Assembly: GCF_028435365.1 (NCBI RefSeq) | Contig: NZ_JAGTJJ010000002.1 | Location: forward strand, 1-64,000 | Source of the DNA: Polyangium jinanense | GTDB lineage: Bacteria > Myxococcota > Polyangia > Polyangiales > Polyangiaceae | Length of the DNA: 64,000 bases | Reading direction: 5' to 3' | Shown: positions 1 to 64,000 of the stretch, piece after piece | Numbering within the stretch: position 1 is the stretch's first letter | Layout: the number at the start of each line of letters is the position of its first letter | Position numbers and translations under genes: made by a program | Notes under the pieces: model-generated | What the model saw: only the letters and a program-made list of their open reading frames with translations | The model's database searches: none | What the model was told of the DNA's origin: nothing

Positions 1-18
1 GTCTTGCCACCGGCCTGT

Positions 19-49
19 GGGAAGAACTGCGCATCGCGCAGTTCTTCCC
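19..49. terminator. Perfect 14-bp hairpin, terminator-like
   Basis: Two perfectly complementary 14-bp arms (19-32 and 36-49) are separated by a 3-nt loop (atc). There is no clear T-run on either side, so it may be a terminator of a gene left of the window or a dispersed palindromic repeat. No gene is recognised in 1-263 otherwise. Confidence 0.5.
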
Positions 50-263
50 CCTGAGGTCCAGGGCTTGCCCTGGTTCGGGTCGAGGGGCGAACAGCCCCCG
101 CGGGGCCCGGGGCAGCGCCCCGGCGCGGCGGCCCCAAGAAGAGACCAATGCTCAGCCCTCCGGCGGTGGCACGCTGCCCCACGCGCCGGTGCCTGTCAAC
201 CCGCCTCCCAAGAGCCCTCATGTCGGAGATTTACAGAACCAGACCTCCCTGTTAGGGGGGGTG

Positions 264-1562
264 ATGGGCGTCACCGCGTTCCTCGAGTGCTACGACTCCG
301 AAAACTTCGACCCGGCCTCGGGCGGCACCGGGCTCTTCAGGACCAAGGGCCTCCTCCCGCCCGCTTGGTTTCTCTTCTTCGACGCCGCGGACTTCGCCTC
401 CGTGCGCTCGCAGCACGATGGCAGCACCTACTCGCTCCTCCGCCGCCCCGCGTCCGCGGCCGCCGCCCGCGCCCTCGAACGGCTCGAGGCGCTGAAGCCC
501 CACATCACGCCGGAGCTCGACGCCGTGCTGCGCTCGTTCCTCGCCGCCGTCGAGAAGGCTTGCGCTCCCCGCGGTCTCGGCGTGCTCGTCTTCAACACCC
601 ACCGCTTCGAGTCCACCCGGGCCGAGCTCATCGCTTGTATCGGCTGGTTCGACGCGTTCGCTGCAAAGGGCTACTCCGCTCGCCTCGCCACGCGCGCCGA
701 GTCGATCTTCGACCCCTGCGACGGCCTCGACTTCGACGAAGACGACCGGAAGCTCGACGTCGGCAACCCAGACGCGCTCTGCGGCTGGCCCTCCAGCGTG
801 ACGGACCGGGCGCCCCCCGTCGTTCCGAAGCCGCCCCCGCCCAGCGCGGACGCCAATTCTCTCGACGCCATCCTGGCGCGCCTGTGGGCCCATCCGGCGG
901 ACCTCGATGTTCGCCTCGCCTGCGCGAAAGAGCTGACCGCCCTCGGCGACCCTCGCGGCGAGTTCATCACCCTCGATTGCGCCGAGAAGCTCACCCACCG
1001 AAAGCTCAAGCGTCACGAGCAGCTCCTCGACGACGAGCGTGTGCACCACCCCTTCCGCCGCGCGCGTACCTTCCACCAAGGCCTTCCGGTCGCGGTGGAG
1101 TGGAATGCTGCGCCCGGCGATCCCCTCGTCGGCCACCCTGCCTGGTCCACCGTCGAGAGCGTGATCTTCTCCGGCCCTGTCGAGCTGCTCCCGCCCGTGC
1201 GCCAGCTGCAGGCGACGCCCGCGCTCATCCGCGCCATCGACCGGCCGGTGCCCTACGTCTCCATCTGCATGAGCGACGACAAGGACCCCGCGGCCTGGGC
1301 GGCGCTCGAATCCACCGAGCGCTTCCCGAACCTCGTCGAGGTCCGCGTCGTCGAGCCCGCGACCGTCTGGCTCCCCGAAGCGGGGCAGCGGCTCATCGCG
1401 CGGAGGCCCTCGGTGCGGCTACACGCCGGCTCGCCCCTCGTGCCACTCCCTCCGCTCACGCCCCTCACGGCCGAGGAGCACGCCGCGCGCGTCGCGCGAT
1501 GGACGAATCCGCCGGCGGCCCGCTTCCTCGAGGGGCCTCGCTACGACAACGGATTCAGCTGA
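264..1562 (+). CDS. TIGR02996-domain protein of unknown function
   Basis: The 432-residue protein has no signal peptide or membrane segment and is probably cytoplasmic. The start is the ATG at 264, directly after a G-rich ribosome-binding stretch (254-261); upstream in-frame codons have no such site. Residues about 199-240 match the TIGR02996 repeat-companion pattern: a short helix with LDAILARLW, a run of acidic and Leu residues, then GDPRGEFITL. This small domain is abundant in myxobacteria and planctomycetes and often sits next to degenerate repeats; its function is unknown. The N-terminal 190 residues (start MGVTAFLECYDSENFD) are not recognised. It stands alone, with a tandem repeat array starting 49 bp after the stop. 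Confidence 0.75.
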   Translation: MGVTAFLECYDSENFDPASGGTGLFRTKGLLPPAWFLFFDAADFASVRSQHDGSTYSLLRRPASAAAARALERLEALKPHITPELDAVLRSFLAAVEKACAPRGLGVLVFNTHRFESTRAELIACIGWFDAFAAKGYSARLATRAESIFDPCDGLDFDEDDRKLDVGNPDALCGWPSSVTDRAPPVVPKPPPPSADANSLDAILARLWAHPADLDVRLACAKELTALGDPRGEFITLDCAEKLTHRKLKRHEQLLDDERVHHPFRRARTFHQGLPVAVEWNAAPGDPLVGHPAWSTVESVIFSGPVELLPPVRQLQATPALIRAIDRPVPYVSICMSDDKDPAAWAALESTERFPNLVEVRVVEPATVWLPEAGQRLIARRPSVRLHAGSPLVPLPPLTPLTAEEHAARVARWTNPPAARFLEGPRYDNGFS

Positions 1563-1611
1563 CCGGTTCACGGGCTCCGATGCCCGCGGCACCTGGCCCG
1601 TCCTATCCGGC

Positions 1612-1856
1612 CGTGGGAGGGACCATCGGAACCTCAACGCGCTTCACCTTCGGTCGTAGGGGGGACCGTCCGAACCTCAACGCGTATCACTTTCGGTCGT
1701 GGGAGGGACCATCGGAACCTCAACGCGTATCACCTTCGGTCGTAGGGGGGACCGTCCGAACCTCAACGCGTATCACTTTCGGTCGTGGGAGGGACCATCG
1801 GAACCTCAACGCGTATCACCTTCGGTCGTAGGGGGGACCGTCCGAACCTCAACGCG
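1612..1856. repeat. 43-bp tandem repeat array, 5.7 copies in alternating A/B variants
   Basis: Five full 43-bp units start at 1612, 1655, 1698, 1741 and 1784, and a 30-bp partial unit starts at 1827. Units alternate between variant A (core GGGACCATCGGAACCTCAAC) and variant B (core GGGGACCGTCCGAACCTCAA), giving an 86-bp higher-order period. Corresponding units are nearly identical; the first differs by a few bases near its 3' end. There are no spacers. An open frame runs through the array because 43-bp pairs do not meet stops in one frame, but there is no sign of translation. Confidence 0.95.
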
Positions 1857-2083
1857 TTCTACATCACACCCTTCCCGTCACCCACGTGACCTAGCCGGGA
1901 GGCGACATCCATCCCCTCCCGAGTCTTGCCGAAACCTCGACCCCCTCCCAATTCGACCGGCGTGGCTCGCGAGTTCGGGTCCCCCAGCCCCCCCGACCTC
2001 ACGCCGCCCAGCGCCCCCTCCGCCTGCGCCTGCGCACACACTCCACCTCGACAAATCGCTTCCCCCATCGAATCGTAGTCCCC
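1857..2083. other. Intergenic region upstream of aroKB
   Basis: These 227 bp lie between the tandem repeats and the aroKB start. The stretch is C-rich on the top strand. I see no convincing promoter, hairpin or small gene here, though the aroKB promoter must lie in it or in the repeats. Confidence 0.4.
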
Positions 2084-3715
2084 ATGCCTCCGCTTCCGCT
2101 CACCCAGCCGCGCCCCCAGCGTCCCCTCCTCCTCAGCGGACTCATGGGCTCTGGTAAATCCACCATCGGCCCCCTCGTCGCCGCCCAAGCTGCGGTCCCC
2201 TTCCTCGACCTCGACGCCGTCATCACCCAGAACACGGGCCGCTCTGTCCCGGCCCTCTTCGCGGAGCCCGACGGCGAACCGGCCTTCCGCGCCCTCGAGG
2301 CGGCCACCCTCCGCGGCCTCCTCGCTTCCCCCGAGCCGCGCGTCATCGCCCTCGGCGGCGGCACCCTCCTCGACCCCGAGCTCCGCGCGTTTGCCCTTGC
2401 CCACGCGCACGTCGTCACCCTCACGGCTCGACCCGACACCCTCGCCGCGCGCACCGCCGGCCCCGGTCGACCCCTCCTCGACGAAACTCCCGACCGCCTC
2501 GCGCGCCTCCGCAGCCTCCTCGCCTCCCGCGCGCCCGTCTACGCCGAGGCCCATGCCCACATCCGGACCGACGATCGCTCGCCCGCCGACATCACCGACG
2601 CCGTCCTCCAAGCCTGGCTCGACCCCACCCTCGTCGTCCCGCTCGGCACCCGTTCCTACCCGGTTCGCCTCACCCACGACGCCCCGCGCACCCTCGCCGA
2701 GGTCGCTCGTTCCCTCGCGCCTTCCGCCGTCTTCGTCGTCACCGATGAGAACGTCGCGCCCATCGCCCTCGACCCGGTCCTTGACGCCCTCCGCACGACC
2801 GGCCTCCGTGTCCCGGCCACCGTCGTCCTTCCGCCCGGCGAAACCCACAAGCAGATGCCGGCGGTCGAGCGCATCCTCGCCGCCCTCGTCGAGTCCGGCG
2901 CTGACCGCGAATGCCTCGTCGTCGCTCTCGGTGGCGGCGTCGTCTCCGATGTCGCCGGGTTAGCCGCGTCCCTCCTCCTTCGGGGCGTCCGGTGGGTCGC
3001 GATGCCCACGACCTTGCTCTCGATGGTCGATGCGGCCGTGGGTGGAAAGACCGGCGTCGACCTCGGGGTCGCCAAGAATGCCGTCGGCACCTTCCACCAG
3101 CCCTCGGCTGTCCTCATCGACCCGGCGCGCGTTCAGACCGAGTCCACCCGGGCTTACGTCTCCGGCCTGGCCGAGGTCGTCAAGGCGGCCGCCATTGCCG
3201 ACACCTCCCTCTTCGAGCTCGTCGGCCGGGAGCGCGAGCGCGTCCTCGCCCGGGACCTCGACCTCGTTCGGCAGATGGTCCTCGGCGCGGTCCGTGTGAA
3301 GACCGCGATCGTCATCCGGGACGAGCGCGAGTCCGGCGACCGCGTCCTCCTCAACTTCGGCCACACCATCGGACACGGCCTCGAGGCGGCCGGCGCGTAT
3401 ACCCGCCTCACCCATGGCGAGGCCGTCGCGCTCGGCATGATTGCCATCCTCCGCGTCGGCCGTGCCCTTGGTGTCACCGACGCTGAGGCAGCGACGCGTG
3501 TCGAGCGCCTCCTCGTCGACCTCGGCTTGCCCACGGACCTCACGCGTGAGCCGCTCGACGAGGCGCTCCGCCTGGCCTCGCTCGACAAGAAGCGCACGGC
3601 TTCGGGGATTCGGGTCGTCCTCCTCGAAGGCCTTGGGCGACCTCGCATCGAGCTCCTCTCGCTCGAAGCGTTGGGGCGCCTCCTTCATGCGGGGATGCAG
3701 AGCGTTTCCGTCTGA
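2084..3715 (+). CDS. aroKB: Bifunctional shikimate kinase / 3-dehydroquinate synthase
   Basis: One 543-residue protein fuses two shikimate-pathway enzymes of the cytoplasm. Residues 1 to about 175 are shikimate kinase: Walker A GLMGSGKST (19-27), shikimate-binding LDLD (41-44), GGGT (91-94) and a lid Arg in GPGRPLL (127-132). From about 182 on is the NAD- and metal-dependent 3-dehydroquinate synthase that cyclises DAHP: PPGETHKQM, the ALGGGVVSDVAG dinucleotide loop, a KTGVDLG segment, and the metal-site motifs FGHTIGHGLE and THGEAVALGM. Each half has normal family length, so both are expected to be active. The two steps are not consecutive in the pathway (AroB is step 2, AroK step 5). The start at 2084 leaves a short leader before the P-loop. 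Confidence 0.95.
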   Translation: MPPLPLTQPRPQRPLLLSGLMGSGKSTIGPLVAAQAAVPFLDLDAVITQNTGRSVPALFAEPDGEPAFRALEAATLRGLLASPEPRVIALGGGTLLDPELRAFALAHAHVVTLTARPDTLAARTAGPGRPLLDETPDRLARLRSLLASRAPVYAEAHAHIRTDDRSPADITDAVLQAWLDPTLVVPLGTRSYPVRLTHDAPRTLAEVARSLAPSAVFVVTDENVAPIALDPVLDALRTTGLRVPATVVLPPGETHKQMPAVERILAALVESGADRECLVVALGGGVVSDVAGLAASLLLRGVRWVAMPTTLLSMVDAAVGGKTGVDLGVAKNAVGTFHQPSAVLIDPARVQTESTRAYVSGLAEVVKAAAIADTSLFELVGRERERVLARDLDLVRQMVLGAVRVKTAIVIRDERESGDRVLLNFGHTIGHGLEAAGAYTRLTHGEAVALGMIAILRVGRALGVTDAEAATRVERLLVDLGLPTDLTREPLDEALRLASLDKKRTASGIRVVLLEGLGRPRIELLSLEALGRLLHAGMQSVSV

Positions 3716-3796
3716 ACCCTGCGGATCTTTGCCGGCCCGGCGGCTTTCTCGATACACTGACGGTTGACCTCAGGCGTCGAGGGAGGCTCCTCCACC

Positions 3797-4540
3797 ATGA
3801 AGATCCAGCGAAGGCATATTGGCGGTGTGGCCGCGCTACTGGCGCTCGGCGGTTTGCTCGGTGCGGGGTGCGCGGAGAACCGCAGCAGCCTCTTCGTCCG
3901 TGGCGCGCTCGTGTTCGACACCGACACCTGCGGGGTCGTCGCTGAGACCACGGCTCCGACCCTCTTGCGTGGCACCCTCGACGTGGCGTTCGCCTCCGAA
4001 TACAACGCCGCGCTCCTCGTGGGCAATCAGCTCGTCCGGCGCGGCAACGCGGCGACGCTTCGCACGGAGACCTCTCGGGTCCAGTTCGAGAGCGCCGATG
4101 TGCACACCTTCGACGCTGCGGGCAATGAGCTCGGCGCATTCACGGCGCCGGCCACCGGGTTCGTGGACCCGTCCACGGGGGCCGAGCCGGGGCTTGGATT
4201 CGCCAACGTCGTCCTGGTCGACTCGGGCACCTCGGCGGCAGCGCTTGGAGCGAGCGGGGGGAGCGGCACGCCCGTCGAGGTCCTCGCCAACGTCATCATC
4301 CGAGGGCGGACGCTGGGCGGGGAGGAAGTCGCGACGGGCGAATGGCAGTTCCCGATCGACGTGTGCCGCGGCTGCCTCGTGTTTTTCCCGCCGGAGGCTG
4401 ACGACCTGTCCACGCCCGAGCGAGACTGCTTCAACCCGGCCGACGCACCGTCCGGCTTTTGCCGCCCCGGGATCGACAACGCGGTGGACTGTCGACTTTG
4501 CAGGGGCCTGGACCCGGTTTGCGACACCCCGTCTCTGTGA
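3797..4540 (+). CDS. Predicted lipoprotein, Cys-rich C-terminus
   Basis: This 247-residue protein starts at the ATG at 3797 with GGGAGG at 3781-3786; a TTG 33 bp upstream is less likely. A basic n-region (MKIQRRH), a hydrophobic core and the lipobox LGAGC (lipid-accepting Cys25) mark it as a lipoprotein. The middle is rich in Ala, Val and Thr and looks like a beta-sandwich. The last 60 residues hold seven cysteines, including CRGC and CRLC pairs, which suggests disulfides or a small metal site outside the cytoplasm. I recognise no family. It follows aroKB by 81 bp on the same strand and ends at a bidirectional terminator and parS site. Confidence 0.75.
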   Translation: MKIQRRHIGGVAALLALGGLLGAGCAENRSSLFVRGALVFDTDTCGVVAETTAPTLLRGTLDVAFASEYNAALLVGNQLVRRGNAATLRTETSRVQFESADVHTFDAAGNELGAFTAPATGFVDPSTGAEPGLGFANVVLVDSGTSAAALGASGGSGTPVEVLANVIIRGRTLGGEEVATGEWQFPIDVCRGCLVFFPPEADDLSTPERDCFNPADAPSGFCRPGIDNAVDCRLCRGLDPVCDTPSL

Positions 4541-4557
4541 GGGCGCACCGCCCCCAA

Positions 4558-4573
4558 TGTTTCACGTGAAACA
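4558..4573. promoter_or_regulatory. parS: parS site 1 (ParB-binding centromere site)
   Basis: The 16-bp palindrome TGTTTCACGTGAAACA matches the widely conserved chromosomal parS consensus (TGTTNCACGTGAAACA) at every position; the symmetry extends to 18 bp with flanking A/T. It lies between two convergent genes. The window holds two more near-identical sites within 2.7 kb and dnaN-recF-gyrB about 9 kb away, the usual setting for origin-proximal ParB loading. Confidence 0.93.
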
Positions 4574-4579
4574 TCCCCT

Positions 4580-4605
4580 CGAGACCCGTCACCGCACGGG
4601 TCTCG
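4580..4605. terminator. Bidirectional terminator hairpin
   Basis: A perfect 10-bp stem (4580-4589 with 4596-4605, arms CGAGACCCGT and ACGGGTCTCG) encloses a 6-nt loop. It lies between the convergent lipoprotein gene and the exported-protein gene and overlaps the stop codon of the latter. No long T-run follows. Confidence 0.65.
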
Positions 4606-5212
4606 TATCCTTCGAGCCTCCCCGAATCGCGTTGTAGAGGATCTGGAACGGCAAGCTCAACGCCACGAGGTCGAGCTGCGCGCCGACCACGATCGACGTC
4701 TCCCGCGAAGGCCCGAGCCCGTACCGGAACTGCGCCAGCAACCCGGCCGCGATCACGTACGAGGCGTGGAAGTTGTAGCTGCGGGTCCCCCAGAACAGCG
4801 CGCCCGCGACCCCCGGTTCGAGCCCCTGCATCGGCGCGTACCGACCGTACCCGCCCACCGACACCACGAGGGGTAACGCCTGCAGCACGGGGAACAGCGT
4901 CGACACCCCGGCCCCGAACTGCACCTCGTCGAAGGCGTGTGTCATCACCTCGGCATAGGGTCCCACGCCGAAGTCGGTCACCTTGCTCCGACCGAACAAC
5001 ACGTCCCCCCGCAGCCCCAGGTGAAAGACCGTCTGGTCCCAGATCTTTCGATCGAGCCCTCGCCCGGCCGCGCCGATCGTCAACCCGACCGTCCCTTGCG
5101 GCTCGGCCCGCGCCTCCACCCCGAACGACAGGCATCCCGCGAGCACCGCCCCGCCCACGAACGCCCGCCCAGCCAACCCAGACCGCCGCAAGCACGCCCG
5201 CCTGCTTTCCAT
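4589..5212 (-). CDS. Exported protein of unknown function, possible outer-membrane beta-barrel
   Basis: From the ATG at 5212 the protein has 207 residues; an in-frame GTG at 5230 is an alternative, since a GGGGAGG tract directly precedes it. The N-terminus has basic residues, a hydrophobic stretch and an Ala-x-Ala signal-peptidase-I-type site before EPQG, so export is likely. The mature part alternates hydrophobic and polar residues with many Gly and aromatic residues (for example FHLGLRGDVLFG, SYNFHASYVIAAGLLAQFRY), as in small outer-membrane barrels or porin-like proteins. No named family is recognised. The gene converges with the lipoprotein at 3797, with parS site 1 between them. Confidence 0.7.
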   Translation of the reverse strand: MESRRACLRRSGLAGRAFVGGAVLAGCLSFGVEARAEPQGTVGLTIGAAGRGLDRKIWDQTVFHLGLRGDVLFGRSKVTDFGVGPYAEVMTHAFDEVQFGAGVSTLFPVLQALPLVVSVGGYGRYAPMQGLEPGVAGALFWGTRSYNFHASYVIAAGLLAQFRYGLGPSRETSIVVGAQLDLVALSLPFQILYNAIRGGSKDTRPVR

Positions 5213-5258
5213 CTTCTTCCCATCACCCACCCTCCCCTACGCCGTCAAGCAACCCCCA

Positions 5259-5274
5259 CGTTTCACGTGAAACA
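5259..5274. promoter_or_regulatory. parS: parS site 2
   Basis: CGTTTCACGTGAAACA matches the parS consensus at 15 of 16 positions (first T is C). The 14-bp core GTTTCACGTGAAAC is a perfect palindrome. It lies about 46 bp upstream of the exported-protein start and 30 bp before the large inverted repeat. Confidence 0.9.
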
Positions 5275-5303
5275 TCCCCCCCACCCCCCAAGCGATCAGC
5301 GTT

Positions 5304-5540
5304 GGGAGGGAGGGTCGGAGGTGGTGGCCACCCGGAGGGGCACGAAAGAGAACCGAGCGAGGTACACCCACCTCCGAGCCTCGCGAGGCGGTCCAGTGCC
5401 AGGGGCCACCCCGCCTCCGGATGCACCCACCCGAGCGAGACGTGCGGGCGCCACCCCGCAAAGAACCCCACCCGTCCAAATCCAACCAGAACAACCCCAA
5501 GTGCCCCTCTGGGTGGCCACCACCTCCGACCCTCCCTCCC
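5304..5540. repeat. 237-bp element with 40-bp terminal inverted repeats
   Basis: The arms 5304-5343 and 5501-5540 are inverted copies with one mismatch (5334 against 5510). They begin GGGAGGGAGGGTCGGAGG and include GGTGGCCACC. The 157-bp interior has a 12-bp palindrome (GCCTCGCGAGGC, about 5375-5386) and no credible gene. No target-site duplication is visible at the ends. It resembles a miniature inverted-repeat element or a large palindromic dispersed repeat; no transposase is in the window. Confidence 0.85.
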
Positions 5541-5582
5541 CGCCTCGCATCCTGGTTCCCCGCATGGTACCGTCCCCTCGCC

Positions 5583-5906
5583 ATGGGTGGCCGTCAGGTC
5601 CAGCTTCGCATTGGCGGCCAGACATATCGGGTCGTCACCTCCGCGTCCGACGACGAGCTCCACCGCCTCACCCTCATGGTTGAGGAGAAGCTCACGCAGG
5701 TCGCCGGTCCCGGCCGCATGGTCAACCCCCAGGCTCTCCTCCTCGCGGCCCTCGCCCTCGCGCACGACCTCGAAGAAGAGCGCGCACGCCATAACGACCA
5801 GATGGCTCGCACCCGCATTGCCTTCGGCCGCATGCTTGAACGCGTCGACGCTGCGCTCGGCGCCATCGAGCCCGGCGCGGACGCATCCGACGAGGACGAC
5901 CGATGA
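5583..5906 (+). CDS. zapA: Cell division protein ZapA
   Basis: The 107-residue protein starts MGGRQVQLRIGGQTYRV, the typical beta-hairpin of ZapA, followed by the DDELHRLTLMVEEKL helix and a C-terminal helix likely to form a coiled coil. ZapA binds FtsZ and bundles its filaments at the division site. Length fits the family. Upstream in-frame codons translate the palindromic repeat, so the ATG at 5583 is the start. The stop overlaps the bioF start (ATGA at 5903-5906), so zapA is probably translationally coupled to biotin synthesis genes. Confidence 0.9.
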   Translation: MGGRQVQLRIGGQTYRVVTSASDDELHRLTLMVEEKLTQVAGPGRMVNPQALLLAALALAHDLEEERARHNDQMARTRIAFGRMLERVDAALGAIEPGADASDEDDR

Positions 5907-7024
5907 CCGAGCTTGGCGCCCTTCGCCATCTCGCGGCGGAGATTGCGACGCTCGAACAGGCTGGACTGCTTCGCAAGCCGAGCGCGCCGCCGCCGTCGGG
6001 ATGCCTCGTCCTCTGCTCGAACGATTACCTCGGATACGGAACCGACCCCTGGCCTGCGCCCGCCGAGGCTCCCTCCGGCGCTGGCGCTTCACGCCTCGTC
6101 AGCGGGCATCATGCCGAGCATGCGCTCGCCGAGCAGACGATCGCCACCTGGCTCGGGTTCGAGTCCGCGCTCCTGTTCTCGTCCGGGTACGCGGCCAATG
6201 TCGGGACCATCTCGGCTCTTGCCCGGCCGGGGGACGTCATCGTCTCGGATGCGTTGAACCACGCCTCCATCATCGATGGCTGCCGCCTCTCCGGGGCCAA
6301 GGTCGTTGTCGTTCCCCATCGGGATGCGGCTGCCGCCGAGGCTGCGCTCGAGCGGGCGCAGGGTGCGCCGCGGCGATGGCTCGTCACCGAGTCGTACTTC
6401 AGCATGGATGGCGACTCGCCCGACCTCGTTCGGCTCCGGGCTGCCTGTGACCGATGGGATGCCGCGCTCGTCGTGGACGAGGCCCACGCGGTCGGGACGC
6501 TCGGTCCCGAGGGTCGAGGACTTGCGGCGCGGGCGGGCGTTCGGCCGGACGTCCTCGTGGGGGCTCTCGGAAAGGCGCTCGGGCTTCAGGGTGCGTTCGT
6601 GGTCGGACCGATGGTCCTCCGCACCTGGCTCTGGAATCGTGCCCGTAGCTTCGTCTTCTCCACGGGCATCAGCCCCGCCCTCGCGGCCGCCATCCGGCAT
6701 CGGGTCCTCCGCGTCGCTGCCGATGACGAGGCGCGCGCTCGGCTCGACCACATCATCGACCGCCTACGCGCCGGACTCGCCTCCATCATCGGTGATGCGC
6801 TCCTCCCCTCGCATGGGCCCATCCTCCCTTGCTTCGTGGGTCCCCCGGAGGAGGCCGTTCGCATCTCGCTTCGCCTTCGCGAGCGTGGGGTCCTCGTCCA
6901 GGCCATTCGCCCCCCGACGGTCCCGCCGGGCACCTCGCGCCTTCGCGTCACCGCGCACGCGCGCCTCACCGACGCGGACCTCACTCGGATCGTCACTGCC
7001 TTCGCGGAGGGCTGGAAGCCATGA
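5903..7024 (+). CDS. bioF: 8-amino-7-oxononanoate synthase
   Basis: This PLP-dependent alpha-oxoamine synthase of 373 residues condenses pimeloyl-ACP (or CoA) with L-alanine in the first ring-forming arm of biotin synthesis. Visible motifs are the N-terminal SNDYLGYG (39-46), GASRLVSGHH (61-70), the cofactor-stacking His120 in NHASIIDG, DEAHAVGTLG (192-201) and the Schiff-base Lys224 in GALGKALG. All expected catalytic residues are present. It overlaps zapA by 4 nt and bioD by 4 nt, so the three form one coupled operon. The cluster lacks bioA, bioB and bioC, which must be elsewhere. Confidence 0.95.
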   Translation: MTELGALRHLAAEIATLEQAGLLRKPSAPPPSGCLVLCSNDYLGYGTDPWPAPAEAPSGAGASRLVSGHHAEHALAEQTIATWLGFESALLFSSGYAANVGTISALARPGDVIVSDALNHASIIDGCRLSGAKVVVVPHRDAAAAEAALERAQGAPRRWLVTESYFSMDGDSPDLVRLRAACDRWDAALVVDEAHAVGTLGPEGRGLAARAGVRPDVLVGALGKALGLQGAFVVGPMVLRTWLWNRARSFVFSTGISPALAAAIRHRVLRVAADDEARARLDHIIDRLRAGLASIIGDALLPSHGPILPCFVGPPEEAVRISLRLRERGVLVQAIRPPTVPPGTSRLRVTAHARLTDADLTRIVTAFAEGWKP

Positions 7025-7722
7025 GCCGCATTGTCGTCATTGGAACGGGCACCGGCGTCGGGAAGACCCACGCGGGGGTCGCCCTCGTCGCTGCTCTTGC
7101 ATCGGCTCGCGTCTCGGTCGCAGGCCTCAAGCCCATCGAGTCCGGCGTCCCGTCCGAGCCTTCGTCCACGATCGCGACCGACGCCTCCGCGCTCGCGGCG
7201 TTCAGCACGTTTCACGTGAAACATCCCCTTCCCTACGCGCTGCCGGATCCGGTCTCGCCGCACCTGGCCGCGCGTCGCCTGGGGATGCGCATCGATCTGG
7301 GTCGCGTGGCCGAGTGGGTTGATGCGCATGCGTGCGCGGAGGTGCTGGTCATCGAGACGGCGGGGGCGCTCCTGTCTCCGCTCGGGCCGGGGCTCGTCAA
7401 CCTGGACCTCGCACGCGTGCTGCGACCCGATCACTTGTTGCTTGTCGCTTCGGATCGGCTCGGCGTGCTCCACGATGTCGCGGTCACGCTGCATGCGCTG
7501 CGCACGATGGCCGCGGACCTGCCGGCGCCGCTCCTCGTGCTTCAGCCGCCCGCGGTGCCGGATGCGTCCACCGGGACGAATGCGGAGGAGCTCGTGGAGT
7601 TGAAGATCGTTCCGAGGCTGGTCGTGTTCCCCCGGGCCGAGACGACGGCGGAGGAGACGAGGGCGGCGGCGAAGTGGGTGCTCTCGACGCTCGCCCTCGA
7701 GGGCCAGAATCAGAAGGCGTAG
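7021..7722 (+). CDS. bioD: Dethiobiotin synthetase
   Basis: The 233-residue ATP-dependent enzyme carboxylates 7,8-diaminopelargonate and closes the ureido ring. The P-loop GTGTGVGKT (8-16), the substrate Lys/Ser segment GLKPIESG, the IETAGALLSPL loop (family consensus E-G-A-G-G) and the C-terminal PRAET segment are visible. The start at 7021 overlaps the bioF stop (ATGA). The segment S-T-F-H-V-K-H at residues 62-68 is encoded by a parS site and seems to lie in a variable loop. The 3' end overlaps, tail to tail, the last 13 nt of the gene on the other strand. Confidence 0.92.
   Translation: MSRIVVIGTGTGVGKTHAGVALVAALASARVSVAGLKPIESGVPSEPSSTIATDASALAAFSTFHVKHPLPYALPDPVSPHLAARRLGMRIDLGRVAEWVDAHACAEVLVIETAGALLSPLGPGLVNLDLARVLRPDHLLLVASDRLGVLHDVAVTLHALRTMAADLPAPLLVLQPPAVPDASTGTNAEELVELKIVPRLVVFPRAETTAEETRAAAKWVLSTLALEGQNQKA
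7208..7223. promoter_or_regulatory. parS: parS site 3, inside bioD
   Basis: CGTTTCACGTGAAACA is identical to parS site 2 and matches the consensus at 15 of 16 positions. It is fully inside the bioD coding region, and its codons specify Thr-Phe-His-Val-Lys-His. Intragenic parS sites are known from other bacteria. Confidence 0.9.
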
Positions 7723-8882
7723 AGGACGCTCCCGCCGAACCCGGGTCCACCCGACGTCGACCTTCGCGCCTGGTAGCCCCCTCGGAGCTGCACCGAGAAC
7801 CCGCGCCCGAGCGCGATGCCCACCTCGCCGATCAGACGCACGCCGTATGTCTCCGCGTTCGGCATGTCCGTCACCTCGACGATCGGCGACACGAGCACGC
7901 GGTCGCCCGCGACCAGATCGAGCCGGCTGTAGAACCGATTCCCGAACGGCGCGCTGTCTCCGAGGCCGAGCGACTCGAACCCGAGGATGAGCTTCGAGCC
8001 GTACGGGTCGCCGATCAACGTCGACGCCCCGAGGCCGACCGAGAAGCCGATCTCCGTGACGCTCGTCTGGAGCTCCGTCTCCAGGTGCCAGAGGTCGAGC
8101 ACCCGGAAGCGGATACGCGCCGCGCCGAAGTTCAGGCCGACCTTGTACCGCTCCTCGTTGTACTCGGAGAGCGGCACGAGCGACCAGCCGCGCACGAGTC
8201 CCAGCCGGAAGCCGAACTCCGACACCGTGCGCAGCGGCCGGTACGTGTAGCTCGCCTCCACCCGGTAGTACTGCTCGTCGACCGACGGCACGACCTCCTC
8301 ACCTGGCTGGCAGGTCGCCTGACCCGCCGCGCATGGTATCGGTATCGTGCCCGTCGTGGTCCCGAAGCCCACGTACTCGCCCGCCACCCCGACGACCGAA
8401 CGACGTCCGCCGAGCCGACTCAGCGCGGCTCGCTCCTTCGCATCGGTCCGGTCCTCGATCACGCTGACCGGGTGGAGCTTCTGCCGTGACGCGAATGCCG
8501 AGAACCGCGTCCCGTTCGTCTGCTCGACCTCGATCGTGTAGCCGATCCCCGGCGCCTTGAGCGCCTCGCCCGGGATGACCGCGATGTAGCCCCTCTCGCC
8601 GCCCCGCTGGAATGGCACGGCCTTCATCTCGCCGAGCGACGTCTGGTAGACGGCCAGCACGTTCCGGATGAGCTCCGCGTGTTCGAACGACGCCTCCAGC
8701 ACGAGCTTCGTGCCAGGCTCCGCGCTGGCGATCGGTGCGTGATGGACGCGCGGCGTCGTGGGCTTCGGCGTCTCGCCCGGCGGGATGTCCTCGGCCTTTT
8801 GCGCCTCGGCGTCACGCGCCGCGAAGGACAGCGCGACCGCGGCGAACGTGGCCAGGGTCTTCACGAAGGTTCGCGTCACCAT
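7710..8882 (-). CDS. Outer-membrane beta-barrel-type protein, paralogue of the next gene
   Basis: The 390-residue protein has a signal peptide (MVTRTFVKTLATFAAVAL, then Ala-rich to DAEAQ). Residues about 50-150 resemble an Ig-like beta domain (FEHAELIRNVLAVYQ, RGYIAVIPGEAL, GYTIEVEQTNGTRF). The C-terminal 200 residues look like a membrane barrel, with many aromatic and Gly residues and a terminal Phe (VLYAF), the signature recognised by BAM. The ending GPGFGGSVLYAF parallels GPGFGGAVGYEW of the gene just upstream, so the two are tandem paralogues. Its start overlaps the upstream stop (ATGGTGA, 7 nt), implying translational coupling. Function unknown. Confidence 0.75.
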   Translation of the reverse strand: MVTRTFVKTLATFAAVALSFAARDAEAQKAEDIPPGETPKPTTPRVHHAPIASAEPGTKLVLEASFEHAELIRNVLAVYQTSLGEMKAVPFQRGGERGYIAVIPGEALKAPGIGYTIEVEQTNGTRFSAFASRQKLHPVSVIEDRTDAKERAALSRLGGRRSVVGVAGEYVGFGTTTGTIPIPCAAGQATCQPGEEVVPSVDEQYYRVEASYTYRPLRTVSEFGFRLGLVRGWSLVPLSEYNEERYKVGLNFGAARIRFRVLDLWHLETELQTSVTEIGFSVGLGASTLIGDPYGSKLILGFESLGLGDSAPFGNRFYSRLDLVAGDRVLVSPIVEVTDMPNAETYGVRLIGEVGIALGRGFSVQLRGGYQARRSTSGGPGFGGSVLYAF

Positions 8883-10597
8883 TCGTACCCCACTGCTCCG
8901 CCGAAGCCCGGCCCTGCATGGTTGATGGTTCGGCCCTGGAACGACACGCGCGCCGCGACGACGAACCCGGGCGTGAGCCGGTAGCCCACCTGAATGATCC
9001 CGCGTGCGCCGACCTCGCCTTCCTCCTGGGACTGCGTGGGCTCTCCGTTTTCGGTCGGCGACCTGTAGCTGCTCGATCCGGCTGGCTGGTTCGTCACCTC
9101 GGTCCGGACGAGGATGGGCACGCGCTTGAAGGTGTTCAGCTCGAGCTGGGTGAAGCCGCGTAGACCGACGCCGCCGAGCAGCTCGCCGCCGAGCACCAGG
9201 TTCGTCTCGCGGTCGTTGCCGATGCGGAAGAGGATCTGTCCGCCGCCCGAGATGCCGTCGTCGAGCAGCCCGATCGCCATCCTGCCGATCACGCCGAACA
9301 GCCGGTGGAAGCCGACCTCCGTTTCGAGGTAGCCGTAGGTCAATCCGACGGGGCGACCCGAGAGCCCGAGCGTATCGAGATCGTTGAGCGAGCCGCCGAC
9401 GCCGCGGTAGACGCCGAACCCGGTGCGCAGCGCGCGCACGCCGGTGTCGCCGTAACGGAGCCCGAACGTGCCTTCCGTTTGCCAGACGCGATCGTTGCCC
9501 TTGAGCCCGTTGTAGTCGGCGAAGTCCGTGAGCACCATCGCCGACGCGATACGTTTCTCAGGTTTCGCGATCTTGGGTGCATCCTGGATCTGGATCCGCT
9601 CGGGGGCGCTCGGCAGGCCGACGACGGCTTTTGCGGCGCCGCTCGCCATGGTCGCCTCGATGAAGTACTCGATTTCCGCGGGCACGAGGCGGTCGCCGGG
9701 CACGGTCGCGGCCCAGTAGCCGGGGCCAGCGCTCGTCATCACGAACGGCGTGTACGTCTGTTTCCCCTTCGTCCGCACGTGCAGGATCGCGCCCGTGGCC
9801 AGGTCGTCGAGCTCCACCGCGAGCTCGAGCGGCGTGCCTTCGACCGCTGCCGTTGGTCGAGAAAAACTCACGAGTGAAGGCTCGGTCCGCGTGGTCTGCC
9901 CTTTTGCGGGCGCCGCCTTCGACCCGGGTTTGCCATCGGCTTCGATCAGCCGGCGCAGCGACGCGGCCTCTTCATAGAGCACGCGTGCATAACGACCGTT
10001 CGGTTTCTCCCGGACGTAATCCTCGTAGGCCTTGATGCGCGTGACGAGGTCGGCGCCTTTGAGCTTGTCGAACATCGTGGCGATCACGATCGCCTCGGGA
10101 TCGGCGTCGCCGGCGGGCATCTCCTTCGCCTCCGTGGTCGTGGAGGCGTCGGGCTTTGTGGGCTCGGGTTTGCCGGGGGCCGGGGCTTTGCGCAGGATCA
10201 CGAGGTCGCCCTTTTCGGGGGTCCGCGTGAGCGTGCCGGTTGCCGTGGCGATCGACATCGAGGGCCGCACTTGCCCGAGCTCGAGGGTCCCGATCCGGAA
10301 TCGGTCGGAGATCACCTTGCCCGTCACGGGGTGTTTGAGCTTCAGCGGGCGCCAGATCTCGACCGTCGCCCCCTCCGTCGCTCCTTGGGTCGAGCCGAGG
10401 TCCAGGATCAGCTCCTCGCCTTCCTCTTCGAGGGCGAGCACCGTCCCCGTGATCTCGGTCGGCGCCGCGTCCGAGGCGGACGTTTTCGTCTGCGCCCCGG
10501 CGCCCGTCCCGATTCCGAGAAAGCAGAGCGCGGCCAGCGCCGCAACGAGGCGCGCCCTCGTGCTCCCCCGGTTCAAACCATTTTCGAGTTCGAACAC
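8876..10597 (-). CDS. Large outer-membrane beta-barrel protein with N-terminal soluble domains
   Basis: Using the GTG at 10597 gives 573 residues; a GTG at 10666 or a TTG nearer the signal peptide are alternatives, because the 5' DNA is AT-rich and looks non-coding. A signal peptide ends near GTGAGAQ. Next comes a small beta domain (EITGTVLALEEEGEELILDLG), similar in outline to FlgT-type or S1-like barrels, then a Pro/Lys/Thr linker, a helical TPR-like stretch (KAYEDYVREKPNGRYARVLY), an Ig-like domain and a C-terminal barrel ending GYEW. The last two domains are paralogous to the downstream gene, to which it is coupled. Role unknown, presumably envelope. Confidence 0.7.
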   Translation of the reverse strand: MFELENGLNRGSTRARLVAALAALCFLGIGTGAGAQTKTSASDAAPTEITGTVLALEEEGEELILDLGSTQGATEGATVEIWRPLKLKHPVTGKVISDRFRIGTLELGQVRPSMSIATATGTLTRTPEKGDLVILRKAPAPGKPEPTKPDASTTTEAKEMPAGDADPEAIVIATMFDKLKGADLVTRIKAYEDYVREKPNGRYARVLYEEAASLRRLIEADGKPGSKAAPAKGQTTRTEPSLVSFSRPTAAVEGTPLELAVELDDLATGAILHVRTKGKQTYTPFVMTSAGPGYWAATVPGDRLVPAEIEYFIEATMASGAAKAVVGLPSAPERIQIQDAPKIAKPEKRIASAMVLTDFADYNGLKGNDRVWQTEGTFGLRYGDTGVRALRTGFGVYRGVGGSLNDLDTLGLSGRPVGLTYGYLETEVGFHRLFGVIGRMAIGLLDDGISGGGQILFRIGNDRETNLVLGGELLGGVGLRGFTQLELNTFKRVPILVRTEVTNQPAGSSSYRSPTENGEPTQSQEEGEVGARGIIQVGYRLTPGFVVAARVSFQGRTINHAGPGFGGAVGYEW

Positions 10598-10763
10598 GCT
10601 ACGATCGATCTTTATCGAATCGAATCCCAAAAGAAAAGAAAATACCGGCTGACGGAAATTCGACACACCGAGGTCGACCGCCTCTTTCGCGCGAATCCGA
10701 ATTCGCGTTCATCGTCACCGCCCATTCGCGGCAACGATCCATTGTGTGGTTTTTCGGCGATAC

Positions 10764-11423
10764 TCAACCGGTAACGCTATCGACCACCCGGCCCCGGTCG
10801 AGCACGAGGCGCGCGCCGGCCCGCTCGCGAAAGAGCTCCGGCTCGTGCGAGACCACGACCACGGCCGCGCCGCGCGCGACCTCCTCGTCGACCACGGCGA
10901 GCAGCCGCGTCACGCCCGCCTTGTCGAGGCCGGTCGTCGGCTCGTCGAGCAGGACCAGCGAAGGCTCGTGCGTGAGCGCCCGCGCGAGCGCGATGCGTTG
11001 CCGCTGTCCGCGCGAGTACGTCCGGACCGGCCGCTCCGCGAACGCGCCAAGCTCGAAGCGCGACGAAGCCCGCGCCCACGCCTCCGCCGCGTCGAGCCCC
11101 ACGAGCCGCGCCGCGAGCTCCACGTTCTTCCGACCCGACAGGTCCGGGTACGCCATCGTCTCGTGCGAGACCCAGCCAATCTCGGCACGCACCGCGAGCA
11201 GGTCATCGCCGAGCGGCTCGTACACGACCGTGCCCGCGGTCGGCTTGATCACCGTGCCGAGGATGCCCAGCAACGTGGACTTGCCCGAGCCGTTCGCGCC
11301 CTCGACGACGAGCAGCCTGCCTAGCTCGATCGTGAGGCTGACGCCGCGCAAGGCCACGGTGGGGCCGTAGGCCTTGATGAGGCCCTTGCCGACGATGCGT
11401 GTAAGGCGTGGCGTTCGGCTCAT
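10764..11423 (-). CDS. ABC transporter ATP-binding protein, CcmA-like
   Basis: The 219-residue nucleotide-binding domain is complete: Walker A GANGSGKST (42-50), Q-loop region near WVSHETM, signature YSRGQRQR (136-143), Walker B LVLLD (156-160) followed by Glu161, and the switch His193. The short length and TYSRGQRQRIALAR signature resemble heme-exporter CcmA subunits, but CcmB and CcmC do not follow. No permease gene lies nearby, so the partner is unknown. It starts 10 bp after the stop of the upstream kinase gene and is probably co-transcribed with it. The call to ABC ATPase is sure, CcmA is tentative. Confidence 0.88.
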   Translation of the reverse strand: MSRTPRLTRIVGKGLIKAYGPTVALRGVSLTIELGRLLVVEGANGSGKSTLLGILGTVIKPTAGTVVYEPLGDDLLAVRAEIGWVSHETMAYPDLSGRKNVELAARLVGLDAAEAWARASSRFELGAFAERPVRTYSRGQRQRIALARALTHEPSLVLLDEPTTGLDKAGVTRLLAVVDEEVARGAAVVVVSHEPELFRERAGARLVLDRGRVVDSVTG

Positions 11424-11433
11424 CCGACGCGGC

Positions 11434-13194
<1,761 letters not shown>

Positions 13195-13374
13195 CGCGAG
13201 AGCCCTACGTTCGGCCATTCCGTCGCGCGCGGCCACTGCAAAATCGCTCGGCGATCGCGTTTTCGTTCCCACGGCGCAAGCTCACGAGCGCGGGCGAGCC
13301 CGTGACGCACTCGGTACGCATCGGTACGCAGGTGCTCGTCTGGTCAGTCCGCGGCGCCCACAGCCGAACGGGGG

Positions 13375-13610
13375 CAAGCTGGGGATAACTTCCGGTGATC
13401 CCAGGGTCTGCCTTGGGGAGAGAACCGGGCTCGGCCGTCCCCCCGTCGAGCTCTCCCCGACCCGACCCCGGGGTTGCCCCGATTCATCCACAGGGGGGTG
13501 GCTCCGTAAGTCATCGAAATCATAGGTCGATCCAGAGTTTTCCCCATCGTCCACAGGCTCTACGATGACGACCTGATCTAGATCTAAAGATCTTCCCTAG
13601 ATCGGAGGGG
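13375..13610. other. oriC: Candidate replication origin region (oriC)
   Basis: This non-coding stretch lies between the divergent kinase and dnaN genes (13195-13725). It holds near-matches to the DnaA box TTATCCACA: TGGGGATAA at 13380-13388 (8 of 9, reverse), TCATCCACA at 13484-13492 (8 of 9) and TCGTCCACA at 13547-13555 (7 of 9), then an AT-richer patch with GATCTAGATCTAAAGATC (13575-13592). Its position next to dnaN-recF-gyrB and 6-9 kb from three parS sites fits an origin. The boxes are degenerate and dnaA is not adjacent, so this is an inference. Confidence 0.5.
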
Positions 13611-13725
13611 AACCGGTGAGCTTGGTCACGTTTGCCTCGGTCATCTTTTCGACCTTCGCCCCGCCGATAACCCTGCTAAGAGGGACCGACCCGCTGCTTT
13701 CCCGCCGCGGCGGAGTTGAAGGGCC

Positions 13726-14850
13726 ATGGACCTCGTCATCGCGAAGAAAGATCTGCTGCGCCTCGTCGACCGCTGCCAGGGCGTCGCCGACAAGAAGAGC
13801 GCCATGCCGGTGCTCGCCAACGTGCTGCTCGCCGCCGACGGGAACGCGCTGCGCGTTTCCGCGACCGACCTCTACCTCGCGGTGAGTGGTCAGACGGCGG
13901 CCGAAATCGTGAGCGCAGGCTCCGTGGCCGTTCCGGCGAAGGACCTGCTCGACCGCGTGAAGGCCATGCCCGACGGGCCCATCCAGGTGACCGCGCGCGA
14001 GGGCGCGCAGACCGTCATCAAGGCCGTCGGCTCGCCGCGCCGCTACACGCTGCACGGCATGCCCGGCAGCGAGTTCCCCCAGCTGCCGAAGCCCGCGCCC
14101 GACGCGCCCTCGCTGGAGCTACCCGTGGAGCTCCTCTCGCGGCTCATCGAGCGCACGCACTTCAGCATCTCGACCGACGAGACGCGCGCGCACGTGAACA
14201 GCGCGCTCTTCGAGTGGGCCGGCCACCGCGTCCGCATGGTCACGACCGACGGTCACCGGCTGTCCAAGATGGAGGTCACGCTGGAGGGAACGAGCGCGAC
14301 GGCGACGATGCTCATCCCGCTCAAGGCCATCCACGAGCTGCGCAGGCTCACGAGCGGCGTCGACAAGGAGACGCCCACGGTGCACATCACGCAGAGCGGG
14401 CCGAACGCGTTTTTCGGCGTCGGTGGCATGACCTTCTCGGTGAAGCTCGTCGACGCGCAGTTCCCGCCCTACCAGCAGGTCATCCCGAACGTGAGCGACC
14501 GGAGCATCCGCGCGCCGCGCGCCCAGCTCGCCGAGGCCCTGCGCGCCGTCTCGCTCGCCGCGAGCGACCGCACGGGCGGCGTGAAGCTCACGGTGACGTC
14601 GCGCGCGCTGCGCATCACGAGCGAGAGCCCCGAGAGCGGCAACGGCTTCGACGAGGTGCCGATCGACTACGATGGGCCCGAGGTGACGATCGGCTTCAAC
14701 GCGAAGTACTTCCTCGACGTGCTCGCGGCCATCAACGACGACGAGGTCGTCCTCGGCGTGTCGGGCGAGCTCGACCCTGCGGTCATCCGTCCCGCGACGG
14801 AGTCGGCGGCGGAGAGCTATGTCTCGGTCATCATGCCGATGCGGATTTGA
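13726..14850 (+). CDS. dnaN: DNA polymerase III sliding clamp (beta subunit)
   Basis: The 374-residue protein has three homologous clamp domains. It begins MDLVIAKKDLLRLVDRCQGV and contains the family segments KSAMPVLANVLL, TDLYLAVSG, TDGHRLSKME and, at the end, SYVSVIMPMRI, the usual C-terminal M-P-M/L-R motif that forms part of the partner-binding pocket. It forms the dimeric ring that tethers replicative polymerase to DNA. The ATG at 13726 follows GAAGGG. It heads a cluster with recF and gyrB on the same strand. dnaA, its common neighbour, is not in the window. Confidence 0.97.
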   Translation: MDLVIAKKDLLRLVDRCQGVADKKSAMPVLANVLLAADGNALRVSATDLYLAVSGQTAAEIVSAGSVAVPAKDLLDRVKAMPDGPIQVTAREGAQTVIKAVGSPRRYTLHGMPGSEFPQLPKPAPDAPSLELPVELLSRLIERTHFSISTDETRAHVNSALFEWAGHRVRMVTTDGHRLSKMEVTLEGTSATATMLIPLKAIHELRRLTSGVDKETPTVHITQSGPNAFFGVGGMTFSVKLVDAQFPPYQQVIPNVSDRSIRAPRAQLAEALRAVSLAASDRTGGVKLTVTSRALRITSESPESGNGFDEVPIDYDGPEVTIGFNAKYFLDVLAAINDDEVVLGVSGELDPAVIRPATESAAESYVSVIMPMRI

Positions 14851-14920
14851 AACGCGGTCGCTACATGGGGCGCACGTGCGTACCCTCGCCGCGCCCCGTC
14901 TCCGATACACCCTCACCCGA

Positions 14921-14945
14921 ACCCCTCTCCCGCCGGGAGAGGGGT
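14921..14945 (+). promoter_or_regulatory. Hairpin that includes the recF ribosome-binding region
   Basis: An 11-bp stem with a 3-nt loop (arms ACCCCTCTCCC and GGGAGAGGGGT) lies in the dnaN-recF gap. The right arm carries the purine tract GAGAGGGG that would act as ribosome-binding site 9 nt before the recF ATG, so folding could limit recF translation. The sequence is of the same type as the hairpin pair after serS. Confidence 0.6.
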
Positions 14946-14953
14946 GAATCTCG

Positions 14954-16084
14954 ATGAATCGCCTCGAGCTCGAACGGCTCACCGTGCGCGGCCTTCGCGT
15001 CCTCTCGCGGGTGGACATGGAGCCCGCGCCGCGGCTCAACGTCGTGTGGGGCAACAACGGGCACGGCAAGACGAGCGTGCTCGAGGCGATTTACTTCGCC
15101 GCGACTTCGAAGAGCTTTCGAACGGCACGCGTGGGCGAGCTCGTGCGGCACGGCGAGCAGGCGGCGAGCGTGAAGGCGCGTTTCGTCGAGCGCGGCGGCG
15201 CGCTGCCGGCGCTGTCGCGCGAGCAGACGGCCGCGGTGCAGGGCAAGAGCGTGACCGTGCGCATCGACGGCAATCGGCCGCGCGCGCTCGTCGAGTACGC
15301 GACGCGCTCGCCCGTCGTGGTGTTTCATCCCGAGGAGCTCACGCTGTCGAGTGGACCGGCGCAGGGACGGCGCACGCTGCTCGACCGGCTCGCGCTCTTC
15401 ACACGGCCCGAGAGCGCAGATGCGCGCGCGCGGTATGCACATGCGCTCAAAGCACGGCAGGAGCTCCTGCGGCGCGGCGCGGACATACCTTCGAGCGATA
15501 CACGTGAGCTCGATGCGTTCGAGGAGCTCTGCGCCGAGCATGGCGCGGCCCTCACGCGGGCGCGCGCAGCCGCGGCCGAAGCGCTCGTGGTCGAGCTCGG
15601 GAGTGCGTTCGCGCAGATCGCCGCGCCCGACCTCCGCCTCGAAGCGCGATATGCGCCGGGAGGCTCGGCCGACGTGGAGACCGCGCGCGGCGAGCTTGCG
15701 CGGGGCCGAAAGCGTGATGCGTTCCGCGCGTCGGCGGGGTTCGGCCCGCATCGCGACGAGCTCGAGCTCTTGCTGGATGGGCATCCGGCGCGCGTGGTCG
15801 CGTCGCAGGGACAACATCGCGCGCTCACGCTCGCTCTCAAGGCGGCCGAGACGGCGACGATCGCCAAAGAGCGGGGCATCGAGCCCTTGCTCTTGCTCGA
15901 CGACGTTTCGAGCGAGCTCGATCCGGAGCGCACGGGCGCGCTCTTTTCATTCCTCGCGCTCCATCGCGGTCAGATTTTCCTGACGACCACGCGCCCCGAG
16001 CTCATCCGCGCCGAGGACATATCGGCCGAGGGACGGCGTGACTTCCGCGTGTTTCGGGGCGAGCTCGACGAGGGCGCGGGCTGA
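14954..16084 (+). CDS. recF: DNA replication and repair protein RecF
   Basis: The 376-residue SMC-like ATPase loads RecA at single-strand gaps together with RecO and RecR. The Walker A GNNGHGKT (33-40), the following SVLEAIYF helix, the RRTLLDRL segment, the ABC-like SQGQHRALTLALK signature and the Walker B LLLLDDVSSELD are all visible. Length matches the family. The start at ATG 14954 gives the standard short first strand (LELERLTVRGLR). A hairpin covers its ribosome-binding site. It lies 103 bp after dnaN, and gyrB follows after 257 bp. Confidence 0.95.
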   Translation: MNRLELERLTVRGLRVLSRVDMEPAPRLNVVWGNNGHGKTSVLEAIYFAATSKSFRTARVGELVRHGEQAASVKARFVERGGALPALSREQTAAVQGKSVTVRIDGNRPRALVEYATRSPVVVFHPEELTLSSGPAQGRRTLLDRLALFTRPESADARARYAHALKARQELLRRGADIPSSDTRELDAFEELCAEHGAALTRARAAAAEALVVELGSAFAQIAAPDLRLEARYAPGGSADVETARGELARGRKRDAFRASAGFGPHRDELELLLDGHPARVVASQGQHRALTLALKAAETATIAKERGIEPLLLLDDVSSELDPERTGALFSFLALHRGQIFLTTTRPELIRAEDISAEGRRDFRVFRGELDEGAG

Positions 16085-16174
16085 CCTCCGGCCGTTTCGG
16101 AGCGCCTCGACCACGAGCGCGCGAAACGGGCACCAATCGGGCGTGATTTCCTCACGAAAAGGGCCCCGCCGAGC

Positions 16175-18879
<2,705 letters not shown>

Positions 18880-18901
18880 CGGGGGCAAACCCCCAAGCAC
18901 A

Positions 18902-18933
18902 AAGCCCTCCTCGGCGCTGCTCGAGGGGGGCTT
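18902..18933. terminator. Terminator between gyrB and the convergent lipoprotein gene
   Basis: A 12-bp stem (18902-18913 with 18922-18933, one wobble pair) has an 8-nt loop and is followed by a T-rich segment on the top strand. It lies 23 bp after the gyrB stop and 17 bp before the end of the convergent gene, so it can act both ways. Confidence 0.8.
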
Positions 18934-18949
18934 CGTGTTTCGAAGGGTT

Positions 18950-19495
18950 TTACTTCTTCAGCATGTTGTTCGGGCCGCCCTTGGCGCGGTCCTTGGGGAC
19001 GGGCCTCTGCCACGAGGTGCCGTCCACGTTCATCCAGGAGACGACCACCTCGATGGTGGCATCGGCCTTCCCGGCGGCCTTGTCGAAGGGCCCGACCGTG
19101 ATATCGGCCGCCTGACCGGCGTCGAGCCCCTTCGGGTGCTTGCCGCTGATCATCTCGATGAGCTTGCCGTCTTTGTCGTACGCGAACGCCTTGTACTCGA
19201 GCATCTTGATGCCTTGCTCGCTCGCGTTCTTGAGCTTGCCGCCAAAGCCCTTGTCGGCGACGGCGCCCTGCTCGAACTTCACCGCGTCGGCGACGGCCTC
19301 GAGCGTCGCGCTGTCGAGCTTCTTCGGCTCGGCCTTGGCCGGCTCCGCCTCTTTTTTGGGCGCCGCATTGGCGTCGGCGCTCTTGGCGCTCGCCTCGGCT
19401 GCGGGTTTGTCCTGATTGGTTTCGGTCTTGGACTGCCCGCAGCCGGCGAGCAGCAATGCACCGAGTGTAACCGCAATGAGAAGGTTCGCTTTCAT
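18950..19495 (-). CDS. Predicted small lipoprotein
   Basis: The 181-residue protein starts at ATG 19495 (MKANLLIAVTLGALLLAGC), a clear lipoprotein signal with Cys19 in LLAGC. A Lys/Ala/Glu-rich linker to about residue 60 is followed by a compact domain with alternating hydrophobic strands (MLEYKAFAYDKDGKLIEMI, ATIEVVVSWMNVDG), which resembles the FxLYD-like or DUF-type small beta domains of exported proteins. No family can be named with confidence. It converges with gyrB and shares its terminator. Confidence 0.75.
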   Translation of the reverse strand: MKANLLIAVTLGALLLAGCGQSKTETNQDKPAAEASAKSADANAAPKKEAEPAKAEPKKLDSATLEAVADAVKFEQGAVADKGFGGKLKNASEQGIKMLEYKAFAYDKDGKLIEMISGKHPKGLDAGQAADITVGPFDKAAGKADATIEVVVSWMNVDGTSWQRPVPKDRAKGGPNNMLKK

Positions 19496-19543
19496 CGCGC
19501 GGCACACTAGGCGAGCTTGCCCTGGCCTGTCCAGGGCGTTACG

Positions 19544-21925
19544 TCAGTTCGGTCCGCCCTCACAAACGCCGCTACCCTGGGCGACGTTGTTGTCGGTCCG
19601 GCATTCGTGCCACGCGTGCGGCGGCGATTGATCATCGACGATCACGAAGATCTTTTTCGACCCATCGAGCACGCCGGCCGGCGGCATCGGGAGGGGGAGC
19701 GTCACGTCCTCGGCTTCGGCCGGATAAAGCACCTTCGTGGTCATGACGGGGCTGCCGGGCAGCGGCACGCCGCCGTTTGCCGGGTCGTCCAGGTAAAACC
19801 CGATGTTCACGCCCGCCGGTACGCTCGCCTCGCCGATGTTGCGCACGCGCGCGATGAGCCCGTACGTCGGGCCTCCGCAGATCGGGAACACCGTGGCGAC
19901 GAGGTCCGGCGCGGAGAACTCGCCCGAGGGCTGCACGTTTTGCCGGAAGTTGTTGAGCTTCGGCTGCTTGTAGTTCGGCTGCTCCACCGTGGGGATCGTC
20001 CCGTCCTCCTCCACGTTCGTCACGTGATACCCATGCTGATTCCACACCCGGCGCGTGCGGACCCAGTTTCCGTTTTTATCGCCGAAGATCCGCACGCCCG
20101 CCGTCTTCGAGCCGTCCGCGCAGGTAAAACTCGAATACGAGTTCGACACGACCACGATGTCGGCCTGCCCGTCGTTGTCGACGTCGGCGACCAGCGGATA
20201 CTCGTAGAGCGTGCCGTTCGTATTGCACGTCTCGTAAAGCACCGTTCCGTCGGTCCCGGCATAGACGTGGATCATCTTCTCGTCGGCGTAGACGACCTCG
20301 GCCTTGCCGTCGCCCTCGAAATCGAAGACCGAGCTGCCCGTCGAGGCGGACGAGCAATCCTGGGTTTGCCGGATCCAGAGCAGCGTCTCGGCGTTCGGGA
20401 TCGCGGGGGCCATGAGCTTCTTGCCGTCGAAGACCGCGTATCCAACGCCGCCGGCCATGGCCACGTCGGGCGTACCGTCGCCATTGAAGTCCGCCACCGT
20501 GGGCGGGCCGCCGCCTTGCGTGTAGCCCGTGCTGTTCGTGGGGCAGAGCGCCGGATTGAGGGTGCCGTTGATGTCGATGCCCGTGCGCACGACCTTGAAG
20601 CCGCCGGGCTCGTTCGGGTCCACGCGCCAGATCCGGAGCTCGTGGTTCGAATTGTAGATCCCGATGACCTCGGGAATGCCGTCCTTGTCGAGGTCGCCGA
20701 CGGCGGGGAAACTCGCAACGAGGCTGGAGTCGACGAGGAGCGTGCCGTCAGCCTTGTAAATGCGCCTGCCCGTGACGATGTCGAGCTTGCCGTCGGCGTC
20801 CATGTCGGAGACCACGACGTTCGAGGTGTTCGCCGGGTCGAACGTCGCGACGGTCGCGCCCGTCTTTCCGTCGAGGATCTGCGATTCCACCACGACCTCG
20901 ACGTCGCCGTCCTGATCGAGGTCCGCGAGCGAGGACATGAAACACGTGCCGGGCCCGCTGAGCCAGAGCTCCGCGCCCGTCGCCGTATAAGCGCGCGCAC
21001 GGCCGTCGATCGTGCAGACCACGATCTCATTGCCCGGCACGCCGTCGATGTTGCCCGCGGCGATCGAGCGGCCCGGGTGGTTCTGGCTCGTTGCGCCCGC
21101 GTTCGCGGTCCACTTCTCGACGATCTGGCCATTGACGATCGAAATGGCGTGGAGCGTGCCATTTTCGTTGTACTTGTTCGTCTGGAACGTGAGGAAGACG
21201 ATTTCCGGGATGTCGCGCTCGTCGACGACACCGTCGCAGGTGTCGTCGTCGAGCTGGATCACGACGGGCGCCATCATCACGCTGTCCTGCGTGTTCGCCG
21301 CGGCCGGGTTTCCCCAGGCGTACTTGAGCACGGGCTCGAACTGGCCGACGGGCGGCTTGTACTCGCATTTCGCGAGGCAGGTGATCGGGTCGTTCGGGCC
21401 GGGCTCCATGCCGGGCGCGCATTCGGGCGGCTGCGGCAAGCATTTGCCCGTCGCCGGCGTCACGCCGCCCTGGCACGATCCGCCCGCGCCGCCGTCGGGC
21501 ATGCCGCCCGGCTCGCCGAGCGCATATTCGCAGTAGGAGCCCGCGGGGCATTCCGTGGCGTCGATGCACGTCGTGCCGGGGACCACGCATTGCTGGAACG
21601 AGCAGACCTCCGCGTCGCCGCAGCAAGCCGTCCCACAGGCCTTGTCCTGCGTGCAGCACACGCCGCCCGACGTGCAGACGCCGCCGTCGCCGCAGGCCTC
21701 GCCGGGCGTGCAGCCGTTGGTTCCGCTGTCGCCGAAGAGGTCGCCGCCCTGACCACCCTGGCCGCCGCCGCCCTGACCGCCCTGGCCGCCGCTGCCGCCC
21801 GAGGAGGTGCCTGCGGAGGCGCCGCTGCCCGTCACGTTACCGTCACCGCACGAGGCGAGCGCGGCCGCGAGGGACGGGACCACGAGCGCCGTGAAAGCGA
21901 GAAAAGAGAGCCGATGTTTGCGCAT
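19544..21925 (-). CDS. FG-GAP/VCBS-repeat lipoprotein with Gly-rich linker and CARDB-like end
   Basis: The 793-residue protein has a lipobox (ALASC, Cys26), then a Gly-Gly-Gln/Ser linker (about 34-60) and a Cys-rich segment with ten or more cysteines (about 66-140). The middle carries integrin-alpha-type FG-GAP repeats with Ca-binding loops such as DLDQDGDVEV, DMDADGKLDIV, DLDKDGIPEV, DFNGDGTPDVA and DVDNDGQADIV, expected to form a beta-propeller. The end (APDLVATVFPICGG, ending in HECRTDNN) resembles a CARDB-type adhesion domain. It is probably anchored on the cell surface. It is divergent from clpB and stands alone otherwise. Confidence 0.85.
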   Translation of the reverse strand: MRKHRLSFLAFTALVVPSLAAALASCGDGNVTGSGASAGTSSGGSGGQGGQGGGGQGGQGGDLFGDSGTNGCTPGEACGDGGVCTSGGVCCTQDKACGTACCGDAEVCSFQQCVVPGTTCIDATECPAGSYCEYALGEPGGMPDGGAGGSCQGGVTPATGKCLPQPPECAPGMEPGPNDPITCLAKCEYKPPVGQFEPVLKYAWGNPAAANTQDSVMMAPVVIQLDDDTCDGVVDERDIPEIVFLTFQTNKYNENGTLHAISIVNGQIVEKWTANAGATSQNHPGRSIAAGNIDGVPGNEIVVCTIDGRARAYTATGAELWLSGPGTCFMSSLADLDQDGDVEVVVESQILDGKTGATVATFDPANTSNVVVSDMDADGKLDIVTGRRIYKADGTLLVDSSLVASFPAVGDLDKDGIPEVIGIYNSNHELRIWRVDPNEPGGFKVVRTGIDINGTLNPALCPTNSTGYTQGGGPPTVADFNGDGTPDVAMAGGVGYAVFDGKKLMAPAIPNAETLLWIRQTQDCSSASTGSSVFDFEGDGKAEVVYADEKMIHVYAGTDGTVLYETCNTNGTLYEYPLVADVDNDGQADIVVVSNSYSSFTCADGSKTAGVRIFGDKNGNWVRTRRVWNQHGYHVTNVEEDGTIPTVEQPNYKQPKLNNFRQNVQPSGEFSAPDLVATVFPICGGPTYGLIARVRNIGEASVPAGVNIGFYLDDPANGGVPLPGSPVMTTKVLYPAEAEDVTLPLPMPPAGVLDGSKKIFVIVDDQSPPHAWHECRTDNNVAQGSGVCEGGPN

Positions 21926-22062
21926 GAAGGCGCATCTTCGCCGAGGGCGCCCGTCCGTGTCGATCGCGAAGAACCCGAAAAGGACTCCCGAGCGTGTGAC
22001 CTCTTCGCTTCCTTGGCAAGGGCCTTGCTTGCGTGAGATCCGGCCTTAGTTTCGGTCGTGCC

Positions 22063-26008
<3,946 letters not shown>

Positions 26009-26102
26009 CCTCACCCCCATCCCCTCTCCACTCCGTGGAGAGGGGGGAAGACGCGCGTTTCTCCTCCCCTCTCCACTCCGTGGAGAGGGGTTGGGGGTGA
26101 GG
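26009..26102. repeat. Nested inverted-repeat element after serS
   Basis: Outer perfect 11-bp arms CCTCACCCCCA (26009-26019) and TGGGGGTGAGG (26092-26102) flank two identical 25-bp hairpins (26021-26045 and 26066-26090), each with a 10-bp stem CCCCTCTCCA/TGGAGAGGGG and loop CTCCG. The first arm overlaps the serS stop. It probably acts as a terminator and looks like a paired REP-type repeat. A related single hairpin precedes recF. Confidence 0.85.
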
Positions 26103-26227
26103 CCTGCGAAAACTTGGCCGACCTCACGAGAACCCTGTAGGAGCGCCCTAGTCACGTCGAGCGTCCGCCCGTCGCCCCATATCGCGGGGCCTGCGGACGC
26201 CCGGTGTTTGTCGGGAAGGGGCGTCTC

Positions 26228-27184
26228 ATGCAGGCGTCGTGTGCGTCGTCGTCCATCAAAAGCAGGGACCCGGAAGACACGATCCCGAGCGTCTTTCAGC
26301 CGCGCTCGTCCATGCTCCCGCCCCCCGCGGAGAACCAGGCCGAGACGCAGCCGGCGCCGCTCGTGCGCGAGAGCCATCCGACGATCCCCTACGAGCGCGC
26401 GAACCCCAAATCCTGGTTCGCCGCCCAGAAGAGGCGCAGGCTCGCGCGGCTCCACCTCGACGAGGAGAGCACCGAGAGCGGCCGCCCCATGCCCGAGTGG
26501 TGCGTGGAGCACGGCCCGGGTCTGCGGGCCATGACCACGTTCGAGCTCTGGATGGCCCTCGCCAGGGGTGAGATCGGGGCCGAGACGACGGTCTGGCGCG
26601 ACGGGATGGAGGGGTGGAGGCGCATCGAGCACATCCCCGAGCTCGCCTATGCGCTCGCCGATTCGGTCTCGTTCGACCCGCCGCTCGTGACGCCCGCGCC
26701 CTTGCCGGACGTCGCGCTCACGCCGCCGCGTGGCGAATCGAGGACGCCTCTCACCTTCAGCGGTGCCGTCGCGCAGACGGGCGACCCTCCGCACGTACGG
26801 TCTCTCGAGGGAGACGAGACCCGCTCGGAGCCGATTTCGCTCCCTGTTCGGGCGTGGCCCTTCGGTCGCAAAGGTGGGTCACGACGGTCTCTGGCAGGGC
26901 AAGGAGGGTTCTCCTTCTTACTCGGGTGTGTCGTGGCGGTGACGGCCGTTGGCCTCGCGCTCGTGCATCGAGGGATCGCGCCTGCGGTTCTGTCTGGGCA
27001 AGCCGGGGGTCCGGACCGTCCCGCGCTCGTGTCCGGAGCCTCCGAGCTCGTGTCGAAAGTGGGGCACAGGACGGTCGAGACCTTCCGGCAGACAGAGGCG
27101 GCTCCCATGGCGCCCCCTCCGCCCTCGGCGCGCCACCATACCGACCCGGGTCAGAGACGGTCGCGACGGGGCGTTCGGCGGTAG
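26228..27184 (+). CDS. GYF_2-domain membrane protein
   Basis: The 318-residue protein starts at ATG 26228, with GGAAGGGG about 6 nt upstream. Residues about 85-150 form a GYF_2 (DUF4339) domain: the WCVEHGPGLRAMTTFELWM and ETTVWRDGMEGWRRI segments carry the Trp and G-P/M-W pattern of that fold, which usually binds a partner on the cytosolic face. A hydrophobic segment (FSFLLGCVVAVTAVGLALV) near residue 230 predicts one membrane crossing, followed by a Pro/Ser/Arg-rich tail. In myxobacteria such domains often link to signalling and secretion components. No operon partner is evident. Function unknown. Confidence 0.7.
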   Translation: MQASCASSSIKSRDPEDTIPSVFQPRSSMLPPPAENQAETQPAPLVRESHPTIPYERANPKSWFAAQKRRRLARLHLDEESTESGRPMPEWCVEHGPGLRAMTTFELWMALARGEIGAETTVWRDGMEGWRRIEHIPELAYALADSVSFDPPLVTPAPLPDVALTPPRGESRTPLTFSGAVAQTGDPPHVRSLEGDETRSEPISLPVRAWPFGRKGGSRRSLAGQGGFSFLLGCVVAVTAVGLALVHRGIAPAVLSGQAGGPDRPALVSGASELVSKVGHRTVETFRQTEAAPMAPPPPSARHHTDPGQRRSRRGVRR

Positions 27185-27217
27185 CGACCGTCCCCGAAGA
27201 CGAGCGCGACCCTCCTG

Positions 27218-27295
27218 CGCTGGGGGTCGACCGCCGGCGAGGTTGGTCACGGCTCTGTTTCGCTGGGGGTCGACCGTCGCCGAAGTCGGTCGGCC
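27218..27295. repeat. Imperfect 43-bp-offset direct repeat
   Basis: The 16-bp segment CGCTGGGGGTCGACCG occurs at 27218-27233 and again at 27261-27276, and similarity extends about 18 bp further (GGCGAGGTTGGTC against GCCGAAGTCGGTC). It lies in the 214-bp gap between the GYF_2 gene and the tRNA, where nothing else is recognised. Confidence 0.55.
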
Positions 27296-27398
27296 TCCTC
27301 CCGCGGCCGGCAGCGACCGTCTCCTCGGCACGTGCCAAGCGGGGAGAGTCGCGCTATCGTCCCGGCCCTCTCGAGCTCCGGGCATGCCCGGGGCTCAC

Positions 27399-27472
27399 TC
27401 CGGCGTCGTCTAAGGGCAGGACGGGGGACTTTGAATCCCCTAATCATGGTTCGAATCCATGCGCCGGAACCA
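27399..27472 (+). tRNA. tRNA-Gln (anticodon UUG)
   Basis: The 7-bp acceptor stem pairs TCCGGCG (27399-27405) with CGCCGGA (27462-27468). The anticodon stem GGGGA/TCCCC encloses CTTTGAA with anticodon TTG, the T-arm is ATGG-TTCGAAT-CCAT, and the CCA end is encoded (27470-27472). UUG anticodon reads CAA (and CAG). It lies 53 bp before the sigma-factor gene and may be co-transcribed with it. Confidence 0.95.
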
Positions 27473-27524
27473 CTAGCGTCCCCCGACCGAGGGCGTTTAC
27501 CGTAGCTGCGAGGAGCAGCCGGGC

Positions 27525-28151
27525 GTGACGAGCGACGACGAGACCGAGGAGGCCAGGTTCGTCGCGCGTCTCGTGGCGCGTGACGAGTCGGCCTTCAACG
27601 AACTCGTGGTCGCCTACGAGCGACGCGTGTTCGCGCTCGTGTTCCGGATGATCGGGCGACGCGACGAGGCCGAGGACCTCGCGCAAGAGGTGTTCGTCCA
27701 GGTCTTCAAGGCGATCGATCAGTTCCGCGGAGAGTCGAAGCTCTCCACGTGGATCTTCCGGATCGCCGTGAACCTCTGCAAGAACAAGGCGAAGTACCTG
27801 TCGCGGCGCAAGGTGGGCGAGCAGGAGGACGTCCACGAGATCGCCGATCGCGTGACGGGCGACGGCGGCAAGGGCGTCACGGTGAGCGGAGCGATCAACC
27901 GCCCGGACGAGATTCTGGAGGGCATGCAGCTCGAGCGCATCGTCAGGCGCGCGATCGAGCAAGTCGACGCGGACTTCCGCGAGGTCTTGATCCTGCGCGA
28001 CGTGGAGGACATGTCCTACGACGAGATCGCGGAGGTGACGGGCTTGCCGGAAGGCACGGTGAAGAGCCGCATTTTCCGCGCCCGCGCGCAGCTCCGGGCC
28101 CTGGTCGAGAAGGCGCTCGGCGACAAGCTGAGGAGCGAGAAGAAGGCATGA
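27525..28151 (+). CDS. ECF RNA polymerase sigma factor (RpoE-like)
   Basis: The 208-residue protein has sigma region 2 (FNELVVAYERRVFALVFRMI, DEAEDLAQEVFVQVFKAI, FRGESKLSTWIFRIAVNLC) and region 4 with a helix-turn-helix (MSYDEIAEVTGLPEGTVKSR). Region 3 is missing, as usual for ECF factors. The initiation codon is GTG (27525) with AGGAG at 27511-27515. The stop overlaps the following membrane-protein start by ATGA, the usual layout for an ECF factor and its anti-sigma factor. Likely responds to an envelope signal, but the target genes are unknown. Confidence 0.92.
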   Translation: MTSDDETEEARFVARLVARDESAFNELVVAYERRVFALVFRMIGRRDEAEDLAQEVFVQVFKAIDQFRGESKLSTWIFRIAVNLCKNKAKYLSRRKVGEQEDVHEIADRVTGDGGKGVTVSGAINRPDEILEGMQLERIVRRAIEQVDADFREVLILRDVEDMSYDEIAEVTGLPEGTVKSRIFRARAQLRALVEKALGDKLRSEKKA

Positions 28152-28624
28152 GCGGCGACGCGAAGCGAAAGCCAGAGGCGGGCGCGCCGGCCGACGATCA
28201 GGATCTGCTCGGCACGGAGGGCGACGTCACGGGCGAGGAGGCCGAGCGCCTCGCGGCCGAAGCAGAGCGCTGGCTCGACGCCGAAGAGAAGTCCGCGGCG
28301 AAGGACGAGACGTCGGGCGCAGACGAAACAGGCGCGGCGAAGACGCGTGACGAGGACGAGGACGAAGCGCCGCTTGACGAGGTCGAGGTGCGCGAGCTGC
28401 TCCGGCGCGCGCTGCGTCCACCGCCGGGCGCGGTGGCGCCGAGCCTGCTCGGAGGCGTGCAGAAGAAGCTGCGCACGCGCTCGCGAGGGAAGTTTTACGG
28501 CGACGGATGGAGCACGTCGCGCTCGCCGCGCTCGACGTACCTCGTGACCAGCGTGCTCATGCTGGTGCTCGTCGCGTTCGTGTTTTTGGTGCTCCTTCCG
28601 TGGGGCGGCGCCGCGCTCCCTTGA
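28148..28624 (+). CDS. Single-pass membrane protein, candidate anti-sigma factor
   Basis: The 158-residue protein is coupled to the sigma-factor gene by a 4-nt ATGA overlap. Residues 1-85 are acidic and Ala/Glu-rich (helical), 88-105 contain a basic Leu-rich segment (LLRRALRPP), and one membrane segment (YLVTSVLMLVLVAFVFLVLL) lies near the C-terminus. It has no Cys/His zinc-anti-sigma motif. Position suggests an anti-sigma or sigma-associated role, inferred from synteny alone. It converges with the histidine kinase gene, 10 bp apart. Confidence 0.7.
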   Translation: MSGDAKRKPEAGAPADDQDLLGTEGDVTGEEAERLAAEAERWLDAEEKSAAKDETSGADETGAAKTRDEDEDEAPLDEVEVRELLRRALRPPPGAVAPSLLGGVQKKLRTRSRGKFYGDGWSTSRSPRSTYLVTSVLMLVLVAFVFLVLLPWGGAALP

Positions 28625-28634
28625 GCGACGCGCC

Positions 28635-30197
28635 CTAGGCCACGAGCTCGTCGTCTTCGACGGCCTTCGCGCTCGGCTCCGACGCGCCCGCGGCGGGCAG
28701 GTGAATCAGAAACCGCGTGCCGCCGCCTTCACGGCCGAGGCAGCGGATCGTTCCGCCGTGCGCTTCCACGATGTCACGCGTGACCGCGAGGCCGAGGCCC
28801 GTGCCGCGTTGCTTCGTGGTGAAGAAGGGATCGAAGATCGACGCGCGTAGCTCCTCGGGCACGCCCGAGCCCGTGTCGTCGACCGCGAGATCGATGCCAT
28901 CGTCCTTGGCCTTGCGGATCGACACGACGAGCTCGCCGCCTTTCGCCATGGCCTCGCGCGCGTTGCGCACGAGGTTCAGGAGCGCCTGACGGAACTGCGA
29001 CTCGTCGAGGCGCGCGTCGGGCAGATCGTCGTCGGCATCCACGCGGCTCGCCACGCCGCCGCGGTCGAGCTCGGGTCGCACGAAGGCCACGAGCTCGCGC
29101 GCGAGGTCCTCGACGCGCTCGCGTTCGAGCCGCGGGCGAGGCCTGCGCGAGATGCTGAGGTACTGCTCGGCGATGCGCGAGAGCCGCTCCACCTCGGCCT
29201 TGATGGCGACGACGAGCTGCGAGGCCTCCTTGTTGTCCGACGACGCGACCTCCTCTTCGAGCAGCTCCAAATTGAGGCCGATCGACGACAGGGGATTGCG
29301 AATCTCGTGCGTGACGTGCGCGGCCATCTTGCCGATGGCGGCGAGGCGCTCGGCGTTGACGAGCTCGCTGCGGGCGCGCTGGATGGCGGCGACCATGCCC
29401 TCGAACGTGGTCGCGAGCTCGCCGATTTCGTCGTTCGTGGCCATGACCTCGCGCGGCGTGAGGTCGCCTTGGGCGACGGCCTTCGCGCGCTCGGTGACGG
29501 CCGTGAGCGGCGCGAGCACGCGGCGCGCGTAGATGGAGATCACCACGCCGACGAGCAGCGTGAGCACGAAGAGGCCGACGAGGAGCTGGATGGACCGGGC
29601 CTCGCGTCGTTTCGCCTCGGCCGTGAGGCTCTCCATCCGCTCCTCGACGCGCAGCTTGATGGCGCGGAGCCGCTGCGCGCCCTCGGCCTCGCGCTTGAGC
29701 AGCTCGTCCCGCGCCCGCTCCGCGGCTTCACGATCGCTCACCGCGAGCGCCTGGAAGAGCTGCCCGAACCGCTCGGGATCCGCGCCGAGCAGCCGCTCGA
29801 TCGCCGCGGCCTCGCGTACGATCTCGTCCTGGAACTTCGCGACGGAAGGATCTTCGTCGACGAGCCCTTTCTCCGCGGCTTCGCGCACGTGCGCGAACGT
29901 GAGAGGGCGCGTGCGGCGCGCGGTCTCGATCCACTCGCGCACGTCGCCGGGGTTTTTCGCGGCCGTGATGTGGTTGAGCTGCGCGTTGAACACGTTCTGC
30001 GCGGCCAGGGCCTCGCCCACGCGGAGCAGGAGCGGCGCGTATCCGCTGCGGAGGAGCTCCGCGCCTTGCGACGTGTCGCGCAGCGCGCGAAAGCTCCAGG
30101 TCACGGTGAGCGCGAAGGCCGCGAGCACGAGCACGTAACTCGCGAGCAGCCTGCTCGAGACGGTTCGCCTTCGGCGAGGAACCTTCGGGGTCGACAT
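28635..30197 (-). CDS. Membrane sensor histidine kinase
   Basis: The 520-residue protein starts at ATG 30197 (MSTPKVPRRRR). It has a first membrane helix (about 17-37), an extracytoplasmic helical domain of about 160 residues, a second helix (203-223), a HAMP linker, and a HisKA phosphoacceptor at His297 in HEIRNPL, followed by an ATPase domain with NLVRNAREAM (N box), DDTGSGVPEEL (G1) and GTGLGLAVTRDIV (G2). This ordering resembles ZraS/NtrB-type sensors. A glutamine-poor, Ala/Glu/Arg-rich periplasmic domain has no recognised ligand. The upstream Fe-S gene ends 11 bp before it on the same strand. No response regulator is in the immediate vicinity. Confidence 0.9.
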   Translation of the reverse strand: MSTPKVPRRRRTVSSRLLASYVLVLAAFALTVTWSFRALRDTSQGAELLRSGYAPLLLRVGEALAAQNVFNAQLNHITAAKNPGDVREWIETARRTRPLTFAHVREAAEKGLVDEDPSVAKFQDEIVREAAAIERLLGADPERFGQLFQALAVSDREAAERARDELLKREAEGAQRLRAIKLRVEERMESLTAEAKRREARSIQLLVGLFVLTLLVGVVISIYARRVLAPLTAVTERAKAVAQGDLTPREVMATNDEIGELATTFEGMVAAIQRARSELVNAERLAAIGKMAAHVTHEIRNPLSSIGLNLELLEEEVASSDNKEASQLVVAIKAEVERLSRIAEQYLSISRRPRPRLERERVEDLARELVAFVRPELDRGGVASRVDADDDLPDARLDESQFRQALLNLVRNAREAMAKGGELVVSIRKAKDDGIDLAVDDTGSGVPEELRASIFDPFFTTKQRGTGLGLAVTRDIVEAHGGTIRCLGREGGGTRFLIHLPAAGASEPSAKAVEDDELVA

Positions 30198-30208
30198 GCG
30201 TGCGGTCG

Positions 30209-31300
30209 TCAGGGAGCGAGCGCCCGCGCGAGCAGGCTGACGAGGTCCTCGGCAGCTTCGCCGCGGCTCCGGAAGCGCCGCAAGCTCGACCCGCACGCCG
30301 TCACGAGAAGGCCTCCACCCCGCGCCTTGTGCTCGGCGATGCGCGCGTCCGCGATGGCCTCGCTCGTGCGCGGACGCGTCACGGGCAAGAGCGCGCCTGC
30401 GCCGCTGCACTCGCTGTGCTCGCGGTCGCGCTGGAACGTCGCGGGCTCCTTGCCGGACATCTTCGCGAGCAGCGCGCGCGGCTCGTCGTACCGGCCGAGC
30501 CCGCGACCGAGCTGACACGGCGCGTGCCACCGCACGGTCGTGCCTGCGAGCTCGGGCAGCACGCGGAGGCGGTCCTGCGCGGCGTGCGCGAGGTCGAGGA
30601 GCAGCTCGGGCTCGCGGGGCATGGTGACGCCGACGCGCGCGTGCTCGACCATCGTGGCGCGCGCGCAGCCCGGGTCCACGACGAGCAGGCGCGGGACCTC
30701 GGCGACCTCGGCGGCGAGGCGCTCGGCGGCCACACGGAAGCCTTCCCGGTCACCCGCGTGGAGCGAGGGGAGGCCGCAGCAGCTTCGAATGGCGCGCACC
30801 GGGCCGCCGACGAGCTTCGCCGCGGCGGCGAGCGCGTCCTTCGCGACGGCCGGGTTTTTCCGAGCGTACGAGCATCCGACGAGCACGCCGGCCGCGACGT
30901 GCCTTGGCGTTTCGCCCTCGATCGCATCGAGCGCCGCGGCCGTCTCGCTGGCGCGCGCTTGCGTCCGCATCACCACGTCCATGGCGGCCTTCGGCGCGGC
31001 GCCGCGTGCGAAAAAGTCCGCGCGCGACTCGACGAGCACCGTCGCGGGCTCGTTCCTGTGGTCGCACTTCTCACGGCACGCGTGGCAGCCCGTGCAGGCC
31101 CATGCGGGCGCGGTGTGCTCGGCCTCGACGGGCACGTCGCCACGGCCCGCGAAGTACGTGAGGCTCATCTTGCCCCACGGCGTCACCGTCTCGCTCGCCT
31201 CCGCGTTCGAGACGGGGCACGCGGCGCGGCAGAGCTTCGGGCAGTACACGCACGTCTCGAGCGCGCGTTTGTGCGTGGCGACGATGGGCAGGCGGAGCAC
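30209..31300 (-). CDS. (Fe-S)-binding oxidoreductase with two 4Fe-4S and CCG motifs
   Basis: The 363-residue protein has two ferredoxin-type Cys clusters near the N-terminus: CVYCPKLCRAAC (Cys17, 20, 24, 28) and CTGCHACREKC (Cys69, 72, 75, 79). It continues with CCG-type regions, SCCGLPSLH and HSECSGAGALLP, as in GlpC, LutA and HdrD-like electron-transfer subunits of respiratory dehydrogenases. It starts at a GTG (31300) directly after CTCCGGAG; spacing is short, so the true start may differ. The downstream histidine kinase is close. The matching flavin dehydrogenase is not in the window. Confidence 0.8.
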   Translation of the reverse strand: MLRLPIVATHKRALETCVYCPKLCRAACPVSNAEASETVTPWGKMSLTYFAGRGDVPVEAEHTAPAWACTGCHACREKCDHRNEPATVLVESRADFFARGAAPKAAMDVVMRTQARASETAAALDAIEGETPRHVAAGVLVGCSYARKNPAVAKDALAAAAKLVGGPVRAIRSCCGLPSLHAGDREGFRVAAERLAAEVAEVPRLLVVDPGCARATMVEHARVGVTMPREPELLLDLAHAAQDRLRVLPELAGTTVRWHAPCQLGRGLGRYDEPRALLAKMSGKEPATFQRDREHSECSGAGALLPVTRPRTSEAIADARIAEHKARGGGLLVTACGSSLRRFRSRGEAAEDLVSLLARALAP

Positions 31301-31357
31301 CTCCGGAGTCTCTGCTCCCGAGGCGATGCGCGCAAGGGATCCGCGGATTCTACCGAG

Positions 31358-33484
31358 CTATCCGGTTCGTCCCGCGGGTTGGCCCGGGTTGCTCGCGCGG
31401 CCGCTGCGTCGGCTCGGTGGCCCTTCCTCGCCGGGCTGGCTCGCTCGCGCCGTCTTGGCCGATCGGTCGGCCTCGGACTCCTCGGCCGCCGGCGCCTGCG
31501 GCGAGCGCGCCGTCGCCGCGGAGGCCGACGTGGGGCTCGTCGCGTGCACGAGCGGCAAGCCCGTTGCCTCGTCGACACGCGCGCTCGATGCCCGTGGGAT
31601 GTGCGGCGACGCGGGAGACGCGGTCGGGGCAGGGGGCGCGATCGTCGCCATCATCGGCGTCTCTTGCGGGATCCGGATCGTGAACGTCGTTCCGCGCTCG
31701 GACGAATCCACCTCGATCGAGCCTCCGTGCTCGTCGACGATCTTCTTGACGATCGCGAGGCCGAGGCCTGTGCCGCCGCGCTTGCCGCTCGTCACGAACG
31801 AGTGGAACAGCCGCTCGCGGATCTCCGGCGGAATCCCGCGTCCCGTGTCGGAGACGCTGAGCACGAAGTCCGAGCCGTGCCGCAGTGCGCGCAGTACCAC
31901 CTTGCCGCCGCCGTGCGGCTCCATCGCCTCGACCGCGTTGCGCACGAGGTTGTGCACGACGCGCGTCATCTTCGTCTCGTCGAAGCGCGCGGTGCCGCGG
32001 TCGTCGAGCTCCATCACGATCGTGACGCGGTTGCCTGCGAGGTCGAGCTGGAGCTGCTTCTCCAGGTCGCCGAAGAACTTCGTCAGGTAGACCTTGCGCA
32101 CGAGAATGCTGCGCTCGCCACGCGCGAACTCGAGCAGCTCGCGCTGCATCGCGCTGATTGCGTCGAACTGCTTCAGGATGAGCCTCGCGTGCTCGGCGCG
32201 CACAGAGGACTCGCTCGCGGTCGCCATGAGCTGCACGTAGCCGCTGATCACCGTGAGCGGCGTGCGCATGTCGTGCATCACGCCCGAGAGCAGACGCCCG
32301 ATCGCCGTGAGACGCTCGCTCTTCTCGCGCTCGGTGCGCGAGCGGAAGAGGCGCACCGCGGTCGACGCGTTCGCCGACACGAGCCGCAAGAGCGAGCGAT
32401 CGTCCTGCGTGAAGCCGAGCGTGTTCTTCGCGTTGTAGAGCCCGAGCGCGCCGAGCGACGTGTCTTCCTCGCCTTCGAGCGGCACGACGATCGCGCTCTC
32501 GATCTCCAGATCGAGCGACGGATGCATGTGCGCGAGCGCGGCCTCGGCGACCGGCCCGATCGGCGGATCTTTCGGGCCGAGGTGGACCGACTCGTTGTGC
32601 GTCATGGCCCAGCCGAGCAGGCCTTCGCCGCGCTTGACGGGCAGTCGCTTCACGTCGACGTCGCGCACCGAGACGCCCGGCGCCGACGCGTCGCAGAAGT
32701 ACAAGAACACGCCGGCCTCGCCCTCGTCGACGAGCAGACCACCGGCGCGCGCCTCGCACGCCTTCGAGGCCTCGGCGATCACCGCGCGGCTCAGCTCTTC
32801 GAGCGACGAGGCTCCGCTCATCGCCGTTTCGAGCTCGAAGAGCAGCTTCAGATCGGCGACGCGGTGCTCGAGCTGTTCCTTCGTCTCAACGAGCTGCATG
32901 TTCTTCTGGATGACCGAGAGGAACAGGCGCGAGTTGTCGATGGAGATCGCCGCCTGCGTGGCGAGCGCCGAGAGCAGCTCCTCGTCGTACTGCGAGAACT
33001 CGCCCTTGCCGCCGTGCTTGTTGAGCACCTGCACGACGCCGATCGTGCGGCCCACGTGGTTGCGCATCGGCGCGGCGAGGATCGAGCGCGTCCTGTAGCC
33101 CGTGAGCTCGTCCCACGTGCGCTGGAAGCGTTTGTCCCTGTACGCGTCCTTGACGCGGGCGATTTTGCCGTGCTTGGCGACGTGGCCGGCGATGCCTTCG
33201 CCGACGGGCAGCTCGATCGAGCGCACCTCGCCGCCGAGCATCACCCGCGAGAGCAGCATCTTTCGTTGCTCGTCGAGCAGGTACAGCGTGGCCCGGTCGG
33301 CTTCGAGCAGCTCCGTGATCTTGCCGAGGATGAGCTCGAGGAGCTGGTCGAGGTCGAGTGTGGAGCCGAGCGCGAGCCCGACGTCGCGCAGGGCGCTGAC
33401 GGTCTTCTCCGAGCGTTCGAGCCTGGCCTCGAGCTCCTCGACCCGGGCCGTGAGCTCTCGCAGGCGGTCCGCCTTACCGGTCAC
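31358..33484 (-). CDS. Soluble GAF-domain sensor histidine kinase
   Basis: The 708-residue protein has no membrane segment. A short N-terminal coiled coil is followed by GAF domain 1 (about 35-185, with LEADRATLYLLDEQ and GIAGHVAK), GAF domain 2 (about 220-385), HisKA with His404 in MHDMRTPL, and an ATPase domain (N box NLVRNAVEAMEP, G1 DTGRGIPPEI, G2 GTGLGLAIVKKIV). A Pro/Ala/Ser-rich tail covers the last 80-90 residues. GAF domains suggest it senses a small molecule or redox state inside the cell. It begins at GTG 33484 with a weak ribosome-binding site. It lies 57 bp upstream of the Fe-S gene. No response regulator adjoins it. Confidence 0.9.
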   Translation of the reverse strand: MTGKADRLRELTARVEELEARLERSEKTVSALRDVGLALGSTLDLDQLLELILGKITELLEADRATLYLLDEQRKMLLSRVMLGGEVRSIELPVGEGIAGHVAKHGKIARVKDAYRDKRFQRTWDELTGYRTRSILAAPMRNHVGRTIGVVQVLNKHGGKGEFSQYDEELLSALATQAAISIDNSRLFLSVIQKNMQLVETKEQLEHRVADLKLLFELETAMSGASSLEELSRAVIAEASKACEARAGGLLVDEGEAGVFLYFCDASAPGVSVRDVDVKRLPVKRGEGLLGWAMTHNESVHLGPKDPPIGPVAEAALAHMHPSLDLEIESAIVVPLEGEEDTSLGALGLYNAKNTLGFTQDDRSLLRLVSANASTAVRLFRSRTEREKSERLTAIGRLLSGVMHDMRTPLTVISGYVQLMATASESSVRAEHARLILKQFDAISAMQRELLEFARGERSILVRKVYLTKFFGDLEKQLQLDLAGNRVTIVMELDDRGTARFDETKMTRVVHNLVRNAVEAMEPHGGGKVVLRALRHGSDFVLSVSDTGRGIPPEIRERLFHSFVTSGKRGGTGLGLAIVKKIVDEHGGSIEVDSSERGTTFTIRIPQETPMMATIAPPAPTASPASPHIPRASSARVDEATGLPLVHATSPTSASAATARSPQAPAAEESEADRSAKTARASQPGEEGPPSRRSGRASNPGQPAGRTG

Positions 33485-33604
33485 TCGTCGACGCTAACAC
33501 GCCTCCGGCCGGCGCTACAGCGCTCCCGCAAAATCGCGATGGATCCGGCGTTTGCCCGAGGGATCGGGAGGGGAGGGGAGGGGAGAGGAGGGTAAAAAGG
33601 GAAG

Positions 33605-33629
33605 GGGGCCCCACGAATTGCGGGGCCCC
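33605..33629 (-). terminator. Intrinsic terminator downstream of rho
   Basis: An 8-bp GC stem (GGGGCCCC at 33605-33612 with 33622-33629) lies 24 bp after the rho stop on the minus strand and is followed by CCCTTTTTACCC on that strand. This is a good intrinsic terminator. Confidence 0.8.
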
Positions 33630-33652
33630 TCAGGCTCGACCGAAGGCCGGGC

Positions 33653-34900
33653 CTACTGATTCATGCTTTCGAGGAACTCCTGGTTCGTCTCGGTGCGGCT
33701 CACCTTGTCGAGCAGGAACTCCATGGAGTCGATGACGTTGAGCGGGTGCAGGAGCCCGCGGAGCAGCCAGACGCGCTGGAGGATCCACTCGGGCAGGAGC
33801 AGCTCTTCCTTGCGCGTCGCGCTCTTGTTGATGTCGAGGCAGGGGAAGATCCGCTTCTCCATGAGCTTGCGGTCGAGGTGGATCTCGCTGTTGCCCGTGC
33901 CCTTGAACTCCTCGAAGATCACCTCGTCCATACGCGAGCCCGTATCGACGAGCGCGGTCGCGATGATCGTGAGCGAGCCGCCCTCCTCGATGGAGCGGGC
34001 CGCGCCGAAGAAGCGCTTCGGCTTGTGCAGCGCGTTCGAGTCGACGCCGCCGGAGAGGATCTTGCCGCTCGGGGGGACGACGGTGTTGTAGGCGCGGGCG
34101 AGGCGCGTGATCGAGTCGAGCAGGATGACCACGTCGTGCTTCTGCTCGACGAGGCGCTTGGCCTTCTCGATGACCATCTCCGCGACCTGCACGTGGCGCG
34201 TCGCAGGCTCATCGAAGGTCGAGCTGATCACCTCGCCCTTGATGTTGCGCTGCATGTCCGTGACCTCTTCGGGCCGCTCGTCGATGAGCAGCACGATGAG
34301 CGTGGTCTCCGGGTGGTTCGTGCTGATCGCGTTGGCGATGTTCTGCAGCAGCACCGTCTTGCCGGCGCGGGGCGGCGAGACGATCAGACAGCGCTGGCCC
34401 TTCCCGATCGGGCAGAGCATGTCGATGATGCGCGTCGAGAAGCCCTTCGTGCCGTTCTCGATGTTGAACTTCTGCTGCGGGTAGAGCGGCGTGAGGTTGT
34501 CGAAGAGGATCTTGTCGCGCGCGACCTCGGGCGAGACGCCGTTGATCTTGTCGACCTTGAGCAGAGCGAAGTACGCCTCGCGCTCCTTCGGGGGCCGGAT
34601 CGGGCCGCTCACCGCGTCGCCCGTGCGCAGGTTGAAGCGCCGGATCTGCGACGGGGAGACGTAGATGTCGTCCGGACCCGGCAGGTAGTTGTAGTCGGGC
34701 GCCCGCAGGAAGCCGAAACCGTCGGGCAGGCACTCGAGCACGCCCTCGCCGTACACCGGCTGGTCTTGGGCAGCCAAGGCCTGGAGGAGCGCGAAGATGA
34801 GCTCCTGCTTGCGCAGGCCCGCGGCTCCTTCGATGTTGAGGCCCTTGGCCATCTGCACCAGATCGGCCATCGATTTCTGCTTCAGTTCACGCAGGTGCAT
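33653..34900 (-). CDS. rho: Transcription termination factor Rho
   Basis: The 415-residue hexameric RNA helicase has the N-terminal helix bundle ([19 protein letters not shown]), a cold-shock-like RNA-binding domain ([20 protein letters not shown]), the P-loop PPRAGKT, the Q/R-loop region [11 protein letters not shown], the Walker [17 protein letters not shown], and the [15 protein letters not shown]-loop of Rho. Length and motif order match E. coli Rho. The ATG at 34900 fits the usual start (MHL-EL). A long leader separates it from a near-consensus promoter. Confidence 0.97.
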
Positions 34901-35250
34901 CGATCGAAAACTCCACGCAGGGGCGTCGGCCGGGAGACGGCGCGTTCCCCGAGGTCGGTAGGGTTGTGGGAAGGTCGAGCTTCGAGTCGGCCCTTGGGCC
35001 GGCTCTCGTGGATTGCCCGCCCCTGGGAAGGGCGGTTCGACGGACAGTGATGGGCGTCCCCAGCGAGGGGGCGCGGCCGAGCGCGGTGCTCGGCGGGCGG
35101 GGACTCTATCAAGCGATACTGCCCTGTCAATCGGCCGATTCGCCTCGCGGGTTCGCTCCTTCGGGGGCGGATCGTTTCAGCGCGTGCGTTCGCGCGCAGG
35201 CCTACGAGGTTGCCTCGGTCGCGACGTGCGAGTAGGAATCGAGCGGTCCG
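34901..35250. other. Divergent rho/acylphosphatase intergenic region (leader of rho)
   Basis: This 350-bp gap lies between two divergent genes. It contains the rho promoter (35103-35130) and about 195 bp of untranslated rho leader, GC-rich with several short inverted repeats. No coding gene is seen in it. Confidence 0.5.
35103..35130 (-). promoter_or_regulatory. Near-consensus sigma-70-type promoter for rho
   Basis: On the minus strand TTGACA (35130-35125) and TAGAGT (35108-35103) are 16 bp apart. The -35 box is a perfect consensus. Transcription would start near 35095 and leave a leader of roughly 195 nt before rho, which suits autoregulated rho genes. Confidence 0.65.
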
Positions 35251-35529
35251 ATGGGGCTGAAACAAGTGCATCTGCACGTGAAGGGTCGCGTCCAGGGCGT
35301 CTATTTCCGGGCGTCGACGCAGCGCGAAGCCAAGCGCCTCGGCCTCTCCGGCTGGGTCAAGAACCGTCCGGACGGAGGCGTCGAGATCCTCGCCGAAGGC
35401 GAAGAAGACGGCTTGAAAGAGCTCATCGCCTGGGCCCAAAAAGGCCCGACCGCGGCGCGCGTGGAGCGTGTCGACATACGCTGGCGCGGATTCCAGGGCG
35501 ATTTTCCGGACTTCCGCATCGTCGAGTGA
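35251..35529 (+). CDS. acyP: Acylphosphatase
   Basis: The 92-residue protein has the acylphosphatase fold and motif: GRVQGVYFRASTQ carries catalytic Arg20, and GWVKNRPDGGVE carries catalytic Asn38, followed by the G-V-E strand. It hydrolyses the carboxyl-phosphate bond of acylphosphates. The start (MGLKQVHLHVKG) gives the normal size. It precedes the TPR-like gene by 47 bp, suggesting co-transcription. Confidence 0.93.
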   Translation: MGLKQVHLHVKGRVQGVYFRASTQREAKRLGLSGWVKNRPDGGVEILAEGEEDGLKELIAWAQKGPTAARVERVDIRWRGFQGDFPDFRIVE

Positions 35530-35576
35530 ACCGCCCGGGAAGGGCCGCGCGCTCGCCCGTCGTTCTCGGGGGCACC

Positions 35577-37304
35577 GTGAATCACGTCTCGAAGCTCGCT
35601 TCGTCGTTCGTTCTCGTCTCCGCGCTCGCGCTCGTGCCCCTGCACGTGCACGCCGCCGGAGAGCTCACGCAACCTTCGGCCTCGGCCTCGGCCGCCGCAG
35701 CGCCGGCCGCGCCCGCTTCTTTGCCAGAGCTGCCGAAGCTCCAGCCGATCGTGCTGCAAGAGCCCGACGCCGCGGCGCTGCAAGAGCTCGACCGCGTGCT
35801 CGAGCGCCTCACGACGGGCGACGCGCGCGCGAAGGAAACGGCGCGGACGGCCGTCGCGGAGGTGACGCCCGCCGTCGTGCCTGCGGTGCGCGCGCGTGTG
35901 CAGGAGCTCCGCGCCGGGCTCGACCGCAAGGAGGCGCAAGGCCTGCTCGACGACGCGCGCAAGGCCGGCCGCAAGTCGCTGCGGGACAAGGAGAAGGCCG
36001 AGAAGGCGGAGAAAGGAGGCAAGGAGAAGGACAAGGCCGGCAAGGACGAGAAGGCCGCCGCCAAGGACGACAAGGCCAGCAAGGACGCGAAGGCGCCGAA
36101 GAAGAGCAAGGCCGACAAGGAGAAGGACAAGGACGCGGAGGACGAGGGCGATTGGCTCGAGTTTGTCCTGGCCTCTCCAAAGCCGAAGAGCGACACCTGG
36201 CGGGATCTCGTCCGCCTGCTCGCGATGGAGCGCATGCTGACCGCGGCGGGCACGACGCCCGCGGTGCGCGAGCTCCTGCAGATGTACTCGTACTTCGGCG
36301 AGCTCTTGCGGGTCGATCTGCAGCGGCAAATCGGAAAGCTGCGCGACCGCGCCGTCCCCGCGCTCATCGAGGGCCGCCAGCACGACGCAAAGATCGTCCA
36401 GCGCTTCGCGAGCAAGCAGCTCGATCTGCTCGGCCGCGCGATCCCCGGCGAGGCCGTCGGCGTGACCGATCCGCAAGTCCTCGCCGACATCCTGCGCGCC
36501 TACGGCCGCACGCGCGACGTCGACGCCGTCCGCGTGATCCTCTCGTTCAGCAACAGCGACCGCATCCAGCTCCGCGAGGCCGCGCGCGAGGCGATCGCAG
36601 CGATCGGCGAGCCCGGCATCTGGCAGCTCCGCGACGCCTACCTGAACCAGACGGGCAACAAGGCCCCGCGCGAGTTCACATGGGACCGCATCGCGCGCGA
36701 GCTCTTCGGCATGTACGACCGCGCGCGGCTCGCCGAGGTCTACAAGCTGATGGACGAGGGCGCGGCGCATGCAGCCGCGAGCCGCTGGGTCGAGGCGACG
36801 AGCGCGTTCGACAAGGTGCTGGCGCGCTCGCCGGTGTTCGAGCGGCGCAAGGAGATGGCGCCGGCGTACGTGGCGCACGCGAAGACGCTCGAAGAGAAGG
36901 AGCCGGCGGCGGCGCTGGAGATGCTGCGCAAGGCGCTGCGGCTCGACCCGAAGGGGGAGGGGGCGCGAAAGATCGAGGCGGAGATCGCCTACCTCGAAGG
37001 CGTGACCCTCATCGCACGAGGCACGCCGGACAAGTTTCCCCTGACGAAGGCGATCGAGCTCGATCCGAGCAACGAGCGCGCGAAGCGGGCGCTCGCGTCG
37101 CTGGAGCAGGAGCGCATCGCGCCGCAGAAGAGCTCGCTGCACCGCTACGTGGCGGCGAGCGGCGTGGGGCTCGTCGCGCTGATCGCGATGATCTTCCTGG
37201 CGCGGCGCAAGCCTGACGCCGGTCGCGACGCGGAAGGGTCGCGGGCAGGCAGCAATCCGCCCACTCCGCCCGCGCCAGATGCGCCGGTTGCCGGCGCGGA
37301 GTGA
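35577..37304 (+). CDS. Exported TPR-like protein with Lys-rich insert and C-terminal membrane anchor
   Basis: A GTG start at 35577 (with a CGGGGG tract) gives 575 residues. A signal peptide (SSFVLVSALALVPLHVHAA) is followed by Ala-rich DNA-coded spacer, then a helical region with an alternating Lys/Glu/Asp/Ala tract of about 50 residues (140-190) that looks disordered or helical. The second half has helical repeats compatible with TPR or HEAT folds (QREAAREAIAAIGEPGIWQL; PALEMLRKALRLDPKGEGA), and a membrane segment (GVGLVALIAMIFLARRK) near the end. I cannot name a family. Position after acyP suggests cotranscription. Confidence 0.7.
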   Translation: MNHVSKLASSFVLVSALALVPLHVHAAGELTQPSASASAAAAPAAPASLPELPKLQPIVLQEPDAAALQELDRVLERLTTGDARAKETARTAVAEVTPAVVPAVRARVQELRAGLDRKEAQGLLDDARKAGRKSLRDKEKAEKAEKGGKEKDKAGKDEKAAAKDDKASKDAKAPKKSKADKEKDKDAEDEGDWLEFVLASPKPKSDTWRDLVRLLAMERMLTAAGTTPAVRELLQMYSYFGELLRVDLQRQIGKLRDRAVPALIEGRQHDAKIVQRFASKQLDLLGRAIPGEAVGVTDPQVLADILRAYGRTRDVDAVRVILSFSNSDRIQLREAAREAIAAIGEPGIWQLRDAYLNQTGNKAPREFTWDRIARELFGMYDRARLAEVYKLMDEGAAHAAASRWVEATSAFDKVLARSPVFERRKEMAPAYVAHAKTLEEKEPAAALEMLRKALRLDPKGEGARKIEAEIAYLEGVTLIARGTPDKFPLTKAIELDPSNERAKRALASLEQERIAPQKSSLHRYVAASGVGLVALIAMIFLARRKPDAGRDAEGSRAGSNPPTPPAPDAPVAGAE

Positions 37305-37336
37305 GCTTCCGCGAAGCGGATCGCAGTCCAGACAAA

Positions 37337-37375
37337 CGAAAACACGGGCACCCTGTGGTGTCCGTGTTCGTTTTT
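37337..37375. terminator. Bidirectional terminator between the TPR-like gene and rplQ
   Basis: A 12-bp stem (37341-37352 with 37357-37368, one mismatch) with a 4-nt loop CTGT is followed by TTTTT on the top strand. It ends the TPR-like gene; a second hairpin serves rplQ. Confidence 0.8.
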
Positions 37376-37383
37376 CCCTTCCA

Positions 37384-37430
37384 AACCCGTGAACGGTGGC
37401 GACCGGTCACCCGATCCCCGTTCACGGGTT
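37384..37430. repeat. 13-bp perfect inverted repeat after rplQ
   Basis: Arms AACCCGTGAACGG (37384-37396) and CCGTTCACGGGTT (37418-37430) are perfect inverted copies 21 bp apart. The repeat lies 16 bp past the rplQ stop and probably stabilises or terminates the long ribosomal transcript. Confidence 0.75.
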
Positions 37431-37445
37431 CGTCGTGGGAGCGCT

Positions 37446-38012
37446 TTACTCGTTCGACGCGGTCTCGCCCGAGCTCGCCGTCGAGGCGGACTCGGCCGAG
37501 GCCGACGCGGCCGACGTGGGCTCGGCGGTCACCGCCGCAGCCGGCTCCTCGGGAGCCTGCTTGTCGGTCACCGGCGTCGCGTCGATGAACTCGATGTAGA
37601 CCATCGGCGCATTGTCACCCCGGCGATTGCCGAGCTTGATGATGCGCGTGTAGCCACCGGGCCGGCCCTCGAAGCGCTTCGAGAGGTCGAGCATCACCTT
37701 CTCGACGACGTCGACCTTGGTCCCGTCGGCCTTCACGCCGAAGCGCGGCACGTACGACGAGACGAGACGCTCGGCGTGGAGCCGGCGCGCCTTGTCGGCC
37801 GCCGACAGCTCGCTCTGCGCGGTATAGGCGATCTTGCCGAGGCGCGTGGCCTTGGTGATGAGCCGCTCCGCGACGCGCCGGAGCTCCTTGGCCTTCGCGT
37901 CCGTCGTCTCGATGCGCTCGTGGGTGATCAGGTTCGCCGTCAAGTTGCGCAGCATCGCGCGCCGGCTCGACGTGTCCCGACCAAACTGCCTCCCCGCCTT
38001 CTTATGACGCAT
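37446..38012 (-). CDS. rplQ: Ribosomal protein bL17
   Basis: The 188-residue protein has the bL17 core (MRHKKAGRQFGRDTSSRRAMLRNLT, DTKAKELRRVAERLITKA, GYTRIIKLGNRRGDNAPMV). Typical bL17 is about 120-130 residues; the extra ~50 residues at the C-terminus are Ala/Ser/Thr/Glu-rich and likely flexible. It is the last gene of the ribosomal cluster, 10 bp after rpoA. Confidence 0.95.
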   Translation of the reverse strand: MRHKKAGRQFGRDTSSRRAMLRNLTANLITHERIETTDAKAKELRRVAERLITKATRLGKIAYTAQSELSAADKARRLHAERLVSSYVPRFGVKADGTKVDVVEKVMLDLSKRFEGRPGGYTRIIKLGNRRGDNAPMVYIEFIDATPVTDKQAPEEPAAAVTAEPTSAASASAESASTASSGETASNE

Positions 38013-38022
38013 ATCGCACCCT

Positions 38023-39066
38023 CTAGGCTTGCGCCTGCTGCGCCTTCCAGCGCTCGAGCAGCTGCGGCCAGTTGTCGATCTTCATACCGAGCGAAAGCCC
38101 CATGTTCGCGAGGATCTCTTTGATCTCCTTCAGGGACTTCCGACCGAAGTTCTTGGTCTTCAGCATGTCCTGCTCGGTCCGCTGCACGAGCTCGCCGATC
38201 AGGGTAATGTTCGCGTTCTGGAGGCAGTTGGCGCTGCGCACGCTGAGCTCAAGCTCCTCGACCGAGCGGAAGAGGTTCTCGTTCAGCGGCTCCTCGTCGC
38301 CCGGCACCGTCTGGTAGCTCGTCTCCTCCGACTCCTCGAAGTTGACCCAGATCGAGAGCTGTTCCTTCAGGATCTTCGCGGCGAACGCGACCGCGTCCTG
38401 GGGCAGCACCGAGCCGTTCGTCCAGACCTCGAGCGTCAGCTTGTCGTAATCGGTCACCTGACCGACGCGCGCGTTCTGGATCGTGTAGTTGACCTTGCGG
38501 ATGGGCGAGAACAGCGCGTCGATAGGGATCGTCCCGATCGCCATCGTCGGCGTCTTGTTCCGCTCCGCGGGCACGTAGCCGCGGCCGACGTTCACCGTCA
38601 GCTCCATCGCGAGCGGGCCCTTTTTGTCGAGCACCGCGATCAGGTGATCGGGGTTCAGCACGCTGAGCCCGTCGACGAGCTGGATATCGCGCGCGTACAC
38701 CGGCCCCGGGCCCTCTTTGTCGACGCGGACCGTGTAGGTGCGCGCGGCGGCCGCCTTGAAGACGACCTCCTTGAGGTTGAGGATGATGTCGCTCACGTCC
38801 TCGACGACGTCGGGCACGGTGGTGAACTCGTGCAGCGCCCCCTCGATGCGGACTGCGGTGATCGCCGCGCCCTGCAGCGACGAGAGGAGCACGCGGCGGA
38901 GCGAGTTGCCGATCGTGATCCCGAAGCCGCGCTCGAGAGGCTCGCAGGTGAACTTCGCGTAGAAGTTGTTCGCCGACTCCGTGTCGATCGAGATGCCCTT
39001 CGGGCGGATCAGATCGCGCCAGTTTCGCGCGATCATCGTCATGCTTCCGCTGGTCTGCATCGTCAT
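38023..39066 (-). CDS. rpoA: RNA polymerase alpha subunit
   Basis: The 347-residue protein has the N-terminal dimerisation and assembly domain ([22 protein letters not shown]), the [10 protein letters not shown] loop, and the C-terminal DNA-binding domain ([29 protein letters not shown] helix), which contacts UP elements and activators. The ATG at 39066 follows AGAGG. It is separated from rpsD by a 202-bp gap containing a terminator-like hairpin. Confidence 0.97.
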
Positions 39067-39181
39067 CAGCGTCCTCTTTCTTCGAGGGGTTCGCGCGGAG
39101 ATCTCACCCCGTCACCGCACTCGGTGAGCGAAAGCCGTCTCCTGCCCGCGTCGCGCCAGATGGCGCTCTTTTCCTGCAATC

Positions 39182-39222
39182 AAAAAGCGATCGGGGCCGC
39201 GCTCCCTCGCACGCCCCCGATC
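39182..39222 (-). terminator. Terminator or attenuator between rpsD and rpoA
   Basis: On the minus strand an 8-bp stem (39215-39222 with 39189-39196, GATCGGGG/CCCCGATC), extended by further pairs, is followed by GC then TTTTT (39186-39182). It lies 47 bp past the rpsD stop. Another small hairpin (GCGCCATCTGGCGC) follows in the gap. It would reduce read-through into rpoA-rplQ. Confidence 0.7.
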
Positions 39223-39268
39223 AGCTTTCCGAAACGTTCACCGCAAGACCACCGACCTGCGAACAGAA

Positions 39269-39898
39269 TCAGCGCGAGTAGTACTCGACGACGAGCTGCT
39301 CGCGGATCTCCGGCTCGTTGAGGTCCTCGCGCACCGGGGTGCCCTTGACCGAACCCGAGAACGACCCGCGGTCGGCCTCGAGCCACGAGGCGATCGGGCG
39401 CTTGTCCGCGCCGGCCACGGCGGCCGCCACGAACTTGAACTTCTTCGCGCCCTCCGTGAGCTCCACGCGATCGCCCACCCGAACCACGAAGCTCGGGATG
39501 TCGAGGCGCTTGCCGTTCACCTTCACGTGACCGTGGCGCACGAGCTGACGCGCCTCGGAGCGCGACGCCGCGTAGCCGAGCCGATGCACGACGTTGTCGA
39601 GGCGACGCTCGAGGAGCGCCAGCATCTCTTCACCCGTGCGGCCCTTGCGACGGCTCGCCTCCTGGAAGTAGCCGTGGAACTGGCTTTCGAGAACGCCGTA
39701 GATGCGACGCACCTTTTGCTTCTCGCGGAGCCGGACGGCGTACTCGCTGAGCTTGATGCGACCCTGGCCATGCTGGCCGGGCGGGTAAGGACGCCGCGTG
39801 TAGGCACACTTCTCCGAGTAGCAGCGCTCTCCCTTGAGGTAGAGCTTCATGCCTTCGCGGCGGCAGAGCTTGCAGACAGGACCAACGTAGCGAGCCAT
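39269..39898 (-). CDS. rpsD: Ribosomal protein uS4
   Basis: The 209-residue protein begins [23 protein letters not shown], with a Cys-x-x-Cys pair in the N-terminal zinc-like region, and carries the S4 RNA-binding domain ([22 protein letters not shown], then [16 protein letters not shown]). It nucleates assembly of the 30S body and represses its operon in E. coli. Length is normal. Confidence 0.97.
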
Positions 39899-39934
39899 GT
39901 TCGTAACCTCGAGCGGACTCCCGCGCGCGCTGCT

Positions 39935-40339
39935 TCAGACCCGGCGCCGCTTGGGCGGCCGGCAACCGTTGTGCGGAATGGGCGTGACGTCGCGGATCAA
40001 CGTCACCTTGAAGCCGGCCGTCTGCAGCGCACGGAGCGCGCTCTCGCGCCCGGCGCCAGGGCCCTTCACGAATACGGCCACCGACCGCATCCCGTGCTCC
40101 TGCGCCCGCCGCGCCGCCTCTTCGGCAGCGAGCTGCGCAGCGAAGGGCGTCGACTTGCGCGACCCCTTGAACCCGCGCGCACCGGCCGACGACCACGCCA
40201 CGGCATTGCCGTTGATGTCCGTGATCGTCACGACCGTGTTGTTGAACGTCGACTGGATGTGCGCAATCCCAGCCGCGATGTTCTTCTTGACCTTCTTCTT
40301 CTGCTTGGCCTTGGTGGCCGCCGTTTTCGGACTCGCCAT
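39935..40339 (-). CDS. rpsK: Ribosomal protein uS11
   Basis: The 134-residue protein has a basic N-terminal tail, the [18 protein letters not shown] motif and the C-terminal PPKRRRV basic end, typical of uS11 in the 30S platform. It sits between rpsM and rpsD, as in the alpha operon. Confidence 0.97.
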
Positions 40340-40362
40340 AGCGTCCTCTTCCTAACGTCCCG

Positions 40363-40743
40363 TCACGCCTTCGTCGCCGGGCGACGCTGCAGCATGCCCT
40401 TGCGGGGGCCCTTGCGCGTACGCGCATTCGTGTGCGTGCGCTGGCCATTCACCGGCAGACCGCGGCGATGCCGAAGACCGCGGTAGCAGCCCAGATCCAT
40501 CAGCCGCTTGATGTTGAGCTGAACCTCACGACGAAGATCGCCCTCCACCTTGTACTCGGCGTCGAGGATCTCGCGGATCGTCCTGATCTCTGCGTCGTTC
40601 AGCTCCTCCACCCGCTTGTTCTCGGGGATCTTGGCTTTCGCGCAGATCTGCTTCGCGAGGGCGCGGCCGATACCATAGAGGTACGGAAGCGCATACGCGA
40701 GATGCTTACGACGCGGGAGATCGACGCCAGCAATACGTGCCAT
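40363..40743 (-). CDS. rpsM: Ribosomal protein uS13
   Basis: The 126-residue protein begins [19 protein letters not shown] and has the helical core and the C-terminal [20 protein letters not shown] motif of uS13 in the 30S head, where it contacts the P-site tRNA and uL5. Normal length. Confidence 0.97.
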
Positions 40744-40755
40744 GGTTGCTCCAGC

Positions 40756-40869
40756 TCAGCCCTGACGCTGCTTGTGGCGAGGGTTCTCGCAGATCACGCG
40801 CACGACGCCGCGACGGCGCACCACCTTGCACTTGTCGCAGATTTTTTTGACGCTCGGTCGCACCTTCAT
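40756..40869 (-). CDS. rpmJ: Ribosomal protein bL36
   Basis: A 37-residue protein is encoded between infA and rpsM. It starts [19 protein letters not shown] and ends in RHKQRQG. Cys11, Cys14, Cys27 and His32 form the zinc-binding set of the Cys-containing bL36 type. Position matches the classical order infA-rpmJ-rpsM. It is short, but codon pattern, motif and synteny make it sure. Confidence 0.95.
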
Positions 40870-40917
40870 GACGCGGCTCCGTTCCCTGTCCTCGCTCCGC
40901 TATTTGGGCTGCTTGGT

Positions 40918-41172
40918 CTACTTGTGACGATACGTGATCCGGCCACGCGTCGGGTCGTAGGGCGAAACCTCGACCGTAACGCGATCGCCGGGCAAAATCT
41001 TGATGTAGTACTGACGCATCCGGCCGCTGATGGTCGCGAGCACCCCGAGACCATTGTCGGCCTTTACCCGAAACATCGCGTTCGGAAGAGCCTCCTGAAC
41101 GACACCATCGAACTCGAGCTTGTCGCCCTTCGGTTCCTTCGCGGGTTTCGAGCTTTGGTTCGATCGCCTCAT
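40918..41172 (-). CDS. infA: Translation initiation factor IF-1
   Basis: The 84-residue protein contains the OB-fold core of IF-1 ([53 protein letters not shown]). It occupies the ribosomal A site during initiation. The N-terminus is about 12 residues longer than usual (basic and Lys-rich). The start ATG (41172) overlaps the adk stop by ATGA. Confidence 0.95.
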
Positions 41173-41807
41173 GACTCTTCCGGATGCGCTCGGCCAAGGG
41201 CCCCGAGCACCCTCGCCGTGACCTCCTCGGGTTTGCCGACACCATCGACACGCCGGAGGAGACCTTTTGCTTCGTAGTAGGGCAGAAGTGCCGCCGTCAT
41301 CGCCTCGTACGCATCGAGACGCTTTCCGACGGCCTCCGGCCGATCGTCCGCCCGATGCTCTAGCTCGGCATCCGGGGGCGGCGGATTATAGACGAGATGG
41401 TAGATCTGTCCAGACCTTTTGTCGGTCCGACGGTGGATCAAGCGCTCCTCCAGGAGAGATCGCGCCACATCCAGCTGCAAAACAGCATCGATCGTGAGGC
41501 TCCGACCCGCAAGCAGACGCTCAAGCGCCTCGGCCTGGGGGACCGTACGCGGAAAACCATCCAGCAAGAACCCGTTCTTGCAGTCCGCATCGTCGATGCG
41601 CTTGTCGATGAGATCGATCATCGCCTGGTCCGGAACGAGGCCGCCCGCGTCCATGATCGCGCGGTACTGCGGATCGAGCGTGCCGGCTGCCTTGGCAGCG
41701 CGAAGCATGTCACCCGTCGAGATCTGCGGGATCCCAAACTTGCCGGTGAGAACCTTCGCCTGCGTGCCTTTGCCCGAACCGGGCGGACCAACCAAGATCG
41801 CGATCAT
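41169..41807 (-). CDS. adk: Adenylate kinase
   Basis: The 212-residue enzyme interconverts AMP, ATP and ADP. The P-loop [10 protein letters not shown], the AMP-binding STGDMLR and [12 protein letters not shown] segments and the LID region ([13 protein letters not shown]) are visible. The LID carries no Cys4 zinc site. ATG 41807 (AGGGAG about 9 nt upstream) is preferred to an upstream extension. It lies 16 bp after secY and is coupled to infA. Confidence 0.95.
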
Positions 41808-41823
41808 CCGAAGATCTCCCTTC

Positions 41824-43152
41824 TCATCCCTCGGGGAGGCGCCGCGCCCGAATGCGGCTCGCCCCAGGGCCGGTGAGCCCTTCGTAGCTGCGCGTGATGA
41901 GCTGCGCCTCGATCTGGTTGACCGTATCAAGCGCAACACCCACGACAATCATCAGGGACGTCCCGCCAAACGTAATCTGCACACGCAGGAGGTCACCAAC
42001 CACCGACGGCAAGACACACACGGCCGCGACGTACATCGCCCCGCCGAACGTGATGCGATTCATCACGCCCTGGATGTAGTCCGCCGTCTGCTTGCCCGGG
42101 CGAATGCCAGGGATGTTCGCCTGCTGCTTCTTCAGGTTCTCCGCCACGTCGACCGGCTGGAACGTGACGCTCGTGTAGAAGTAGCAGAAGAACACGATCA
42201 GGAGCGCGTAGCCGGTGTTGAACACCCAGCCGCCGCCGCTGATGATCGACTGGAGCTTGTCCGCACCCGGCACGTTCATGTTCGCCAGCGTCGCGGGGAA
42301 CATGAGCAGCGAGGAGGCGAAGATCGGCGGGATCGTGCCCGCCGTGTTCACCTTGAGCGGCAGGTGCGCGTTCTGCGCGCCGTACACGCGACGCCCCACC
42401 TGCCGACGCGAATAAACGATCGGGATCTGCCGGCGACCGTTCTCGAAGAACGCGATCACCGCGATCGCAGCCACGACGAACGCGCCGACCGCAGAGATCG
42501 TGAGCGGCTGGATGTTGCCCGCGTTCGTCGCGAGATAGCTACCCACCCAGCCCGGCACGCCCGTCACGATACCCGCGAAGATCAGGAGCGAGATGCCGTT
42601 GCCGATGCCGCGCTCCGTGATCTGCTCGCCGATCCACATGAGAAACGCCGTTCCCGTGGTCAGCGTGATCATCGTCATGAGCTGGAAGCCGAGACCCGGG
42701 TGCGTGACGATGCCCGCGCCCGCGTCCGAGGCCGACCAGCCCTCGACGAGCTTGGCGCTGCCGTACGCCTGGAAGAGCGACAGCGCGACCGTGCCGTAGC
42801 GCGTGTACTGATCAATCTTGCGCCGCCCCTGCTCTCCCTCTTTGCGCAGCTCGTCGATGGGCTTGTAGACCATGCCCATCAGCTGGATGATGATCGATGC
42901 CGAGATGTACGGCATGATCCCGAGCGCAAAGAGGGAGAAGTTCTCCAGCGCGCCGCCGGAGAACATGTTGAAGAAGTTCAGCAAACCGCCCGACTGCTTG
43001 GCCATGTACTTCGACATGGCGGCGCGGTCGACGCCGGGGACCGTGACGAAGACCCCGATGCGGTACACGGCCAGCATCACGAGGGTGAAGATCACCCTGC
43101 GCCGGAGCTCCGGGACCTTGTGGAAGTTCGCAATTCCCGCGAGTGTGGCCAT
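41824..43152 (-). CDS. secY: Protein translocase subunit SecY
   Basis: The 442-residue membrane protein has ten predicted segments. N-terminal LRRRVIFTLVMLAVYRIGVFV is helix 1, the plug region FNMFSGGALENFSLFALGIM follows, and ISASIIIQLMGMV is typical of helix 2b. The conserved cytosolic R-rich loop (YSRRQVGRRVYG) is present. It forms the channel with SecE and SecG and is placed between rplO and adk in the spc operon. Confidence 0.97.
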   Translation of the reverse strand: MATLAGIANFHKVPELRRRVIFTLVMLAVYRIGVFVTVPGVDRAAMSKYMAKQSGGLLNFFNMFSGGALENFSLFALGIMPYISASIIIQLMGMVYKPIDELRKEGEQGRRKIDQYTRYGTVALSLFQAYGSAKLVEGWSASDAGAGIVTHPGLGFQLMTMITLTTGTAFLMWIGEQITERGIGNGISLLIFAGIVTGVPGWVGSYLATNAGNIQPLTISAVGAFVVAAIAVIAFFENGRRQIPIVYSRRQVGRRVYGAQNAHLPLKVNTAGTIPPIFASSLLMFPATLANMNVPGADKLQSIISGGGWVFNTGYALLIVFFCYFYTSVTFQPVDVAENLKKQQANIPGIRPGKQTADYIQGVMNRITFGGAMYVAAVCVLPSVVGDLLRVQITFGGTSLMIVVGVALDTVNQIEAQLITRSYEGLTGPGASRIRARRLPEG

Positions 43153-43197
43153 GGTACGTCGGTGTGCTGCCTTGGGGGGGCTCGAGCCGAAAGGACG

Positions 43198-43671
43198 TTA
43201 GGCTTGCGCCGAAGCCTTGCCGGGCGCAAGCACGATCGCCTTGCCGCCCGCCGCCTCGATCTTGGCGATGGCGCTCTTCGAGAACCGGTGCGCCGTCACG
43301 GTGAGCTTCTTCGTGAGCTCGCCGTCGCCGAGCACCTTGATGAGGTCGTAACGACCCTGGAGCAGGCGCTTGCCCTCCAGCGCCTCCTGGTTCACGTCCG
43401 CGCCAGCCTCGAAGATCTCGAGGTCGCCGACGTTCACGTTCGCGACGATCGCCGCGAGCGGGTTGCGGAAGCCGCGCTTCGGGAGGCGACGCTGAATCGG
43501 CGTCTGGCCGCCCTGGAAGTGCTTCTTGCCGATGTTGCCCGTCGACCGGGCCTTCTGGCCCTTCTGGCCACGACCCGCCGTCTTGCCGAGGCCGGAGCCC
43601 ACGCCGCGGCCGACGCGGGTCTCCTTCTTGTTGGCGCCTTCCGGGGCCTGAAGCTTCGAGAGGATGTCCAT
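43198..43671 (-). CDS. rplO: Ribosomal protein uL15
   Basis: The 157-residue protein has the basic Gly-rich N-terminal extension ([20 protein letters not shown]), [15 protein letters not shown] and the globular C-terminal end ([19 protein letters not shown]) of uL15. It lies 14 bp downstream of rpmD and is followed by secY after 45 bp, where the secY leader lies. Confidence 0.96.
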
Positions 43672-43685
43672 GCTGCTTCGCTTTC

Positions 43686-43895
43686 TTACTTCGACGCCTG
43701 CGCGCCGTTGCCGTCGACTTCCTCGACCGAAACGAGGTGGATCACCTTCTTGACCATGCCACGGAACGAGGGCGTGTTCTCCACGAGAACCTCATGGCCC
43801 GGCTTGCGAAGGCCGAGGCCCCGCAAAACCTTGCGCGTGTGCTCCGTCTGGTTCGTCACGCTGCCCGTCTGCCGCACGCGGAGATGGCTCTTCAC
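43686..43895 (-). CDS. rpmD: Ribosomal protein uL30
   Basis: The 69-residue protein has the short bacterial uL30 fold ([27 protein letters not shown] split by a helix, then [12 protein letters not shown]). It starts at GTG 43895, overlapping the rpsE stop by 4 nt (GTGA). Normal size; Ala/Ser at the end. Confidence 0.93.
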
Positions 43896-44494
43896 GGCGT
43901 ACCTCCTTCACCCCCCTCGCGCGGGTTGCGAGCGGGGGGCATCTGACTCGCACGACGACGGTTCGTCGCGCCCGTCGCGCTGCCGCCCTTGCGCTGCCAA
44001 CCCACGTCGTCCACCTGCATCGAGCGCCTGCCCGCGACCTGCTCCACGCTCTTCAGCGCCTTGAGGGCCGCCACCGTCGCGTGAACGACGTTGTGCGGGT
44101 TGCTCGTGCCGAGCGACTTCGAGAGAACGTCGTGGATGCCCGCGGACTCGACGACCGCGCGCACCGCACCGCCCGCGATGACGCCCGTTCCAGGGCTCGC
44201 CGGCTTCAAGAGCACCTTGCCCGCGCCGACGTGCCCGAACGCGTCGTGCGGGATCGTCGCCCCGTCGAGCGGGATGCGGAAGATGTTCTTGCGGGCCTGG
44301 TCGTTGCCCTTCCGGATCGCCTCCGGAACCTCGTTGGCCTTGCCCAGGCCGACGCCCACATGTCCCGACTCGTCGCCCACAACGACGAGCGCCGAGAAGC
44401 TGAAGCGCCGCCCGCCCTTCACGACCTTGGCGACGCGGTTGATGTGGATCACCCGCTCCTTGAGCTTTTCTTCGTCGACCTGATCGAACGCCAT
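43892..44494 (-). CDS. rpsE: Ribosomal protein uS5
   Basis: The 200-residue protein shows the uS5 N-terminal dsRBD-like domain ([20 protein letters not shown]), [17 protein letters not shown], and the C-terminal domain [19 protein letters not shown] and [17 protein letters not shown]. About 30 residues of low-complexity Arg/Gly/Pro at the C-terminus exceed the usual length (about 165). It is coupled to rpmD. Confidence 0.96.
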
Positions 44495-44580
44495 ACCGTG
44501 CCTTCTTCGTCGTCCGTGAAGTCTTCGCTATCGCCCGAGACGTTTTGCCCGAGACCCCCGCGGGTCCGGCGCCTTCGGGG

Positions 44581-44940
44581 CTAGAACTCGAGCCCCGCCT
44601 CCCGCGCGGCCTGAGCGAGGGCGCTCACGCGCCCGTGATAGAGGTAGCCGTTCCGATCGAACACGACACGGTCGATCTTCTTCGACTTGCAGATCTTGGC
44701 GATGAGCGCCCCGACCTTCTTGGCCGCGTCGACCTTGTTGTCGTTGTCGAGCGTGCCCTTCAGGTCCTTCGACAGCGTCGACGCGTGCGCGACGGTCTGA
44801 CCCGTCGTGTCGTCGATCACCTGCGCGTAGATGTGCTTCGCGCTGCGGAAGACGGTGAGGCGCGGGCGAGCGGGCGAGCCGTTCACCTTCTTGCGAATAC
44901 GGAGCTTGCGGCGCTCCCGTCCGACGATCTTCATAGCCAT
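44581..44940 (-). CDS. rplR: Ribosomal protein uL18
   Basis: The 119-residue 5S-rRNA-binding protein has [18 protein letters not shown], a central Ala/Lys helix ([18 protein letters not shown]) and the C-terminal [20 protein letters not shown] motif. Gaps to rpsE (86 bp) and rplF (48 bp) are longer than elsewhere in the operon. Confidence 0.96.
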
Positions 44941-44988
44941 GGTCGTAACCCCGTACCTGTAGGGGCGACACGAGGTCGCCCCGCTCGG

Positions 44989-45588
44989 TTACTTCTTGCC
45001 GCCCTTACCGCCAGCCTTACCGGCCTTCTCGCGAACGCGTTCGCCACGATAACGAACGCCCTTGCCACCGTAGGGCTCCGGCGGACGGAAGCCACGGATC
45101 GTCGCGGCCGTCTGCCCGATGAGCTCCTTGTCGGCGCCCGTCAGAACGAGGACCGTGCCCTTCGAATCCGCCGGAATCGTCGCCGTGAGGCCCTTCGGCA
45201 CGTTGAACACGACCGGGTGCGAATACCCGAGCGCGAACGTGAGCGTCGTGCCCTTCAGGTCGACACGGTAACCGGTGCCCTTCAGCTCGAGCACTCGCTC
45301 GTAGCCGTCGGCCGCGCCCTTCACCATGCCGGCGAGCAGCGCCCGCACGAGCCCCTGCAGCCGCGAGCCATCACGCCCGGGAGCCGTCGAGGTCACGTGC
45401 AGCTTCGCGCCTTCGACCTTCACGTCGACGGTCGAAGGCAGCTCGCGCGCGAGCTGGCCCTTGGTGCCCTTGATCTCGACCTTGCGCCCCTGCACCGACA
45501 CGGTGACGCCCTTGGGGACGTCCACCGGTCGCTTGCCGATGCGCGAAGTCTTGGAGGCCTCGCCTTGTTGCGTCGTAGCCGTCTGCAT
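44989..45588 (-). CDS. rplF: Ribosomal protein uL6
   Basis: The 199-residue protein has two repeated domains and the C-terminal segment FRPPEPYGGKGVRYRGE, typical of uL6, with the conserved KPVDVP-type start (RPVDVPKGVTVSV). ATG 45588 overlaps the rpsH stop (TGATG) and follows GAGG; upstream GTG codons are less likely. About 15 residues of a Gly/Lys-rich tail are extra. Confidence 0.96.
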   Translation of the reverse strand: MQTATTQQGEASKTSRIGKRPVDVPKGVTVSVQGRKVEIKGTKGQLARELPSTVDVKVEGAKLHVTSTAPGRDGSRLQGLVRALLAGMVKGAADGYERVLELKGTGYRVDLKGTTLTFALGYSHPVVFNVPKGLTATIPADSKGTVLVLTGADKELIGQTAATIRGFRPPEPYGGKGVRYRGERVREKAGKAGGKGGKK

Positions 45589-45980
45589 CACCACACCTCG
45601 CAGATGAGCTCGCCTCCGAGCTTGTTTTTGCGGGCGTCGCGGTCGCTCATCAGGCCGTGGGAGGTGCTCAGGATCGAGATCCCGAGGCCGGAGAGCACGC
45701 GGGGGATGCGGTCGTGCTTGACGTACACGCGTCGCCCCGGACGGCTCACCCGACGGACTCCGTCGATCGCGCTCGAGCGGTCACGCCCGTACTTCAGCAC
45801 GATCGTCAACTTCCCAGGGTTGCCGTCGCTCGGCCGCACGTCCGCGATGTACCCCTCGGACTTGAGGATCTCGGCAACGGCCTGCTTCATTTTGCTTGCA
45901 GGAACCTCGGTCCGATCGTGCCGCGCGAGGGCGGCGTTCCGGATCCGGGTCAGCATGTCGGCGACAGGATCGGTCATCAT
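45588..45980 (-). CDS. rpsH: Ribosomal protein uS8
   Basis: The 130-residue protein starts MMTDPVADMLTRIRNA and ends in the ILSTSHGLMSDRDARKNKLGGELICEVW segment characteristic of uS8. It binds 16S rRNA helix 21 and regulates the spc operon in E. coli. Normal length. Confidence 0.97.
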   Translation of the reverse strand: MMTDPVADMLTRIRNAALARHDRTEVPASKMKQAVAEILKSEGYIADVRPSDGNPGKLTIVLKYGRDRSSAIDGVRRVSRPGRRVYVKHDRIPRVLSGLGISILSTSHGLMSDRDARKNKLGGELICEVW

Positions 45981-45984
45981 GGCA

Positions 45985-46170
45985 TCACCAGCTCGCCTTG
46001 ATCACGCCCGGCAGCTCGCCTCGGAGCGCGAACGTACGAAGACAGATGCGGCAGAGCTCGAAATCGCGGTAATAAGCCCGCGAACGGCCGCACACCTTGC
46101 AACGGTTCCGGTGCCGCACGGCGAACTTGGGCGGCCGGTTCAGCTTGGCGAATTCTTTTGCACGGGCCAT
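45985..46170 (-). CDS. rpsN: Ribosomal protein uS14, zinc-binding type (type Z)
   Basis: The 61-residue form starts at ATG 46170 ([16 protein letters not shown]). The Cys-x-x-Cys pairs CKVC and CRIC form the zinc ribbon of type Z uS14, followed by [18 protein letters not shown]. An 11-residue upstream extension is unlikely. It lies 4 bp from rpsH. Confidence 0.96.
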
Positions 46171-46180
46171 CGAACGTTCC

Positions 46181-46915
46181 TCAATGCCTGAACGGGATCC
46201 CAAGCTCCGTGAGAAGGGCTCGTCCCTCCTCGTCGGTGCGCGCGGTCGTCACGAACGAGATGTTCATTCCCTTCACGACGTCGACCTTGTCGTAGTCGAT
46301 CTCAGGGAAGATGATCTGCTCGCGCAGACCCATCGTGAAATTGCCCTTGCCGTCGAAGCCCTTCGGGCTCACGCCCTTGAAGTCACGCACGCGCGGCAGG
46401 GAGAAGCTGATCAGGCGATCGACGAACTCCCACATCCGCTCCCCGCGCAGCGTCACCATCACGCCGATCGGGAGGTTCTCGCGGAGCTTGAACGTCGCGA
46501 TCGACTTGCGGGCGCGCGTCACGACCGGCTTCTGGCCCGAGATCGCCCGCATGTCCTCGACAGCGGAGTCGATGATCTTCGGGTTCCCGACGGCAGCGCC
46601 GAGGCCCATGTTGATCACGACCTTCTCGAGGCGCGGCACCATCATCGGGTTCTTGTACCCGAAGCGCTTCGAAAGCGCGGGCCCGACAGCGTCCCGGTAC
46701 TTGTTGCGCAGACGCGGCGTGTAGCTCGGATCGCGCGGAACGTCAGCGACTTCGGCTTGCGACGTGGCCTTCGCCTCGCCCTTGCCCTTGCCGCCCTTCC
46801 CGGCTTCCTTGCCACCCTTGCCGGCCGCAGCCGCCTGCGGCTTCGCAGCCGCCGGCTTGGCGTCCTTGGGCTTTTCGCCCTTGCCCTTGCCCTTTTCTTC
46901 CTTCTTGTCCGCCAT
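46181..46915 (-). CDS. rplE: Ribosomal protein uL5 with an extra N-terminal Lys/Gly/Ala-rich extension
   Basis: The 244-residue protein carries the complete uL5 core from about residue 65 ([49 protein letters not shown], and the end IPFRH). The first ~60 residues are Lys/Gly/Ala-rich low complexity, a feature not found in standard uL5 (about 180 residues). The ATG at 46915 lies 3 bp from rplX. The extension could bind rRNA or be a lineage-specific disordered tail. Confidence 0.93.
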
Positions 46916-46918
46916 GGC

Positions 46919-47233
46919 TCAGCCTGCCGCGATCACGGCGCCGCTCTTCGCGGTGCGCTGCTTCTTGCCATCGACGATCGTAGACTTCACCCGCGTGGGC
47001 TTGCCCGTCGTCGGATCCACCGGCATCACCTTGGAGGCATGGAGCGGCGCCTCCTTCGTGATCTTGCCGCCTTGCTGGTTGCGCGGCGTGGGGCGCTGAT
47101 GGCGCGTCACCACGTTGATCCCCTCGACGACGACCTTGTCGTCCTCCGCGAGGACCTTCGTCACGCGACCCTGCTTGCCCTTGTCCTTGCCGCTGATGAC
47201 CTGCACGAGGTCACCGACTCGGAGCCGTCGCAT
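46919..47233 (-). CDS. rplX: Ribosomal protein uL24
   Basis: The 104-residue protein has the KOW motif (RRLRVGDLVQVISGKDKGKQG) and the NVVTRHQRPTPRNQQGG segment, which matches uL24, an assembly initiator of the large subunit. It overlaps the rplN stop by one nucleotide (TGATG). Confidence 0.96.
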   Translation of the reverse strand: MRRLRVGDLVQVISGKDKGKQGRVTKVLAEDDKVVVEGINVVTRHQRPTPRNQQGGKITKEAPLHASKVMPVDPTTGKPTRVKSTIVDGKKQRTAKSGAVIAAG

Positions 47234-47601
47234 CAGAGCACCTCCGGCGCGAGCGAGATGATCTTCATGAACTTCTTCGCGCGGAGCTCGCGAGCCACCG
47301 GCCCGAAGATACGGGTCCCGATCGGCTCCTTCTCCTTGTTGATCAGCACCGCGCTGTTGGTGTCGAACTTGATGTAGGTGCCGTCCGAACGCTGATACTC
47401 ACGCGCCGTGCGCACCACCACCGCCCGCGCCGTGTCGCCCTTCTTCACCTTGGTGCCCGGCATGGCTTCCTTGATGGACACGACGATCACATCGCCGAGC
47501 CCCGCGTACTTGCGACGCGAGCCACCGAGAACCTTGATGCACTTGACGACCCGAGCCCCGGAGTTGTCAGCCACTTCGAGATGCGTCGTGACCTGGATCA
47601 T
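47233..47601 (-). CDS. rplN: Ribosomal protein uL14
   Basis: The 122-residue protein has the uL14 beta barrel: [34 protein letters not shown], and the C-terminal [20 protein letters not shown]. It contacts bL19 and IF6-like factors at the intersubunit surface. Normal length. Confidence 0.97.
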
Positions 47602-47603
47602 GG

Positions 47604-47924
47604 CTACTCCTCCACCGGGCGGGAAATGAGCTTCGTGACGATCCAGCGCTTCTCGCGCGAGATCGGGCGGTGCTCCTGGATCTCCACGCGGTCACCGACC
47701 TTGTACTCGTTCTTCTCGTCGTGCGCCTTGTAGCGCTCGCGAGCCCGGACGTACTTCTTGTAGACCGGATCCGGCGAGTTACGCACAACCTCGACCACGA
47801 CGGTCTTGTCGCACTTGTTGCTCTTCACGCGCCCGACGAGCTTGCGTCGGAAGCCGTGCGGCTTCGCGGTCGTCTCGGCCTGAGCCTGCCCGGCGGCGGT
47901 CGCGTTCGCCTCGTTCGTTGCCAT
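47604..47924 (-). CDS. rpsQ: Ribosomal protein uS17
   Basis: The 106-residue protein has the uS17 OB-fold ([47 protein letters not shown]). An N-terminal Ala/Thr-rich extension of about 20 residues is unusual. ATG 47924 is chosen; a further 15-residue extension upstream would add unrelated residues. It is 2 bp from rplN. Confidence 0.94.
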
Positions 47925-47928
47925 GGCT

Positions 47929-48147
47929 CTACTTGTTCCCTTCCGCCGCTGCCGCCGACTCGCTGGCACGCTGCTGGAGGATCGTCTTGACCCGGGCGAG
48001 ATCGCGGCGCGCCTTGCGGATCGCCGACGTGTCGTTCAGCCGGTTCGTGAAGTTCTTGAACTTGGCGTCGAACACCTCACGGCCGAGGTTCTTCTCGAGC
48101 TCCTGCAGGTGCTCCGTCGTGCGTTCGCGCAGATCCTTCGCCTTCAT
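47929..48147 (-). CDS. rpmC: Ribosomal protein uL29
   Basis: The 72-residue protein begins MKAKDLRERTTEHLQELEK and has the two-helix bundle (FKNFTNRLNDTSAIRKARRDLARVK split by turns) of uL29, which sits by the polypeptide exit tunnel. An Ala/Glu-rich C-terminal tail of about 10 residues follows. Longer upstream reading is not coding. Confidence 0.94.
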   Translation of the reverse strand: MKAKDLRERTTEHLQELEKNLGREVFDAKFKNFTNRLNDTSAIRKARRDLARVKTILQQRASESAAAAEGNK

Positions 48148-48157
48148 CTCGAATACC

Positions 48158-48571
48158 TCACACGATCCCGCGAGCGATGAACTTGCACGCCATCGGGAGC
48201 TTGTGCCCGGCGAGGCGGAACGCCTCACGCGCCATCTCCTCGGGCACGCCCGAGATCTCGTACATGACGCGGCCCGGCCGCACCGCCGCGGCCCACTCCT
48301 CCGGCGCACCCTTTCCGCCACCCATGCGGACCTCGAGCGGCTTCTTCGTCACCGGTCGGTCCGGGAAGATGCGGATCCAGAGCTTACCCGCGCGCTTGCA
48401 GTGCCGCTGAATTGCCATACGCGCAGCCTCGATCTGGCGAGACGTGATGCGCGCGGGCTCGAGCGCCTGCAGGCCGAAATCACCGAAGGACACGTCGCTT
48501 CCCGAGGTCGCAACCCCGCGAATGCGGCCCTTCTGCATCTTGCGGAACTTCGTTCGCTTGGGAGACAGCAT
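48158..48571 (-). CDS. rplP: Ribosomal protein uL16
   Basis: The 137-residue protein starts [19 protein letters not shown] and includes [20 protein letters not shown] and the [17 protein letters not shown] loop near the A-site tRNA. It lies 9 bp after rpsC. Normal length. Confidence 0.97.
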
Positions 48572-48580
48572 CGGTCTGTC

Positions 48581-49273
48581 CTACTGAATCCGGCGCGATT
48601 TGCGCTGGAGAACCTCACCCTTGAAGATCCACACCTTCACGCCGATGATGCCGACCTTCGTCCTCGCCTCAGCGAGGCCGAACTCGATGTCGGCGCGCAG
48701 CGTGTGGAGCGGAACCCGACCCTCGCGGTACGTCTCGACCCGGCTCATCTCGCTGCCGCCGAGCCGGCCCGCGCACCGAACGCGGATGCCCTTCGCGCCG
48801 AACTTCATCGCCGTCGCCACGGCCTTCTTCATGGCGCGGCGGAACGCGATGCGGCGCTCGAGCTGCGTCGCGATGTTCTCCGCGACGAGCTGCGCGTTCG
48901 TCTCCGCCTTCCGGACCTCCTGGACGTCGATGAAGACCTCGTTGTCCGTGAAGGAGGCGACGCCCGGGAACACCGTCTCACCCTTGGTCGCGGTGCCGAC
49001 GTTGCCACCCTTCAGGGTCTCGATGCCCTTGCCGCCCTTGCCGATCACCATCCCCGGACGCGCCGTGTAGACGATGACCTTGGCCCGGTTCGCGGCGCGC
49101 TCGATCTCCACGCTCGCGATGTTCGCGTTGTAGAGGTACTGCTTGATCGCCCGCTTGATGCGGATGTCCTCGTGGAGCCACTTCTGGTACGCGTTGCCGT
49201 CCTCGTACCACTTGCTGCTCCACGTCTTGATCACGCCGACGCGGAAGCCGTACGGATGGGTCTTCTGTCCCAT
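48581..49273 (-). CDS. rpsC: Ribosomal protein uS3
   Basis: The 230-residue protein begins [20 protein letters not shown], with the KH domain ([20 protein letters not shown]) and the C-terminal domain ([20 protein letters not shown]). It forms part of the mRNA entry tunnel on the 30S head. It is normal in size, 15 bp from rplV. Confidence 0.97.
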
Positions 49274-49288
49274 GGAAGCCGTGTTCCT

Positions 49289-49627
49289 TTACTTGCGCTC
49301 GCTGAGCTCGATCACGATGTGAGAGACGCCCTTCACGACTTTCGTCGCGCGCCCCATCGCACGGGGGCGCCAGCGGCGGTTGAACTTGTTCGGGCCCTTG
49401 TCGACCGTCGCCTTGCTGATGAACAAAGCGTCGACGTCGGCGCCACCCTGGCGGGCGTTCGCCACCGCGCTCTCGATGACCTTTTTGATCACCGGCGCGG
49501 CTGACTTCTCCGTGAACTGGAGCAGCTGGATCGCATCCGCTGCATCACGTCCGCGGACCAGGTCCGCAATCATGCGCGCCTTTCGCGGAGAGATCCGCGA
49601 AAACATCGCACTGGCCTTGCTTAGCAT
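49289..49627 (-). CDS. rplV: Ribosomal protein uL22
   Basis: The 112-residue protein has RISPRKARMIADLVRG at its start and the tunnel beta-hairpin near the end (KGPNKFNRRWRPRAMGRATK). It is the first gene of the cluster here: no rpsS, rplB, rplW, rplD, rplC or rpsJ lies upstream, where a 400-bp non-coding region follows. The ATG at 49627 is the only good start. Confidence 0.95.
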   Translation of the reverse strand: MLSKASAMFSRISPRKARMIADLVRGRDAADAIQLLQFTEKSAAPVIKKVIESAVANARQGGADVDALFISKATVDKGPNKFNRRWRPRAMGRATKVVKGVSHIVIELSERK

Positions 49628-50137
49628 CCGAGAAACCTCGCAGACAGGGGGCCGGTTCGGCCCAGGGCGCCCGGTCGTTGGCCAACCCGGTCGACCAGCG
49701 TTACGCCTGTCGAACCGAGCCCTGCCGTCGTACGTTCCGGAACATCAACCCGACGTCTCGCGACGAGAAACCCTCTCCGCGTCACCGGGGGGTGTCCCAC
49801 GGCGGCCGAAGAGGCGAGCTGAGTCCGAAGCGCCGTTACGGCTTCGGGAGAGACGAACACCAAAGGTGATCGCCTCCAGGAAAACGGAGCGCGGTGTCTA
49901 GCAAAGCCCCACGACGCTTGCAAGCGAGATCCGCAGAAAATCTGCGCGCTCCCCCGTCCGTGAGGGAGCCGGCTGAACGGATCTGCCGCGATCGCTGAAC
50001 GGGCGTACGGAGCACGGTTCGGTTTTGAAGGATCCGCCGGGCCGCTCGTACTACGCTGACACTTCTTGAAATCGTCCGCGCCGGAGCCCCACCCCCCCGG
50101 GCCCTCGGCGCCTCCTACACTCCGGAGGTTTCGGAAC
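49628..50137. other. Non-coding region: leader of the ribosomal operon and divergent lipoprotein upstream
   Basis: The 510-bp gap separates rplV (minus) from a lipoprotein gene (plus). It holds a promoter-like pair on the minus strand (49895-49923), giving a leader of about 260 nt for the rplV operon, with some short stems (for example CGAAGC/GCTTCG near 49827-49848). I find no rpsS remnant by reading six frames and no tRNA. Confidence 0.45.
49895..49923 (-). promoter_or_regulatory. Candidate promoter for the rplV ribosomal operon
   Basis: On the minus strand TTGCAA (49923-49918) and TAGACA (49900-49895) are 17 bp apart. Transcription would start near 49888, leaving about 260 nt before the rplV ATG. 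Confidence 0.5.
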
Positions 50138-50878
50138 ATGCAGTCTCGCTCGACGTTTGCCTTGGTTCTTACTTCGTTCCTCACGGCCGCGGCCCTCAGC
50201 AGCGGCTGCATCATCGTCTCGGATCCCAACAACAACACCGGCGGCAACGGTGGCGACGGCGGCGCGGGTGTCGGCGCCTCGGGCGGCACGGGCGGCACGG
50301 GCGGCCAGGGCGGCACGGGCGGCGTCGGCGGCACCGGCGGCACCGGCGGCACCGGCGGTGAGGGCGGCGGTTCCAACTGCGTCGGCCCCGAGGACGGCGA
50401 CGGCAGTGTCGCCGCCTGCGACGCCATGAACATCACGCCCAAGCCGGAGGGCCCCGCGGCCCAGTGCCCGGGCACCGACCCGAACGGCAACCCCATCGAG
50501 TTCGACCCCCCCGGCTACGGCACGTGCAAGCGCGGCTTCGAGATCTACACGCGCGGCGCGGCCACCGTGCTCCAGAACTGTCTCTCGGACATCGGCGTCG
50601 AGCCCGCGAACGCCTGCGACGATCAGCAGGTCGCGGACTGCGTCGGCAAGATGTACGGCGCGGCCTGCCCCTCGGCCGACGCGGCCCTCGCCTGCGAGAC
50701 GATCTCCAACCAGCTCTGCATCAACGGCGAGACCTTCGACACGCAGGGCTGCCAGCTCGAGACGAATCCCTTCAACAACGCCGCGCTCCAGGAGCTCGCC
50801 AACTGCATCTCGGACAGCGCCCTGCCCGATTGCAACGACGCATACGACGCCTGCTTCGCGCAGGTCACGAGCTACTGA
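50138..50878 (+). CDS. Predicted lipoprotein with Gly-Gly-Thr linker and Cys-rich domain
   Basis: The 246-residue protein starts at ATG 50138 with GGAGG at 50123-50127. The lipoprotein signal ends in LSSGC (Cys24), followed by a linker of about 45 residues made of Gly-Gly-x units. The remaining 150 residues contain about 14 cysteines spaced like small disulfide-rich domains (CVGPEDGDG, YGTCKRGFEI). No family is recognised. It belongs to a group of Gly-linker lipoproteins in this window. Divergent from rplV. Confidence 0.75.
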   Translation: MQSRSTFALVLTSFLTAAALSSGCIIVSDPNNNTGGNGGDGGAGVGASGGTGGTGGQGGTGGVGGTGGTGGTGGEGGGSNCVGPEDGDGSVAACDAMNITPKPEGPAAQCPGTDPNGNPIEFDPPGYGTCKRGFEIYTRGAATVLQNCLSDIGVEPANACDDQQVADCVGKMYGAACPSADAALACETISNQLCINGETFDTQGCQLETNPFNNAALQELANCISDSALPDCNDAYDACFAQVTSY

Positions 50879-51221
50879 CCCTCCCTCGCCCGCGCGTCCG
50901 GCGATAGAGAACCCCGGGCGCGCCGCCCTTCCTCCGTCCGCATTCCCTCCCAGGATCGCGAGTTCTCCCACGATGGGAGCCGTTCGTTTGCACGGCTGCA
51001 GCTCGCATCGGCTGTGGATCGACTTCGTTCGTCCGAGTTGAGCCGCACGCGGAAATCTGAGACGATGCTCCGGAAGTCGCTTCGGCCCGCTTGATCGGAG
51101 CCGCACTCCCGGCAGGCGCGCGCTCCGGATCCGACATGCGCGGCGGGTGCTCCACGTGGCCGCACCACCGCGCGCATTCGGGCGGCGCCGCGCCGGCGCG
51201 TTGCTCCCGGAGGTTTTCCTG
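50879..51221. other. Intergenic region between two lipoprotein genes
   Basis: In this 343-bp gap I see no small gene, tRNA or clear terminator. The ribosome-binding site of the next gene (GGAGG at 51209-51213) is its only recognised feature. Confidence 0.35.
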
Positions 51222-52775
51222 ATGGCTCGTACCCTTCTCTTTTCAAGCTCGCTGCTTCTGCTTGCGGGCGCCCTCGGCCTCGCGTCGTGCTCGGACGACG
51301 GCACGGGGGGCCAAGGTGGTAGCGGCGCGACCGGCGGCACGGGCGGCGCGGGCGCGACGGGCGGCATGGGCGGCACCGGGGGAACCGGCGGCGGCACGGG
51401 CGGCACCGGCGGAGTGGGCGGCATCGGCGGCACCGGGGGAACCGGCGGCATCGGCGGCACGGGCGGCACCGGCGGCGTGGGCGGCACGGGCGGCATCGGC
51501 GGCACCGGCGGCGGCGGCGGTGAGGGCGGCCTCGGCGGCGCGGGCGGAGCCGGCGGCGCAGGTGGTGCCGGCGGAGCCGGGGGCCTCGGCGGGGCCGGCG
51601 GCGCGGGCGGCGGCGGTGGTGAGGGCGGCGATCCGCTGGCCGTCGACAAGGACATGGACGGCTGGACCATCGGCGACGGCGACTGCTGCGACAACGACGT
51701 CAAGTGCGACATCCCGGGGAGCGTGAACCCCGGCGCGTTCGAGTACCTCGGCAACGGCATCGACGACGACTGCGATCCCTCGACGAAGGACGACGTCGCC
51801 GCGGTCGATTGCACCGATCCGCCGCTCGCCACGCCGACGAGCACGCTCGAGCTCGTGAAGGCGATGGACCTCTGCCAGTTCACGACGGAGAACCCGCCGC
51901 TCCCGCAGAAGAAGTGGGGCGTGATCGCGAGCTACCTCCAGCTCGCCGACGGGACGAACGCGGTCGTGCCGAAGGACGTGCAGGTCGGCGTGCTCGCGAA
52001 CTACGGGCCGAACGTGCTGCCGAAGAAGGGCACGACGATGGCCGTGCTCTCGACGGGCACGGCGCGCGACGAGGGCGACCTCGGCTTCATCCACCCGCAA
52101 AACGGGCCCGATCCCGAAATCCAGAAGGGCAACTACAAGGCAAACACGGTCTGCCCGATCCCGGCGCCCTACCTCACGGCGAACGGCGGCAAGCTCCCCT
52201 CGCCCCCGGAATGCCCGGCGTGCGTCGGCGAGAACTGCACGAAGGCGTTCGACTCGGTCAACTTCAAGATGCGCATCCGCGTGCCGACGAACGCGCGGTC
52301 GTTCTCGTATCGGCTGAAGAGCTACACCTCGGAGTACCCCGAGTACAGCTGCGGCCAGTTCAACGACTTCTTCCTCGCGCTCCTGAAGAGCAACTGGACG
52401 CCCGATCCGATGGCGAACCCGCCTCAGGCTCCGCTCCCCGCGGATCGCAACATCGCCAAGGACTCGACCGGCAAGACGATCACCGTCAACAACGCGTTCT
52501 ACGAGGTCTGCTTCCCCTCGCCGATCTCGCCGCCGGGCGCCTGTCCGGCCGGCGTGCTCGAGCTCCTCGGCACGGGCATGGGCGGCTGGAGCGGCGACTA
52601 CAAGGACGGCGGCGGCACGGTGTGGCTCGTGAACGACGCGCCCGTCGTGCCCGGCGAGACCATCGAGATCGAGTTCATCATCGCCGACGCGGGCGACTCG
52701 AACGTCGATTCGACGGTGCTGCTCGACTACTTCCGTTGGGACATCAAGGCGGCGGCCGCCGGCGTCCACAAGTGA
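51222..52775 (+). CDS. Lipoprotein with very long Gly-rich linker, MopE-like motif and choice-of-anchor-L-like domain
   Basis: The 517-residue protein begins at ATG 51222 (GGAGG upstream). Lipobox ALGLASC (Cys23) is followed by about 115 residues of Gly-Gly-x repeats (28-145). Then comes a MopE-type segment (GDGDCCDNDVKCDIPGS and GNGIDDDCDPSTKDD) like the calcium- or copper-binding loops of MopE-related proteins. The C-terminal 330 residues resemble choice-of-anchor-L-type domains (WGVIASYLQLADG, YSCGQFNDFFLALL, ADAGDSNVDSTVLLDYFRWD). It is paralogous to the following gene, sharing the order of these features. It is likely a surface or secreted protein. Confidence 0.75.
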   Translation: MARTLLFSSSLLLLAGALGLASCSDDGTGGQGGSGATGGTGGAGATGGMGGTGGTGGGTGGTGGVGGIGGTGGTGGIGGTGGTGGVGGTGGIGGTGGGGGEGGLGGAGGAGGAGGAGGAGGLGGAGGAGGGGGEGGDPLAVDKDMDGWTIGDGDCCDNDVKCDIPGSVNPGAFEYLGNGIDDDCDPSTKDDVAAVDCTDPPLATPTSTLELVKAMDLCQFTTENPPLPQKKWGVIASYLQLADGTNAVVPKDVQVGVLANYGPNVLPKKGTTMAVLSTGTARDEGDLGFIHPQNGPDPEIQKGNYKANTVCPIPAPYLTANGGKLPSPPECPACVGENCTKAFDSVNFKMRIRVPTNARSFSYRLKSYTSEYPEYSCGQFNDFFLALLKSNWTPDPMANPPQAPLPADRNIAKDSTGKTITVNNAFYEVCFPSPISPPGACPAGVLELLGTGMGGWSGDYKDGGGTVWLVNDAPVVPGETIEIEFIIADAGDSNVDSTVLLDYFRWDIKAAAAGVHK

Positions 52776-52779
52776 TCCG

Positions 52780-52814
52780 CTGCGCGCTGCGCTCTTCGTG
52801 AGCGCGGCGCGCGG
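52780..52814 (+). terminator. Strong GC hairpin terminator
   Basis: A 15-bp stem (52780-52794 with 52800-52814, two wobble pairs) and the loop TTCGT lie just after the stop codon (52775). No T-run follows. This probably marks the end of the preceding gene. Confidence 0.7.
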
Positions 52815-52875
52815 CCTCGGGCTTCGGATGGTGCGGGCTCGGCCCGCTCGCGATTTTACGAAGAGGTATTTCGAG

Positions 52876-54978
52876 ATGATGAAGCGTACGAGGCGGAACG
52901 ACATGCGTTTTTCGCTTTCGACCCTGCTCGTCCCGGCGCTCGTCGCATACGCGGCCGCGGCCGGCTGCGCCGCGGACGTCGGCGGAGGAGGGGGCGGCTC
53001 GGCCGGCACGTCGAACGTGAGCGACGGCGGGAGCGGCGGCACCGGCGGTGCCGGAACCGGGGGCATGGGCGGCGCGGGCGGCACAGGCGGCACAGGCGGC
53101 GCGGGCGGCGCGGGCGCCGGGCCCACGGGATGCGTGGTCGACGGCGATTGCGCGAACGATCCCGGCGGCACGATCTGCAACGCCGACACGGGCAAGTGCG
53201 TCGAGTGCATCCCGAGCGGCGACCCGCTCGTCGATGACTGCGGCCTCGGGCAGTACTGCAACAAGGACGAGGGGAAGTGCAAGGTCGGCTGCACGCACAA
53301 GGCTGACTGCCTGGGCGCGCAGGTCTGCGACACCATGAAGAACCAGTGCAGCGACGGCTGCATTGTCGACACCGACTGCTTCCCGGGCTCGATCTGCATC
53401 TCGAAGACCTGCATCCCCGGCTGCTCGGCGACCCAGCCTTGCCAGGCCGGCTTCAGCTGCTGCTCCTCGAGCTGCTACGACTTCTCGAACGACGAGAACA
53501 ACTGCGGCTTCTGCAACAACTCCTGCTCGAATGCGTGGGTCCTCGACGACACGCAGACCCCGCCGGTCATGGGCGGCCCGCCGAACGGCACGGCGGTCTG
53601 CGACAACGGCCTCTGCTCGCTCGGCGCTTGCAAGCCCGGCTTCTCCGACTGCAACAACGACCCGTCGGACGGCTGCGAGTGGAACACGCTGCAGGACGGC
53701 CCGTGCACCTGCGTGCCGGGCCAGACGCAGTCTTGCTACCAGGGTTTGCCGGGCACGCTCGGCATCGGGCCGTGCAAGGCCGGCACGCAGACGTGCAAGG
53801 AAGACGGCTCGGGCTGGGGGGATTGCAAAGGCCAGGTGCTCCCGAAGTACGAGATCTGCGCGAACGCCATCGACGACGACTGCAACGGCGCGGCCGACGA
53901 CTCCGCCGGTGACTTCGACGGCGACGGCTACAGCTCGTGCGGCGGCGGCGACTGCTGCGACTTCCTGAGCCCCGGCTGCCCGAACCCGAAGGCCGTCAAC
54001 CCCGGCGCCTTCGAGTTCACCAACGACGGCGTCGACAACGACTGCGACCCGACGACGCCCGACAACGTCGAGGCGCCGCCCTGCAGCTCGTCGGCGAAGT
54101 TCGCCGCGGTCACGGCCGAGGACGTGGCGAAGGCCATGGAGCTCTGCCAGTTCGTGCCGGAAAACCCGCCGGCGGGAGAGTTCAAGAAGTGGGGCGTGCT
54201 CGGCGCCAAGCTCGTCCTCGCCGACGGCTCGACGCCGACCGCGGCCCAGCTTTCGGTCCTGCAGGACAAGTCGACCGCGATCCTGACGGGGTACGGCACG
54301 GTCGTGAAGCCGCAGAAGGGCCTCACGATGGCCGGCATCTCCAGCGGTGTCATGCGTGACCAGGACGACGTGGGGTACACCGGGACGAGCACGAGCCACA
54401 GCATCAACGGTAACCCCCCTGCCACGTACCTGCTCGCGAACGGCGGCAAGCTGCCTTCGTCGCAGGGCTGCAACGGCAGCTGCTCGTCGGGCACGGGCGC
54501 GAATGACTCGATCAACGTGCGGCTCGACATTCGTGTCCCCACGAACGCGAAGTCGTTCGAGTACCAGTTCCGGTTCTTCTCCTCGGAATACAAGAGCTGG
54601 CAGTGCTCGTCGTACAACGACTTCTTCCTCGCGTTGCTCCAGTCGGGCGCCATGGGCCTGCCGACCGACAAGAACATCGCGAAGGACGGTTCGGGCAACC
54701 CCGTCAGCGTCAACAACAGCTTGTTCCAGGTCTGCGTCGCCAAGGGCTGCAACACGTGCCCCTCGGGTTCGGGCGAGCTCACGGGAACGGGCATGCAACT
54801 CGACAACGTCGGTGGCGGCACGGACTGGCTCTTCAACACCGCCTCCGTCGTGCCCGGCGAGAAGGTCACGCTCGAGCTCATGATCTTCGACGTGACCGAC
54901 ACCATCCTCGACTCGCTCGTCCTGCTCGACAACTTCCGGTGGAACGCGGCCGATCTCGGCACCGGCATCCACGAGTGA
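52876..54978 (+). CDS. Cys-rich Gly-linker lipoprotein, paralogue of the previous gene
   Basis: The 700-residue protein starts at ATG 52876 (AGAGG 9 nt upstream; a second ATG adjoins). Lipobox AAAAGC (Cys31) precedes a Gly-Gly-x linker (about 34-85). A Cys-rich region of about 270 residues follows, with EGF- or disulfide-type repeats (CVVDGDCANDPGG, CGLGQYCNKDEGKC) and two MopE-like segments (IDDDCNGAADD, GVDNDCDPTTPDN). The C-terminal 300 residues match the previous gene (WGVLGAKLVLADGS, QCSSYNDFFLALLQS, DTILDSLVLLDNFRWN). Length differs mainly through the Cys-rich insert, so the pair arose by duplication. Confidence 0.78.
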   Translation: MMKRTRRNDMRFSLSTLLVPALVAYAAAAGCAADVGGGGGGSAGTSNVSDGGSGGTGGAGTGGMGGAGGTGGTGGAGGAGAGPTGCVVDGDCANDPGGTICNADTGKCVECIPSGDPLVDDCGLGQYCNKDEGKCKVGCTHKADCLGAQVCDTMKNQCSDGCIVDTDCFPGSICISKTCIPGCSATQPCQAGFSCCSSSCYDFSNDENNCGFCNNSCSNAWVLDDTQTPPVMGGPPNGTAVCDNGLCSLGACKPGFSDCNNDPSDGCEWNTLQDGPCTCVPGQTQSCYQGLPGTLGIGPCKAGTQTCKEDGSGWGDCKGQVLPKYEICANAIDDDCNGAADDSAGDFDGDGYSSCGGGDCCDFLSPGCPNPKAVNPGAFEFTNDGVDNDCDPTTPDNVEAPPCSSSAKFAAVTAEDVAKAMELCQFVPENPPAGEFKKWGVLGAKLVLADGSTPTAAQLSVLQDKSTAILTGYGTVVKPQKGLTMAGISSGVMRDQDDVGYTGTSTSHSINGNPPATYLLANGGKLPSSQGCNGSCSSGTGANDSINVRLDIRVPTNAKSFEYQFRFFSSEYKSWQCSSYNDFFLALLQSGAMGLPTDKNIAKDGSGNPVSVNNSLFQVCVAKGCNTCPSGSGELTGTGMQLDNVGGGTDWLFNTASVVPGEKVTLELMIFDVTDTILDSLVLLDNFRWNAADLGTGIHE

Positions 54979-54994
54979 TCCCCTCTCGCCCGAA

Positions 54995-55031
54995 CCGCGA
55001 GGGCGCCTCCCCGGCGAGCGCGCCCTCGCGG
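54995..55031 (+). terminator. GC hairpin terminator after the Cys-rich lipoprotein
   Basis: A perfect 12-bp stem (CCGCGAGGGCGC at 54995-55006, GCGCCCTCGCGG at 55020-55031) has a 13-nt loop. It lies 16 bp after the stop at 54978. Confidence 0.7.
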
Positions 55032-55195
55032 ACAAACCCGTCCGTGGTCCAATGGTTGGACCTCCAAGTATAGACGTTCCGAACAGCTTCCATCCCGCTG
55101 TCAAGCGATGAAAGCGTGGGAAGACGATCCCGCCGGCGGGCGTTGGCATTTTTCTCCATTGCGTCTCGGCGCGTCCGCAGGCATCTTCGACGTTC

Positions 55196-56245
55196 GTGGC
55201 GACGAAGGCGGACGACGCAGACTGGCGAGCGCCCAGCCCTCATGGGCAACCGCTGCGATCCAGCCTCCACACGCGTCGCGTTGCACGGCACGTTTCCAGC
55301 TTCGTCCGTCTCGTCGTGGCGGCCGTTCTCGGATCAGGGGCCGTCGGCTGTGCTACCCCGGGCGGGCTCTCGCAGCTCCACGCCGTGAAGGAGCCGAGCG
55401 CGAACACCCGCGTCGCGTCCGCCCTTCGGCAAGCGCCGGTCGCGCCCGCCGAGCGGCCCATCGCGGTGCGGGCCACCGAGGCGCGCGTCGTCACGGTCGA
55501 GACGCGCCTCGCCGCAGCTGCGTGGCGCTCCATGGCCGAGGACGTGGACGGCGAGATCCTCGCGAACACCTCGCGTTGCCCGGTGGAGATGGCGCTCGTC
55601 GACAACCGCGTCTGTGTCGATCGCTGGGAGGGTTCGCTCGTCGAGCGTCTCGCGAGCGGCGAGGTGCGCGGGTGGTCGCCGTTCTACCCCGTGGATGGAC
55701 ACGAAGCCTCCGTGCGTGCCGTCTCGCGGCCCGGCGTGGTCCCGCAGGGCTACATCAGCGGGGAGCAAGCGCAGCGCGCCTGCCAGGCCTCGGGCAAGCG
55801 CCTCTGCGCCGCCGACGAGTGGGAGCGCGCCTGCCGCGGCCCGAACCGCACCCGTTTCCCCTACGGCGACGAGCGCAAGAGCCGCGTCTGCAACGACGAC
55901 ATCCGCCGCGCGCACCCCGTCGTCGAGGTCGCCTTGCGCCTCGGCATCCCCGACGATCGCCGCTGGTCGGACGGCATGAACCAGCCGCTCATCAACCAGC
56001 TCCCGGACTCGCTCTTCGAGACCGGCATGCGCGCCGAGTGCACGAACGAGTACGGCGTCTTCGACATGGTCGGCAACCTGCACGAGTGGATCGAGGATCG
56101 CGACGGCACGTTCCGCGGCGGCTTCTACATGGACACGTCGTTGAACGGCGAGGGTTGCTCCTACCAGACCACCGCGCACGACTTCCGTTACCACGATTAC
56201 TCCACGGGCTTCCGCTGCTGCATGGATCCCGATCGAGTCGAGTGA
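55196..56245 (+). CDS. SUMF1/FGE-fold lipoprotein, probably not catalytic
   Basis: The 349-residue protein starts at GTG 55196 (weak ribosome-binding site). A lipobox VGCA (Cys52) follows a hydrophobic segment. The region from about 120 to the end resembles the sulfatase-modifying-factor fold (VDRWEGSLVERL, ASGKRLCAADEWERACRG, YGVFDMVGNLHEWIEDRDG, STGFRCC). In formylglycine-generating enzymes two Cys flank a short stretch; here the aligned segment reads GCSYQTT, so only the first Cys is kept. I infer a structural or binding role. The next gene follows by 1 bp. Confidence 0.72.
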   Translation: MATKADDADWRAPSPHGQPLRSSLHTRRVARHVSSFVRLVVAAVLGSGAVGCATPGGLSQLHAVKEPSANTRVASALRQAPVAPAERPIAVRATEARVVTVETRLAAAAWRSMAEDVDGEILANTSRCPVEMALVDNRVCVDRWEGSLVERLASGEVRGWSPFYPVDGHEASVRAVSRPGVVPQGYISGEQAQRACQASGKRLCAADEWERACRGPNRTRFPYGDERKSRVCNDDIRRAHPVVEVALRLGIPDDRRWSDGMNQPLINQLPDSLFETGMRAECTNEYGVFDMVGNLHEWIEDRDGTFRGGFYMDTSLNGEGCSYQTTAHDFRYHDYSTGFRCCMDPDRVE

Positions 56246-56246
56246 G

Positions 56247-57704
56247 ATGTTCCGAACGACGATGGGCCCCTGGTCCCCGACGGCCTACGCGCTCGCAGCC
56301 GCGCTCTCTTTGCTTCCGAGCTGCTCGAAGAAAAAAGAAGAGGCCCCGATCACGCCGCCCGCGCCTCCACGCGGCGCAGCCTCGCTCGATCAGCTCTCCA
56401 CCGGCCTCGGCACCGCCAAGGGCCTCGACGCGAGCCTCGCGCCGCCGTCGATGAAGTTCGATCACGTCTACGTGCTCGACGACAAGCGGGCCATCCTGGC
56501 CGGCGGCGTCCCCGGCAGCGTGGCGATCGCGCTGATGACCGTGGACGCGGGCAAGACGTGGAAGGCCTTCCGCACGGACCGCGAGACCTGGTCGAGTTAC
56601 ACGTTCGGCACGGATGGCGTGTTCGCCCTCGCCCTCGGCCCGAAGGAGACGACCGCGGAGGCGCCCCCGACCGTCGGGAAGAAGGCGCCCCCGCCGCCGC
56701 CGTTCCAGTTTTTCTTCGCGGGCCTCGACGCGCCCTCGTTCGGTACGGCGACGATGGTCGATCAGCCGCCGCTCGCCCGAAAGCCCGACCCGAAGCTGCC
56801 CATCCCGAAGCCGCGCCTCGCGCTGCTCGACAAGGAGACGGCGTCGATCGTCGTCGAGCCCACACCGAAGAAATTCATAGCGCGGTATGTGACGCCGCCC
56901 GGGACCGATGCGCCGGCCGAGGTCGCGCTGCCCAAGCTCGAGACGTTCGCCACGGGGCCCGTCGGTCGGCCGCCGCGGCTCTTCTCGGTGAAGGGGCGCG
57001 AGGTCGTGTCGCGCAAGTGGCCCGCGCCCGGGCAGACCGTCGCGGCGCCTGCGGAGTCCGAGTACATCGACTTGAAGCTCCTGAAGCCGACGCCCACGCT
57101 CCTCGCCGAGCTATCCGCGCCCTCGGCGTGTGACGTCGGTTCGATCTCGTACCAGGCGATCACGCAACCGCCGACGAAGCAGAATCCGAACAAGAACTTC
57201 TACCTCGTGGTGACGCCCGACAAGCTCACGCTGGTCCCGCGTCCGGCCGAGGCGCTTTCCGGCGCGCCAATCGGCTGCACCGACACGAAGTTCGTCGTCG
57301 AGGCGCCGGATGCCGACAAGCAGAGCATAACGCTCTTGCTGTGTGAGCTAGACGGCAAGTGCACGACGCCATCGCGTCCCGTATTCAAGCCCTGGATCGA
57401 GAAACACGAGCGCGACATCGTCGCGGTGCCGACGTCCACGGGCGCGGCGGCCGTGATGAGCGCGCAAGCCGGGGAGCGCTGGGGGCTCTACTACGCGCAG
57501 TCGACGGACGGCGGTAAGTTTTACGAGCGCGCGCGCATCATCGGCGAAGGGACCGGCGCGCGCGGGCGCGTCGACTTTGGTGCGCTCGTTTCGTTTGGCA
57601 AGCGCACGCTGCTCATCGTGTCCGCCGATGTCACGGGTACTTCGAGGCGCGGCTTCTACGTGCTCGTATCCGACGACGACGGCGCGACCTGGAACCCGCC
57701 GTAA
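56247..57704 (+). CDS. Lipoprotein with Asp-box (BNR-like) repeats
   Basis: The 485-residue protein has a lipobox LLPSC (Cys26), then a Pro/Ala-rich linker. Several segments fit sialidase-type Asp-boxes (S-x-D-x-G-x-x-W), seen near VDAGKTWKAF, STDGGKFYERA and SDDDGATWNPP; a beta-propeller is likely. ATG 56247 follows the previous stop by one base, so the two genes are coupled. No catalytic sialidase residues can be assigned by eye. It probably acts at the cell envelope with its upstream neighbour. Confidence 0.72.
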   Translation: MFRTTMGPWSPTAYALAAALSLLPSCSKKKEEAPITPPAPPRGAASLDQLSTGLGTAKGLDASLAPPSMKFDHVYVLDDKRAILAGGVPGSVAIALMTVDAGKTWKAFRTDRETWSSYTFGTDGVFALALGPKETTAEAPPTVGKKAPPPPPFQFFFAGLDAPSFGTATMVDQPPLARKPDPKLPIPKPRLALLDKETASIVVEPTPKKFIARYVTPPGTDAPAEVALPKLETFATGPVGRPPRLFSVKGREVVSRKWPAPGQTVAAPAESEYIDLKLLKPTPTLLAELSAPSACDVGSISYQAITQPPTKQNPNKNFYLVVTPDKLTLVPRPAEALSGAPIGCTDTKFVVEAPDADKQSITLLLCELDGKCTTPSRPVFKPWIEKHERDIVAVPTSTGAAAVMSAQAGERWGLYYAQSTDGGKFYERARIIGEGTGARGRVDFGALVSFGKRTLLIVSADVTGTSRRGFYVLVSDDDGATWNPP

Positions 57705-58423
57705 AGCCGTCGTCGGACGATTGCCTCACCGCGCCATCTCCGCTCGCTCCTCGTGCGAGCGTGAGAAGTTGAAACGCGCGCAGGGGCACATCGTTCAAAA
57801 TTGAAAGGTAAGACCGTAATAGGTCTGCAAAAAAACGTCGAAAGCGTGACGCCTGCACCGTTTTGGCGACGCGCATAACGACGAGCGCGTGTTCGCGCAG
57901 TGCGGCGTGGGAGCGCATCGCACTGGCTTGTCGGCTGGGTTCGTCCGAGCGAGCGACAGTGAAAGGATGCTCGGTCCGCCCGGACATACCACGCGCGCGT
58001 ATCGCCGCGACACACGCCTGCCTGCCACGCTGGGTTTGGCCGCCGACGACCAATCGAACGGGCGGCGCGATCCAGCGCGAAAAACGTTTTGGACGTCGCG
58101 ACGACCTGGGACGCTCACGCGTCATTCGGGCGCTGCCGCGGGTCGACCATAACGATCGATCGTGGGCAGCCGCTCCGGTCGAGCAGAGCCGGAGAGGCGC
58201 GTCATGTCGGCGACGTCGTTTTGACTTCGTCCGGACGATCGATCGTCCTTCGAAACGACCGCGCGGCCCGAATCGAGGGCGGGGAGTCTTTCACTCACCG
58301 CCTCCGCGTCGGGCCGCCAGGTTTGCGAGTCGTAACTCGCTGGCAGGCTGTTGATAAACGGCTGCGCGCCCTGGACCTATGGTCTTCGTCGAGCGCGCGC
58401 TACGTTCCCCAACAGCCCGCGAC
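57705..58423. other. Gene-free stretch of 719 bp
   Basis: I find no protein with recognisable codon pattern, no tRNA and no clear terminator here. A short AT-richer patch (57795-57850) with a 5-bp hairpin AGACC/GGTCT is the only local feature. It may hold promoters. Confidence 0.4.
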
Positions 58424-59062
58424 TCACTTCGCCGCAGGCTGCGCCGCGGGGGCCGCCGCGCGCTTGCGCGTGACCTTCGCCGCGGGGGCCGCCTTCTTCG
58501 CGGGGGCGCCGGCCGTCGAGGGGCCGCTCGCCGTCTTGCGCGCGTTCAGGCTCGCCTGCTCCGCCGTCTTGAGGTCGGCCGCATAGCGGGCGAAACGACG
58601 ATCACCACCCTGGAAGATGCGCTTCGCGAGCTTGAGCTCCTTGAGCGCAGCCGCCGCGCGCGTCTGCGGAATGCCGGCCTGGCGGGCCACGTCGCTCGCG
58701 CTCACGCCGTTCGACGCCTTCACGATGCGCTCCACCGAATTGAGGACCTCTTGCCGCTCCGCGGAAAGGGCCGCCGTCTTCTTCGGACGGCCGGGCTTGC
58801 GCTTCGCAGGTGCAGCAGGCGCCGCCGCGCGACCACGCTTTGCGGGCGCCGGGGCTTCCACCACCGGAGCAGCCGCGAGCGCCTGCGGCACGCGCGCCGG
58901 ACGACCGCGACCCCGGGTCGCAGCCGCAGCCACGAGCGGAGCCGCCGCCGGAGCGGAGGCCACGGCCGAGCCGAGTTTATCCTTGACCAGTGCGAGAATC
59001 GCCGAGTCGGGCATCTTCCGCACAAGTTCCACAATCTGCTGCTCGAAAGCGTCGGTTGCCAT
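58424..59062 (-). CDS. AT-hook, winged-helix, Lys/Ala-rich DNA-binding protein
   Basis: The 212-residue protein starts at ATG 59062 with AGGGAG upstream. Two AT-hook-like segments, GRGRP (51-55) and GRPKK (91-95), lie in Ala/Pro-rich linkers. Residues about 103-165 form a small winged-helix-like domain (SASDVARQAGIPQTRAAAAL). The C-terminus is Ala/Lys-rich like histone H1 tails (APAKKAAPAAKVTRKRA). This architecture resembles myxobacterial nucleoid or developmental regulators, such as CarD-like or HMGA-type proteins. It is probably an abundant chromatin-type protein. Confidence 0.75.
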   Translation of the reverse strand: MATDAFEQQIVELVRKMPDSAILALVKDKLGSAVASAPAAAPLVAAAATRGRGRPARVPQALAAAPVVEAPAPAKRGRAAAPAAPAKRKPGRPKKTAALSAERQEVLNSVERIVKASNGVSASDVARQAGIPQTRAAAALKELKLAKRIFQGGDRRFARYAADLKTAEQASLNARKTASGPSTAGAPAKKAAPAAKVTRKRAAAPAAQPAAK

Positions 59063-59949
59063 GTCTTCTCCCTCGCCGAATCCCGCTCGGCGGATGGTTA
59101 CGACTATGCCTTTGGAGGCGGGCGGGTCAAGCGAATAAAGTGGCAGGACGGTCCTTTCGTTCATTTTTTGGTTCGGCTCGCGCGCGCCTCCCAGGTTTTG
59201 CCTCCACCGCCGCCCGGTAGCGCCGGACGTTTACCGGACCGACCGACCGCTCGAAATCCCTCACGAGGCCGCGAGAAGCTTGCATTGTCCAGCCAGCGCT
59301 CTCGTTTGGCGCGCGCGGGCTGCCAGTCGATCCAGGCTTTGCGACCCGGGCTTTGCCGTGCACGCTGCCATGTCCTTCCGGATTGGGGGCGGGTCTCTCC
59401 CTAAAGACCGACCCGACGTCGCTTCATTGCTGCTCCTTCTCTGCGCAGGCCACGCCCGGCGGTGACACCGGGATAGCCACTGGGACGAGCTCGAGTCGCT
59501 TGCCGGTTCGATGAGGCATGCCGCGCGACGCGTCCGCGACGATTTGTGTCCGGCTCGCGCGCGCGCCCGCCGAGGCCCGCGCGGCGATAGCGTCGCCGAA
59601 GGGCCCCATCACACCGCGTTGTGCGCCGCAAAGCCTCGGGGACGATGCGCCACGAAACCGACGAGGAGCAGGCGCCCGGGACTTCGGCGCTCCGGCGCGG
59701 CTCGTTCTCGCACTCATATAATAAGGAGAGGAGGCGCGCCGCGGCAGCCTTCCGGCCGTGCAGCGACGGCCCTCACGAAGCAAGCCCGGCGCGCGGGCGC
59801 GCGTTGTCCTCTTTTCGAGGAGCCCGCCTCCGCCGAAGTCGCGGATGATGCGGCGATCGAGATGAAGAGGAGATGAAGACGAGATGTAGAGAGATGAAGA
59901 GGCGCGCGTTTCGACGCGGGAGCGCCCTCCGAGGGAGGGCGCGTCGATG
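59063..59949. other. Gene-poor stretch with a purine-rich repeat and hairpin
   Basis: No coding gene is recognised in this 887-bp gap. It has a purine-rich direct repeat of GATGAAGA-like units (about 59861-59901, top strand) and a 9-bp perfect hairpin (59922-59942, arms GCGCCCTCC/GGAGGGCGC) just after the end of the sugar dehydrogenase gene on the minus strand. Confidence 0.5.
59922..59942 (-). terminator. Hairpin terminator after the sugar dehydrogenase gene
   Basis: A 9-bp perfect stem with a 3-nt loop (GAG), extended by an outer TCGAC/GTCGA pair interrupted by a bulge. It lies 7 bp beyond the stop codon at 59950 on the minus strand. Confidence 0.6.
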
Positions 59950-61320
59950 TCACTCCGGGTCGATGCGGTACAGCTTGCCGGGTGTCCCGCCCTGGCTGTT
60001 GTCCACGATGACGTAGAGCTCGCCCGCGGTGTCCTCGCCGAACGAAGTGATGCCCGCGCTCAGCGATGTGCTTTCGAGATCGGCCGTGATCTCCCCCTCG
60101 GCGATGACGTTGCCCTTCGACCACGCGAGCGTGTAGAAGCGCTTCGAGCAATAGTCGGCGTAGAGGTACGTCCCGACGAGCCCCGGGATCTTCGACCCGC
60201 GGTAGACGTATCCGCCCGTCACCGAGCAGTCGTTGAAGCCGCTTGCATGCACATACTCCGTGACCGGCAAGGTGAGGCCCGCCATGTCGCAGCCGCTTGC
60301 CGGGTCGTAGCAGAGCGTTCCTTCCATGGTGTTCCAGCCATAGTTTTTGTTGCCTTCCCCGGGCGGCTCGACGTTGATTTCTTCGACCACGTTCTGGCCG
60401 ACGTCGGCGATGTAGAGATCGCCGGTGCATCGATCGAAGCTGAAGCGCCAGGGGTTGCGCAGGCCCCAGTCCCAGATGTCCTTGTCGCCGTTCTGGAGGT
60501 TTCCCGGCGGAGGCGTCGGGTACTTATCGACGTCGATGCGGAGGACCTTGCCGAGCTTGGCGTTGATGTCCTGCCCGTTCTGGTCCGGATCGCCGCCGCC
60601 GCCGCCGTCGCCCGTGCCCACGTAGAGGTAACCGTCGGGCCCGAACGCGAGCATGCCGCCGTTGTGGTTGCTGTAGCCCGGATGCGGGATGGTGAGAATG
60701 ACCTTGCCCGAACCCTGGACCGCCGTGTCGGGCGAGGCGCCGCGAGCGTACTCGGCGATGGCGATCGCGCCGTTCGGGTTCGCCTTCTGCGTGTAGTAGA
60801 CGAAGAATCGGCCATTTTCGGCGTAGTTCGGGTGGAACGCGAGGCCGAGCAAGCCGCGCTCATTGGCCGCCCCCTCGACGATCGCGCTGATGTCGAGGAA
60901 GGGCTCCGGCACGAGATTGCCGCCGTTCACGATGCGGATGCGGCCCGGCTTCTCCAGCAAGAAGAGGCGGTTCGTATCGCCCGGCGCGCCCGTCACGTAG
61001 GTGGGCCGGTCGAGGCCCGTCACGAGCTCGGTCAGCACGAGCTTGGGCAAGGCTTCGGCCGTGCCGGGCGCGCATACCTGCATGCCGCCGCCACTGCCAC
61101 CCGCGCCGCCCGCGCCGCCCGCGCCACCTGCGCCGCCTGCGCCGCCTGCGCCGCCCATTCCGCCGGTGCCGCCCACGCCCCCGTCACCACCGGTGCCGCC
61201 GGTGCCGCCGCTACCGCCCTTTCCATCGTCGCCGCAGCCGACGGTCGACAGCGCGCTGGTGGCCGTGCCGACGAAGAAGAGAAATGCCAACCTGGTCCCG
61301 TTCGACTTCAAGAAATCCAT
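59950..61320 (-). CDS. PQQ-dependent sugar dehydrogenase-type lipoprotein with Gly-rich linker
   Basis: The 456-residue protein starts at ATG 61320. Lipobox LSTVGC (Cys29) precedes a Gly-Gly-x linker (about 31-80). The rest fits the glucose/sorbosone dehydrogenase (GSDH) six-bladed propeller: RLFLLEKPGRIRI, ERGLLGLAFHPNY, YSNHNGGMLAFGPDGYLYVG, GDGGGGGDPDQNGQD, GLRNPWRFSFD and NYGWNTMEG, which carry the calcium, PQQ and His residues of the family. The lipid anchor and linker are features of this lineage. Probable location is the outer membrane or cell surface; the substrate is unknown. Confidence 0.85.
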   Translation of the reverse strand: MDFLKSNGTRLAFLFFVGTATSALSTVGCGDDGKGGSGGTGGTGGDGGVGGTGGMGGAGGAGGAGGAGGAGGAGGSGGGMQVCAPGTAEALPKLVLTELVTGLDRPTYVTGAPGDTNRLFLLEKPGRIRIVNGGNLVPEPFLDISAIVEGAANERGLLGLAFHPNYAENGRFFVYYTQKANPNGAIAIAEYARGASPDTAVQGSGKVILTIPHPGYSNHNGGMLAFGPDGYLYVGTGDGGGGGDPDQNGQDINAKLGKVLRIDVDKYPTPPPGNLQNGDKDIWDWGLRNPWRFSFDRCTGDLYIADVGQNVVEEINVEPPGEGNKNYGWNTMEGTLCYDPASGCDMAGLTLPVTEYVHASGFNDCSVTGGYVYRGSKIPGLVGTYLYADYCSKRFYTLAWSKGNVIAEGEITADLESTSLSAGITSFGEDTAGELYVIVDNSQGGTPGKLYRIDPE

Positions 61321-61504
61321 GTCCGCAACGTACGCGGATCCACCCACGACGTCGATCCCCTCGCTGGAAATGGCCGGCGGACGGCCCGTGCGTGATCGGC
61401 CTCGCGGAGCGACCATCGGGGCGAAACATTGCGACGTCGTGGTGGATGACTACCTTTCGCCTCGACTGGTCCTTCACCCGCACATCATCCAGGGAGTGAA
61501 CAGC

Positions 61505-62266
61505 ATGAACTCGTGGGACTACAGGGGGCAAACGTGGGGCGCGCAGAGCCTCACCCGCGGCGAGAACCGCGTGGCTTTCCTGAAACGCGTCTACGGCCTC
61601 TTCACGGCGAGCATCGCGTTTTCCGCCGTCGGCGCGCTTGTGGCCCTCCGCGGCGGTCTTTCCGCGTCGCAAGCGTTCGTCAGCGTCGGCGGTTCACGCG
61701 TGGCCGTTCCGCCGCTCGTGGCGTTCTTCGGACAGCACTACATCATCGGCATGCTCGTGATGCTCGGCGCCGTGTTCGGCGCTTCGATGGTGCGTCACGT
61801 GAAGGGCCTCAACGTCGTCGCGCTTTTTGGTATGGCGACCGTGATCGGCGTGGTGATCGCGCCGTCGTTGTTCTACGCGACGCTCGCCGCGGGGATCGGC
61901 AAGACGCTCTCGTCGTCGCCCATTCGCGACGCGTTCTTGCTCTCCGTCGGTGGTTTCGGCGGGCTCACAGCGTACGCGCTCACCACGAAGAAAGATTTTT
62001 CGTTCCTCGGCGGCGCGCTCACGATGGGCCTCTTCGTGGTCATCGGCGCTGGCCTGCTGAACATCTTTCTGGGCAGCGCGGTTTTCGGCCTTGCCATCGC
62101 GAGCGTGTCCGTCCTGCTCTTCGGCGCATACGTCCTCTACGATACGTCGCGCCTGCTCCAGGCTGGAGAAGACGACGCGGTGGGCGCCGCGATCCAGCTC
62201 TATATGAACTTCCTGAACATCTTCCTCGCGCTCTTGCGCATCCTCTCGTCGCGCCGCGAAGATTGA
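61505..62266 (+). CDS. Bax inhibitor-1/YccA family membrane protein
   Basis: The 253-residue protein starts at ATG 61505 with AGGGAG upstream. It has about seven membrane segments (for example VYGLFTASIAFSAVGALVAL, IIGMLVMLGAVFGASMV, ALTMGLFVVIGAGLLNIFL, FGLAIASVSVLLFGAYVLYD) and the family's DTSRLLQ and AIQLYMNFLNIFLALLRIL motifs. Members are TMBIM-type calcium-leak or stress proteins that interact with FtsH in other bacteria. Divergent from the sugar dehydrogenase gene. Confidence 0.88.
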   Translation: MNSWDYRGQTWGAQSLTRGENRVAFLKRVYGLFTASIAFSAVGALVALRGGLSASQAFVSVGGSRVAVPPLVAFFGQHYIIGMLVMLGAVFGASMVRHVKGLNVVALFGMATVIGVVIAPSLFYATLAAGIGKTLSSSPIRDAFLLSVGGFGGLTAYALTTKKDFSFLGGALTMGLFVVIGAGLLNIFLGSAVFGLAIASVSVLLFGAYVLYDTSRLLQAGEDDAVGAAIQLYMNFLNIFLALLRILSSRRED

Positions 62267-62294
62267 CGCGCGGCAGGAGACGCGCGAAGCACCT

Positions 62295-62322
62295 CGGCGC
62301 CCGCGCCCCTTCGCGGGCGCCG
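62295..62322 (+). terminator. 11-bp perfect hairpin ahead of the lipoprotein gene
   Basis: Arms CGGCGCCCGCG and CGCGGGCGCCG form a perfect stem with a 6-nt loop. It ends 8 nt before the ATG at 62331 and can terminate the upstream gene or hide the ribosome-binding site of the next. No T-run follows. Confidence 0.6.
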
Positions 62323-62330
62323 AATCCCCG

Positions 62331-62918
62331 ATGCGACACTGCGTTTCCACGGCCCTCTCCTTGATCGCCTGCCTTTCCCTCGTCGCTTGTGAAAAGAGCG
62401 GCAGCGAGGGAGGCGCGCCGCCCGCTCCCTCCATCGCCCCCGCGACAACCGTTCCGTCCGGAAAAACCGCCGAGGTCGCGCCGAGCGCCGCGCCGAGCCC
62501 GAGCGCTTCCGCGGCTCTGCCCGCCGAGCCGCCGGGGCTCGTGGGGACGTGGGAAGGCAAGTACGACGCAAAGAAGGGCGAGGTCGAGATGCCGCCCAAA
62601 GTGAAGGACAAAGTCCGCACGAAGGACGACGGCAAGGTGGCGGTGGGTCCGGGGACGCTCACGCTCACCATCGGCCCGGACGGCGAGCTGAAAGGAAAAA
62701 CCTCGGGCGCGCTCGGCGCCGCGGCGCTCAGCGGCAAAGTCGAGGGTGACGAGGTGCGCGCGACGTTTTTTCCGGAAGATGCGCTTTCCAAAGAAGCGAT
62801 GTTCGGCATCGTCCAGGGCAAGCGCAAAGACGACAAGATCGTCGGCCGCATCCGTGTGGCGAGCGGGGATGCGTCGATCGTGCGCGAGGCCGAAATCGAG
62901 CTGAAGAAGAAGGACTAA
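62331..62918 (+). CDS. Predicted lipoprotein
   Basis: The 195-residue protein has the lipobox LSLVAC (Cys20), a Pro/Ser/Ala-rich linker to about residue 70, and a small C-terminal domain (LVGTWEGKYDAKKGEVEMP, then strands KVAVGPGTLTLTIGPDGEL, DKIVGRIRVASG) resembling lipocalin-like or beta-barrel folds. No family name can be given. A hairpin lies directly before the start. It converges with the HD-GYP gene, 13 bp apart. Confidence 0.7.
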   Translation: MRHCVSTALSLIACLSLVACEKSGSEGGAPPAPSIAPATTVPSGKTAEVAPSAAPSPSASAALPAEPPGLVGTWEGKYDAKKGEVEMPPKVKDKVRTKDDGKVAVGPGTLTLTIGPDGELKGKTSGALGAAALSGKVEGDEVRATFFPEDALSKEAMFGIVQGKRKDDKIVGRIRVASGDASIVREAEIELKKKD

Positions 62919-62931
62919 CCGCGCAATTGCG

Positions 62932-64000
62932 TCATCGCGAAGACGCCACGAGGGCCGAGTGCGGCGCGCCGGGCTGTTCGAGCACGGTCCACACTCTCGC
63001 TTCGATGAAGACGCGCACGAGATCGGCGTCGACGTGCTGGTCTTTGACTTCGAGGCCGAGGATGTCGAGCGCGCGGTCGACGGGGACGGCTTTTTTGTAG
63101 GGCCTGTCGCTCGCGGTGAGCGCGTCGAAGATGTCGCTGACGCTCATCATCTTGGATTGCAGCGGGATTTCCTCGGCGCGCAGCCGATGCGGATAACCCG
63201 TGCCGTTCAAGCGTTCGTGATGCGAGCCCGCGATGACGGCGACGCGTCGGAACTGTTTGCCCCAGGGGATCTGCGAAAGGAACTGGTAGGTGTGGACCAC
63301 GTGGTTGCGGATTTCTTCGATCTCCGCGGGCGTGAGCGATCCACGCGCCACCGACAAACACGCGACTTCTTCGGAGCGAAGGAGCGGCACGACGTCACCC
63401 GAGAAGTCGGTGAACGTCTCGCGCGCGATGGCCTCGATGCGCGCGAAATCGCCGCCTTTGAGGACCGAGGGCTCGTTCGCCGCGACGATCGCGGCATACG
63501 CGGCTTCGAGCTCGGCCTTGCGCGACGATAACTCCTGATCGAGCGCGACGAGCTCGTCGGCGCGCGCGCCGCGTTGCACGAGCCGGAGCTTGCGTTCGAG
63601 GATCTCCACCTCGTACGAGCGCGATGCGATCTCGATACGATGACGGATGATGGCGAGCTCGTGCGGATAGAGCTTCTTCGCCTTCACGAGGACCTGCTCG
63701 CGCACGCCGATCTTGCCGAAATCGTGGAGCAGCGACGCGTACTCGAGCTCGCGCAGATCGTCCTTCGTCCATGTGACGCCGCGATAGGGGCCGGCCGTGT
63801 CGCGCTCGAGCGCGCGCGCGAGGCCCACCGTGAGGAGCGCGACCCGGCGCGAGTGACCACTCGTCGTGGGATCGCGCTGCTCGATGGCCTCGACGCTGGC
63901 GCGGACGAACCCTTCGAGCATGTGATGGATCTCGGTATAAAGAACCGCGTTCTCCAGCGCGATGCCGGCTTGTGATCCGAGCGTACCGACGAGCTCTTCG
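62932..64000 (-). CDS. GAF/HD-GYP protein, C-terminal part (gene runs off the window)
   Basis: The reading frame continues to the window edge, so the N-terminus is missing. The first visible residues (EELVGTLGSQAGIALENAV) look like the end of a GAF domain. The HD-GYP phosphodiesterase domain follows: SGHSRRVALL, LLHDFGKIGV with the HD metal ligands, and HHERLNGTGYP with the GYP-type end. HD-GYP proteins hydrolyse c-di-GMP (RpfG-type). Between them lies a helical insert of about 80 residues. It converges with the lipoprotein gene. Confidence 0.85.
   Translation of the reverse strand, partial: EELVGTLGSQAGIALENAVLYTEIHHMLEGFVRASVEAIEQRDPTTSGHSRRVALLTVGLARALERDTAGPYRGVTWTKDDLRELEYASLLHDFGKIGVREQVLVKAKKLYPHELAIIRHRIEIASRSYEVEILERKLRLVQRGARADELVALDQELSSRKAELEAAYAAIVAANEPSVLKGGDFARIEAIARETFTDFSGDVVPLLRSEEVACLSVARGSLTPAEIEEIRNHVVHTYQFLSQIPWGKQFRRVAVIAGSHHERLNGTGYPHRLRAEEIPLQSKMMSVSDIFDALTASDRPYKKAVPVDRALDILGLEVKDQHVDADLVRVFIEARVWTVLEQPGAPHSALVASSR

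Follow-up and report, generated by a model that had tools for sequence, protein, structure and literature searches.

A putative parS cluster near dnaN in Polyangium jinanense, with one site read in frame within bioD

The window, i.e. the whole stretch of 64,000 nucleotides of Polyangium jinanense DNA that was analysed, carries a block of biosynthetic genes followed at some distance by replication genes. At the left of this block lies an aroK-aroB fusion (2084..3715, + strand), which scores above the cut-off of TIGR01357 and also has shikimate-kinase matches. A conserved small gene on the minus strand (4589..5230) gave no match in family searches; many relatives also have it in this block. A zapA-like cell-division gene (5583..5906, +; PF05164, 44 bits) shares an ATGA overlap with bioF (5903..7024, +), encoding an 8-amino-7-oxononanoate synthase with TIGR00858 as top match (360 bits, below the cut-off of 426). 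A further ATGA overlap connects bioF to bioD (7021..7722, +), encoding a dethiobiotin synthetase. The latter matches PF13500 and, with 79.4 bits, falls just below the TIGR00347 cut-off of 83.3; a profile of 14 BioDs including that of the window matches solved dethiobiotin synthetases. Downstream, dnaN (13726..14850, +), recF (14954..16084, +), and gyrB (16285..18879, +) are identified by TIGR00663, TIGR00611, and TIGR01059, respectively, all above cut-off.

Three palindromes, for which a sequence-only reading had given full agreement with the parS consensus at position 4558 and agreement at 15 of 16 bases at 5259 and 7208, were recovered exactly so by a motif scan of the whole window. Site 1, TGTTTCACGTGAAACA (4558-4573), has no mismatch, is a perfect palindrome, and occupies the gap between the convergent genes at 3819-4540 (+) and 4589-5230 (-). 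Sites 2 (5259-5274) and 3 (7208-7223) have the sequence CGTTTCACGTGAAACA with one mismatch each; site 2 lies between the minus-strand gene, which is thus flanked by sites 1 and 2, and zapA. Site 3 lies within bioD, where it is read in frame as the codons ACG TTT CAC GTG AAA CAT, i.e. T FHVK H, residues 63-68. The same scan, allowing up to three mismatches, detected no further parS-like site in the window. The number of sites is beyond chance since dinucleotide shuffles predict 0.05 sites and none of 100 shuffles reached three. The distance to dnaN, earlier put at about 6-9 kb, is 6.5-9.2 kb, with the sites upstream of the gene.

The distribution of the sites was followed in 59 genomes, consisting of G001, the genome nearest to the window (13.4 Mb), and further relatives. 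An even spread around the genome, which the sequence-only reading had named as evidence against its proposal, was not found in G001: with up to two mismatches, parS occurs there at four places, all in the gene neighbourhood equivalent to that of the window. They surround aroKB or fall within bioD, and the two contigs that carry them are joined by gene order. Four sites are present in all six same-genus genomes (G001-G006), and the positions equivalent to sites 1 and 2 are occupied in all six. The fourth site lies beyond aroKB in five of them; in G004 it is on a different contig. Aligning the window with G001 would place its fourth site about 0.6 kb to the left of base 1. The exact parS 14-mer is present in 44 of the 59 genomes with one to eight copies each, while a control 14-mer of reversed pattern had no match in any of the 59. 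In 29 of the 32 genomes with at least two sites, these share one contig within about 16 kb. Among the 15 genomes lacking the exact 14-mer, seven have GTTKCACGTGMAAC forms (single-copy in five), one has GTTYCACGTGRAAC forms on two contigs, and seven have neither form; neither ParB nor a parS site was found in G028. At up to three mismatches, 32 places were found in G006 (control, 6) and 20 in G025 (control, 26), so that weaker sites elsewhere are conceivable in some genomes. On four chromosomes, parS and dnaN are 5-33 kb apart; G033 has them 52 kb apart, and in G026 a variant site lies 59 kb from dnaN. Within the neighbourhood, the positions vary by genome and include the region upstream of zapA, the start of bioF, bioF codons 46-62, the N-terminus of bioD, bioD codons 54-71, and the region downstream.

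No match to ParA or ParB was obtained in the window by tblastn with same-genus queries. A lack of parB, which had been named as fatal to the centromere reading, does not apply to the relatives, as the ParB family was found in 57 of the 59 genomes. ParB of the same-genus genome G006 matches solved ParB chains, with 7bnk as the best and also 6t1f, which we take to be a Caulobacter-type ParB chain. Among 52 parB loci from 39 genomes, parA adjoins parB in every case, and all 52 retain the arginine and glycine of parS specificity, equivalents of positions 173 and 201 placed through the motifs GK.R and GHAR. R173 and G201 are described as absolutely conserved among ParB orthologues (PMC7383237). The earlier statement that parAB lies outside the window holds but falls short, because in relatives the operon is not merely outside but megabases away from parS. 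On five complete or near-complete chromosomes, all from relatives, parB lies at 34.2 (G006), 35.6 (G025), 48.9 (G037), 45.4 (G049), and 45.3% (G060) of the circle, measured to parS rather than to the putative oriC. In 22 of 22 loci, no parS 14-mer with up to two mismatches occurs in the 18-20 kb around parB. These five chromosomes depart from a feature that a ParB review lists as conserved, namely that par operons, like most parS sites, lie in the ori domain (PMC7022226). From the relatives we infer that the genome of the window also has parB and a distant parAB.

Judged from these sequence comparisons, the palindromes are very probably parS centromere sites of a chromosomal ParABS system, forming a ParB loading zone of a Polyangium-like chromosome. 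The proposal of an origin-proximal loading zone gains support from the confinement of the sites in G001 and from the prevalence of ParB; proximity to the origin itself would follow from the position of dnaN.

The DnaA box has the sequence TTATCCACA. A candidate oriC is the intergenic region upstream of dnaN (13290..13725, unstranded), which contains the DnaA-box-like motifs TTATCCCCA (13380-13388, -), TCATCCACA (13484-13492, +), TTTTCCCCA (13538-13546, +), and TCGTCCACA (13547-13555, +), of which the last two have two mismatches to the box. An origin in this region, beside dnaN and 6-9 kb from the parS sites, appears to fit the data best. The palindromes could also be parS on a chromosome replicated from dnaA. 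As 0.7-1.25 Mb separate dnaA from parS in three of the four chromosomes tested, the centromere would then lie 6-10% of the chromosome from oriC. This arrangement is considered rather unlikely, although two observations speak for it. Upstream of dnaA, boxes with at most one mismatch are denser than upstream of dnaN: four of six same-genus loci have three within about 105 bp, and the remaining two loci have two each, against one upstream of dnaN in five of six same-genus loci, none in G002, and two in the window (background, 0.029 per kb). Furthermore, the side of dnaA on which dnaN is found and the orientation of dnaN are both reversed between G006 and G025, as expected from a symmetric inversion about dnaA. 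The boxes do not discriminate between the two genes as origin; their number favours dnaA.

Against an origin at dnaA stands the suggestion that Sorangium cellulosum has its oriC adjacent to dnaN and almost 2 Mb away from dnaA (PMC8538405). In Pseudomonas aeruginosa, parS has to be located in a region of some 650 kb surrounding oriC, and the study reporting this cites tolerated distances of 650 kb for Vibrio and 400 kb for Caulobacter (PMC5098823). In G049, moreover, dnaA, dnaN, and parS are found together within 0.12 Mb. The noisy skew of G037 is negative in both stretches sampled on the right-hand side of dnaA (0-20 and 90-100 kb) and positive at 0.8-2.0 Mb; it brackets a switch very roughly between 0.1 and 0.9 Mb, an interval with dnaN and without dnaA. 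It is counted as weak because of this noise and of opposite-sign values at 2.8, 8.4, 10.2, and 11.33 Mb. GC skew, strand-corrected and taken at four-fold sites, was rejected as a means to place oriC, as G037 (30 stretches) is noisy and the sampled stretches of G025 (20) and G006 (22; 0.9-8.4 Mb unsampled) show no usable switch.

The site within bioD raises the question of whether the protein or the DNA is conserved. In 39 BioD genes, comprising that of the window and 38 named loci, 17 bear the exact in-frame site encoding FHVK at one shared alignment column. It is very unlikely that FHVK is kept for the enzyme and the palindrome is a by-product, even though the residues are in frame at one column and some BioDs without the exact site retain part of them, namely FHVT in L243, L259, L260, and L262 and, more loosely, LHAKH in L270. 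The exact site is absent from 22 of the 39 BioDs, whose residues at this place are otherwise highly variable, and the base change behind FHVT in L259, L260, and L262 also occurs in a second copy outside BioD. In addition, all 17 exact sites use TTT CAC GTG AAA despite TTT and AAA being minor codons (21% and 22%), and FHVK is coded by TTTCACGTGAAA in 19 of 20 occurrences in the called ORFs of the f1 loci. Among more distant BioD loci, 17 cover the region and all of them lack the site; an eighteenth, L275, ends before it. On a quick tree of the 39 BioDs, built with the four site columns removed, presence and absence of the exact in-frame site require eight changes, against a mean of 13.0 after shuffling, and none of 500 shuffles gave so low a number. 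Strongly supported branches force only two, so that one ancestral in-frame origin with subsequent losses is compatible with the tree.

That the palindromes are transcription-factor operators for zapA-bioF-bioD and neighbouring genes might be suggested by their position beside and within one gene block in many genera, but is extremely improbable given that their sequence is the general parS consensus, that their places shift between genomes rather than keeping to a single promoter, that bioD is some 3 kb away from them in G017 and G018 and was not found at their locus in G023 and G038, and that a parS-specific ParB is present with no other site near parB.

ParB binding, CTP-clamp loading, and segregation at parS are general features of ParABS systems and are extended here to the window. 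ParB supplied in trans by the distant parAB operon would bind the parS sites, close as a CTP clamp, and slide into adjacent DNA. Because the clamps would be moved by ParA and SMC would probably be loaded, the parS region would separate first after replication. Site 3 would be of dual use, kept as DNA in bioD while the protein accommodates the dictated FHVK. As a tentative reading, which may well not hold, Polyangia could possess a split ParABS, with the centromere by dnaN and zapA-bioF-bioD, one copy co-evolving in an enzyme gene whose amino acids follow the centromere, and parAB on the far, late-replicated side. If so, ParAB dosage would be a readout of replication progress, and the parS cluster would be the best origin marker where GC skew is hard to read. 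In giant genomes of the Sorangium type, where skew is of little help, the cluster may serve as an independent handle on the start of replication, and the bioD site would be a natural example of a centromere-shaped protein segment in which parS turnover can be traced through codons. A search of the openly licensed literature, not made by the name Polyangium and with a bioD query swamped by unrelated words, yielded no report of parS inside bioD or of parAB far from parS.

The 16-bp parS palindrome is the same in Bacillus, Caulobacter, and Pseudomonas as in the window. The chromosomal systems of these genera resemble that of the window and its relatives in having few sites, clustered near replication genes, and a parS-specific ParB (in the relatives), whereas in the relatives parAB lies outside the parS region and one site is conserved in frame in bioD. 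Myxococcus xanthus belongs to the same phylum, and the Polyangium-type ParB matches solved ParB chains best. In M. xanthus, 22-24 parS sites with the consensus TGTTCCACGTGGAACG are located upstream of parA, about 30-35 kb from ori (PMC3899335, PMC3778016). Such an array was not found here: the sites number one to eight, belong to the GTTTCACGTGAAAC type, and lie close to dnaN, and parAB is distant; a GTTYCACGTGRAAC search in 25 genomes detected GTTCCACGTGGAAC only in G054, in one copy. An oriC adjoining dnaN is also known in cyanobacteria. The locus shares with Sorangium cellulosum a dnaN that is apart from dnaA, and a clear inversion of GC skew is likewise missing from the 22 stretches sampled in same-genus G006. 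Compared with the suggestion made for Sorangium cellulosum, parS would be an additional, independent indication of an origin on the side of dnaN.

The three parS-like palindromes proposed by the sequence-only reading lie at 4558-4573, 5259-5274, and 7208-7223, where they had been placed, one of them perfect and the other two matching at 15 of 16 positions. Three are present compared to 0.05 expected from shuffles, and no further palindrome with up to three mismatches was found in the 64-kb window. From left to right, the window encodes an aroK-aroB fusion, a gene without family matches, a small gene on the minus strand, and zapA-bioF-bioD with ATGA overlaps between the genes, with dnaN, recF, and gyrB further to the right. 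It is Polyangium-like, its BioD being 90-95% identical to BioD of four Polyangium records. The absence of parAB from the window was also stated correctly, as tblastn with ParA and ParB queries from the same genus gave no match. Judged from sequence, the palindromes are a real parS cluster with predicted ParB loading, as had been proposed.

The confinement of the site was examined in G001, the nearest of the relatives used. The 13.4 Mb of G001 contain four places that match the 16-mer with no more than two mismatches; one is in bioD, and the other three lie in the neighbourhood of aroKB and the small gene. These places span two contigs joined by gene order. About 0.008 exact copies of the 14-mer core would be expected in a genome of this size from base composition alone. 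The exact 14-mer was found in 44 of 59 genomes (G001 and relatives), with exactly four copies in all six genomes of the genus. In 29 of the 32 genomes with at least two sites, all of these fall on a single contig and no more than about 16 kb apart, and in G001, G004, and G015 they are divided between two contigs. With up to three mismatches, near-sites occur elsewhere as well; the matching places number 32 in G006 versus 6 for the reversed control and 20 in G025 versus 26.

Five of the six same-genus genomes carry a site beyond aroKB; in the sixth, G004, it is on a different contig. Counting on from the stretch aligned to G001, a fourth site is predicted about 0.6 kb to the left of base 1 of the window. 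The stretch 209-1576 (about 1.37 kb) is unmatched at the corresponding place in G001, and its ORF at 189-1562 has no Pfam matches. Directly upstream of aroKB lies a tandem array (1608-1857) whose unit is either 43 or 86 bases long; counted in 43-base units it has 5.8 copies, and G001 has matching repeats.

The third site lies inside bioD (7021-7722, plus strand). The exact site in the window's frame, encoding FHVK at one alignment column, is present in 16 of the 28 loci from relatives in which bioD is recognisable and in 17 of 39 members of a second, overlapping set (38 named loci and the window), which covers Polyangium, Sorangium, Labilithrix, Polyangiaceae, and other Myxococcales or uncultured delta-proteobacteria. 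It is absent from 18 more distant BioD loci (14 labelled as other phyla or classes, one unspecified, and three from Myxococcota or Deltaproteobacteria), one of which, L275, ends before the region. All 17 BioDs with the exact in-frame site use the codons TTT CAC GTG AAA, which also encode 19 of the 20 FHVK occurrences in called ORFs of the family f1 loci. TTT and AAA are minor codons in f1 loci (21% of Phe and 22% of Lys), and their shares in the window are 11% and 13%, respectively. Four further BioDs have FHVT, from GTTTCACGTGACAC; in L259, L260, and L262 a second site about 1.2 kb upstream shows the identical change, and in L243, also with an FHVT BioD, the upstream site is unchanged. In L259 (Myxococcales bacterium 68-20), L260, and L262 (Labilithrix sp.), both cluster sites are this asymmetric parS-like variant. 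Other loci have the site in bioF, in an intergenic position, or at the N-terminal end of bioD, where it is read as VSRET. Alignment to solved dethiobiotin synthetases puts FHVK ahead of the SPH motif, in a stretch of weak conservation. We read the bioD site as one at which selection would act on the DNA, with a protein that tolerates FHVK.

The exact 14-mer is absent from 15 of the 59 genomes. Seven of these have GTTKCACGTGMAAC forms (one copy each in G019, G026, G041, G050, and G056; two in G042 and G055), G054 has GTTYCACGTGRAAC forms on two contigs, and seven, including G028, have neither. The parS-like sites of G041, G042, G050, G055, and G056 (families f5 and f6) and of G019 and G026 read GTTGCACGTGAAAC or GTTGCACGTGCAAC (or the complement). 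Since variant forms replace the exact 14-mer in some genomes, the parS sequence is probably drifting in part of the order; a single-copy variant site may be due to chance.

ParB, the presence of which the proposal presupposes, was checked in the relatives, and a TIGR00180 match was obtained in 57 of 59 genomes, the exceptions being G014 and G028. Each of the 52 parB loci examined, from 39 genomes, has parA next to parB and encodes an R and a G at the ParB positions that correspond to residues 173 and 201; a passage of PMC7383237 describes these as absolutely conserved among ParB orthologues. ParB of G006 contains ParB_N, HTH_ParB, and ParB_C domains and matches solved ParB chains.

Two candidate origins, upstream of dnaN and at dnaA, have to be weighed. 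In G006, G025, G037, and G049, parS is located 9.5, 18.4, 4.8, and 32.6 kb from dnaN versus 1.25, 1.18, 0.72, and 0.115 Mb from dnaA, respectively; G049 has a second, weaker dnaN match 3 Mb away. In G033, parS and dnaN are 52 kb apart, and a variant site in G026 lies 59 kb from dnaN. Within the genus, the sequence preceding dnaN is well conserved, and it has DnaA-box-like motifs. For Sorangium So ce56, a 2021 review (PMC8538405) reports that the usual GC-skew inversion is absent and that oriC has been suggested to adjoin dnaN, with dnaA nearly 2 Mb away. The DnaA boxes are better upstream of dnaA than of dnaN, with three (up to one mismatch) within about 105 bp in four of six same-genus loci (L084, L085, L086, L089) and two in L087 and L090; this cluster could reflect autoregulation or an origin. 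Sampled GC skew favoured neither side in G006 and G025 and weakly favoured the dnaN side in G037. Altogether, we consider it likely that the origin lies at dnaN. On the plus strand of window positions 1-5900, four-fold-site GC skew is negative in all five called ORFs (-0.07 to -0.60), in four of them beyond -0.27; it is -0.21 in bioF and near zero or mixed from bioD on.

With up to two mismatches, the 14-mer does not occur in the 18-20 kb around parB in any of 22 loci. The parAB neighbours in G006 are lon, clpX, clpP, and tig, and a homologue of at least one of these lies beside parAB in 16 of 17 f1 loci (exception G026) and in none of five loci outside f1. On five chromosomes that are complete or nearly so, parS and parB are separated by 4.52 Mb in G006 (34.2% of the circle), 4.36 Mb in G025 (35.6%), 5.57 Mb in G037 (48.9%), 4.69 Mb in G049 (45.4%), and 5.10 Mb in G060 (45.3%). 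The latter, Sorangium cellulosum So ceGT47, carries just one exact site, which precedes the matched BioD start by 18 bases. Random placement would give five distances of at least 34% with a probability of 0.003, although the cut was set after the fact and the five chromosomes are related. A review (PMC7022226) describes it as a conserved feature that par operons, like most parS sites, are found within the ori domain. The parS cluster of the window is of a known kind, and its unusual parts are the distant parAB, as seen in relatives, and the copy embedded in bioD.
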